Made by a program: the position numbers and the translations under genes. Positions 1 to 36,722 of a stretch of DNA of 36,722 bases are shown in pieces; position 1 is the first letter of the stretch, and each line of letters starts with the position of its first letter. This DNA comes from a virus. Where the stretch lies: positions 1-36,722 of IMG/VR virus record IMGVR_UViG_3300006929_000044. One strand, 5' to 3'. Below the pieces are notes generated by a model. The model searched no databases and had not been told where the DNA came from. It saw nothing but the letters and a program-made list of their open reading frames with translations.

Positions 1-91
1 CATTGCACACACCATTGCACACACCATTGCACACACCATTGCACACACCATTGCACACACCATTGCACACACCATTGCACACACCATTGCA
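1..91. repeat. 12-bp tandem array, left end
   Basis: Seven perfect copies of CATTGCACACAC run from position 1 to 84 and are followed by a partial CATTGCA. The same 91 bases form the right end of the window, so joining the ends gives one array flanked by unique sequence. All six reading frames are open through the unit, so it has no coding signal of its own. It lies in the divergent control region, upstream of both terS and the early genes. An origin iteron array, a terminase recognition site or a physical terminal repeat would all fit. The true copy number may be larger if an assembler collapsed it. Confidence 0.95.
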
Positions 92-122
92 GACAATAAT
101 GCACCTATCGACACAGGCAATA

Positions 123-269
123 GTGTGTGCAATGTTGTGTGCAATAGTGCATATACCTATCTACACCACAACAGTGTGACAAAGCTGCAACAGTTGCTGA
201 CTGACAACAGTGTTGCAAAGTTGCCACAGAGTTGCAAAAATATCACAGAGTGTGCGTGTGTGTGCAATG
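123..269. repeat. Inverted copies of the terminal 12-mer in a TTGCA-rich region
   Basis: Exact reverse complements of the array unit (GTGTGTGCAATG) lie at 123-134 and 258-269, and a 10/12 match lies at 135-146. Between them are a palindrome GCAACAGTTGC at 187-197 and several further TTGCA motifs. Direct copies on one side and inverted copies on the other are the arrangement seen in iteron-type origins and in sites bound by dimeric proteins. The bound protein is unknown. Confidence 0.8.
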
Positions 270-312
270 GTGGTTATATTACCATATAAAGATATGTTTA
301 TATATTGATAAA
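270..312. other. AT-rich stretch next to the repeats
   Basis: Directly after the last inverted 12-mer the sequence becomes almost pure A/T with short ATAT palindromes. An AT-rich stretch flanked by iteron-like repeats suggests a DNA-unwinding element of a replication origin. From here to 646 there is no convincing gene. That stretch holds two promoter candidates, an imperfect TCACGC/GCGTGA hairpin near 450-475, a duplicated AACAAAGCAG near 480-500 and a GCATAG-CAG-CTATGC hairpin near 560-574. Confidence 0.4.
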
Positions 313-315
313 GCG

Positions 316-344
316 TTGAGCGTAAAAGCTAGTGACTATTTAAT
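316..344 (+). promoter_or_regulatory. Candidate early sigma70-type promoter
   Basis: TTGAGC at 316-321 is followed after 17 bases by TTTAAT at 339-344. The boxes match the TTGACA/TATAAT consensus at 4/6 and 5/6 positions. It points right towards the first early gene, about 300 bases downstream. It is weaker than the late promoters and could be chance in AT-rich DNA. Confidence 0.35.
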
Positions 345-585
345 GAGCAGTGCTTAAATAATAGGCAAATGCCGTGTAACGCGTTTTAAGCGCCGTACAG
401 AAGTATCTATGCTTTTCCTATAGTAGGGTATACCAGGTATCAAAGACGGGCACTCACGCCTCACGACAGTGCGTGAACAAAGCAGGAACAAAGCAGTAAC
501 TCTAGAATTATAGAGATTGGAACAAAGGGTAAACACCTTAGCTGTCAAATGCATAGAACGCATAGCAGCTATGCAAAAATAACAA

Positions 586-613
586 TGGACAATGTTTTGC
601 ATTGTGCTATTTT
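586..613 (+). promoter_or_regulatory. Candidate promoter before the first early gene
   Basis: TGGACA at 586-591, a 16-base spacer and TATTTT at 608-613, with a TG one base before the -10 box (extended -10 style). It would start transcription about 25 bases before the first early ATG. The -10 box is only 4/6, so support is modest. Confidence 0.33.
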
Positions 614-646
614 CTAACCATCGAAACCAAGAACGGAGTATTCAAA

Positions 647-844
647 ATGTTTAAACGCGCAGCACTAAACGATGGAACCAAGGGATACCGCTATAGTTGG
701 GGATTAACCCGGAAACGAAGCGTGAAGAAGCGCTACGGCGTCGCCAGCGGTAAGACAATGTTCGCCGTACATACCGGGCTGCGCAGCCTGTACATTGAAA
801 AGAAAAGGCCGGCAAAGATACTTTGGAATTTTGCCGCCGGGTAA
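647..844 (+). CDS. Small basic early protein, hypothetical
   Basis: A 65-residue basic protein (MFKRAALNDG...) of unknown function and the first gene of the rightward early block. An upstream in-frame TTG at 602 would add 15 residues. ATG 647 is preferred because an ACGGAG ribosome binding site lies about nine bases before it. The chain is rich in Lys, Arg, Tyr and Trp and has no membrane segment or obvious motif, which is compatible with nucleic-acid binding or a host-takeover role, though that is inference. A hairpin terminator follows it directly, so this leader gene may be transcribed partly as its own short unit. No family was recognised. Confidence 0.6.
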   Translation: MFKRAALNDGTKGYRYSWGLTRKRSVKKRYGVASGKTMFAVHTGLRSLYIEKKRPAKILWNFAAG

Positions 845-851
845 CATTCTG

Positions 852-882
852 AAACAGGCGGGTCTAGGCGCTCGCCTGTTTT
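852..882 (+). terminator. Rho-independent terminator-like hairpin
   Basis: AAACAGGCG (852-860) pairs perfectly with CGCCTGTTT (873-881) across a 12-base loop, and the 3' arm runs into a short T tract. It lies eight bases after the stop of the first early gene. It would end or attenuate early transcription unless antiterminated. The T tract is only four bases, so it may be leaky. Confidence 0.6.
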
Positions 883-906
883 GGTATGCTACTAGGGAGA
901 TTAAAC

Positions 907-1080
907 ATGAACGCTATAGACTTAACAGCGTGCGACAGTTGTCGAAACGTATTTGACCCGTTAACTACTAAACACGATATAGTGTCGGACAAGTACGGCG
1001 TAACCTATTGGCTGTGCGACATTTGTCTGCACGGCCATAGCGCCGCACAGTTGCAAGAGCTAGTGGGAAGAGGAGATTAA
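907..1080 (+). CDS. Small zinc-ribbon-like early protein
   Basis: A 57-residue protein with two CxxC knuckles, C9-x2-C12 and C37-x2-C40, spaced as in treble-clef or zinc-ribbon folds, so it probably binds one zinc ion. ATG 907 was chosen over an in-frame upstream ATG at 886 because AGGGAG lies about nine bases before 907. It is the first of three unrelated small CxxC/CxxC proteins in the early block. Phage proteins of this kind often contact host RNA polymerase or other host proteins, but nothing in the sequence names a target. Family not recognised. Confidence 0.65.
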   Translation: MNAIDLTACDSCRNVFDPLTTKHDIVSDKYGVTYWLCDICLHGHSAAQLQELVGRGD

Positions 1081-1084
1081 ACCT

Positions 1085-1303
1085 ATGAATAGCCTGTACA
1101 TAGACGGGAAGCGCACGCTCTACGAAATAGGACGCGACGAGGGCGACGCAGCGCGCAACGGGTTCGCGGTAGTGTTCATCAAAGGCGCGTCTATAACCGG
1201 TCGCCTATGCCGCACAGGGCGCGTGTTCCTGCCCGCTGACATGGTGATGCGTGGCGGGACGTGTAAAGCCAACGGCAAGACCTACAGCATTAGGAGCGAT
1301 TGA
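1085..1303 (+). CDS. Hypothetical early protein, 72 aa
   Basis: A 72-residue soluble protein beginning MNSLYIDGKR, preceded by an AGAGGAG ribosome binding site and starting five bases after the previous stop, so it belongs to the same small-gene operon. The composition is Gly- and Arg-rich, with short alternating hydrophobic segments that suggest a small beta-rich fold. There is no membrane segment and no cysteine pair arranged for metal binding. No family recognised and no function proposed. Confidence 0.55.
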   Translation: MNSLYIDGKRTLYEIGRDEGDAARNGFAVVFIKGASITGRLCRTGRVFLPADMVMRGGTCKANGKTYSIRSD

Positions 1304-1306
1304 CCT

Positions 1307-1393
1307 GTGCAAGAATTTATGATAGGAGTAGCGCTAACCGTTACAGTGTTGTTTATAACCTGGGCATATACAGGAGCAAAATTCGCATGTTAG
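1307..1393 (+). CDS. Micro membrane peptide, 28 aa, GTG start
   Basis: A GTG-started 28-codon frame with AGGAG ten bases upstream. It translates to a short polar N-terminus followed by one hydrophobic helix (about residues 5-22, including VALTVTVLFITW) and a short basic end. It fits exactly between the 72-aa gene and the Gp88-family gene, whose ATG (1387) lies inside its last codons. That tight packing and the ribosome binding site support a real gene. It would be a single-pass inner-membrane peptide. Its role is unknown; host membrane or exclusion functions are possible. Confidence 0.45.
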   Translation: MQEFMIGVALTVTVLFITWAYTGAKFAC

Positions 1394-2022
1394 TAAAAGA
1401 CGCCAAGCTATTGGGAAAAATCAGCACGGGCAATAGCAAGATGCCTGGCACCACCTACGCCGTGGATGCCTTTGCCTGTATCACGGGAAGCAAACTAGCC
1501 AAGCAAGAGGGCACGCCGTGCCATGCCTGCTACGCCAGGAAACTGCAAAAGCTGCGACCATCTGTAGATCAAGGCTGGAAATCTAACCTTAGAAAATGGC
1601 AAGAGGCGGAGCCCGCCCATTGGGAACGCGCCATGGTTTTACAGATAAAACGCTATAACAAAGACGGCTACCATAGATGGTTCGACAGTGGAGACTTGCA
1701 ATCTCTCCAGATGTTAAAGTCCATAGCGCAAGTGTGTAAGCAGACGCCAGAAATCAAGCACTGGCTACCTACGCAAGAGCGTGGCTTGGTGATTAAATTT
1801 AAAAGGGAACACGCTGTACCAGACAACCTAGCCATTAGAGTATCCGCTGCGCGTTTAAACGGCGATAAACCGGCAAAGGCTCCACTGGCCAGCCAGGTAT
1901 TTACCAAGCACCACAAGCCAAGAGGTTACGAGTGCAGGGCCCGGACACGTAACAACTCTTGCGGACCCTGTAGAGCGTGCTGGGACAAATCCATAGAGCT
2001 AATCAGCTATCCGAAACACTAG
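1387..2022 (+). CDS. Gp88-family Cys-rich protein
   Basis: A 211-residue protein resembling the phage Gp88 family (named after mycobacteriophage L5 gp88), whose function is not established. The features recalled for that family are present: an N-terminal NSKMPG segment (16-21), cysteines C31, C45 and C48 (CxxCYA), RWFDSGDLQS (97-106) and HWLPTQERG (125-133). A C-terminal cluster C183, C192, C195, C198 could complete one or two metal sites. The frame is open up to 1300, but the intended start is ATG 1387, because upstream codons overlap the 28-aa membrane peptide and an AGGAG lies 12 bases before 1387. The CxxCY pattern recalls metal or Fe-S enzymes, but no catalytic role can be assigned. Confidence 0.65.
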   Translation: MLVKDAKLLGKISTGNSKMPGTTYAVDAFACITGSKLAKQEGTPCHACYARKLQKLRPSVDQGWKSNLRKWQEAEPAHWERAMVLQIKRYNKDGYHRWFDSGDLQSLQMLKSIAQVCKQTPEIKHWLPTQERGLVIKFKREHAVPDNLAIRVSAARLNGDKPAKAPLASQVFTKHHKPRGYECRARTRNNSCGPCRACWDKSIELISYPKH

Positions 2023-2044
2023 GGGATAGGGAGCAACCTACCAC

Positions 2045-2242
2045 ATGACGCACGAGCCTAAGCAATGCCTCTGCACGTATTCGCGCTACCGCAACGCGAC
2101 CGGCGCGCTGGAATATCTCTACACCAGCAACGGGCAAGACCAGCTATATTGCCACAGCTGTGGCTTGGCAGTGTCTCGCCCAGCGCCGCGATCGGAACTG
2201 CTAACGCCGCAGCTGAAGCTGGAAGAACGCTACGGAGAGTGA
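2045..2242 (+). CDS. Small Cys-pair (zinc-binding) early protein
   Basis: A 65-residue protein with C8-x-C10 and C36-x2-C39, which probably coordinate zinc. The second half (about 46-65) is polar, with Pro and Glu, and looks flexible. GGGAG lies roughly eleven bases before ATG 2045. It follows the Gp88-family gene by 22 bases in the same operon and is the last gene before the CACTATAG array. Frames overlapping it on both strands are longer but lack ribosome binding sites and show no motif. Family not recognised. Confidence 0.55.
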   Translation: MTHEPKQCLCTYSRYRNATGALEYLYTSNGQDQLYCHSCGLAVSRPAPRSELLTPQLKLEERYGE

Positions 2243-2247
2243 CAAAT

Positions 2248-2316
2248 ATGCAACACATCTGTGAAAAAGACAAAGCCATCTCTGAAAAACTAAAGCCATC
2301 TCTGAAAAAACTATAG
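2248..2316 (+). CDS. Possible 22-aa leader peptide
   Basis: ATG 2248 with GGAGAG about nine bases upstream opens a 22-codon frame encoding a Lys/Glu-rich amphipathic peptide. Its second half partly repeats itself (AAGCCATCTCTGAAAAA occurs twice). It could be a small leader peptide just before the promoter and array region, or chance. Confidence 0.25.
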   Translation: MQHICEKDKAISEKLKPSLKKL

Positions 2317-2341
2317 ACTTTGAAAAAAAATAGTGTATAAT
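2314..2341 (+). promoter_or_regulatory. Candidate promoter with perfect -10 before the array
   Basis: TATAAT at 2336-2341 is a perfect -10 box. A TAGACT (4/6 match to TTGACA) lies 16 bases upstream at 2314-2319, with an A tract between them. A second TATAAT occurs at 2419-2424 inside the array. Either could drive the genes from 2464 onward. Confidence 0.4.
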
Positions 2342-2343
2342 AT

Positions 2344-2450
2344 CACTATAGAGAACACTATAGAGAACACTATAGAGAGCACTATAGGGATCACTATAGA
2401 GAGCACTATAAAGAGTTCTATAATATCACTATAGAGAACACTATAGAGAG
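2344..2450 (+). repeat. CACTATAGAGAR 12-bp array (T7/SP6-promoter-core-like)
   Basis: Six units at 2344-2415 and two at 2427-2450 follow the pattern CACTATAGAGAA or CACTATAGAGAG, separated by an 11-base degenerate unit. One copy reads CACTATAGGGAT and one CACTATAAAGAG. CACTATAG is the conserved core around the start site of T7- and SP6-type RNA polymerase promoters, and CTATAG is itself a palindrome. There is no phage RNA polymerase gene in the window. The array lies between the early zinc-protein operon and the next small membrane protein. It could be degenerate promoters, an operator array or an origin. Confidence 0.9.
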
Positions 2451-2463
2451 ACGCACAAACACC

Positions 2464-2571
2464 ATGTCAGCTTGGGAATACGTGTTCTGGTTCTTACTAT
2501 CAGCCTCTACCGGGGCGTTGTTTGTCCACGGTCTAAGCGCCGTGTTTCCCATATGCCCTGCGATTAACTAA
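2464..2571 (+). CDS. Small membrane protein, 35 aa
   Basis: ATG 2464 opens a 35-codon frame immediately after the array. It encodes a protein that is almost entirely hydrophobic (residues about 5-33, with Trp and Phe residues and a Gly-rich centre), so it is probably one transmembrane helix or two short ones. The ribosome binding site is weak: GAGAGACG lies about 10 bases upstream. Its position directly downstream of the repeat array and candidate promoters suggests the array controls it together with the genes that follow. Function unknown. Confidence 0.45.
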   Translation: MSAWEYVFWFLLSASTGALFVHGLSAVFPICPAIN

Positions 2572-2587
2572 AGGTAGTTTATAAAAC

Positions 2588-2788
2588 ATGGTAGAAAATT
2601 CTAAAACTAGGCAGATTATACACGCTTCTGAGCAACTGGACCTGGCAGCTAACGAGTTAAAGCGCCTATCTGAGCGCCACAAAATAGCCGCTGAGTTTTA
2701 CAAGGCGCAACACCAGCTTATGTTGTCTAGGATATCCAAAGACTGCGTAGAGGAATTTAACAAGCTATATGGAGATACAGATAAATGA
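2588..2788 (+). CDS. Small coiled-coil protein, hypothetical
   Basis: A 66-residue soluble, mainly helical protein. Leu, Ile and Ala recur at heptad-like spacing from about residue 15 to 50 (EQLDLAANELKRL onward), giving a predicted short coiled coil. Translation of the next gene is probably coupled, because the stop overlaps the following ATG (ATGA at 2785-2788). Family not recognised. Confidence 0.6.
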   Translation: MVENSKTRQIIHASEQLDLAANELKRLSERHKIAAEFYKAQHQLMLSRISKDCVEEFNKLYGDTDK

Positions 2789-2958
2789 GATGCGCTATAT
2801 GTGACGCTCGCCTACCGCAAGGGCAGAGGATAGACGTTGATATATGCTCCACCTGCTCGCACGAGATACGCCTATCACTAGGCATGGGCGATCCCCTGGA
2901 GGAGTTGTCTAACCTGTTCCCGCCCCGTGCTGAAATTGACAAGGACGCTGAATTTTGA
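2785..2958 (+). CDS. Small zinc-ribbon protein, 57 aa
   Basis: This short frame starts with an ATG sharing an ATGA overlap with the previous stop and runs 57 codons. It has C3-x2-C6 at its very N-terminus and C21-x2-C24, a compact zinc ribbon, followed by an acidic helical tail (GDPLEELSNLF). Coupled translation and the clean double CxxC pattern make it a good gene despite its length. A frame on the opposite strand covers the same bases but has no start signal. Role unknown; it may recruit a host protein as other small phage zinc proteins do. Confidence 0.65.
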   Translation: MRCAICDARLPQGQRIDVDICSTCSHEIRLSLGMGDPLEELSNLFPPRAEIDKDAEF

Positions 2959-2994
2959 TAGGATATATATTAGCACTAACAGAAAGGGTAGAGA

Positions 2995-3243
2995 ATGAAG
3001 TATAAATGGTCACACGACGAAGACATTTCACTATCGGAGTATATTAGGCGGTTGGCACCTATGGTTTCAGAACCTTGCACTAGTATGTGGGAATGGGAAG
3101 GCGACATGTTGTTATCAGACTACCGCCTGCTTAACGAAGCTGGGCGACGCTTAACCAATCTAGTATCCATGCTAGACAATGCAGAGCCTAAGCTTAAAGT
3201 AGTAGAGGGAGGAGCCGCAGGAGATGTGGAGGAGGAGAGCTAA
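2995..3243 (+). CDS. Hypothetical protein, 82 aa
   Basis: An 82-residue acidic protein beginning MKYKWSHDED. An AAAGGG ribosome binding site lies close before ATG 2995. The N-terminal half carries several Trp and Met residues, the middle looks helical (about 40-62) and the end is rich in Gly and Glu. The last 20 bases overlap the next, strongly basic, small gene in another frame. Family not recognised. Confidence 0.55.
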   Translation: MKYKWSHDEDISLSEYIRRLAPMVSEPCTSMWEWEGDMLLSDYRLLNEAGRRLTNLVSMLDNAEPKLKVVEGGAAGDVEEES

Positions 3244-3361
3244 CGCCATCGCTCGTGATCTTAGAAAACCTAAGTATCGGGCAAGGGTTGTTAAATCGCG
3301 TAAGGTATATAACAGGAAGCGGGAAAGGGAACTTAACAAATGCAGAGAAACGAATGCCTAG
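3224..3361 (+). CDS. Small Arg/Lys-rich basic protein, 45 aa
   Basis: A 45-residue frame starting at ATG 3224 inside the end of the previous gene and finishing inside the start of the next. GGAG occurs about ten bases upstream. More than a third of the residues are Arg or Lys (it starts MWRRRANAIARDLRK), so it would bind nucleic acid or acidic surfaces. The gap it fills (3244-3339) would otherwise be empty in a block where genes are packed end to end, which supports it. Function unknown. Confidence 0.5.
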   Translation: MWRRRANAIARDLRKPKYRARVVKSRKVYNRKRERELNKCRETNA

Positions 3362-3633
3362 AACAGGCCATGGACATTATCAACGGTGAAAGGGCCGTTG
3401 ACTATGGCACCGCCTTGATAAACCATAGGCGCATAGCGCATTTATGGGGCGCATATGGCGGGCGCGTGATTACAAAAGAGGATACTCTTGGGCGCATGTT
3501 TACACCGGTGGACGTTGCCATGATGATGTTGCTTGTTAAGGTAGCCAGGACTATGGAGCACAGCAAGGACGATAGCTTTGTAGACATGTGCGGATACGCC
3601 GCTATTGCCTGTGAAATGTCTGAAAATGCGTAG
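3340..3633 (+). CDS. DUF6378-like phage protein
   Basis: A 97-residue helical protein that resembles the phage family DUF6378. Recognisable elements are an N-terminal E..ConI-type helix with ERAVDYG (about 17-23), LWGAY (35-39), a Met-rich helix MMMLLVKVAR (about 61-70) and a closing DMCGYAAIACE (about 82-92). The helical layout and the position of acidic residues recall MazG-like all-alpha nucleotide pyrophosphohydrolases, but a full ExxE-type metal site cannot be confirmed by eye. It sits beside replication genes, consistent with nucleotide metabolism. Family assignment is from memory. Confidence 0.55.
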   Translation: MQRNECLEQAMDIINGERAVDYGTALINHRRIAHLWGAYGGRVITKEDTLGRMFTPVDVAMMMLLVKVARTMEHSKDDSFVDMCGYAAIACEMSENA

Positions 3634-3853
3634 GAAAATTTTCCCCAGCGAATACGGGAACGCCATAGCAATGGAATATCTCAGGTTTTTAGTATCTGAC
3701 GAATACATCCCGGAGGAGACTGCCCGCTTTTTCCTAAATATGTCTTATATAAACCAGAAGCCGCTGCACTTTTTCATGGCCGAGGCTTTGGTAGATTACC
3801 AGATATACCTAAGCCAGGAGCCTGACGAAGACCAAGAGGAGAGCATACACTAG
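3626..3853 (+). CDS. Hypothetical protein, 75 aa
   Basis: A 75-residue mostly helical protein with an acidic C-terminus (EPDEDQEES). The frame is open from 3605, but ATG 3626, which overlaps the last bases of the previous gene, is the more likely coupled start. No strong ribosome binding site precedes either start. The stop lies one base before the primase-helicase start. Its composition (aromatic and hydrophobic helices, acid tail) suggests a small soluble partner protein, and its position suggests a replication accessory role. Family not recognised. Confidence 0.5.
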   Translation: MRRKIFPSEYGNAIAMEYLRFLVSDEYIPEETARFFLNMSYINQKPLHFFMAEALVDYQIYLSQEPDEDQEESIH

Positions 3854-3854
3854 C

Positions 3855-5501
3855 ATGGAAAATTCCAAAGCCGTGAAGACGCACTTGCCCTGTCACTTGT
3901 GCGGTTCAAGCGATGCCGGGGCGTTATACGACGACGGTCACTTCTACTGTTTCTCCTGCAACGGGTACGATAAAGGTATGGAAAATACAGAATCGGTAGT
4001 TCAAATGGACAGCTACAAAGCGGTTGCTAAAAAGCCCAAAGATGTTAGGTGGTCTGACCGCAACATCTCCAACGCTGTGCGCGACTATTACGAAGTGTCC
4101 GCTAACGATGCACAGGTGCGCTTCCCCTACTACGATACAGCTGGGGTGCGTAAAGCAGTGAAGGTCAGGTCAGAGAATAAAGAGTTCAGCACCGAGGGAG
4201 ACTTCAAGGACTGCGTCTTGTTTGGCATGCACACCTTGAACAAGGCAGTACCTGGAAACGCCAAGTCCAGCACGTTAATAGTTACAGAAGGCGAAGCCGA
4301 CGCCTTAGCTGCTTTCCAAATGGCCAATAGTATCTCGCCCAAGGCCGAGACCATAACTCGCAGAGTTAACGCCGTGGTCCCTGTGGTGAGTATTAAAAAC
4401 GGAGCGGCCAGTGCCGAGCGTGATTTTAAAAACCACTTAGAGTTTTTAGAACGCTTTGACCGGATATTCATATGCTTTGACGCTGATACAGCGGGGGAGA
4501 AGCCGGTGGAGCGCTGCGCCAAGCTTCTAAGCCCTGGCAAAGCCTATATAGTGCGTATGCAGTATAAAGACCCGTGCGAGTATACGCAGCGAGGCATGGG
4601 CGAAAGTTTCGTAGCTCATCTTAAAGACGCCATGTGCTATACCCCGGCTGGTATATGCAACGCCGCTTTAAACTTCGACGGTTTATGGTCTGAGCAGAAC
4701 CTGTCCAGCGTAGACTTTCCCTGGGATAAGCTACAGAGCAAGACCATGGGAACCAGGTCCAGGGAGATAGTCACTTGGGCAGCTGGTACAGGGGTAGGTA
4801 AGAGCAGTATCTTGCGAGAGCTACAGCACTATTACTTGAAAAATACAAAGTCTAACATAGGTATCATAGCCTTGGAAGAGTCTGTTGACCGTACACGTAG
4901 AGGTATCTTAGCTGTAGAAGCAAGTAAAAAACTACACCTTAATGAAGTATTTGCAGAGTATTCTAAAGAACAGATTAAGAAATACTTTGACAATACTTTG
5001 GGAACAGGCAGAGTGTTTATCTACGACCACTTTGGCAGTTTGGAGATGGAAGACCTACTAAACCGGGTCAGGTACATGGTGCAGGGTTTGGACTGTAGCA
5101 TAATTTTCATCGATCATCTTAGCATATTGGTAAGCGGTCTGGACATAGTGGATGAACGCAAAGCCATAGACCGTACAATGACCATGCTTAGACAGGTCAC
5201 TGAGGAGACAGGCTGTTCCATACACTTGGTCACGCACCTGCGTAGGCTTAGCTCTGACCGTTCGCACGAGGAGGGTAACGAGGTGAACCTAGGCCATCTT
5301 AGAGGCAGTCACGGGATAGCGCAGATAAGCGATAGCGTGGTTAGCCTAGAGCGTAACACGCAGAGCGAAGACCCTGTAGAGTGCAACACCACCACGCTTA
5401 GGGTTTTAAAATGCCGCTATACCGGCGATGTAGGAATAGCTGATAAACTGTTCTATGATAAAACAACAGGTCGCATGTCGGTTGTTAAGGAGGAGTTCTA
5501 A
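3855..5501 (+). CDS. Primase-helicase (T7 gp4-like)
   Basis: Bifunctional replication protein that unwinds DNA and primes the lagging strand. At 548 residues it is close to T7 gp4 (566). Domains in order: an N-terminal zinc ribbon with C13-x2-C16 and C32-x2-C35 (template recognition); a TOPRIM primase domain with EGE at 145-147 and FDADTAG at 208-214 (metal-binding acidic residues); a linker; and a RecA-like helicase domain with Walker A GTGVGKSS at 311-318, Walker B-like IIFIDHLS at 416-423 and VTHLRR at 459-464. Every key motif is present, so it should be active. It heads the replication module, followed at once by a basic peptide gene, thyX and polA. Confidence 0.93.
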   Translation: MENSKAVKTHLPCHLCGSSDAGALYDDGHFYCFSCNGYDKGMENTESVVQMDSYKAVAKKPKDVRWSDRNISNAVRDYYEVSANDAQVRFPYYDTAGVRKAVKVRSENKEFSTEGDFKDCVLFGMHTLNKAVPGNAKSSTLIVTEGEADALAAFQMANSISPKAETITRRVNAVVPVVSIKNGAASAERDFKNHLEFLERFDRIFICFDADTAGEKPVERCAKLLSPGKAYIVRMQYKDPCEYTQRGMGESFVAHLKDAMCYTPAGICNAALNFDGLWSEQNLSSVDFPWDKLQSKTMGTRSREIVTWAAGTGVGKSSILRELQHYYLKNTKSNIGIIALEESVDRTRRGILAVEASKKLHLNEVFAEYSKEQIKKYFDNTLGTGRVFIYDHFGSLEMEDLLNRVRYMVQGLDCSIIFIDHLSILVSGLDIVDERKAIDRTMTMLRQVTEETGCSIHLVTHLRRLSSDRSHEEGNEVNLGHLRGSHGIAQISDSVVSLERNTQSEDPVECNTTTLRVLKCRYTGDVGIADKLFYDKTTGRMSVVKEEF

Positions 5502-5648
5502 ATGTCAGGTATAGGTACTTTCACTTATAAGCCCCGCACCAAGGAACGGCGCAGGCGCAGATGCCCACCGTTTAACCATGTTAAAAACATTAGTAAACGC
5601 TCTTGCCATAAGGGGCAGAAAAAGAGAAACAGGGGGCAGGGTAAATGA
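5502..5648 (+). CDS. Small Arg-rich basic protein, 48 aa
   Basis: A 48-codon frame whose ATG directly abuts the primase-helicase stop. AAGGAGGAG lies seven to ten bases upstream, inside the end of that gene. Its stop overlaps the thyX ATG (ATGA). It is very basic (KERRRRRC near 14-21 and KKRNRGQGK at the end), with two cysteines and one histidine, and would bind nucleic acid. The excellent ribosome binding site and perfect packing make it convincing despite its size. Function unknown. Confidence 0.65.
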   Translation: MSGIGTFTYKPRTKERRRRRCPPFNHVKNISKRSCHKGQKKRNRGQGK

Positions 5649-6313
5649 TACAGGTTGCCATGGTGGACCGTATGGGTAGTGACTTGTCAGTTGTCAACGC
5701 TGCCAGGGTCAGCTTCTCCAAGGTTAAAAAACATCTAGACAAGTCTGATGAAAGATTGATAAAATACCTGGCAAAGCACAATCACTGGTCACCCTTTGCC
5801 CATACCTCTGCACAGTTTCGCGTAAAGGCTCCGGTGTTTGTAGCCAGGCAATTGGCCAAGCACCAAGTAGGACTAGTATGGAACGAGGTATCGCGCAGAT
5901 ACGTGTCTGACGATCCCACGGTTTGGAAACCAGAGCACGGGTGGAGGAAAGAGGCAAAGGATAAAAAACAAGGTAGCTCTGAGGAATTGGTAAGTAGCCA
6001 GAAAATCGTAGGACATATCTATAGCGATGCTTCCAGACACGCCCTAGACGCTTATAAAGAACTTATCAGGTTACAGGTATGTCCAGAACAGGCCAGAGCA
6101 GTGCTCCCCCTAGCGTTCTTCACCGAGTGGTACTGGACCGGCTCTGTCTACGCCTTTAGCAGGGTGTGTAATCTACGCCTTGCCAAGGACGCGCAGCTGG
6201 AAACTAGACAAGTGGTAGACCAGATAAGTGAGCGGTTGAAGATAGACTTTCCCATCAGCTGGAAGGCTTTGACAAGTCGAAAACCCATTAGCTGGAAGGC
6301 TTTGACAAATTGA
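5645..6313 (+). CDS. thyX: Flavin-dependent thymidylate synthase ThyX
   Basis: Makes dTMP from dUMP using methylene-tetrahydrofolate, FAD and NADPH, so phage DNA synthesis does not depend on host ThyA. The protein is 222 residues, normal for ThyX. It shows PFAHTS (50-55) and the signature region around KHQVGLVWNEVSRRY (72-86). The usual RHR of the RHRx7S motif is replaced by KHQ with one extra residue, a variant I recall from other phage ThyX proteins. The last residues contain a tandem duplication (PISWKALT twice) produced by a 33-bp repeat. ATGA overlap with the preceding gene; its stop overlaps the TTG start of the polymerase gene. Confidence 0.92.
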   Translation: MIQVAMVDRMGSDLSVVNAARVSFSKVKKHLDKSDERLIKYLAKHNHWSPFAHTSAQFRVKAPVFVARQLAKHQVGLVWNEVSRRYVSDDPTVWKPEHGWRKEAKDKKQGSSEELVSSQKIVGHIYSDASRHALDAYKELIRLQVCPEQARAVLPLAFFTEWYWTGSVYAFSRVCNLRLAKDAQLETRQVVDQISERLKIDFPISWKALTSRKPISWKALTN

Positions 6314-6316
6314 AAG
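6251..6316 (+). repeat. 33-bp tandem duplication at thyX 3' end / polA start
   Basis: Bases 6251-6283 are repeated at 6284-6316 with four mismatches. Copy 2 carries the real thyX stop TGA, the GGAAGG ribosome binding site and the overlapping TTG start of the polymerase gene. In copy 1 the equivalent TGA is TCG, so translation reads on. The likely history is a duplication of the translation junction followed by loss of the first stop. Confidence 0.9.
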
Positions 6317-7956
6317 CAGTTATAGACATAGAAACAGATAGCCTGGAACCCACGGTTATATACTGCGCCTGTGTTAAGCAAGTAGGTGTGGAGGAGGTTA
6401 AGACGTTTACCTCGCCCAAGGGTTTAGAGACATATCTAAATTGCTTTGATAAAGTAATAGCCCATAACGGAATAGGCTTTGACTTCCCCGCTCTGGCTAA
6501 GCTGTGGGATGTTAGGATACCGCTTAGCAAGATGCACGATACACTGGTAATGTCCATGATGGAAGACCCTGCCAGAGAAGGCGGGCATAGTTTAAAGGCT
6601 TGGGGAGATAGGATAGGATTTTCCAAGCTAGAGTATCAAGGCGACTTTTCCCAATTGACCAATGATCTAGTACACTACTGTAAGCAAGACGTTAGAGTAT
6701 GCGAGAAGGTTTATCTCTGGCTCTTACTTGCCATGGAAGAGTTTTCTCACAAGTCTGTGGAAGACGAGCATCGTATGCGAGTAGTAGCTGATAGAGTTAG
6801 CAGCGCTGGTTTTAAACTCAACCGGGACAAGACCGTGGCTCTGTTTAACCAACTTATAAACGAGCAAGACAGGATCAGCGTGGAGTGTAGCAACCTATTC
6901 CCTGACCAGGTTATAGAGCGCTTCTCGGAAAAGACCGGTAAACGGTTGAGGGATAAGGTAGTGGAGTTCAACCCGGCGTCTAGGAAACAGATAGGGGAAC
7001 GTCTTATAGAACTAGGGTGGAAGCCAAAGGTGTTTACCGATACCGGTTTACCAAAAGTAGACGAGACAACCCTGTCCTTGTGTGATTTAGAAGTGGCTAA
7101 GAAACTAGCTCGGTACTTTCTCCTACAGAAACGTACCAGCCAGATTAAATCCTGGCTAGAGCTATGCTCTGACGATGATAGAGTACATTGCCAGTACCGC
7201 ACCTTGGGAGCTATTACAAATCGCATGAGCAGTATCAAGCCTAATCTACAACAGGTTCCCTCTGTAAGGGTAGAGTACGGGGAAGAGTGTAGATCGGTTT
7301 GGGAAGCTAGCCCTGGTAAGAAACTTATAGATACAGACGCTGCCGGGCTGGAGCTTAGGGTACTTGCCCACTATATGAAGGATGATAAATTTACCAAGGA
7401 AGTATTACACGGCGATATCCACACTGCTAATCAGAAGATGGCCGGGTTAAGCACCAGAGCACAGGCCAAGACATTTATCTACGCGCTCTTGTACGGCGCT
7501 GGCGATGCTAAGATAGGCTCTGTAGTGGGCGGTACTTCCAAGGACGGGGCCACGCTTAGGAGCAGGTTCCTGTCCAGCCTACCCTCCTATAAACGCCTAT
7601 CAGACGCTGTACAGCGCAAGGGAGCGGGGGAAGGTAAGCTGAGAGCCATAGACGGTAGGGTTTTAAGAGTGAGGCACCCTCACGCTTCGCTAAACACCCT
7701 TATCCAAGGATCATCAGCTGTGCTTATGAAAAAGTGGTTTATGTATGTAGATCATCACCTTAGAAAACGTAAGCTGGATGCTAAGATAGTTGCCATGGTA
7801 CATGACGAATTAGTTTTAGAATCCTGCGAAAAAGATGTTGACGAAGCTAGCAAATGTGTTATAATATCTATATCACAAGTTAACAAATCCTACGATTTAC
7901 GCTGCAAGTTAGACTGTGATATACAAACTGGTAACAACTGGAGCGAGATACACTAA
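6310..7956 (+). CDS. DNA polymerase A family, replicative
   Basis: Replicative polymerase with 3'-5' proofreading, 548 residues, shorter than T7 gp5 (704). Exonuclease motifs: D6/E8 in VIDIETD, HNGIGFD around 52-58, and QD at 126-127. Polymerase motifs: motif A D343 with GLELR, the O-helix R383...K387-TFI-Y391 followed by LLYGAG, and motif C H498-D499-E500. Position 391 is Tyr, as in T7 (Y526), and corresponds to E. coli Phe762. The start is TTG 6310, overlapping the thyX stop with GGAAGG about 12 bases upstream. The first ATG is far inside the exonuclease domain, so TTG is needed for an intact protein. No long thioredoxin-binding insertion is apparent. Confidence 0.93.
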   Translation: MKAVIDIETDSLEPTVIYCACVKQVGVEEVKTFTSPKGLETYLNCFDKVIAHNGIGFDFPALAKLWDVRIPLSKMHDTLVMSMMEDPAREGGHSLKAWGDRIGFSKLEYQGDFSQLTNDLVHYCKQDVRVCEKVYLWLLLAMEEFSHKSVEDEHRMRVVADRVSSAGFKLNRDKTVALFNQLINEQDRISVECSNLFPDQVIERFSEKTGKRLRDKVVEFNPASRKQIGERLIELGWKPKVFTDTGLPKVDETTLSLCDLEVAKKLARYFLLQKRTSQIKSWLELCSDDDRVHCQYRTLGAITNRMSSIKPNLQQVPSVRVEYGEECRSVWEASPGKKLIDTDAAGLELRVLAHYMKDDKFTKEVLHGDIHTANQKMAGLSTRAQAKTFIYALLYGAGDAKIGSVVGGTSKDGATLRSRFLSSLPSYKRLSDAVQRKGAGEGKLRAIDGRVLRVRHPHASLNTLIQGSSAVLMKKWFMYVDHHLRKRKLDAKIVAMVHDELVLESCEKDVDEASKCVIISISQVNKSYDLRCKLDCDIQTGNNWSEIH

Positions 7957-7957
7957 A

Positions 7958-8404
7958 ATGGCTAACACTTATTCATATCTAGAAGGCGTAATGTACTATC
8001 CTTTTCTTTTCCAAAGCAAGGATAAGTTTGACCGATACTCTGTTGCCCTTGGCCTTGAAGGAGACCAGGTTAAGCAGGCTAGGAAGCTGGGGCTAAACGT
8101 CAAACAGGACGAGGATAAGTACGACGGCATGGCCTATGTCCATTTGAAGAGCAATTATAAACCGGACCTGTACAACGGTGACGGTACTACCTATAGCGGT
8201 CCTACCATGCTAAGCAACGGCTCTAAGGCGGTTGTGAAGCTTAGCCAGCGGCCTTATAGTAACAAGTTTGGTGAAGGCATTACCACGTTTATCAACGCCG
8301 TTAAGATCACAGACCCTGTAGAGTACATACCGCACAGTGATGGTATGGAGTTTAGCGACGGCTCTGTGGATCAGTTTGACAGAGGTGATGAGGCTCCTTT
8401 TTAG
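7958..8404 (+). CDS. Single-stranded DNA-binding protein (gp2.5-like)
   Basis: A 148-residue protein starting at ATG 7958, one base after the polymerase stop, with GGAGCGAG upstream. Its layout fits a T7 gp2.5-type SSB: an OB-fold-sized beta-rich body with many aromatic residues (YYPFLF near 11-16, several Tyr) and an acidic C-terminal tail ending in a terminal Phe (DRGDEAPF). In T7 such a tail contacts polymerase and helicase. Its position between polymerase and nuclease genes supports the call. The body sequence alone is too diverged to be certain. Confidence 0.7.
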   Translation: MANTYSYLEGVMYYPFLFQSKDKFDRYSVALGLEGDQVKQARKLGLNVKQDEDKYDGMAYVHLKSNYKPDLYNGDGTTYSGPTMLSNGSKAVVKLSQRPYSNKFGEGITTFINAVKITDPVEYIPHSDGMEFSDGSVDQFDRGDEAPF

Positions 8405-8406
8405 AC

Positions 8407-9018
8407 ATGCCAGCACCGGCTTACGGACACTGGGACACTAGTCTGGTAGGCAAATTTAACCCGGACGAGCACCTGGGTTTTGTCTACCAGATTACCCACC
8501 TGGAAACTGGTAAAAGCTATATAGGGTGTAAGCACCTTTGGAAATTTAAAAAGCGTAAAAAAGTTAAAGCTAGCGAGTGGAAATACTACTGCTCTAGCTC
8601 CAACTACCTAAAGCCTGATATTAAAAAATACGGTAAGAAAGCTTTTAGCTTTGTCATACTTATGCTGTGTCCTAACAAGCGGGACTTGTACTATAACGAG
8701 ACTAAGCTACAGATGGAACTAGGCGTGTTGGAAAGCCACGACTACTACAACGCTAACGTAGGCGGTATGCGTTTCTATAGACCGGTTAGTAGTTATCTAA
8801 CAATGGACGTTCGCAGAGGCGTTAAACACCCTGCTTATAGAGGGAACTTTTACATACTATACGAAAACGGTATAGAGGAACTTGTAGAAGACAAAACTGT
8901 TAAGCAGTGGTGTAAGGACAATAACTATGGAGCCACTGGTCTTTTTGATCTAAGGAGCGGAAGAATAAAAAGACATAAGAATATAATTAGCATGGAGTAT
9001 CAAAGTGAAAGAACCTAG
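8407..9018 (+). CDS. GIY-YIG-like endonuclease
   Basis: A 203-residue protein with a GIY-YIG-type N-terminal domain: FVYQI (25-29) in place of GIY, then YIGCK (38-42) after a short turn, followed by a W..YYCSSSNYL segment and KKYGKKAF (about 74-82) as seen in phage nucleases of this fold. The C-terminal part (TVKQWCKDNNYG... to the end) resembles a small helix-turn-helix or NUMOD-like DNA-binding module. It occupies the position where T7-like phages carry endonuclease I. It could act as a resolvase or host-DNA nuclease, or be a free-standing homing endonuclease. The catalytic Arg and Glu cannot be pinned with certainty by eye. Confidence 0.7.
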   Translation: MPAPAYGHWDTSLVGKFNPDEHLGFVYQITHLETGKSYIGCKHLWKFKKRKKVKASEWKYYCSSSNYLKPDIKKYGKKAFSFVILMLCPNKRDLYYNETKLQMELGVLESHDYYNANVGGMRFYRPVSSYLTMDVRRGVKHPAYRGNFYILYENGIEELVEDKTVKQWCKDNNYGATGLFDLRSGRIKRHKNIISMEYQSERT

Positions 9019-9862
9019 CAAGAGCATAGATACACTTGTAGATGATATCTACCAGCTGATAAGCGAGGGAACTAAGAAGCCTAATCAAGAAGCTTTGTTT
9101 GGACTAGCCTCCACTGTTATGGATTCTGTCCGTAGACAGTTATGGGTTAGTGCTTCTGATCGTAAAGGCGGAGCACTTCGCATGTCTAACATAGGCAAGC
9201 CCTGTACCAGATCACTTTGGTATGATATCAAAGGCGACGATAACGCTGAGCAGCTACGGCCAGAAACCAAGCTAAAGTTTATGATGGGGGATATAGTAGA
9301 GGCGTTGCTTTTATACTTAGCTAAAGAAGCTGGTCACAAGGTTACAGAGCAACAGGCAGAGGTAGAGATCGACGGTATCAAGGGACACATAGACGCTGTA
9401 ATAGACGGTGAGCTTACCGATGTTAAGTCTTCTAGCTCTTACGGTATGCGTAAGTTTAAAAACGGTACGCTGCCTTCAGACGATCCGTTTGGTTATATAG
9501 ATCAGATCAGCGGTTACGGTAATGCTCTTAATAAGAAGCAGGGAACCTTTCTAGTCTTTGATAAGAGCAGTGGTGAGTTAGCCACGTATACTCATAAAAA
9601 TCTTTCCAACACTTATGAAAGAATTGCAAAGGTTAAGAAGGATACTTCTTCCAAGCTACCTCCTGAACGTGCCTTTGCACCTGTGGATGATAAAAAATCC
9701 GGTGGTAAAAAACTGAATGTAAACTGCTCCTATTGTTCTCATAAAGAGACTTGCTGGAAAGACCCTGGTTTAGATATTAAGTTCAGGTCAGGCAGGCCGG
9801 TGTTTCTTTTAAAAGGCACGGTCAATAGTGAAGGAGAGAACAATGCCAGCCGTTCTTTCTGA
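9005..9862 (+). CDS. Cas4/RecB-like PD-(D/E)XK exonuclease with Fe-S cysteines
   Basis: Probable exonuclease for recombination and host-DNA degradation, 285 residues. Nuclease core: HID (128-130), DVKSSS (139-144, the D-x-K motif) and QISGYG (167-172). Four cysteines, C67 plus C241, C244 and C250, match the arrangement that holds a [4Fe-4S] cluster in Cas4/AddB-type nucleases. The start is GTG 9005, overlapping the previous stop, with TGGAG upstream. It takes the place of T7 gene 6 exonuclease in the module. The last part of the gene overlaps the start of the next small gene. Confidence 0.85.
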   Translation: MKEPSKSIDTLVDDIYQLISEGTKKPNQEALFGLASTVMDSVRRQLWVSASDRKGGALRMSNIGKPCTRSLWYDIKGDDNAEQLRPETKLKFMMGDIVEALLLYLAKEAGHKVTEQQAEVEIDGIKGHIDAVIDGELTDVKSSSSYGMRKFKNGTLPSDDPFGYIDQISGYGNALNKKQGTFLVFDKSSGELATYTHKNLSNTYERIAKVKKDTSSKLPPERAFAPVDDKKSGGKKLNVNCSYCSHKETCWKDPGLDIKFRSGRPVFLLKGTVNSEGENNASRSF

Positions 9863-10025
9863 CGAACAACTTTTAGATATATCGTTGGCTTACAGTAGTG
9901 AGGAGATTCTGGAGATATTAGATATACAGACTTTGGAACTTGCGGACTTATTAAAAGAACGCATACTAGAAAACATTTTAGAGTTTAACCTTAGACCAGT
10001 GGATTGTAACGCTTATGATTTATAG
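9843..10025 (+). CDS. Small acidic helical protein, hypothetical
   Basis: A 60-residue acidic, Leu/Ile/Glu-rich protein. ATG 9843 was chosen because AAGGAGAG lies about six bases before it, while the upstream in-frame ATG at 9828 has no such signal. The sequence looks like three short amphipathic helices (SEEILEILD, LADLLKERILENIL). It sits between the Cas4-like nuclease and ribonucleotide reductase and overlaps both. No Cys pair is present, so it is not a glutaredoxin. Family not recognised. Confidence 0.6.
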   Translation: MPAVLSDEQLLDISLAYSSEEILEILDIQTLELADLLKERILENILEFNLRPVDCNAYDL

Positions 10026-11697
10026 ATCAAACGAAAACCCCATGTTCCGTTCCAAGTTTAGCGAGGATATTTTTAAGCAAAAGTATTCACACCAAGGGTG
10101 TTATACATGGCCTGACCTTGCCAAAACTTTGGTAGAAGATGTATGCGGAGGTATATTAAAAGACGATGAAGTATCAGAGCTTGTACAAATTATAACTGAT
10201 CTTAAATTTATACCTGGCGGTCGCTATCTCTATTACGCCGGTAGACCTAATAAGTTCTTTAACAACTGCTTCTTGTTAAAAGCAGAGGAAGATTCCAGAG
10301 AAGATTGGGCTAACCTTAGTTGGAAAGCAGAGTCTTGTCTAATGACCGGGGGTGGTATAGGGGTTGACTATTCTATCTATAGGCCGGAAGGTTCTGGACT
10401 TAGTAAGACAGGCGGTTTGGCCAGCGGTCCTATACCTAAGATGCAGATGTTGAACGAAATTGGCCGTAGGGTTATGCAAGGGGGTAGTCGCAGGTCAGCT
10501 ATATACGCCAGCTTGAACTGGAAACATAGAGATGTTGAAAAATTTTTAAACTGTAAGAACTGGTACGATATGCCGGTAGGCAGTACCGGGTTCAGCATAG
10601 GACAGGTTAAGGAGCAAGACTTTAACTTTAGCGCCCCTATGGATATGACAAATATAAGCGTAAACTACGATACAGAATGGTTACTTAACTACTGGGACAC
10701 AGGAGATGTAGGAGATGTCTTTCGGACTAATATACGTCAAGCTCTTAGAACAGCAGAACCAGGCTTCAGCTTCAACTTTTTCGATCAAGAGCAAGACACG
10801 CTTAGAAACGCCTGTACCGAGGTTACTTCTGCCGATGATAGCGATGTTTGTAATCTTGGGTCTATTAACATGGGCCGTATTAGTGATATTAAAGACTTTG
10901 CAGATATAGTCGCCTTAGCCACTAAGTTTTTAATATGCGGTACTAAAAAGGCTAAGCTACCTTATGATAAAGTATACACCGTAAGAGAAAAGAACCGTAG
11001 ACTAGGCTTAGGGTTAATGGGTATGCACGAGTGGCTTCTGGCAAGGGGCAGTAAGTATGAAGTTACCGAGGAGCTTCACCAGTGGCTTTCTGTATATAAG
11101 GGAGTATCTGATTCTGTTAGTGCTAGCACCGCTGATTCTCTTAGTATTTCCCGGCCTGTTGCTAACAGGGCTATTGCTCCTACGGGTAGTATTGGTATTT
11201 TGGCTGGTACTTCTACAGGCGTGGAACCTATTTTTGCAGTGGCGTATAAGAGGAGGTATCTTAAAAACGGAACTAAGTGGCATTATCAATACGTGGTGGA
11301 CAGCGCTGCTCAGGAAATTATAGACCTATATGGGGTAGAGCCTGATAGCATAGAGTCGGCCTTGGATTTAGCCCAAGACTATAAACGCAGGATGAAGTTT
11401 CAAGCAGATGTACAAGACTACGTGGACATGTCTATTAGCAGCACTATTAACCTACCACCGTGGGGTAGTAAGTACAATAACGAAGACACTGTTGATAACT
11501 TTACCTCTTCTCTTGCCAGCTATGCCCACAGGCTGCGCGGTTTTACCGTGTACCCTGACGGCTGTAGAGGTGGGCAACCACTTAGCAGTGTGCCTTACAG
11601 TGAAGCTGTGAATAAACTAGGAGAAGTGTTTGAAGAAGGGGTAGAGACTCACGATATCTGCGATATCACAGGTCACGGGGGTAGCTGCGGAGTATGA
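10015..11697 (+). CDS. nrdJ: Ribonucleotide reductase, class II (B12-dependent)
   Basis: Reduces ribonucleotides to deoxyribonucleotides using adenosylcobalamin. It is 560 residues and complete. The radical-site triad N265-C267-E269 is in RNACTEVTS. The redox pair is C85 (NNCF) and C279 (CNLGS). APTGSIGIL (388-396) and STGVEPIF (400-407) are typical of class II enzymes. C549 and C558 near the end (GGSCG) are the tail cysteines re-reduced by thioredoxin. No NrdB-type small subunit or NrdG activase gene is present, which supports class II. The start is ATG 10015, overlapping the previous stop, with a weak ribosome binding site. Activity would depend on host cobalamin. Confidence 0.9.
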   Translation: MIYRSNENPMFRSKFSEDIFKQKYSHQGCYTWPDLAKTLVEDVCGGILKDDEVSELVQIITDLKFIPGGRYLYYAGRPNKFFNNCFLLKAEEDSREDWANLSWKAESCLMTGGGIGVDYSIYRPEGSGLSKTGGLASGPIPKMQMLNEIGRRVMQGGSRRSAIYASLNWKHRDVEKFLNCKNWYDMPVGSTGFSIGQVKEQDFNFSAPMDMTNISVNYDTEWLLNYWDTGDVGDVFRTNIRQALRTAEPGFSFNFFDQEQDTLRNACTEVTSADDSDVCNLGSINMGRISDIKDFADIVALATKFLICGTKKAKLPYDKVYTVREKNRRLGLGLMGMHEWLLARGSKYEVTEELHQWLSVYKGVSDSVSASTADSLSISRPVANRAIAPTGSIGILAGTSTGVEPIFAVAYKRRYLKNGTKWHYQYVVDSAAQEIIDLYGVEPDSIESALDLAQDYKRRMKFQADVQDYVDMSISSTINLPPWGSKYNNEDTVDNFTSSLASYAHRLRGFTVYPDGCRGGQPLSSVPYSEAVNKLGEVFEEGVETHDICDITGHGGSCGV

Positions 11698-11722
11698 TAA
11701 CTTTTAAAGAAAGTTTTTGAAC

Positions 11723-12289
11723 ATGTACGGACAAGTTTGGTATTCGGGCTCTACAGTTCCTGATCTTGACAAAGATTTTCAACGTGCTGTTATATCCCTG
11801 TGTGATAATCTAGAGGAAGAAAGAGGCGGTATAGGCGAGGGAAAGGGTAAGTACGATAAAAACATACGCTCCAACTCTGTCTATGGCATAGGCAATTCTG
11901 ATTTTAAAACCCTGGTGTTTGAATGGACTAAGAAAGCTAATCAGGAAGCCGACTGGAACTTCGACATATCAGATATACAGGACTTACAGCTTAGCAAGTA
12001 TAGAGAGGGGGATAAGTATAGCTGGCACTTGGATTTACAACATACTAATCCCATGCGTAAGCTAACCTACAACGTGGTTTTAAACAATGACTTTGAAGGG
12101 GGAGAGTTTCAGTTTAGTTGGGGTTCACCCTCCGCCCCGTATAAGAAGCGGATAAAGCCAGAGCCACAGCTTAACATACCAGGTCGCATGGTAGTGTTCC
12201 CCTCTTACTACTACCATAGAATCACCCCTGTAACTTCCGGTGTTCGATATAGCTTAACCGGGTGGGTCACGGGTGATCCTTTCAAGTGA
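11723..12289 (+). CDS. 2OG-Fe(II) dioxygenase (prolyl-4-hydroxylase-like)
   Basis: A 188-residue 2-oxoglutarate- and iron-dependent oxygenase. Iron ligands: H102 and D104 in WHLD, and H165 in YYYHRITPV. R175 in GVRYSLTGW should bind the 2OG carboxylate. These fit the PKHD/P4H subfamily that hydroxylates proteins, and other members act on nucleobases. ATG 11723 is preferred over an in-frame TTG at 11717. It follows ribonucleotide reductase by 25 bases and is the last large gene of the rightward block. The substrate cannot be read from sequence; phage or host protein, or modified DNA, are possibilities. Confidence 0.85.
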   Translation: MYGQVWYSGSTVPDLDKDFQRAVISLCDNLEEERGGIGEGKGKYDKNIRSNSVYGIGNSDFKTLVFEWTKKANQEADWNFDISDIQDLQLSKYREGDKYSWHLDLQHTNPMRKLTYNVVLNNDFEGGEFQFSWGSPSAPYKKRIKPEPQLNIPGRMVVFPSYYYHRITPVTSGVRYSLTGWVTGDPFK

Positions 12290-12316
12290 GAAGAATCATA
12301 GCAGAGGTAAGCGGTT

Positions 12317-12385
12317 ATGACAAAAACTGAGATAATAGTGTGTCTTTTGGGCATAGCGATGATTGTTGTTTACTCTGTGTTTTAA
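12317..12385 (+). CDS. Micro membrane peptide, 22 aa
   Basis: ATG 12317 with an AGAGG-like site about ten bases upstream opens 22 codons: a polar MTKTE start, then one hydrophobic helix (IIVCLLGIAMIVVYSVF). It ends nine bases before the convergent DUF59-like gene and resembles the other micro membrane peptides in the early block. It is too short for strong proof. Confidence 0.35.
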   Translation: MTKTEIIVCLLGIAMIVVYSVF

Positions 12386-12393
12386 ACCTTTAC

Positions 12394-12699
12394 CTACCAC
12401 CCCATAGCCATCCTTGTCTCTATGGGTACTTTGTCCATTGTAAAGGGAGGGTCAAAGGTAGTTACTACTTCGCAGTGCATTGCGTTTGTATACTTCATCC
12501 CGGCAGAATATATGTCCTCTATAATTGAATCTGCAAAGGGGCAAAACGCGCTGGTCAGGGTATGTGTGATTTTTACCTCTAGCTCTTTATGGTCTATCTC
12601 TATGTTGTAAATCAATCCCAGGTCATATATGTTGATTGATATTTCAGGATCGAATACCCTTTTTAAGTTTCCCACAACTATATCTATATCAATTTTCAT
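12394..12699 (-). CDS. DUF59/MIP18 (SufT/PaaD-like) Fe-S maturation protein
   Basis: A 101-residue protein with the full DUF59 (MIP18) pattern: VFDPEI (15-20), DLGLIY (26-31), LTSAFCP with C53 (48-54), DPPFTMD (83-89) and a closing ETRMAMGW (94-101). Members such as SufT, PaaD and eukaryotic MIP18 help insert Fe-S clusters into client proteins, with the conserved Cys involved. It is the only leftward gene inside the rightward block and points the same way as the late operon, beyond that operon's last gene. It could be expressed late by read-through or from its own promoter near the tRNA. A GGTGA site lies close to its ATG. A plausible client is the phage Cas4-like nuclease (inference). Confidence 0.82.
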   Translation of the reverse strand: MKIDIDIVVGNLKRVFDPEISINIYDLGLIYNIEIDHKELEVKITHTLTSAFCPFADSIIEDIYSAGMKYTNAMHCEVVTTFDPPFTMDKVPIETRMAMGW

Positions 12700-12710
12700 T
12701 GTTCACCAAA

Positions 12711-12787
12711 GCTCTCGTAGCTCAACAGGATAGAGCAATAGACTTCTAATCTATAGGTTGTAGGTTCAAATCCTACCGAGAGCGCCA
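12711..12787 (+). tRNA. tRNA-Arg (anticodon UCU)
   Basis: A full cloverleaf can be drawn. The acceptor stem GCTCTCG pairs with CGAGAGC, with discriminator G and an encoded CCA (12785-12787). The anticodon stem ATAGA/TCTAT encloses loop CTTCTAA, giving anticodon TCT, which reads AGA. The T-arm contains GGTTCAAATCC. The D-arm region GCTCAACAGGATAGAGC is normal. AGA and AGG codons are frequent in the phage genes, so it probably supports late translation. No integrase is present, so an attachment-site role is unlikely. Confidence 0.95.
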
Positions 12788-12806
12788 GAAAAGAGAAGTG
12801 AAGAAA

Positions 12807-13127
12807 ATGACTGGAGATTACGTTGTAGTAACTTGTGTTTCATCTTATCGTATGCGCTATGTGATGCACAAAGATGATCTGCAAAAGTTAAATCCAGATC
12901 AATTGTGTAACCCTGTTGAATGGGCAAAGGATACTGTTACCTGTGAAGAGTGTAGCGAGTTTTCTGAAGAACACGTGGGCGAGTATGTAGTAGATACGGC
13001 TACCCTTAACGAGCAGCAGGTTATTGACTTGTTTGATAAGGAAAACGACTATCTAAAAAAATGGTCTAGGGAGAAAAAAATTAACTGGGTTAGGACGCAG
13101 ATAACAGCCCCTTATTCAACAGGTTGA
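12807..13127 (+). CDS. Conserved small phage protein, hypothetical
   Basis: A 106-residue soluble acidic protein beginning MTGDYVVVTCVSSYRMRYVM, with a TVTCEECSEF segment (C-x2-C) in the middle and a Trp/Lys-rich end. A GTG at 12798 could add three residues; ATG 12807 is preferred, with AGAGAAG nine bases upstream. I recall similar proteins from marine T4-like phages, always of unknown function. It is the last rightward gene and lies just after tRNA-Arg. Its final 38 bases overlap the end of the convergent late gene, so the two operons run into each other with no spacer or visible terminator. Confidence 0.65.
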   Translation: MTGDYVVVTCVSSYRMRYVMHKDDLQKLNPDQLCNPVEWAKDTVTCEECSEFSEEHVGEYVVDTATLNEQQVIDLFDKENDYLKKWSREKKINWVRTQITAPYSTG

Positions 13128-14016
13128 ACAGGTCAGGGCCGTACTTATCAACAGCTGATTTTCGGATGATGTATTCGCCGCCGTGGGCTGTTATGTCTTT
13201 CGGACCGGAGCCGGAGAGTAAGCCGCCCAGGGCATAATCATCATCGCCAGCGTCACCGTCGTCGCCGCCTGAATCGCCGCCGCCTCCGCCTGAATCGCCT
13301 GACCCGTCGTCGTCATCGCCGCTGTCTGAATCTGGATCGCCTACCGCCTCGCTATCTTCCCCCACTCCTCCGCCGGGATCACCGGGCGAACCTCCGGCGG
13401 GCGCACCGTCTCCTGATGCGGATGCCGGGTCTGTTAGTGCCTCTGTGTTAGCCATAGAAATAGCAGCCTGCGTTGCGGTTGGGGGGCCGGTAACTTCAGT
13501 TGTATCGTCTAAACCCGGCGGGCCTCCTAGACCGCCTAACGTGCCCGTTGGATCAATGCCCCATGCATCAAGTGCAGTCGTGTCTACATCGTCGTCTTCG
13601 CCAAAAAAGTAGTCGTAGCCACGCGCCACTGTGAACGGGATCGACAAGAGTGAAAACGGTGGGAAGGCAAGACCCAACGCTGTGAAAAGCGCGCTTGCCA
13701 TGTTGAAAGACAAGGGGCCTACCTCTTCCAAAGGCGTGTCATCTACGTCGCCGTCTGAAATTTGTTCAAAACCTTGTATATTATCTAAAGCGGCGGCAAA
13801 CTCGTCAGGGCTAATTTCTCCAAGACTAGCCCCAGGCCCCGTGCCTGCTACAGCACCAGTACCGGTTCCTGGCATGACTATCCTTTGCGGACCCGGCGGA
13901 AGCAGACTTGTGGGAACTAAGGTTGGGTACTTAGCCGGGTCCTGGTTTTGTTTTGGGTCTACTATAGCTCCTGGCCCTAGTAAACCTAAGCTCTGTACAG
14001 CGCTTGATACACTCAT
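13090..14016 (-). CDS. Virion-associated protein with Gly/Asp/Ser linker
   Basis: A 308-residue protein, the last gene of the late operon. It has a Gly/Pro-rich N-terminus, a hydrophobic segment around 105-130 (MASALFTALGLAFPPFSLLSIPF) that may insert in membrane, a long low-complexity linker of Gly, Asp and Ser (about 195-265), and a C-terminal DITAHGGEYIIRKSAVDKYG segment. GGE-x-I-x-x-x-AV-x-x-YG ends recur in phage virion and tail-associated proteins. This supports a structural or ejection role, not lysis. No enzymatic motif was seen. Function uncertain. Confidence 0.55.
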   Translation of the reverse strand: MSVSSAVQSLGLLGPGAIVDPKQNQDPAKYPTLVPTSLLPPGPQRIVMPGTGTGAVAGTGPGASLGEISPDEFAAALDNIQGFEQISDGDVDDTPLEEVGPLSFNMASALFTALGLAFPPFSLLSIPFTVARGYDYFFGEDDDVDTTALDAWGIDPTGTLGGLGGPPGLDDTTEVTGPPTATQAAISMANTEALTDPASASGDGAPAGGSPGDPGGGVGEDSEAVGDPDSDSGDDDDGSGDSGGGGGDSGGDDGDAGDDDYALGGLLSGSGPKDITAHGGEYIIRKSAVDKYGPDLFNLLNKGLLSAS

Positions 14017-14017
14017 C

Positions 14018-14353
14018 TTATTTTCCTGGATGGCTGCCGTTGTGCATGTGCGAGAGTTTATCCACTTCCTTACGCACAGCTGCTAGCTCTGCTATTATAC
14101 TAGCGGTTTCTCTAGCTTTTGATTCTCTCTCCTTGGGAGCTAACATATCAGATATTACCCGTAGCCTTTGCGTATGGTTTTGGATAGAAACTTCTTGAGA
14201 ATCAGTTGTCTTATCTTGTTGACGTAGCCTGGACTCTATATCCGATAACTGCTCTATAACTGACTGCAACTTTGTCTTTACAATTACAAAGGCGGTTACT
14301 ACACTGACCAACATACCTGCCAAGGTAAGTATCATTCTGGCGTCTAGTTCCAT
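14018..14353 (-). CDS. Membrane-anchored coiled-coil protein (spanin-like candidate)
   Basis: A 111-residue protein with one N-terminal membrane helix (about residues 7-25, ILTLAGMLVSVVTAFVIV), then a long helical, heptad-like region (28-95) and a polar end with HMHNGSHPGK. N-in topology with a periplasmic coiled coil is the layout of inner-membrane spanins (Rz), and the gene lies beside holin-like and lytic-enzyme-like genes. No lipoprotein partner gene (o-spanin with a lipobox) was found nested or next to it, so spanin is only a candidate. Generic phage membrane proteins with the same layout exist. Confidence 0.5.
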   Translation of the reverse strand: MELDARMILTLAGMLVSVVTAFVIVKTKLQSVIEQLSDIESRLRQQDKTTDSQEVSIQNHTQRLRVISDMLAPKERESKARETASIIAELAAVRKEVDKLSHMHNGSHPGK

Positions 14354-14362
14354 AGGGGAAAT

Positions 14363-14512
14363 CTACCAAGAAGTAGGTAAGGGGTAAGGTTGGCTACAGT
14401 TACAGCTACTGCACTGGCAATTGTCGCACTTACAGGGAGAGTCGGAGTTGTTACAGTGGCACTGCTTAGCCTCGCACGAGCAGTCCATGCACTGGTTATT
14501 AGACTGTTCCAT
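14363..14512 (-). CDS. Metallothionein-like Cys-rich peptide
   Basis: A 49-residue peptide with 11 cysteines (C8, 11, 13, 18, 20, 27, 29, 32, 34, 37, 39), nearly all as CxC or CxxC, plus H19. This density and spacing is that of metallothioneins, which bind Zn, Cd or Cu in clusters. The frame extends to 14578, but AAGGG five to six bases before ATG 14512 marks the start; the extra residues would be basic and unrelated. Its first 14 bases overlap the end of the holin-like gene. It lies inside the late operon's lysis-like end. I cannot match it to a named subfamily. A small zinc-finger protein is less likely, because there is no finger spacing. Confidence 0.65.
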   Translation of the reverse strand: MEQSNNQCMDCSCEAKQCHCNNSDSPCKCDNCQCSSCNCSQPYPLPTSW

Positions 14513-14672
14513 CTTTGCCCTTCTTTTTACTTTTAATTTCCAAGATTGTTTGATATATTCTGATAGACATCCATACAACTGTTAACAAGCTGGCCAATGC
14601 CGGTATCCACTCCATAACAGTTCCCAGAGCAACTGCCCCGGCAGCTATGTCCACTGGTGTTTTACTATCCAT
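14499..14672 (-). CDS. Small holin-like membrane protein
   Basis: A 57-residue protein with a short acidic/polar N-terminus, two hydrophobic stretches (about 8-22 and 25-43, with WIPALASLLTVVWMSIRIY) and a strongly basic tail (KSKKKGKDG). Two short membrane helices followed by a charged tail is the class II holin layout. ATG 14672 is preferred to an in-frame ATG four codons upstream, though ribosome binding signals are weak. The larger gene upstream is a lytic-enzyme candidate, so the pair could form a holin-endolysin cassette. A second, different holin-like gene lies next to terL. Confidence 0.6.
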   Translation of the reverse strand: MDSKTPVDIAAGAVALGTVMEWIPALASLLTVVWMSIRIYQTILEIKSKKKGKDGTV

Positions 14673-14695
14673 GCTGCTTACCAACCCTTTAAAAA

Positions 14696-15814
14696 CTATA
14701 GACCACCGCCGATTAAGCCCAAGCCGGGTCGTGGATGTTGTGAAAGTGCCTTGTAAGTATCGCTAATAGGTTCTAGTTGTTTCAATGCTTCTCTCACCAC
14801 TGCCGTATCAGTTCGTTTTTTAACAGGTATTTTATTCAAAAGTTTTCGCGTTTTATTTATCTTTTCCGTAGCATCGCTTTGATATTTTTTTAAATAGTTT
14901 AAATATTCTGGATCGTTTTTAACAGCCTTTTTATACTTAGCCCTGTCAATCACCACCCATTTGAACTTACCTGGCCCCTGCTTTTTATACCGTAACCCCA
15001 TATTCTTCAACGATGCTGTTACATGGGTATTTTCACCCGGACCTCCAATCATTTGCTCATCACCAAAGGCGGAGCTAACGCTTCCCCATTCCCATTCAGG
15101 TTTACCAGTGGAATCAAGAACTACCTTACCATTTCTAATCTTCTTCACCCACTTTGGTAGCACTTTTGTATATATCATTTTATTCGCTTCACCGCCTGTT
15201 TCTACTTCTCTGACTAGCTTGTGAAGCTCTTCCGGTGTAGTTGGAGCAACGCCTTTATTCTTACTTAATACGTCTTTCCAATATTCATCTTTCTGTTTGT
15301 TTGTTCCGCCGTGCCATGCCTTTGCTGTTTTTTCCAAGTTGCCGCCTCTGGTTTTTAATTCACGTTCCCAAGCTTCTTTGAACAGTTTAGGGTAGTGTAT
15401 TTTATGTTGTTCCAAGGGTATAAAACCTGCTCCTCCTAGACCCATTCCTGGTTTAACAGGTTCTAACCTTTCAAACATATTTTTTATATCGCGAAGGCCG
15501 AGGACTTCTATTAATCCTCCGAGTCCTTCAGATTCTTCAACCGGCTTGAGTAGACCTTCAGTCGCTAGCCTCTCCTGCTCTCTCCTGTGCGCTATCTCCC
15601 TGTGTTCACTTTGTAAACCAGGTTGTTTAAGCAGTGGACTTGGTTCAGGAGGTCTTGGATACTCCATCTGTCTAAGCGACATGGGCCGCTCAGGAGGTCT
15701 TGGATACTCCATCTGTCTAAGCGGTACAAGTCGTTTAGGTAGTCCTGGTACAGGTTGATTGTTTAGTAAACCCATGCTACTCAATCCCACAATTACGCTT
15801 AAAACTGCTAACAC
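14696..15814 (-). CDS. Candidate lytic transglycosylase / virion lysozyme-like protein
   Basis: A 372-residue protein starting at GTG 15814 with GGGGAAG about nine bases upstream. The N-terminus (1-17) is weakly hydrophobic. Residues 28-57 hold two copies of LRQMEYPRPPE encoded by a direct DNA repeat. The central part has two elements reminiscent of lysozyme-like transglycosylases: NLEKTAKAWHGG (159-170, like the AYNGG motif) and VETGGEANK (204-212) followed by GSVSSAFGDEQMIGG (244-258), where E205 would be the catalytic acid. The order of these elements is unusual. A role in peptidoglycan cleavage, during entry or lysis, is inferred from motif resemblance and the neighbouring holin-like gene. 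Confidence 0.45.
   Translation of the reverse strand: MLAVLSVIVGLSSMGLLNNQPVPGLPKRLVPLRQMEYPRPPERPMSLRQMEYPRPPEPSPLLKQPGLQSEHREIAHRREQERLATEGLLKPVEESEGLGGLIEVLGLRDIKNMFERLEPVKPGMGLGGAGFIPLEQHKIHYPKLFKEAWERELKTRGGNLEKTAKAWHGGTNKQKDEYWKDVLSKNKGVAPTTPEELHKLVREVETGGEANKMIYTKVLPKWVKKIRNGKVVLDSTGKPEWEWGSVSSAFGDEQMIGGPGENTHVTASLKNMGLRYKKQGPGKFKWVVIDRAKYKKAVKNDPEYLNYLKKYQSDATEKINKTRKLLNKIPVKKRTDTAVVREALKQLEPISDTYKALSQHPRPGLGLIGGGL
15645..15723 (-). repeat. 34-bp direct repeat, 45-bp period, inside the lytic-enzyme candidate
   Basis: Bases 15645-15678 and 15690-15723 are identical. The 45-base period keeps the frame and duplicates LRQMEYPRPPE plus four linker residues. Perfect identity indicates a recent duplication or ongoing slippage in a Pro-rich linker. 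Confidence 0.9.
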
Positions 15815-15820
15815 TTTTAA

Positions 15821-18760
15821 TTATCTTCCCCAACGCTCTTTCTTTACTTCTTCGTTATATTCTTCCGCCCCGCCTAGTAACCAGTTATATACCAAGGGTC
15901 CGACTAGAGGAACTGCCCTTGCGTTATACTTGTTTATTTCCTCACCTTTGATAACCGATGTCCCGGTATCTAAAGCGGCGTCTATTACATTAGTTGCGGG
16001 CATGATTACATCTATCGCCCAGTCTGTGAATTTACCGTCTTTGACATACTTCTCTATCCCGTAACGGTTAAAGCCGTAAACTCCTAACAAAGCCCATAGA
16101 GATTTTTCAGGTAGTTTGTCCAGTTCCGGGTCGCGTCCCATTAGCATGTCTTTAATAGCCCCCGTGCCAACATTAGCAGCGGATAAATAACCAGCTAGTA
16201 AACCAGCGTTTTTAATAGCCTTTGACTTACTACCCTCTTTCCACTCTTTCACCACGTTTCTTCTAACTACGTCATATTGTTTAAGCATAAATGATTTAAG
16301 AGCGTATAGTATCCTACCGTTTTTCATATCTATGTATTTCTGCGGCATCTCTAACAGGCTGATAGGTTGCATATCAGATAACTCGTTAAAGGCGTGGAAC
16401 TTAACAAGCTCTGTGACTTTTCCACCCTTTTTAATATTTTTTAAATCTGCAACTAAATCGTCTATATCGTCTTTGTAAAACTTGCCCCACTTTTCCCTAA
16501 ACGCTTTCTCTCCTTTTTCGCTTTTTACAAGATTAGCGTTTTTACGAAGCGCTGCGTTCATGCTTGTTTGTTTACCCAGCCTGTCAATGGCTCTAAAACC
16601 TGACCACTTAAACAAACCCCTTAACGCCTTAGTGGTCTTAGCTGAATCGGCAAATTCCTGACCTATATCGTCTAGTCCTACGTCCACCATCTTTACATTT
16701 TTAGTCCCAAACATAGATGCAATGGTATTTCTAAACCCGTGTAACGCGCCTGATACTCCTATGTCTCCTAACTGTGTAACTGCAGATACGGGATTAGCTA
16801 TAGTTCCCATATAACCCAAGTCTCGTGCAGTACTTGTTACAGAACCTGGAATCTGCTCTCCGCCTTTTAAGCGGCTTTGTATCAGAGATATAAGCTCATT
16901 TTGTTTAGCTGAGCTTATGTTCTTCATTTCCCGGCTGAGAATATTTGATAATGTTTCGGGATCATAAGACCCAGACCACGGTTTAAGTACCTTTCCTGTT
17001 TTATCGGAAACCTTTTTACCCTTGTTAAAAAGTTTAGCCCTGGCAATATCGTTTACGGAGTTTCGCACGTACATTTGCAGAGCTTGTTCCGGACTGTCGT
17101 AAAATTCTAATATATTACTATTAACATCTTCAACTACTCTACTATGCTGTGCTTTGGCTCTGGGAACTTTTTCACCGTACCCCCTAATTACCTGGTCTAC
17201 TAAAGTATCTCTTCGGTGCTTGGGTATATCTTTTATTGCCCCGTAACCTTTATCAGCCACTTCTTTCTGCAACCGCTTTATTATTTTGCTTTGCTCATCA
17301 GCACCCCAGTAATTTAATAGTTTTTCATAACTGCCCTTTTTAATTTTTCTGGGGAAGTGGTTTTTAATATAACCTACTTCTATGCCTTCATGTTTCATTT
17401 TATCGCGCAGCTTAGACGTAACTTCCAGAACAGTGTCAAATTGTTTTTGCATATCAGTTGACATCATTCTCCTGGCTTGTTCAAATCTACCATTGGCCAG
17501 GTGCATGGAGAGGGCTTCCTTAGTAGGGCCTTTAATCTCCTTTAGACTTTTTAAAAACGGTTCAACTTTTTCAATAGTTTTTGTAGTGTGAACACGGGTA
17601 TCGAATTCAAACTGGCGAAGACGCCTTAGAATTGGTTCTGATATGTTTCCAATTCTTGTAGACAAGCTGCCAAAAAGTTCGTCTATTCCTTTAGAGTAAA
17701 ACCTGGATACGGTTTGATCTTCCGCTGCATTGGTGAGGATTCTCTGCGCGGCTTTCTGAGATGCTGGGATGTGTATTTCTCTATTGGTTTTTTCCATTGC
17801 ACGTTCAAGCGGCATACCACCCATGTTCAGCATGTCTCTTTTAGTTCCCGCTAACGCTTGATCCGCATCTACACCTGCCGCCATCTTACCTGCCATTATA
17901 TGGTCTGCTTTGTCCATTATTTTATTAGCAGGTCTTTTACTCACCGCTGATACACCTTTGCCAAGGCCCAGTAGCACTCCTGTACCGCCAGCGGCTAAAG
18001 CTCCGGATGCAAGAGCCTTATCTATATCTACTTCTTCTCCAGCGGCTATATCGTCTGCTACGCTATAGCCAACACCTAAAGCTCCGCCCACTCCTGTCCT
18101 TGCCCCGAAACGTCCCAGTTGTTGTACTGGCGTTGCTCCTGCCTTGGCGGGTCCTAGAAAAGGTATATATGTAAAAGGGTCCGCTACAGTAGCTCCGCCT
18201 AATTGACCGGCAGTTCTGGCCACGCTATCTTGATCTGGATCAAAAAGTCTGCCGTACTTATCCAGTAGTTCTCTCTCCTTAGCTCTGCGTATCATGGAAC
18301 GTCTGGTTCCGTAATCAGCTTCGTCAAAACCTTCCCCGTAGGATTCTTCAGGCGACTTATAGTCAAACACTTCATCGTTGGTGAACAGGTCAAATGTACC
18401 TATAGGCGCAAAAGATTCTAAAATATCTCCTATGTTTTGCGCAAGCGTGGGGGTTTCAGCTGAGCCGTACCAAAACTGTTCCCAAGAACTGTTACTACCG
18501 GTTTTGACAAATACTCCCTGGTCTGGTAAATACCTATCCCCTGGCTCCAGCCCGTTTTCTCCCAGCCTTGGATCGTTTTTTATATCCTTCTCTGTTAAGA
18601 CAACGCCCATCTCTGTTTCTTCGTTTCCACTGCTAAACACTCGGTTTACAGTAGCGACGCCGTCTTTTATTTCATAGGTATCCCCCGGCTCTAGCCCCTT
18701 TTTCATAAGATCAGGGTTGGCTCTTAAATCAGCTAAGGTTAGGGTTTTTACTTCGCTCAT
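15821..18760 (-). CDS. Large internal virion (DNA-ejection) protein, 979 aa
   Basis: The second-largest protein and the probable counterpart of T7 gp16-type ejection proteins. Two related short motifs sit at the N-terminus (residues 8-33 and 56-82, both with NDP or NPD, GLEPGD and a Tyr). A Gly/Ala-rich, membrane-like stretch (about 195-265) follows, then a long helical and basic middle, and a C-terminal region (about 800-960) containing ILYALKSFMLKQYDVVRR, which I recall from large virion proteins of marine podoviruses. No transglycosylase motif was seen in it; the neighbouring gene may supply that function. Its start overlaps the stop of the upstream virion gene. Confidence 0.65.
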   Translation of the reverse strand: MSEVKTLTLADLRANPDLMKKGLEPGDTYEIKDGVATVNRVFSSGNEETEMGVVLTEKDIKNDPRLGENGLEPGDRYLPDQGVFVKTGSNSSWEQFWYGSAETPTLAQNIGDILESFAPIGTFDLFTNDEVFDYKSPEESYGEGFDEADYGTRRSMIRRAKERELLDKYGRLFDPDQDSVARTAGQLGGATVADPFTYIPFLGPAKAGATPVQQLGRFGARTGVGGALGVGYSVADDIAAGEEVDIDKALASGALAAGGTGVLLGLGKGVSAVSKRPANKIMDKADHIMAGKMAAGVDADQALAGTKRDMLNMGGMPLERAMEKTNREIHIPASQKAAQRILTNAAEDQTVSRFYSKGIDELFGSLSTRIGNISEPILRRLRQFEFDTRVHTTKTIEKVEPFLKSLKEIKGPTKEALSMHLANGRFEQARRMMSTDMQKQFDTVLEVTSKLRDKMKHEGIEVGYIKNHFPRKIKKGSYEKLLNYWGADEQSKIIKRLQKEVADKGYGAIKDIPKHRRDTLVDQVIRGYGEKVPRAKAQHSRVVEDVNSNILEFYDSPEQALQMYVRNSVNDIARAKLFNKGKKVSDKTGKVLKPWSGSYDPETLSNILSREMKNISSAKQNELISLIQSRLKGGEQIPGSVTSTARDLGYMGTIANPVSAVTQLGDIGVSGALHGFRNTIASMFGTKNVKMVDVGLDDIGQEFADSAKTTKALRGLFKWSGFRAIDRLGKQTSMNAALRKNANLVKSEKGEKAFREKWGKFYKDDIDDLVADLKNIKKGGKVTELVKFHAFNELSDMQPISLLEMPQKYIDMKNGRILYALKSFMLKQYDVVRRNVVKEWKEGSKSKAIKNAGLLAGYLSAANVGTGAIKDMLMGRDPELDKLPEKSLWALLGVYGFNRYGIEKYVKDGKFTDWAIDVIMPATNVIDAALDTGTSVIKGEEINKYNARAVPLVGPLVYNWLLGGAEEYNEEVKKERWGR

Positions 18761-19995
18761 TTTGTTACCACTATTTTAGTCCCAGGTGGAAGCGCCAGAC
18801 CTTCTATAGGTGCATTGCTACTACTGCTGCTACCCACAGCTTGATTAGCTGCGTCTACTATGCTCATATCTGTACCGTTTGCTGCCGAGTCTCGTAAAAT
18901 AGCTAACACACGGTCTGTCATTTCTTTTGATATTGCCTCGTTTTTACCCGCACCGATATAAGTACGCCAAGACCTATCGCCGCCTTTAATAGCTCCATCT
19001 TCTAATCCCGCTGCAATAGCATTTTGCACTCGCTCTATTGTAGCCTTGGTATTGGGCCACGTACTCATGGCAAGTCGTTCCCTAGCGATACTTAACCTTT
19101 GTTCCTCTGCTGCTATACGCTGTTCATTGGCAGCCCTTCTTAACGAAAGGTCTTCTCTTTTTAAACGCCGATCTGCTTCTAGGTTTTGCTGTTTTACAAG
19201 ATTAGCATATACCGCTGCTTCGTCCTTTGTAACATCTAGGTTACCCATTATAAAGTCCTGTACAAGGGATACGTTATTTCTAGCACCCATTTTAGAAAGT
19301 ATCTTGAAAAATCTATCCCATCCGCCAGACACGGGCTGAGAACCCATTATCTCTCCCGGCGCATTTGTCAACAACCCTGCTAAAATTGATCTTTCCCCGT
19401 GATCTGCTTTAGCATTGTTGCTAATGTCTCTTCCTTTATCTAAAGCTTCACTGACTATGGAGTCTTTTCTGTTTACAGTTACGGCTTCAGGAGGTGCGAC
19501 TCTGGAAACTACGTCTCTGGGAGCTACAGGTTTAGCTTCATAAGCTGCGTTTTCTTTCATCAATTTTGCTTGGTCAAAAGCTCTTAATATAGCTTCCTCT
19601 TCCCGAATTGCTTCGTTAATAGAACTAGGGTCATATTCTCTCGTCCCTTTGGGCAGCAATTCTCCTAGTAATCCAAGTTTCACCCAGGCAGGTATTGTTC
19701 CTTCCGTTTCAGAGGGAGACGAAAATTTCTGAAATTCTTTCGCTCGCCTATGTTCTTCAATAATAGCTAGCTCTTTCCGCGTTGCTTCGTTAATAGAACT
19801 AGGGTCATGGTCTGTTGTTCCTTCAGGCAACAATGCCCCTGCTAATCCAAGTTTCGCCCAAGCGGGTATTCTTTCAGGTAAATCAGGCACAGTTTCTACC
19901 GTTACTCTCCCCGCACCTCCGGGAACTGGGTTATAAGTCGTAGTCCCTGGCATAAGAGAATAAGCATCGTGGATAACACTACGTGATTTTGCCAT
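18757..19995 (-). CDS. Internal virion protein with 58-residue internal repeat
   Basis: A 412-residue protein of the ejection-protein group. Two copies of a module beginning IPAWxKLGL and including DPSSINEA lie at residues about 43-90 and 101-148. The middle (260-315) is a long charged coiled coil (RRLKREDLSLRRAANEQR and onward). The C-terminus is Ser/Gly/Pro-rich. Its place between the S74-chaperone and 979-aa genes matches T7 gp14/gp15-type internal proteins. It overlaps the next gene by four bases, indicating coupled translation. Exact homology not recognised. Confidence 0.6.
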   Translation of the reverse strand: MAKSRSVIHDAYSLMPGTTTYNPVPGGAGRVTVETVPDLPERIPAWAKLGLAGALLPEGTTDHDPSSINEATRKELAIIEEHRRAKEFQKFSSPSETEGTIPAWVKLGLLGELLPKGTREYDPSSINEAIREEEAILRAFDQAKLMKENAAYEAKPVAPRDVVSRVAPPEAVTVNRKDSIVSEALDKGRDISNNAKADHGERSILAGLLTNAPGEIMGSQPVSGGWDRFFKILSKMGARNNVSLVQDFIMGNLDVTKDEAAVYANLVKQQNLEADRRLKREDLSLRRAANEQRIAAEEQRLSIARERLAMSTWPNTKATIERVQNAIAAGLEDGAIKGGDRSWRTYIGAGKNEAISKEMTDRVLAILRDSAANGTDMSIVDAANQAVGSSSSSNAPIEGLALPPGTKIVVTK

Positions 19996-20015
19996 GATTC
20001 AGTAACCTTTTCACC

Positions 20016-20549
20016 TTAGACTAAACTTTTAATACTGGGTCCACGTACTGAAAACTTTGCAAGCAGGTTTGCAAGGTTTATAGCTTGCTTTTTATAATCG
20101 TCAGCTGTATTAACCTGGTAAGGAGAAGACACATTACCGCCCCAGCTACTACTGCCCCCTCTCATACCCAGATTAGTAAGACTTCCAAAACCTGCTCCTA
20201 TTCCCCCCACTGGTTTAGGATCAATAGAGCCTAGTTTTGAAAATTCTCCCACGCTATCCATTAATTCTTTAGCTGTTTTTTTTCTGCTAAATTTCCACTC
20301 ACCCGTGTCTGGGTCTTTACTACCTTCTATACCAGCATCGGTTAATTTCTGTAACTCTGAACCTTGATAATCTACAGCCATTGCTTCGTCAGCGGCTATG
20401 TCTCCAGAGCCGTATTCAGGCGCGTTTTCAAAAACATTTTCCAAAGCTTCTATTTGTTCTGGGTCTGTTATCCGCACTCTTCCCATGTTTTCAAAAGGAT
20501 TTGAAAAACCTAGATTTTTAGAATTAAAAATATTGTTCATAAAGTCCAT
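20016..20549 (-). CDS. Hypothetical virion-region protein, 177 aa
   Basis: A 177-residue polar protein with a Gly/Ser-rich segment around 115-140 (GGIGAGFGSLTNLGMRGG) and a helical C-terminus (DDYKKQAINLANLLAKF). There is no membrane helix and no catalytic motif. It begins three bases after the S74-domain gene and lies upstream of two large internal virion genes, so it is probably a minor virion or ejection component. Family not recognised. Confidence 0.55.
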   Translation of the reverse strand: MDFMNNIFNSKNLGFSNPFENMGRVRITDPEQIEALENVFENAPEYGSGDIAADEAMAVDYQGSELQKLTDAGIEGSKDPDTGEWKFSRKKTAKELMDSVGEFSKLGSIDPKPVGGIGAGFGSLTNLGMRGGSSSWGGNVSSPYQVNTADDYKKQAINLANLLAKFSVRGPSIKSLV

Positions 20550-20552
20550 GAT

Positions 20553-21644
20553 CTATACCCCCAACCTGCTATAGTTTACTCGGAGGTATCCGTCGCTTCC
20601 CTGTAGGACAGCCTCTGGCATAATCTTCATAGCCTGTTGAGCAATAACGCCAAACTCTATCTGATTACCCGCCAGTTCTCTACCCTTCTTGTTCCACTTC
20701 CAGGTATAGAGCTTAATACCATTGACAAGTTTGCCTACAAGTTTGATATCACTCTTGAGCCTAATGTCAGAGGCTCCAAATATAGGAGCAGCTGCCCCTA
20801 CCAATCCAGCTATTTGAGTTGCTGTGCTAGGACCGCCAGGCATTACCTGAGAACCTGTACCTCGCATAGTCTGTTGCATCTGCGTAGAACTACCCAAACC
20901 GGCTAAGCCTCCTAACAAGTTAGCATAGGTGGTCAGCTGTGCTCTACGCGCTTCCTGCTCTTGCTGAGCCAGCCTAGCTGCGTCTTGCAGTAGCGCCGCA
21001 TCTCTGGACTCATCTCTCTGCCCTATAGCCTCTCGCAGCGAGGGTTCAACCATTAAGGTTTGTAACTGGTTTTGAGCATGTCCTTGTACTCTACCTAAAG
21101 CGCCTATTCTTCGGTCTTCTGCCATTTGAAGAGACTTGGCCAACTGATCTTGGATTAAATCTTCTCTGCGTATTTGCTGATTAGCCGCAAGCTCTTCCAA
21201 AGCTGTGCTGCCCATTCCAAACTGACCTGCTTGCATAGCCTGTTGCTGAGCCAGTAGTTTATCTCGCTCTGTCAACTGTCTAGCTTGGTTTGCTATGGCC
21301 CCTGTACGGGCAAGGTGTAGCGGGTCTTGGAAAATATCACCCCTGGCCAGTTGCACATCTCTGTTGAAAAAGTCTTGATATGTAGGAGCAATTTGACCAG
21401 TAGCTGTTTGACTTAGCCCTGTGTATAGATCGTGAGCACGAGATGTTTCAGCTGCTTCCCCTGGAACTAAGCCATCTCTGTATAGATCAACAGCGGTTTG
21501 AAACTCGCCTTTTATCTGCGGTAGAAGTTCATCTATAAAAGGAACCACGGGAGCGTAAGGCTGTATCTCTGTAGAACCTTGAGTAGCCGATTGTTGCGGC
21601 GTATTTACAACTACGGGAGGGGGAGAACGAAATATACCACCCAT
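20553..21644 (-). CDS. Virion protein with C-terminal S74 intramolecular chaperone
   Basis: A 363-residue protein. The N-terminal two thirds is Gln/Ala-rich and helical (about 90-235). A Gly/Ala hydrophobic segment follows (about 235-290). The last 72 residues (292-363) form a peptidase S74 / endosialidase-type chaperone: SDIRLKSDI with the cleavage-site Ser292-Asp, then GVIAQQAMKIMPEAV and a terminal VNYSRLG. Such domains trimerise the protein and cut themselves off. They are usually found on tail fibres, but here the body looks like an internal or tail-associated helical protein among the ejection genes. Confidence 0.75.
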   Translation of the reverse strand: MGGIFRSPPPVVVNTPQQSATQGSTEIQPYAPVVPFIDELLPQIKGEFQTAVDLYRDGLVPGEAAETSRAHDLYTGLSQTATGQIAPTYQDFFNRDVQLARGDIFQDPLHLARTGAIANQARQLTERDKLLAQQQAMQAGQFGMGSTALEELAANQQIRREDLIQDQLAKSLQMAEDRRIGALGRVQGHAQNQLQTLMVEPSLREAIGQRDESRDAALLQDAARLAQQEQEARRAQLTTYANLLGGLAGLGSSTQMQQTMRGTGSQVMPGGPSTATQIAGLVGAAAPIFGASDIRLKSDIKLVGKLVNGIKLYTWKWNKKGRELAGNQIEFGVIAQQAMKIMPEAVLQGSDGYLRVNYSRLGV

Positions 21645-21645
21645 C

Positions 21646-22137
21646 TTATAGCTCCTTGCGAATGGTTATAGTTTTAAAATCAAATCCTAAAGGTTCCATT
21701 ACCTTTTCCCATCCCTTGCGACCTGTCATTTCAAAGAAGTCAAATCCTAAATTTTTATAGTATTTTTCCACAACTGGTACTATAACGGAAAAATCAAATT
21801 TACCAGATATTGCCTCTGCCGATATGCCTCTTGACCTGGGCATATATCCAAACCCTATTACAAAACTGCCTTTGATGTTTTCATCTTTATCCACGGAAAT
21901 CCAGAAATCGCTTGTCTTATCTATAACTCTTTTTACTAAATCGTCTGCGTTATACAGGTCTTCGCACTTGCTCCTAGACACAGACTTTTCCATGTGGTTA
22001 TAGCACTGAGCTAGTTTTTTCTTTAACAATTCACTATTAGGATTTACCAGTTTATAGCTTAGTCCAGCTACCAGCGGCGTTGTAAAAATATATTCCTTCT
22101 CCTCCACTGCCGGGATTCCAGTTACTGCCATCAGCAT
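21646..22137 (-). CDS. T7 gp13-like / GNAT-like protein
   Basis: Up to 163 residues, ending two bases before the S74 gene. The sequence pattern (DKDENIKGSFVIGFGY near 84-99, then a helix and YYKNLGFDFFEMTGRKGWEKVMEPLGF) looks like an acetyltransferase-type fold. In T7-like phages a protein of this sort (gp13) lies just after the nozzle genes and assists virion morphogenesis. ATG 22137 has GGGAG about nine bases upstream, but this start makes the gene overlap the previous one by 86 bases in another frame. A later non-ATG start after 22052 is the alternative. Confidence 0.5.
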   Translation of the reverse strand: MLMAVTGIPAVEEKEYIFTTPLVAGLSYKLVNPNSELLKKKLAQCYNHMEKSVSRSKCEDLYNADDLVKRVIDKTSDFWISVDKDENIKGSFVIGFGYMPRSRGISAEAISGKFDFSVIVPVVEKYYKNLGFDFFEMTGRKGWEKVMEPLGFDFKTITIRKEL

Positions 22138-22315
22138 ATCTTATATCTCCCTGCTGTGGATTATCAGGCTCTGCATTGCTTACGTCTAAGTGACCGTCGC
22201 GTACTAAGTCTAGAACGGTTCTAATCTCCATCAACATAGAGTCTAAAAAATGGGGTATTTCCTCTAGCTCTGTAGGACAAGTGGAGGGATCAAACCTGAG
22301 AAATTCCCTACTCAT
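22052..22315 (-). CDS. Small conserved-type phage protein, 87 aa
   Basis: An 87-residue protein between the nozzle-like and gp13-like genes. The N-terminal half is helical (CPTELEEIPHFLDSMLMEIRTVLDLV) and the C-terminal half has a GDIRYADGSNWNPGSG turn-rich segment typical of small phage structural or fibre-associated proteins. Its ATG overlaps the stop of the nozzle-like gene (ATGA). Its last 86 bases are also read in another frame by the gp13-like gene if that starts at 22137. Function unknown; probably virion assembly. Confidence 0.6.
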   Translation of the reverse strand: MSREFLRFDPSTCPTELEEIPHFLDSMLMEIRTVLDLVRDGHLDVSNAEPDNPQQGDIRYADGSNWNPGSGGEGIYFYNAAGSWTKL

Positions 22316-23901
22316 CTATCAGATACCACTTCCGATTCTATAGCATATCCTGATAATCTAAATTGAGAAGCAGTTTCGCTTTCTATTTTAATAGCAGCGT
22401 ATCTACCTCTGACCCTACAGTCTACTTTATTATCTGTTCCTATATCGAAAGACACCGGAGTATTATATACAACTCCCGAATTAGGAGACAACTCTGCTCC
22501 TACGCTGATGCTAACGCTGCCTGTTCCTTCTATACGGGGATATACCCTGCTTATGCTTTTAATAGAATCTGTTCTCCCAGCGTTTAACCCTCTACGTTCC
22601 AGAGTAGTTGTAAAGTTTGCACCGTCAAAGGTAACTCCTGAATCTGCTAAGAAAAATTTATTATCAGAAGTACCACACATTAGTAAAGAATCAATAGAAG
22701 GGTTAAACTCTTGCTGACCCCAGTTCAGGGTATTTTGCTCCCACGCACCTGTAGAAGCTGCCCAGGTATTTGTCAAAGCCGGGTTTACCAACCCCTTTGC
22801 TATAAAACTTACACTTGGTAAATCTCTAGTAGCCCAGGTATTTTCCACGTAGTTCCAGATTAAAGCCGTGTCTGGATAACCACCCGTAGCTCCTGAAGCT
22901 GGGAAACAAATCCATACCTCGTTTTTAATCTTATTGTGAACTAGGAAAGTTTTATAATAGTAGGTAGAATCAATCTTGGAAAACAAAAATGTTTTCATCT
23001 GATCGTCTATTATACTTTTTATAGAGTTGCCGTTATGAATCACCACATCGTTTGTAGACATCATAACATGTTTGCCGTTTCCTAAGTCTACAATAGCATC
23101 TCTACTGAACAATCCTGTATCTTTAAAAACTTCTCTTATGTTAAACGTAAAAGCTCCACCTACATAGTTAAGAGAATACACACTATCCTCTTTATAAACC
23201 ATTAACAAGTTTCCCAGTTGTAGAGCGTTTAGTATGTGTCCCTTAGTACCCATTAACGATGTTTCAGCGGCTTCAGAGGCAGCGGAGGAAGTTACCCAAG
23301 TGTTGCTACCGTTGTTATCTGCCCCCACAGGTATAGCATCGCTCCACCGTATGGTGAAAGGCTTTGACACCGCTGAACCGCTAGCGCTATCGGTAAGGTT
23401 TAAAGCCACTAAGTGGTTTCTAAAAGGTACAATTGCTTTACACTTTAAAGTGCTAGGCCAATTGGTAAGGTCAGTAAATTGCGTACCTCCCTGGGTAAAA
23501 CTCTGAGGAGCGTCTATACCGTTACAGGCTATTAACACACCGCCCAGTGTACCGCCTTGCCAGTTGTTAGTTGTATTGGCTATGGTTGTATAAGCACCGG
23601 AAGATCGGGTAACGTCTGCGTGGGTAGTGCCGGTAATTTTGCGAAGACCTGTGGCAGTTCCATAAACCCATAGATCGTTACTACCCTGTAGCCAACTAGT
23701 AGCCCAGTAAGGATTATTACTGGAACCTGGGTCGCCAAAGATTTGTATATGGCCTAGTATTTTTCCAGCTTTACCGTCGATAAATCTTACATTGTTCCCG
23801 TAGCTGAAAAACGGCGACGGCATGTCATACGGAGACAGGTCAGAGTTTATGCTAAATCTCGGAGCCTGTCTACCGTTTATGTCAAATATTTCCTTGGCCA
23901 T
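22312..23901 (-). CDS. Tail nozzle-like structural protein (gp12-like)
   Basis: A 529-residue beta-rich protein with repeated Trp/Gly/Asn-rich strands (for example WATSWLQGSNDLWVYGT and TFTIRWSD-like segments), consistent with a propeller-like tail tube nozzle. The C-terminal VRGRYAAIKIESE...FRLSGY segment is one I recall from nozzle-type proteins of podoviruses. It lies right after the adaptor gene, as gp12 follows gp11 in T7, with a 48-residue gene in between. The assignment rests on order and fold impression, since no single catalytic motif is expected. Confidence 0.65.
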   Translation of the reverse strand: MAKEIFDINGRQAPRFSINSDLSPYDMPSPFFSYGNNVRFIDGKAGKILGHIQIFGDPGSSNNPYWATSWLQGSNDLWVYGTATGLRKITGTTHADVTRSSGAYTTIANTTNNWQGGTLGGVLIACNGIDAPQSFTQGGTQFTDLTNWPSTLKCKAIVPFRNHLVALNLTDSASGSAVSKPFTIRWSDAIPVGADNNGSNTWVTSSAASEAAETSLMGTKGHILNALQLGNLLMVYKEDSVYSLNYVGGAFTFNIREVFKDTGLFSRDAIVDLGNGKHVMMSTNDVVIHNGNSIKSIIDDQMKTFLFSKIDSTYYYKTFLVHNKIKNEVWICFPASGATGGYPDTALIWNYVENTWATRDLPSVSFIAKGLVNPALTNTWAASTGAWEQNTLNWGQQEFNPSIDSLLMCGTSDNKFFLADSGVTFDGANFTTTLERRGLNAGRTDSIKSISRVYPRIEGTGSVSISVGAELSPNSGVVYNTPVSFDIGTDNKVDCRVRGRYAAIKIESETASQFRLSGYAIESEVVSDR

Positions 23902-24047
23902 TAACCACCACCCGCTGACGTTTGCTCTTCCCAGCTAGTTGAATTAAACTGGTCTAGAGCGAGATAATCTTCTTCCTCTTCGTCTAGAAGATTACCGCCC
24001 GTTTCTTGGATAATGCAAAAATTTTCTATAACCCAGTTGGTAGGCAT
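23901..24047 (-). CDS. Small acidic protein between adaptor and nozzle genes, 48 aa
   Basis: A 48-codon frame that starts in a TAATG overlap with the adaptor stop and ends in a TAATG overlap with the nozzle start, so it fills the whole gap between them. The protein is acidic, with a LLDEEEEDYLALDQF core and a Gly-rich end. Overlaps on both sides strongly suggest a translated gene. It could be a small assembly factor or tail-associated protein; function unknown. Confidence 0.65.
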   Translation of the reverse strand: MPTNWVIENFCIIQETGGNLLDEEEEDYLALDQFNSTSWEEQTSAGGG

Positions 24048-24700
24048 TATGCACCTCTACGGACAAGACTGCCGGGATCACCTTGCACAGTCATTTGCAT
24101 AACTGTACCGCCATACCTGGCTGCTTCTTCTGCTGATTTTACATCGTCCATTGCTTTTTGATATATAGCCAAAAACCTTTGAGTCTGCTCTGTATCGTTT
24201 AGATAGATAGCTCCTTCCAAGCAAGAACCAAACAAGTACAAGTCTGGAAAAGAGTCCAGTATATTATTAGTAGTAACACTGTCTGATAAAGGTACTAGCT
24301 TACTATAGTAATATATTCCCAAGGTATAGGCAGAGTCAGGAGTAGGATATATTTTTATATCTTTTCCCAAGTTTGTATAAGCCCTGGGGTATCCGCTAGT
24401 GTAAGCTCCATACTCCCTACTACCTGACTCTGGAGAAAGATAGTTTAAAGCGTAGCTGTTAGTATCAGAAGTTTCGTAAGTAATGTTCCTTAGCTCTATT
24501 AAATCAGAGGGCAGGTTGTAGAAAGAAACATCTCCCGTTGTAGTAGTTTCTGCCCTTGTCATATTTACTCTAACACGTAGTTCTCTGTCAAGCCTATTCT
24601 CTGTTAAAGATATAAAATCAGGTATAACACTTGTTAAATCATCTCTGTTAAGATAATTAGCTACACTTGTTTTTATCTCTGAATACGTTGAAAGACTCAT
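24047..24700 (-). CDS. Tail adaptor protein (gp11-like)
   Basis: A 217-residue protein with the pattern of podovirus adaptor or tail tubular protein A: an N-terminal helical part (YSEIKTSVANYLNRDDL, then FISLTENRLDRELR), a beta-rich centre with LPSDLIELRNI and YPTPDSAYTLGIYYY, and a C-terminal helix (AIYLNDTEQTQRFLAIYQKAMDDV). It connects the portal to the nozzle. Its position just upstream of the nozzle-like gene fits. The start overlaps the previous stop (TGATG). Confidence 0.75.
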   Translation of the reverse strand: MSLSTYSEIKTSVANYLNRDDLTSVIPDFISLTENRLDRELRVRVNMTRAETTTTGDVSFYNLPSDLIELRNITYETSDTNSYALNYLSPESGSREYGAYTSGYPRAYTNLGKDIKIYPTPDSAYTLGIYYYSKLVPLSDSVTTNNILDSFPDLYLFGSCLEGAIYLNDTEQTQRFLAIYQKAMDDVKSAEEAARYGGTVMQMTVQGDPGSLVRRGA

Positions 24701-25017
24701 CAGATATTACTTTCATGTGTCCGTAGAAATCTATACTCTGGATCATTGAGAAGTTTTTTAATCTTGGGCCAGTGATCTTTATTCATCATATCTATGCCGT
24801 ATTCTTTTCTCCACTTTTCTACTATGACCAGGGGAATGCTTGCAACTTTACGCATACCTGTCTCACGGGTCTCTACCCCGCCGTGGATATAGTCCTTGTT
24901 AAACTCCTTCTTATTGAGTTCTATAAGAGGTTCAATATCCTGAACGGAGTGCTGGATTATTTTATCCTCGCTCGCGTCATAGGTAGATTTACGTTTAATA
25001 GGGGAAGAATCCGACAT
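24700..25017 (-). CDS. Hypothetical protein downstream of capsid gene, 105 aa
   Basis: A 105-residue charged helical protein (IIQHSVQDIEPLIELNKKEFN, then IPLVIVEKWRKEYGIDMMN) ending in YRFLRTHESNI. Short helical proteins at this place, between the capsid and adaptor genes, are common in marine podoviruses and may act in head completion, but no family could be named with confidence. Translation is probably coupled to the adaptor gene by overlap. Confidence 0.55.
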   Translation of the reverse strand: MSDSSPIKRKSTYDASEDKIIQHSVQDIEPLIELNKKEFNKDYIHGGVETRETGMRKVASIPLVIVEKWRKEYGIDMMNKDHWPKIKKLLNDPEYRFLRTHESNI

Positions 25018-25018
25018 C

Positions 25019-25060
25019 TTAGTACTTCTTCTTTTTTTTCGTACGGTTTTTCTTAGGCAT
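25019..25060 (-). CDS. Possible 13-aa Lys-rich peptide
   Basis: ATG 25060, with AGAAGGAA about nine bases upstream, opens 13 codons, eight of which encode Lys or Arg (MPKKNRTKKKKKY). The stop overlaps the start region of the 105-aa gene. Such a basic peptide could bind DNA or simply be a leader. It lies just after the hairpin that follows the capsid gene. It is too short to prove. Confidence 0.3.
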   Translation of the reverse strand: MPKKNRTKKKKKY

Positions 25061-25070
25061 ATTGTGTTCC

Positions 25071-25110
25071 TTCTTAGTGGGGAGAGCGGTTAAGCCCTCC
25101 CCGTGTTAAG
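25071..25110 (-). terminator. Hairpin after the capsid gene (possible attenuator)
   Basis: GGGGAG (25079-25084) pairs with CTCCCC (25097-25102), and outer arms TTCTTA/TAAGAA extend the symmetry. It lies in the only sizeable gap of the head genes, just downstream of the capsid stop. No T tract follows on the leftward strand, so it may stabilise capsid mRNA or attenuate transcription instead of ending it. Confidence 0.45.
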
Positions 25111-25117
25111 AATAGAA

Positions 25118-26080
25118 TTAGCTTAGGTCGTATACAGCGCCCAGAGCCTTTTCATTATCCACCTGAAGGGTGTACTCAACGATAATCGCTCGCTGCTCAC
25201 CGTCAGACGTGGAAGCTACCTCGCGTTGGAAGAACGGACGCAGATAGGCCAGTTTATAATACTCTGGATCAACCAGCCAACAATCCCTAGAACGCTGGAA
25301 GCGGTTAGGGACAACAGCCATTTCTCCAAAGTCACTGACATAAACGTCCATACCACCGATGATGCGTTGGTCAGCTACATCGTTAAAGTTGGAAACGCCT
25401 GAAGCTCCGCCTACGCCTACAAAGCTAGAAAAAGTCTGCTTCTGAGCGGGAGCCATCATAATGTACTTAACATCAGCCCCGTTGTTATAGGCTAGGAGGA
25501 TGGACGCTTTAAGCAGTGCTTCTGTAAAGGTACGCTGCGTACCGTCCGTGCGAGCAGCACCGGCACCGCCAGAACCAGCCGCCGTACCACCACTGCCAAC
25601 GCTGGCATTGGTCGTTACCCAGGAAGTCAGGCTACCAAGCTTACGCACCGTGGAATCAGCTGACATGGCGGTTTTGGCGGTGTTGGCACCTACCAAAGTT
25701 GTTTCCATATCGCGCTTCAGTTCTTTAGCACGCTTGGACATTTGATAGGCCAGTTCTTCCTTACGACCTGCCTTGGATACTGCATCTAGCGTACCAGAAA
25801 CAAGCGTAGTTTTCAAACTAATCTGACAAATGTTGCCCAGACGAGTTGTAGCCGAGGGTTCGGCAGCGGTAAGGGTTTGACCCTCCTCGTTATAGTTAGT
25901 AGCGACGGCAGCTGCAAGAGCGTCTGTCTGCCACTCGTGGTTTACTGCGATAGCATCCGTGCGACCACCCATTGACATAAAAGGCGTGTCGGTTGGGGAG
26001 ATATCGTAAATCACATTTTCCAAGTCTTCGCGAAGACCAGCTGCGGAATATGTGACATATACTCCGGTAGGTTGTGCCAT
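25118..26080 (-). CDS. Major capsid protein (SU10-like)
   Basis: A 320-residue HK97-fold capsid subunit of the SU10/DUF5309-type family. Supporting features are the N-terminal DTPFMSMGG (about 31-39), the N-arm and E-loop-like segment with NEEGQTL, the helix AKELKRDMETTLVGAN, a Gly/Ala-rich insertion (about 160-175), MMAPAQKQTFSSF and DVYVSDFGEMAVVPNRF, and a closing YTLQVDNEKALGAVYDL. It directly follows the scaffold gene, as expected. An AAGGAAA ribosome binding site lies before the ATG. The subunit has no separate delta domain or protease, so scaffold-driven assembly is likely. Confidence 0.85.
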   Translation of the reverse strand: MAQPTGVYVTYSAAGLREDLENVIYDISPTDTPFMSMGGRTDAIAVNHEWQTDALAAAVATNYNEEGQTLTAAEPSATTRLGNICQISLKTTLVSGTLDAVSKAGRKEELAYQMSKRAKELKRDMETTLVGANTAKTAMSADSTVRKLGSLTSWVTTNASVGSGGTAAGSGGAGAARTDGTQRTFTEALLKASILLAYNNGADVKYIMMAPAQKQTFSSFVGVGGASGVSNFNDVADQRIIGGMDVYVSDFGEMAVVPNRFQRSRDCWLVDPEYYKLAYLRPFFQREVASTSDGEQRAIIVEYTLQVDNEKALGAVYDLS

Positions 26081-26103
26081 GGTATTTTTTCCTTATTTGA
26101 AAG

Positions 26104-27129
26104 TTAAGACTCTAGTAAGTCCAGAAAAACACTTGCGGCATCTCGTTGACTACCTGTTTTTGACAATCTCTCTCGCTTAGCTTGGATACTCTTCCTAGTT
26201 TTCTGAGCTTTTGTCTTGGGAGTTCCAGCTTTAACAACCTTTGGAACAGTTTTGGATTTCTTAGTGGAAGCCGTTTTAATGCCCTTATCTGCCATCATAG
26301 CTTTGTGCAGGACTAGGACAACTCTGTGATCGGTTATTCCATCTACATCCTCTGGAGAGAATCCCATACCTAGAGTATATTCTCTGATATCGTTTCTCAC
26401 AGTTGAAGAAGGATCAGCATATTCTGGAAGTTTTTCAGCTAAAGTTTCTGCTTCCTTTTGTAGCTTTTCTTGTAAAAAACTTTTAGAATCTTCTATTGCT
26501 TTTTCCTGTACTCTAGATTTTTCTAATTCTATAGAGTGTATTCTATCTTTAGCATCTTGAAGCTCTAACCGTTTTTCCATATATTCCATCGGGTCTTCTT
26601 GTTTAAGAGATGCCCAATCAATATTTTTAAAACGCTCTAGACTTGCATTTTGCTGTTTAGATAGAGATTCTAAAGCCTCTGCATACTGTCCTCGTTCACT
26701 TTGAACTGCTTCTAGATTAGCTTCGTAAGCCTTTCTCTGTTCCGCTAGAGATTGCGATTTACGGGTATAATCTGCTTGCCGCTGGTATCCGTTTCGTAGC
26801 TCTTCCAGAGTAACCTCGTGCTCTTCACCGTCTAGCTTAACGGTGTAAACACTCTCGGTTTCCGAATCGGCTATTTCATCTTCTACCTCTTCTACTTCGT
26901 CCTCCAACTGGTCTTCGTCTACAGCTTCTAACTCTTCCACTGCTTCTTCCGCTTCTTCGGTTTCTTCCTGTAACTGAGAAACCAGTTCAGCTTCTGACTG
27001 CGCCGTGTCTTCGGGTTTTTCGATTGCTTGTTCTGGATTGGTGTCTTTTTCACTTCCAAACATAACATCGAACATGTTAAGCTGTGGCGTGTTGACTTCC
27101 CCTTGGGGATTGGTCTGAGCCTCACTCAT
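26104..27129 (-). CDS. Scaffolding protein
   Basis: A 341-residue protein directly upstream of the capsid gene. The N-terminal third is extremely acidic (Glu/Asp/Val repeats, about 30-95). It is followed by a YTVKLDGEEHEVTLEEL segment (about 95-112), a long coiled coil (115-245) and a basic C-terminus rich in Lys and Thr (about 285-330) that would bind the inside of the shell. This acid-coil-base arrangement is typical of phage scaffolds. No protease domain is seen. Confidence 0.82.
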   Translation of the reverse strand: MSEAQTNPQGEVNTPQLNMFDVMFGSEKDTNPEQAIEKPEDTAQSEAELVSQLQEETEEAEEAVEELEAVDEDQLEDEVEEVEDEIADSETESVYTVKLDGEEHEVTLEELRNGYQRQADYTRKSQSLAEQRKAYEANLEAVQSERGQYAEALESLSKQQNASLERFKNIDWASLKQEDPMEYMEKRLELQDAKDRIHSIELEKSRVQEKAIEDSKSFLQEKLQKEAETLAEKLPEYADPSSTVRNDIREYTLGMGFSPEDVDGITDHRVVLVLHKAMMADKGIKTASTKKSKTVPKVVKAGTPKTKAQKTRKSIQAKRERLSKTGSQRDAASVFLDLLES

Positions 27130-27142
27130 TTTAAATAACCTC

Positions 27143-27361
27143 TTAATTGTTTATAATTTTATCGTTGTGAATAATTGCTCCTAGTTCTTCAGATATAGAT
27201 CGCAGAGCATCTAGTTTCATCCAGCATAGTTCTCGTTCACTAACTGTTTCGGCTATAGTCCATTGAGATATTAAGCCTTGTTTTAAGTTTTCTAAAACTT
27301 CTTTAAACACTTCGTTGTTTATAATAGCTCTAGCTTCGTTGGCTTTTTCTCTGGAGTTCAA
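27143..27361 (-). CDS. Small helical protein before scaffold, hypothetical
   Basis: A 72-residue helical protein (EARAIINNEVFKEVLENLKQGLISQW). The frame starts at TTG 27361, a few bases after the stop of the 51-aa gene, and no ATG is available upstream of the conserved-looking part. The ribosome binding site is weak (TAGG). It sits immediately before the scaffold gene, where small head-assembly proteins are common. I have seen similar short helical proteins in marine podoviruses but cannot name the family. Confidence 0.5.
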   Translation of the reverse strand: MNSREKANEARAIINNEVFKEVLENLKQGLISQWTIAETVSERELCWMKLDALRSISEELGAIIHNDKIINN

Positions 27362-27364
27362 GAC

Positions 27365-27520
27365 CTATTTACCGTTGTGTTTAGAACTGCCGTAGATTTC
27401 ACCCTTGGCAAACCTGTTGCCTGAAGGTTTAGGAGGAACAGCGGGGGAGTTACCTCCCTTGGGTGGTACTGCTCTGTTACCTACTTTTCCTACGACGTGT
27501 CCTGCATAACTTTTAGGCAT
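27365..27520 (-). CDS. Small Pro/Gly/Lys-rich protein, 51 aa
   Basis: A 51-codon frame between the collar fibre and the 72-aa gene, with a strong AAGGAG about seven bases before ATG 27520. The protein is basic and unstructured in look (MPKSYAGHVVGKVGNRAVPP, then a Lys/Pro/Gly stretch). The strong ribosome binding site and exact fit in the gap support it. It may be a minor capsid or decoration peptide. Function unknown. Confidence 0.62.
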   Translation of the reverse strand: MPKSYAGHVVGKVGNRAVPPKGGNSPAVPPKPSGNRFAKGEIYGSSKHNGK

Positions 27521-27530
27521 CTTAGTCTCC

Positions 27531-28019
27531 TTATGTTTTTATGATAAAGTTAATAGGCTGAGCTTTAAGCACGGCAGAGCCGGAAGCTGCACTGGCAGTT
27601 ATAGCCGTCCCTAGAGAAAACCCGGTTCCTACTCCTACGGGGAAAAATGTTCTAAAGTCCGGGACTTTAAAGTTAGAACCAGACGTTCCAAACACGGTTC
27701 CGATAACTGCATATAGCGCAGAATAGGTAGAGGTAGAGTAGTCACCGCCGTTGCACAGTAGCCAATCTTTAACACCGCTGATTGTCTCTGTTGTGGGTAC
27801 GGTGTTAGAGGCAAACATGCAAACAGTGCCTGTTTCAAAACCTAGCTTATTCATCTGAGCAGAGGTTTGAGTCACTGCCGTGGTGGATAAGTTTGGAAAC
27901 TGAGTTTTTAAAACAGACTTGATAAGCCTGAGATGATCGTCACCCTCAGATATATTATCGCTAGCTGCCGGGTTTGCTGTGTTTAGCTGGCTAATATAGC
28001 TAGCAGATTCTACAGTCAT
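27531..28019 (-). CDS. Tail fibre protein with collar domain
   Basis: A 162-residue short fibre. The N-terminal part (20-60) is helical and resembles fibre attachment regions (DDHLRLIKSVLKTQFPN). Residues 86-129 form a phage tail collar domain with WLLCNGGDYS, LYAVIG and FKVPDFRTFFPVG. The C-terminus ends in FIIKT, as many collar fibres do. A near-consensus promoter lies 20-50 bases upstream, making it the first gene of a sub-operon with scaffold and capsid. Probably involved in host attachment. Confidence 0.82.
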   Translation of the reverse strand: MTVESASYISQLNTANPAASDNISEGDDHLRLIKSVLKTQFPNLSTTAVTQTSAQMNKLGFETGTVCMFASNTVPTTETISGVKDWLLCNGGDYSTSTYSALYAVIGTVFGTSGSNFKVPDFRTFFPVGVGTGFSLGTAITASAASGSAVLKAQPINFIIKT

Positions 28020-28037
28020 TTGTCTAGTCCTTTTCCT

Positions 28038-28066
28038 ATTGTAACACTATTAAAGTGACATGTCAA
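28038..28066 (-). promoter_or_regulatory. Late promoter for collar fibre/scaffold/capsid genes
   Basis: On the leftward strand TTGACA (28066-28061) is followed after exactly 17 bases by TACAAT (28043-28038), a 6/6 and 5/6 match to the sigma70 consensus. Transcription would start near 28031, just before the AAAGGA ribosome binding site of the collar fibre gene. It overlaps the end of the preceding gene and gives an extra boost to the head genes. Confidence 0.8.
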
Positions 28067-28367
28067 GGGCATTCATCCAATCCGTTCCCCAGGTAATCGG
28101 ACACATTCTATCTTTATGGTCAGGCGGTGTAATTAATAGGTGAAACTCTTTATTAGGTAGGAGATATAGATGTATCAAACCGCCGTCAGCGTCTATTCCC
28201 ATACCTATGCGAGTAGCCTCTTCTGATTTTAAAAATCTTTCAGTCTGTTCCCTGTCAAAACAGGGTATAAATCCCGATTGCTGCGCTAAAGCACTTGTAC
28301 TGATAAAAATAGCAAAGGTAAACGCAGCTAGCCCTATGGATTTATTTAACCATTTACGATAAGTCAT
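28050..28367 (-). CDS. Exported protein with signal peptide, hypothetical
   Basis: A 105-residue protein. ATG 28367 is chosen; an upstream in-frame TTG (28373) adds two residues. The N-terminus is a clear Sec signal: basic start (MTYRKWLNK), hydrophobic core (IGLAAFTFAIFIST), then SALA-Q, a signal peptidase I site near residue 27. The mature part holds two cysteines that could form a disulfide. It would be secreted to the periplasm late in infection. Possible roles are superinfection exclusion or an envelope function. No lipobox is present, so it is not an outer-membrane spanin. Confidence 0.6.
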   Translation of the reverse strand: MTYRKWLNKSIGLAAFTFAIFISTSALAQQSGFIPCFDREQTERFLKSEEATRIGMGIDADGGLIHLYLLPNKEFHLLITPPDHKDRMCPITWGTDWMNALDMSL

Positions 28368-28376
28368 GGTCAACTC

Positions 28377-28622
28377 TTAGTTTACCGACTGTTTCGGCAC
28401 GACTTCGGAAGTAACATTTTCTTCAACGTCTTTGATACTTTCAATTAATTTATTTGTAAAGTGATTTAAAGATACCTGAAGCTGGTCTAGGTTAAACCTG
28501 GCCTGAGAGGCTTTCGCTTGTAAGTCTCTTACTTGAGAAATCATGTAATTTTGCTCTTGGTTTAAATCATCTGGTGAATAATCAGTTCCGTTAATTTTGA
28601 TTATGTTATTTTCACTAACCAT
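28377..28622 (-). CDS. DUF6447-like coiled-coil protein
   Basis: An 81-residue protein with a short N-terminal beta segment (IIKINGTDYSPDDL, residues 6-19) followed by a coiled coil (25-70). This arrangement is typical of a small marine-phage family I recall as DUF6447, of unknown function, often close to tail fibre genes. It lies between the fibre cluster and the exported protein. A small fibre-associated or assembly protein is the best guess. Confidence 0.55.
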   Translation of the reverse strand: MVSENNIIKINGTDYSPDDLNQEQNYMISQVRDLQAKASQARFNLDQLQVSLNHFTNKLIESIKDVEENVTSEVVPKQSVN

Positions 28623-28652
28623 ATTAGCTCTCCTCTTATCTTAACAGAAATG

Positions 28653-29024
28653 TCATTCAGGCTTTGGGTATGCATCCTTAACGGCTTTAATAGCAGCTTG
28701 GAACTCATCACCACCTTGACCAGCGTGGTAGATCATGTCTAGCTGGTCGCCAATTGAGGGATAATTTCTACGCCGTTTATCCGCATACGTTTCTTTAAAA
28801 GAATCAAGCCTCTTATCGTGTTCATCTTGGTTGTAGGTTAATGTTTTGTCTGCATTAACCGTTATTAAGTCGTACTGGATTTCGTCAACTTCTCCAGTGT
28901 AAGTAAGGGTACTAGTAAAGGATTCATCGCTATTTTCTTTAGCTAGTACATCCTCTATACCTGGGCCTTTTACAAAACTCCATCCATCTCCAACCTTATA
29001 GACGCCGAGCGTTTCTGTACTCAT
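28653..29024 (-). CDS. Tail-fibre-linked protein, hypothetical (123 aa)
   Basis: A 123-residue protein starting at ATG 29024, which shares an ATGA overlap with the tail fibre stop; a GTG one codon upstream is the alternative. TAGGAG precedes both. The N-terminal half is beta-rich, and the C-terminal part contains RRRNYPSIGDQLDMIYHAG and VKDAYPKP, a combination recurring in small proteins encoded next to phage tail fibres. It may be a fibre chaperone or tip protein. Exact function unknown. Confidence 0.6.
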   Translation of the reverse strand: MSTETLGVYKVGDGWSFVKGPGIEDVLAKENSDESFTSTLTYTGEVDEIQYDLITVNADKTLTYNQDEHDKRLDSFKETYADKRRRNYPSIGDQLDMIYHAGQGGDEFQAAIKAVKDAYPKPE

Positions 29025-31819
29025 CACTTGACTCCTATGACGTAAAATGCAGAAAAACTAACTTTAGGTAAGACATATCTCAAGGAACTGGAGGCAGCCT
29101 TCCCAACCCAATGCCCTACCGTTGTGGTAATAGAATCAGTCCAAACATGATTTTGAATCGTTTGTTCAGAACCACCAAGCCCGAATACTTCAGTGATAGT
29201 TATAAATTCGTCGCTACCCCAATTATCTCCGAAATATCCAGTTCCCGAATCAGGGCTGTACGCAGTCACTGTGACCGCTTCATGGTCCTCAAGTCGGAGA
29301 TAATACCCTTGAGATGTAGATACTGTACCACCGGATGTGTTTGTGTATATACCGATGCCATAGTTTGCGGAAGACACACCGGCATTTACACCAATACATT
29401 TGATATACTTATACCCGTCACAATCAATATATGTGGATGTAGATGGCGACGTTGACGAATGGATAATGTCGTAATCAACTCCACCACCGCCGCCAGCAGC
29501 TTCCCAAGCAACCCCTGAACCCGTGCTGGTTAGAACCTCACCATCGCTGCCTTGTGCGCCGTTGACTTTGAAATTGTCGGCATCCAAGTATCCGGTGACT
29601 TCTACGCCACCTGTCACTGTTTCTAATTTTTTTGCAGCGTCGTAGTATAGCTCGACCGCGCCATTTTCAACGGCACCCAACATAGTTTCTCCAGTTGCCC
29701 GTCCTTGCAAATAGAGATTAGTTCCTTGGATATATAGATTCCCGCTACCACCTTCCTGAATGTATGAGTGTTCTGGCGCGTGATAAAGCACGAGGTCGCC
29801 GTCGGTGCCGAGTTGCAATTGTGCGTTGTCTGGGAACCTAAGGTCGTCAGTACCTGTGGGGATACTAAAAACTGTTTCGTCGGCATCGTTCTTAACGGTC
29901 AGGTCTGATGTCGATCCTTGACCGGTTAATATGAGTCCTTCCGTAGCAGTGTAACCTACTGCTGCGTTGTCACCGGCAGCGGTATCTCCCGCTGGTTCAA
30001 CCGTTCCAGTAGCCGCTACATCTCCAGTTACACTAACACCAGTAGAAGTTGTTTCAAATTTTTTGACATTATCGTGGTAGAGATCAATAGACCCATCTTT
30101 TGTGTACGAAAGACCTGTTTCACCACTGGGACTGCCTATGTTAGCAAACGTGTCACCTTGAATGTATAATCCACCTGTTCCCTGATCGATAATGTAAGAG
30201 TTGTTCCCGTCATGGACTAGTCTTAAATCCGATCCGCCGCCGAATTGCAGTTGGGCGCTGTCTGGAAAAATCACATCATCCGTGCCAGTCGGTATGCTAA
30301 ATACCGTTTCGTCGGCGTCGTTTTTAACGGTCAAGTCTGATGTGCTGCCCTGTCCGGTTAATATGAGTCCTTCCGTAGCAGTGTAACCTACTGCTGCGTT
30401 GTCACCGGCGGCAGTATCGCTAGTCGCATTAATTGTTCCGCCGCTAATGTCGCCAGTGGTTGTAATGTTTGACGATCCGTTGTCGATAGCGCCGAATCCA
30501 CTGGTGATCGATCCAGCGTTAAGCGCGCCCGTGGTGACAATGTTACTGCTACCCGCAGCTGGTGCCGCCGCGATGTCGCTAAGCACTTCCGCCGCTGATC
30601 GGCCTTCAATAGCCGTACCATCGACTCGGAGAAAATCGTCGTCTGCTACACCGCTGGTGAACTTAGGAACATTGTTGTTTCCTATACCAGTGTCTAGCGT
30701 GGCTGTTGCTGTAATAGCCGTACCGTTAAGCGTCATTGCATCGGCTTCTAGAGTACCGTCGATATCAGCGTCACCTGATATATCCAGTGTTGTAGCGTCT
30801 AGTTCTCCAGCTACAGTTAGAACACCGCTGGTAAGAGTCAGAAGATCAGTGTCAGAAGTATGGCCTATAGTTGTACCATTAATAATAACATTATCAACTG
30901 TAAGAGTTGTAAGAGTTCCAAGAGAAGTAACATTACCTTGAGCAGCGGTAGAAAGAGTACCAGCAATTGTTCCGCCTGAAACATTGATACCAGCACTAAA
31001 TACCGGTATTTGATTCATTGTGACAACACCACCGGAAGAAATAGCTATTGCATCCGTATCACTAGCAGAACCTATATTACCCGCATCGGGGATAACAATG
31101 TTACCGCCAGTGGTCATTAAACCACCGCCAGTATACGCACCGCTTACATCTACAGCACCGTTAATATCTATAGTAGTTGCGTTGATTTCAATTTCTGTAT
31201 CTGAAACTAAGTCTAGAACACCGTCAGCACTTTGATGAATATACGTTCCCGAATCACCAAACTGTAGTTGTCTTGTACTGTTAAGTAGTAGACCGGTATC
31301 AGCAACGTGTGTTAAGGTAACGTCGCCGTCGTCGCCCAGGTGAATTACTGCGCTATCACTATCAAGATATAGATCATCTGTAAGTGTCAAGTCTGTAAAC
31401 TGAGGGCTGTCTCCGGTTCCTACCCCTATGCTGGTTCGTAGAGTAGCTCCGCTTTCTGCTACTGGATCGGTCGATCCGTTACCCACTATCATCTGACCAT
31501 CGGTTAGCACAGACATAGCTGTAACAGCGCCCGTGCCAGAGCCTAGAAGAACTCCGCCATCGGTTAAACTGGTAGCGCCTGTACCTCCGCTACTTACGGG
31601 AATAGTTCCGGTACTTACAGTGACACTTCCCGTGCTTTGGTCTACTGCCAAGGGAGATGTAGCTGTTAGAGAGGATACACCTAGCAAAGATGCTAGAGTA
31701 TCTCTTCTAATTTTCTTAGTAGCGTTTGCACTGACATCTACCATGACAAACATGTCATCGTCAGCTAAAGCGTCTTCGCTAAGTTCCACTAGTTCAGTGA
31801 TTTTCTTATTAGTAGCCAT
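29024..31819 (-). CDS. Large tail fibre protein, 931 aa
   Basis: A 931-residue elongated beta-rich fibre. The N-terminus (1-55) looks like a virion-attachment part. A very long Thr/Ser/Gly/Asp-rich shaft with short repeated strands follows (DLTLTDDLYLDSDSAVIHLGDDGD type). Residues about 470-760 hold two copies of a 144-residue module starting near DTAAGDNAAVGYTATEG, and a different C-terminal tip (about 770-931) contains several Tyr and Trp residues and probably binds the receptor. The module duplication is visible at DNA level. It lies between a 99-aa virion protein and fibre-linked small genes. Host-range determinant by inference. Confidence 0.85.
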   Translation of the reverse strand: MATNKKITELVELSEDALADDDMFVMVDVSANATKKIRRDTLASLLGVSSLTATSPLAVDQSTGSVTVSTGTIPVSSGGTGATSLTDGGVLLGSGTGAVTAMSVLTDGQMIVGNGSTDPVAESGATLRTSIGVGTGDSPQFTDLTLTDDLYLDSDSAVIHLGDDGDVTLTHVADTGLLLNSTRQLQFGDSGTYIHQSADGVLDLVSDTEIEINATTIDINGAVDVSGAYTGGGLMTTGGNIVIPDAGNIGSASDTDAIAISSGGVVTMNQIPVFSAGINVSGGTIAGTLSTAAQGNVTSLGTLTTLTVDNVIINGTTIGHTSDTDLLTLTSGVLTVAGELDATTLDISGDADIDGTLEADAMTLNGTAITATATLDTGIGNNNVPKFTSGVADDDFLRVDGTAIEGRSAAEVLSDIAAAPAAGSSNIVTTGALNAGSITSGFGAIDNGSSNITTTGDISGGTINATSDTAAGDNAAVGYTATEGLILTGQGSTSDLTVKNDADETVFSIPTGTDDVIFPDSAQLQFGGGSDLRLVHDGNNSYIIDQGTGGLYIQGDTFANIGSPSGETGLSYTKDGSIDLYHDNVKKFETTSTGVSVTGDVAATGTVEPAGDTAAGDNAAVGYTATEGLILTGQGSTSDLTVKNDADETVFSIPTGTDDLRFPDNAQLQLGTDGDLVLYHAPEHSYIQEGGSGNLYIQGTNLYLQGRATGETMLGAVENGAVELYYDAAKKLETVTGGVEVTGYLDADNFKVNGAQGSDGEVLTSTGSGVAWEAAGGGGGVDYDIIHSSTSPSTSTYIDCDGYKYIKCIGVNAGVSSANYGIGIYTNTSGGTVSTSQGYYLRLEDHEAVTVTAYSPDSGTGYFGDNWGSDEFITITEVFGLGGSEQTIQNHVWTDSITTTVGHWVGKAASSSLRYVLPKVSFSAFYVIGVK
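29922..30409 (-). repeat. 432-bp-period module duplication in tail fibre
   Basis: The 56 bases at 29922-29977 are identical to 30354-30409, exactly 432 bases (144 codons) apart, and flanking sequence on both sides is similar but diverged. The repeat duplicates a complete shaft module in frame. Near identity in a short core, with divergence around it, suggests gene conversion or a recombination hot spot. Confidence 0.9.
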
Positions 31820-31843
31820 GTTGCTATTCCCTGTTGATTTTAC

Positions 31844-32143
31844 CTAGCCTTCTAGCCAAGTAACATTAACCGTAGCAGTTCCACTAGCAGTAATAGCAGC
31901 TACTTCATCTCCCTCCACCACTGTAAATATTTCTGATTCTCCAACATTTAGCTGTACACCGTTGGCAACAGTGGCGGTGGGGTCAGCGCCTGGACCGATT
32001 TTAACATAGGCCAGAGCACTTGCCGAGATTCTTACCTTGGTAATCTGGGCAGGGCATCCTCCAGAGCGAGTCGCTCCGGAACTAGTAGTGGCGGACAAGT
32101 TTTCACTTGAATTTACTCTATAGTAGTTGTTTTGACGAGCCAT
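31844..32143 (-). CDS. Small beta-rich virion protein, 99 aa
   Basis: A 99-residue protein with an Asn/Tyr-rich start and a beta-sandwich-like remainder (QITKVRISASALAYVKIG, VQLNVGESEIFTVVEGDEVAAI, TATVNVTWLEG). The strand pattern suits a head decoration or fibre-associated protein. It lies between the portal and tail fibre genes, starting 11 bases after the portal stop on the leftward strand. I recall similar short proteins from marine phages, without a function. Confidence 0.6.
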   Translation of the reverse strand: MARQNNYYRVNSSENLSATTSSGATRSGGCPAQITKVRISASALAYVKIGPGADPTATVANGVQLNVGESEIFTVVEGDEVAAITASGTATVNVTWLEG

Positions 32144-32154
32144 TTTACCTTCCT

Positions 32155-34173
32155 CTACGCTTTGATGTTTTTATCAGAGTTCATTTCAAAACCTAGCTCT
32201 ATACCTTTGAGCTTTAACTCTTCCTGTTTCATAGCCATTTCATGCTCAATTTCCATCCGTTCAAGCTCTAGCTTAGCTGCTTTAATTTCAAGTTCCTTAG
32301 CTTTAACCTGTGCTTCTAGCTTAGCGGCTTCGGCAACGGTTAGCTGAGCCTGGGCTTGAGCCTGTGCCAATTGTTCTCGCGGAGTCGGTCCCATGGGTTC
32401 TGTAGACGGCATAGTTACAAACTTGTCCACGTTTTTGATACCCATCTCGTCCGCTACTTCTCGCATCAGATTGTATATATTACCAGGCTGGACAATGCCC
32501 TGGGTTTGTTGAGCTACCTTTTCCATCAACACAGCGTAGTTGTTTAAGTTCTGTAGCCTTATGTCTTGGTCGCCGTAGCCTATGCCCACTTCTATATCTA
32601 CGTCTAAGTCTTCGCGCCAGCTGGAGGGGTCTATGGCGTGGTAAGCGTTGTTAAGCCTTACAAGTTTTTCCCTATCTTCGTATCTTTGGATCAGGTTGTA
32701 TATGGACTTGAACATGTTGCGAACACCTGTATCCGCAAATACCCTGGCTATAAGCTCTAATCTTCCCTGAGAATTTGTCAGAGCGGCGTTAGCTGCTCCC
32801 TGAGTTACGTGCGATTTAAGAACATCTGCCGATAACCCTTGAGTCTGAGGGTTTACCCCGGTGCGTCCTGACTTTATATCTTCCCAATAGGTTAACATTT
32901 GAAAAGCGGCTGGTTGTAGAGCCGGTGTCTGTATAGGTGTTAAAGCGCTGGGGCTACGGGTTCTGACTATACCGCCGGGGCGGTTGGTTAATAAATCGTC
33001 TACGTTAACCTGCCCCTCCACTATCTGGAACCTGCCGTTATTGGCTAGGTACATGTTATCTAATAGATTACGAGTCAGGGTAGATCTGACAAGTTGGATA
33101 TCCTCCACTGTTTCGGCTACGCTTAAACCGTAAAACTTATGAGGAATAGGTATGGGGCATACGGTGCTAAAGGGGATGTAGTCAATGGGTTCAAGGTCAA
33201 GTATTTCTCCCCCGGAGTGGCATATTTTATGTAGAACGCTTACGCCGGAACCGTCTATGTCTAGTTTCATATACGATTCGTTTATCTCCACCAGAGCCTC
33301 GGACTCTGCACCGGCCTGGTTAGGGTAAGTGTCTGTAGCGTCGTAAGAGTGCCTGGCCATATACTCTTGACTAGTTGTAATGGCATCGGCTTCGGAGCCA
33401 TAGCCGGGTAGTTCCTCTACAACGTCTGGGTCGTAGCCCATTTTAATCAAATCGCTCTTTGACTTGTGCGATCTGTGGCAGATAAACCTAGCATCTTCCA
33501 GGGTTTTAGCACCTCGGTTTATTAAAAACTCTTCCGGCGGTACGTTTTCTACGGTTACTTTACCGCTTATATCTGTACGGGCAAAGGTGACGTTGTGTAG
33601 AGATTCCTCTGCTTCCACTATCTCGCCTGTTGCTGGGTCTTGTACCTCTTGTACAGAGGTGATTTCCTCGTGTTCTACTATTTCTAAATCTTCTTCCTGC
33701 TCTAGCAGGGAAAATTCTTGCTCTGTAAGGTTCTGGTAACTCTCGCTAGTGGTCTTTTCTACCTCTTCCCAGTAGTGCTTGACAACGCCTACTTTCTGCA
33801 TTAAAGCGTCTAAGAACATATTATAAAGTATCATAAAACCGTTGTTCTGTTTATAGAACACGTGATTCACATACTTAGTAGCCTGTTCTGCCGCTTCCTC
33901 GTCTTCTGGCCCTTCAGGGACAAAGCGTACTACGCTATCTCCCCCGGTGAAGATACGCATCAGGCTAGGCATCATCCACATCAGAGTGTCTTGTACATCG
34001 GTTATAACAACTTGAGAGCGCCCGTCTTCCTCGTTACCAAACGGCTCGCCGTAGAAATACTCCATGGCCTTAGCCTGTTGAGCGCTTATCTCGGAATCTA
34101 TATAGTCCGAGCTACCGTTGATTTCACCTTCTACTAGAGATATAATTTCTTGATCGTCTAGTTCTCTAGCCAT
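32155..34173 (-). CDS. Portal protein
   Basis: A 672-residue portal, the twelve-subunit ring through which DNA enters and leaves. Features: the early motif DVQDTLMWMMPSLMRIFTGG (about 59-78), a wing with acidic insertions (140-190), the DISGKVTVENVPPEEFLINRGA segment (about 205-226), a long middle including VRSTLTRNLLDNMYLANNGRF and GGIVRTRSP, and a C-terminal Gln/Ala/Glu coiled coil (about 605-660). Its size and position after terL and the 3-TM protein fit podovirus portals. Its start overlaps the previous stop. Confidence 0.88.
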   Translation of the reverse strand: MARELDDQEIISLVEGEINGSSDYIDSEISAQQAKAMEYFYGEPFGNEEDGRSQVVITDVQDTLMWMMPSLMRIFTGGDSVVRFVPEGPEDEEAAEQATKYVNHVFYKQNNGFMILYNMFLDALMQKVGVVKHYWEEVEKTTSESYQNLTEQEFSLLEQEEDLEIVEHEEITSVQEVQDPATGEIVEAEESLHNVTFARTDISGKVTVENVPPEEFLINRGAKTLEDARFICHRSHKSKSDLIKMGYDPDVVEELPGYGSEADAITTSQEYMARHSYDATDTYPNQAGAESEALVEINESYMKLDIDGSGVSVLHKICHSGGEILDLEPIDYIPFSTVCPIPIPHKFYGLSVAETVEDIQLVRSTLTRNLLDNMYLANNGRFQIVEGQVNVDDLLTNRPGGIVRTRSPSALTPIQTPALQPAAFQMLTYWEDIKSGRTGVNPQTQGLSADVLKSHVTQGAANAALTNSQGRLELIARVFADTGVRNMFKSIYNLIQRYEDREKLVRLNNAYHAIDPSSWREDLDVDIEVGIGYGDQDIRLQNLNNYAVLMEKVAQQTQGIVQPGNIYNLMREVADEMGIKNVDKFVTMPSTEPMGPTPREQLAQAQAQAQLTVAEAAKLEAQVKAKELEIKAAKLELERMEIEHEMAMKQEELKLKGIELGFEMNSDKNIKA

Positions 34174-34580
34174 TATTTACTCACTTTCTTGAACTTTTCA
34201 AAAGTTCTAAGACCGCCTAATCCTAGAATACCCATCAGAACAGGCATCATCTGGCTCATATCCATAGCAGGTAGGTCGATCAGGTGACCCGTCTGAGCTA
34301 GGATAAACTGTAGCATAGGCGTCATAACATAAGTCCAGGCCAGGGCTAGTCCGCAAGACCATCCGATAAACGGTCGCCAGCCAGCGACAAACACGCTTCT
34401 ATGCGCTGCTTCTTGTTTGTTAATATCCAGCTGCGCCAGGTCAATCTTTGCAAGGTGCGTTGCCAGTTGCTGCTCTATCTGCCTCTCTGCCTTTGCCCGT
34501 TCTTCTTTGTTTTCGGGCAGAAACCTGCCTATTATATCTGTAACGGCTGGTAGCAAGGCTGGAATAAGGGCTTGTATCAC
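34173..34580 (-). CDS. 3-TM holin-family-like protein
   Basis: A 135-residue protein starting at GTG 34580 (TAGTG overlap with the terL stop). It has a hydrophobic N-terminus (1-20), a charged helix (24-60), then GWRPFIGWSCGLALAW (67-82), another hydrophobic helix (83-96) and LMGILGLGGLRTFEK (115-129). This matches the pattern of the 3-TM holin family known from gene transfer agents and phages. Holin function is inferred; in many marine phages the gene sits among packaging genes, as here, far from the lytic enzyme. A second holin-like gene is at 14499-14672. Confidence 0.75.
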   Translation of the reverse strand: MIQALIPALLPAVTDIIGRFLPENKEERAKAERQIEQQLATHLAKIDLAQLDINKQEAAHRSVFVAGWRPFIGWSCGLALAWTYVMTPMLQFILAQTGHLIDLPAMDMSQMMPVLMGILGLGGLRTFEKFKKVSK

Positions 34581-36019
34581 TATACTATCCCTGCGTTTGA
34601 ATATTGTATTTCTTTATCAAAACCGTACTTGCGATATAGGGTTTTTGTTTTCATACGTTCTCCAAAGCGTTCCACGCTTAGAGCGCCGTATCTCATTGCA
34701 CTTAATAGGTCGTCTTTGATTGGGACCACTTTACCGTTTTTTCGATGGTAGAGGCGCATTTCTTCAAGAGTCTCAACACAGGATTTAAAAATATATAAAC
34801 GACCAGTTTCCATACGTTGCAGGAGGATACTAATACCCGCTTCCACAGAGTTGTTTCCATTTAATGCTCCATCCACTGGAGGGTTTTTAAAATGCTCAGA
34901 CAACATGTACACGCCTAAGTCTCTATACTGCTGAGCCAGTTGTATGCCAGAGCCTTTATCGTGCTGTAACCCGTCGTGGGGAAAAGCCACTGGTATACCA
35001 GGTGTTCTAGCGTTTAAGGCTGATGCGTGGGTTATAGGCGTTTCCTTGCTTCTTCGGTATTCGTCGTAAATGTACATTACATCGTCGTCTGGGTCCAGCG
35101 CTGCCCAGCTGATAGCTGTGGGGTGGTCAAAGCCAAAGTCTATACCTGCTATTCTTAGATAGTGCTCTGGCAGGTCAAAGTCTTCGCATATTACGTCATC
35201 TTCGGAAACCGGGTATACTAAGCCACTGCCAAAGACTGGTATTCCTTTGCTCCTCATGTCGCGCTCGGCTGGGCTGTAGACTGCTAATAGCTGTTCCTTT
35301 GTACTTTCGTCTAAATGTTCTACATCGTCCCAGGTGGCTGTTGTTAGGCTTTGGCCCGGTTTTAAATCGTTTAGAAAGCTGCTTACTACGTGGGTCATTC
35401 CCCTTTCCGGGGTGAATGTCATGTATACTATTCCGTTTGTGTCCGCTGTTCGGGTTATACATTGAGAGAAAATTTCTTGTTTAGGTTCTTCGTCGAGCCA
35501 GACAACGTCTATAGCCTCCCCCATGAATTTTTCAAAGCCCTGTTCATAGGCTTTAAAGTTGATTTGCGAGTTCCCACCGGATTTATGCCTTATCAAGGCT
35601 GAAGAGTGAGCGTTGGGAACGCCGGGTTTTCTAATGGTTTCTACTATTTTGCTTAGCGGTATAGCTCCTGTACCCTTTTTATCCGGGTCTTGTGGGTTGC
35701 CAAATAGTTCCTTCTGTATGATATCTCTGGTAGTATCGTTAGACTCTCCCGCTGCCCAGGCTCTGACAGGTTTTTTAAACTTGCGCCCCTCCCACCAGCT
35801 GGGGTATTCTCCGGTCAGGTGATAGGCCGTTTCAGCCGCTCCGCAATAGGTTTTACCTACTCTGTTAGCTGCCATCAGGATACGTTGAGGACAATCCTCA
35901 CCTTCCCGGTGAAAGTTGCTCTGGTACTTGTAAGGGGAGTAGCGCATAAGCCGCGTAGTGTCCCAGCGGCGCTGCTTCTCCTTTAACAGCTTTAAAACAT
36001 CCTCTTTACTTTTTACCAC
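34580..36019 (-). CDS. terL: Terminase large subunit
   Basis: The DNA-packaging motor and nuclease, 479 residues. The ATPase has Walker A AANRVGKT (50-57) and Walker B VVWLDEEP (172-179), followed by a TFTPERG coupling-type motif (201-207). The nuclease domain begins near GIDFGFDHPTA, with D294 as a metal ligand, and contains FPHDG. The GTG start at 36019 overlaps the end of terS by 14 bases. No intein or insertion. Whether it cuts at a specific end (direct terminal repeats) or by headful cannot be told from sequence alone. Confidence 0.93.
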   Translation of the reverse strand: MVKSKEDVLKLLKEKQRRWDTTRLMRYSPYKYQSNFHREGEDCPQRILMAANRVGKTYCGAAETAYHLTGEYPSWWEGRKFKKPVRAWAAGESNDTTRDIIQKELFGNPQDPDKKGTGAIPLSKIVETIRKPGVPNAHSSALIRHKSGGNSQINFKAYEQGFEKFMGEAIDVVWLDEEPKQEIFSQCITRTADTNGIVYMTFTPERGMTHVVSSFLNDLKPGQSLTTATWDDVEHLDESTKEQLLAVYSPAERDMRSKGIPVFGSGLVYPVSEDDVICEDFDLPEHYLRIAGIDFGFDHPTAISWAALDPDDDVMYIYDEYRRSKETPITHASALNARTPGIPVAFPHDGLQHDKGSGIQLAQQYRDLGVYMLSEHFKNPPVDGALNGNNSVEAGISILLQRMETGRLYIFKSCVETLEEMRLYHRKNGKVVPIKDDLLSAMRYGALSVERFGERMKTKTLYRKYGFDKEIQYSNAGIV

Positions 36020-36494
36020 TGCTGCCGCCGCTTAGCTTTACCACGTTGGAGAGCATTGCTATTTGCTCGTCCAGTTCTTCGTCGCTTAGCTCTGTAACTT
36101 CTTTAATAGTGGTTTCCTGCTTATGCACGGCGTCGTAGCCTGCTCTGCTTAGTATGTCTCTGGCCGCGTTTAGCTTGACATTTTCCGACTCGGCAGAGCG
36201 CATCAAAGTTTCCAACACTGATAAAGCCAAAGTAGCTGTCTCGCTAACCTTTTGCTGTATGCGTTTTTCTATATGCTTCCAGAGGTGGCGCTGTAGACGC
36301 TTGGAGCGGTTGGCGGGGCTGGAGCGGTTGGCTGTGTATCCGGCTTGGAAGAACGCCTCTATAGGCTCTAAGTGGTTATCCACCAGGTTGATTACAAAGT
36401 TATACTCTTTTTCGGTCAGTTCTGCTTCTAAGGGTTTAGGCTCTTCCAGGCTGGCATATAGCCCGGTTTGAGGATGTTGCTTGCCCCGTCCCAT
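36006..36494 (-). CDS. terS: Terminase small subunit
   Basis: A 162-residue DNA-recognition subunit of the packaging complex and the first gene of the late operon. An N-terminal helix-turn-helix-like region (LTEKEYNFVINLVDN, then PIEAFFQAGYTANRSS, about 26-63) precedes an oligomerisation helix region (80-125) and an acidic tail with LSDEELDEQIAML (about 138-150). It follows a perfect promoter, with AGGGGAA about seven bases before ATG 36494. The repeat array about 140 bases upstream is a natural candidate for its binding site (inference). Confidence 0.85.
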   Translation of the reverse strand: MGRGKQHPQTGLYASLEEPKPLEAELTEKEYNFVINLVDNHLEPIEAFFQAGYTANRSSPANRSKRLQRHLWKHIEKRIQQKVSETATLALSVLETLMRSAESENVKLNAARDILSRAGYDAVHKQETTIKEVTELSDEELDEQIAMLSNVVKLSGGSSGKK

Positions 36495-36525
36495 TAATGT
36501 TCCCCTATTGTGATGGTGATAAGCT

Positions 36526-36554
36526 ATTATACTACTTTATTACTAAGTTGTCAA
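36526..36554 (-). promoter_or_regulatory. Perfect-consensus sigma70 late promoter
   Basis: On the leftward strand TTGACA (36554-36549), a 17-base spacer and TATAAT (36531-36526) form an exact match to the sigma70 consensus. Start of transcription is expected near 36519, with the terS ribosome binding site just downstream. It would drive terS and possibly the entire leftward block. Between it and the terminal array (36555-36631) I see no gene: a T-rich stretch and an isolated GGAGG without a start codon. Confidence 0.9.
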
Positions 36555-36631
36555 GTCTAAGTTTTTCAGCTTTTCTCCAAAAATGGACAAGGAGGACAAT
36601 CACTACTGGGCACACCGTGGGGGGTCGAACG

Positions 36632-36722
36632 CATTGCACACACCATTGCACACACCATTGCACACACCATTGCACACACCATTGCACACACCATTGCACA
36701 CACCATTGCACACACCATTGCA
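36632..36722. repeat. 12-bp tandem array, right end (identical to left end)
   Basis: Seven copies of CATTGCACACAC plus CATTGCA, identical to positions 1-91. The identity stops exactly at the array borders: the preceding bases here end in GAACG and the following bases at the left begin GACAAT. The window therefore represents either a circular or permuted genome with one array, or a linear genome whose terminal repeat is the array itself. Confidence 0.95.

Follow-up and report, generated by a model that had tools for sequence, protein, structure and literature searches.

A conserved, metallothionein-like cysteine-rich gene carried as an accessory by uncultured marine phages

Introduction

Can a reading frame of 49 codons, of which 11 encode cysteine, be a gene of a marine phage, and if so, what might its product do? 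The frame lies in the 36,722-nucleotide stretch of IMG/VR virus record IMGVR_UViG_3300006929_000044 that was analysed here at its full length and is referred to as the window. A sequence-only reading had described it as encoding a metallothionein-like peptide with CxC and CxxC motifs and a good ribosome site, located beside holin-like genes in the late/lysis region, and had suggested as possible roles zinc or copper buffering in virion assembly, protection from metal stress or a redox burst, and disturbance of host metalloenzymes ahead of lysis. Metallothioneins are proteins of small size and high Cys content that have at least one metal-binding domain, and His ligands are common in the bacterial representatives (PMC10612145); known members serve in zinc and copper management and in protection against oxidants (PMC10612145, PMC11237414).

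Results

A Cys-rich gene in the late operon

The 49-residue frame is present on the minus strand, with its ATG at 14512, its stop at 14363-14365, and the translation MEQSNNQCMDCSCEAKQCHCNNSDSPCKCDNCQCSSCNCSQPYPLPTSW. The sequence upstream reads AAAAAGAAGGGCAAAG-ATG and bears out the ribosome site, with the Shine-Dalgarno motif GAAGGG placed 5 nt before the ATG. The gene and its parts are as follows.

14363..14512, minus strand: Cys-rich metallothionein-like gene (49 aa, 11 Cys, 1 His, pI 4.4, 5.5 kDa)
14518..14523, minus strand: Shine-Dalgarno sequence GAAGGG of the Cys-rich gene
14453..14491, minus strand: N-terminal five-Cys lobe, residues 8-20, CMDCSCEAKQCHC (C-x2-C-x-C-x4-C-H-C), with its five Cys and His19 unchanged across 17 family members
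14429..14452, minus strand: inter-lobe linker, residues 21-28, NNSDSPCK, holding the 11th Cys, which is peculiar to the window member
14396..14428, minus strand: C-terminal five-Cys lobe, residues 29-39, CDNCQCSSCNC (C-x2-C-x-C-x2-C-x-C), its five Cys invariant in all members

Cysteine makes up 22% of the peptide, which has one Tyr and one Trp as its aromatic residues and a single Leu, and in which no signal peptide, hydrophobic segment or hydrophobic core is visible from the sequence. With the terminal tandem repeats masked, its 11 Cys per 35 residues are the densest run in the window; no run of 11 arose in 200 second-order Markov sequences of equal length, where the maxima were 5-8 in 199 and 10 in one. 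The nine-Cys spacing pattern of the family described below likewise occurs once in the window and in none of 100 dinucleotide shuffles.

The window carries its structural and terminase genes entirely on the minus strand, from 36.5 kb to about 13 kb, and its replication genes, including a DNA polymerase and a ribonucleotide reductase, on the plus strand; the Cys-rich gene occupies a late position on the same strand as the structural genes. The window terminase has at most about 55-57% identity to cultured phages (Vibrio phages and Pelagibacter phage Baldr) and up to 97% identity to IMG/VR contigs. A single near-perfect 12-bp tandem repeat, CATTGCACACAC, makes up both ends of the window (1-95 and 36632-36722); the record may therefore represent a complete genome whose break falls within one repeat array adjacent to the terminase genes.

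Several further features of the genome were observed. A tandem array of seven CACTATAGRGA copies with mostly 12-bp spacing (2344-2449, plus strand; 0.02 expected by chance) resembles a T7-class promoter core, and no gene for a single-subunit RNA polymerase was recognised in the list of open reading frames. A 2OG-Fe(II) oxygenase (11717-12289, plus strand; PHROG 61, E 5e-34) directly follows the ribonucleotide reductase and has the same place in the relatives that were read. An iron-sulfur cluster assembly protein (12394-12699, minus strand; PF01883, E 1e-10) is adjoined by a tRNA-Arg(TCT) gene (12711-12787, plus strand); HSP20-like genes are found at the comparable place in relatives, and the regions fetched from four relatives contained no such tRNA.

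A lysis-like neighbourhood

The Cys-rich gene is flanked by the following genes, in an order that its upstream neighbour shares with the relative G001 introduced below.

14499..14684, minus strand: holin-like gene with one transmembrane (TM) segment, 61 aa (PHROG 920 holin, weak match: E 0.007 in the window, 0.02 in G001)
14018..14353, minus strand: TM and coiled-coil gene, holin/spanin-like, 111 aa (PHROG 1296 holin, E 4e-4), conserved in five relatives
14696..15814, minus strand: 372-aa gene of unrecognised family at the lysin position of the cassette, matching the position of lysozyme or SLT genes in relatives

Packing is tight: the 3' end of the 61-aa gene overlaps the start of the Cys-rich gene by 14 nt, which suggests that the two may be translationally coupled, and the TM and coiled-coil gene starts 9 nt past its stop. 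The assignment to a late/lysis region has indirect support: lysin genes occupy the equivalent position in relatives, but the 372-aa gene of the window itself has no significant lysin match in Pfam or PHROGs. In relatives this position is held by a GH24 lysozyme (Pfam, 2.5e-16), a Phage_lysozyme2 (2.4e-19) or an SLT transglycosylase (Pfam 6e-4, just below the gathering score; PHROG transglycosylase 1e-6). Different lysin folds interchange at one position of the cassette (SLT, L212:4440-5243; Phage_lysozyme2, L213:3498-4232; GH24 lysozyme, L214:8302-9111).

A family with invariant cysteines

Relatives were recovered through the terminase: the best 80 IMG/VR relatives, mostly metagenomic fragments, were collected with the window terminase, and the longer ones (n=23) were searched with the peptide. 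Three of these 23 (G001, G002 and G006) contain a homologue, found by sequence rather than by Cys pattern. The G001 homologue, MGSDNFCVDCHCKDRECHCNGDCKNCKCTNCKCKEMYKR, is 48% identical to the window peptide (E 5e-7), and those of G002 and G006, for example MQNNIPETEDACITCVCQPQECHCPQPCPHCDCGDCHCKQMYRRNSGWGKSTVSME, are 36% identical to it. In G001, as in the window, the start of the Cys-rich gene lies within the end of a holin-like gene of the 56-61 aa type; its counterparts in G002 and G006 overlap the end of another gene, of 147 aa, whose product has three hydrophobic stretches by eye and, as its sole significant PHROG match, a family of unknown function, and which we label holin-like because of its size, context and appearance. 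Between its Cys-rich and coiled-coil genes, G001 also has a gene for a zinc-ribbon-like product of 57 aa that contains two CxxC pairs (L211:2881-3054, minus strand).

As searching with Cys-spacing patterns guarantees Cys conservation, we seeded an unbiased scan of IMG/VR on the 147-aa holin-like gene of G006, with no Cys criterion. A family member lies directly behind a holin-like gene of this type at 10 of 80 loci, and other genes lie there at the remaining 70; this ratio describes the best 80 loci, including the already known G006 and G002 contigs, and is not a population frequency. At those 10 loci the Cys-rich gene starts 7 nt before or 6 nt after the end of the holin-like gene, and all ten Cys are kept. 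The site directly downstream of the 147-aa gene (L252-L331) is a hotspot of gene turnover that holds many different short genes. A further scan of IMG/VR by Cys spacing yielded 14 additional members on contigs outside the relatives of the window.

Across 17 members, ten Cys, His19 and Tyr43 are invariant, the invariance of the Cys being partly imposed by the search pattern for the members that lie near terminase genes. The sequence-only reading had proposed a search for relatives with conserved Cys spacing, and both were found, several of the members having been recovered without any Cys criterion. Members are 39-76 aa long with ten Cys and share the signature C-x2-C-x-C-x(3,4)-C-H-C, a linker of 3-13 residues, and C-x2-C-x-C-x2-C-x-C(-K-x-M-Y); judged from these sequences, the family shows an architecture of two five-Cys lobes joined by a tolerant linker. 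At 33-45% identity the window member diverges most, and no other member has its 11th Cys.

No Cys is replaced in any pair of members, and most pairs show flips between TGC and TGT; in the comparison of the window with G001, the 29 non-Cys codons have about 35 nonsynonymous changes, and the ten Cys columns have no replacement and four TGC/TGT flips. Outside the Cys columns pN/pS is 0.09-0.72, indicating moderate constraint. A profile built from the family recovers every locus known to hold the gene (E 1e-18 to 1e-29) and has no match in the eight other records to which it was applied.

That the frame is a spurious ORF, or the antisense shadow of another gene or repeat, is very improbable even though Cys-dense ORFs recovered from public contigs by pattern searches are mostly such shadows, antisense to repetitive DNA: the protein is conserved across divergent phages with synonymous flips of its Cys codons, it has its own Shine-Dalgarno sequence and tight same-strand packing, and it is cleanly inserted or absent. 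The homologues refute this reading, and we regard the frame as almost certainly a real gene.

An accessory gene in two phage groups

The Cys-rich gene is accessory: among close relatives, some have it and others lack it cleanly. In L253 and L254 the stop of the holin-like gene runs straight into a gene starting ATGTTTGGATATAACCC, and G006 holds the Cys-rich gene exactly between the two. Absence or breakage of the frame in close relatives had been named as an outcome that would speak against the gene; in some close relatives it is missing rather than broken, a pattern that fits an accessory gene.

The contigs of the 14 additional members represent a second group of phages, whose terminase is distantly similar to those of HMO-2011-type phages of Roseobacter and Pelagibacter. 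Here the gene has a longer N-terminus and is placed upstream of the terminase genes, in surroundings where no lysis gene was recognised. Given the placement of these members, lysis genes are no fixed companions of the family, and a link to lysis itself is weakened.

Searches for known families and cellular sources

A tblastn search of cultured phages with three family members found no homologue, direct searches of IMG/VR with short peptides returned nothing, and a PDB sequence search gave no match to the peptide. Pfam and NCBIfam profiles, including those of any curated metallothionein or zinc-finger family, did not match the family. For PF02069, the family of SmtA, BmtA and PmtA, no member matched at E values up to 10, against 4.5e-21 for SmtA, the positive control. 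A match to PHROG 27696 (E 0.05) is uninformative, as the same search was also positive in 5 of 14 control genomes.

Searches for a cellular source with conserved peptide patterns gave no confirmed relative. The exact family spacing, a pattern outside which differing loops fall, had one match in 84,980 bacterial and archaeal species genomes, and this locus (L240) is an artefact, antisense to an RNase E-like gene rich in Ala and Pro. In 398 genomes of one phylum, a profile search gave marginal matches in three genomes (E 0.002-0.004), about the level of chance, and no Cys-rich ORF with the family spacing was found in that set. A looser eight-Cys DNA pattern returned at least 120 stretches, all of them antisense or repetitive noise as far as they were read. 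Most of the noise in such pattern searches disappeared when codons in the spacers had to start with a base other than T; L220, L230, L231, L243 and L244 passed this filter and are noise nevertheless.

The open-access literature yielded no paper on a phage or viral metallothionein, and the word metallothionein is absent from the main text of a survey of HMO-2011-type genomes (PMC9038755). This agrees with the earlier statement that phage metallothioneins are scarcely described. We provisionally regard the family as undescribed; so far it has been found only in uncultured marine phages.

Discussion

A probable metallothionein-like product

The peptide has the general hallmarks of metallothioneins, namely small size, very high Cys content, conserved CxC/CxxC repeats, few aromatic residues and no hydrophobic core. 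Together with the strict conservation of Cys in a family recovered partly without a Cys criterion, this supports the earlier description, and we consider a metallothionein-like chemistry probable. AlphaFold2 gave no confident fold for the peptide (mean pLDDT 52, pTM 0.27). A metal-free metallothionein is expected to have no confident predicted fold, but any short peptide that has few homologues tends to score low as well, and the prediction is therefore a weak sign of a metal-free metallothionein.

On balance we favour the interpretation that the gene encodes a phage-specific metallothionein-like protein acting as a transient late buffer of metals and oxidants, a reading in which metal binding, expression and the buffering itself are what we infer. 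In this scenario the gene would be translated late, coupled to the lysis genes, to give a short acidic cytosolic peptide whose two five-Cys lobes would wrap Zn(II) or Cu(I) in thiolate clusters, assisted by the invariant His. The peptide would then buffer metals and oxidants transiently while host metalloproteins fail late in infection, and the gene would move between marine phages as optional cargo. Late buffering of this kind appears to be the most economical role.

One may postulate instead a small structural zinc protein of the zinc-knuckle or adaptor kind, whose binding partner would be DNA, RNA or a host protein and whose Cys would serve folding only. The invariant His and the conserved C-K-x-M-Y tail do suggest some specific surface, and a zinc-ribbon-like gene adjoins the Cys-rich gene in G001; however, 10-11 Cys in about 32 residues leave no room for a hydrophobic core, the inter-lobe linker is variable, and neither a confident fold nor a match to a zinc-finger family was obtained. 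We consider this explanation unlikely.

About as unlikely is a partner in lysis timing, a cytosolic Cys-rich peptide coupled to the holin-like gene that would bind or regulate the holin, or chelate its ions, and so set the time of lysis. The start of the gene does overlap or follow a holin-like stop in two unrelated contexts, the 61-aa gene (window, G001) and the 146/147-aa gene (G002, G006 and others). Yet 70 of the best 80 cassettes of this type do without the Cys-rich gene, the gene accompanies several unrelated lysin types, and members of the second group sit upstream of terminase genes with no recognised lysis gene nearby. We place this explanation below late buffering since members of the family are also found at a distance from lysis genes. 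Nor does the peptide have the character of a holin or antiholin: it has no hydrophobic segment, it is missing from those 70 cassettes, and in other phages its relatives adjoin the terminase genes.

More doubtful still is a role in host takeover, in which the peptide would deprive host enzymes of Zn or Cu and thereby shut down host metabolism. High thiol content could compete for metals, and an accessory distribution would suit a host-specific weapon, but a distal place in the structural/lysis operon is late for takeover.

Returning to the late metal and oxidant buffer, a broader proposal is that the peptides form a metallothionein family specific to viruses, for which no homologue was detected in cells, and that the gene is exchanged as optional late cargo by at least two lineages of tailed marine phages, adjoining a holin-like gene in one and lying near the terminase in the other, and would manage the metals or oxidants of a collapsing host before lysis; we hold this wider statement to be about as likely as not. 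If the peptides do bind metal, they would constitute a metallothionein family peculiar to phages, and would point to metal or redox control as a task that phages take on at the end of infection in a metal-poor ocean. The gene is tiny, its signature is simple, and its accessory site allows near relatives that have it to be set against others that lack it; the question is thereby open to testing with a synthetic peptide and paired phage genomes. Such genes stay hidden, falling below the size limits of annotation and perhaps being masked as low complexity in similarity searches.

Comparison with known systems

Not every Cys-rich phage gene belongs to this family. On the T4-like contig L245, two neighbouring genes rich in Cys, of 55 and 75 aa, lie just upstream of a DNA primase (L245:70-468, plus strand), and the first of them has a window-like spacing, CNNCNCIQEQCKCFEKYDACNCKDCDC. 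Unlike family members, this contig does not match the family profile; the surrounding genome is AT-rich, with primase, ThyX-like and RNR-like genes close by, and the Cys-rich peptide is probably convergent.

The bacterial metallothioneins SmtA, BmtA and PmtA (PF02069) resemble the phage peptide in being small, Cys-rich and cytosolic, with CxC and CxxC motifs and His among the likely ligands. They differ in that the bacterial members have a GATA-type zinc-finger fold (PMC10612145), whereas the phage peptide consists of two short five-Cys lobes, lacks the residues for such a fold and has no sequence match to them. Two-domain eukaryotic metallothioneins, with their alpha and beta clusters, are alike in having two linker-joined, CxC-rich Cys clusters, but these hold 9 and 11 Cys per cluster against five per phage lobe, again with no sequence match.

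Among phages, the point of comparison is the HMO-2011 type of marine phage, with Roseobacter phage CRP-2 and Pelagibacter phage HTVC033P as relatives. The feature tables of these two name no metallothionein gene near the terminase, and uncultured phages with a terminase of this kind carry the same Cys-rich gene as the window.
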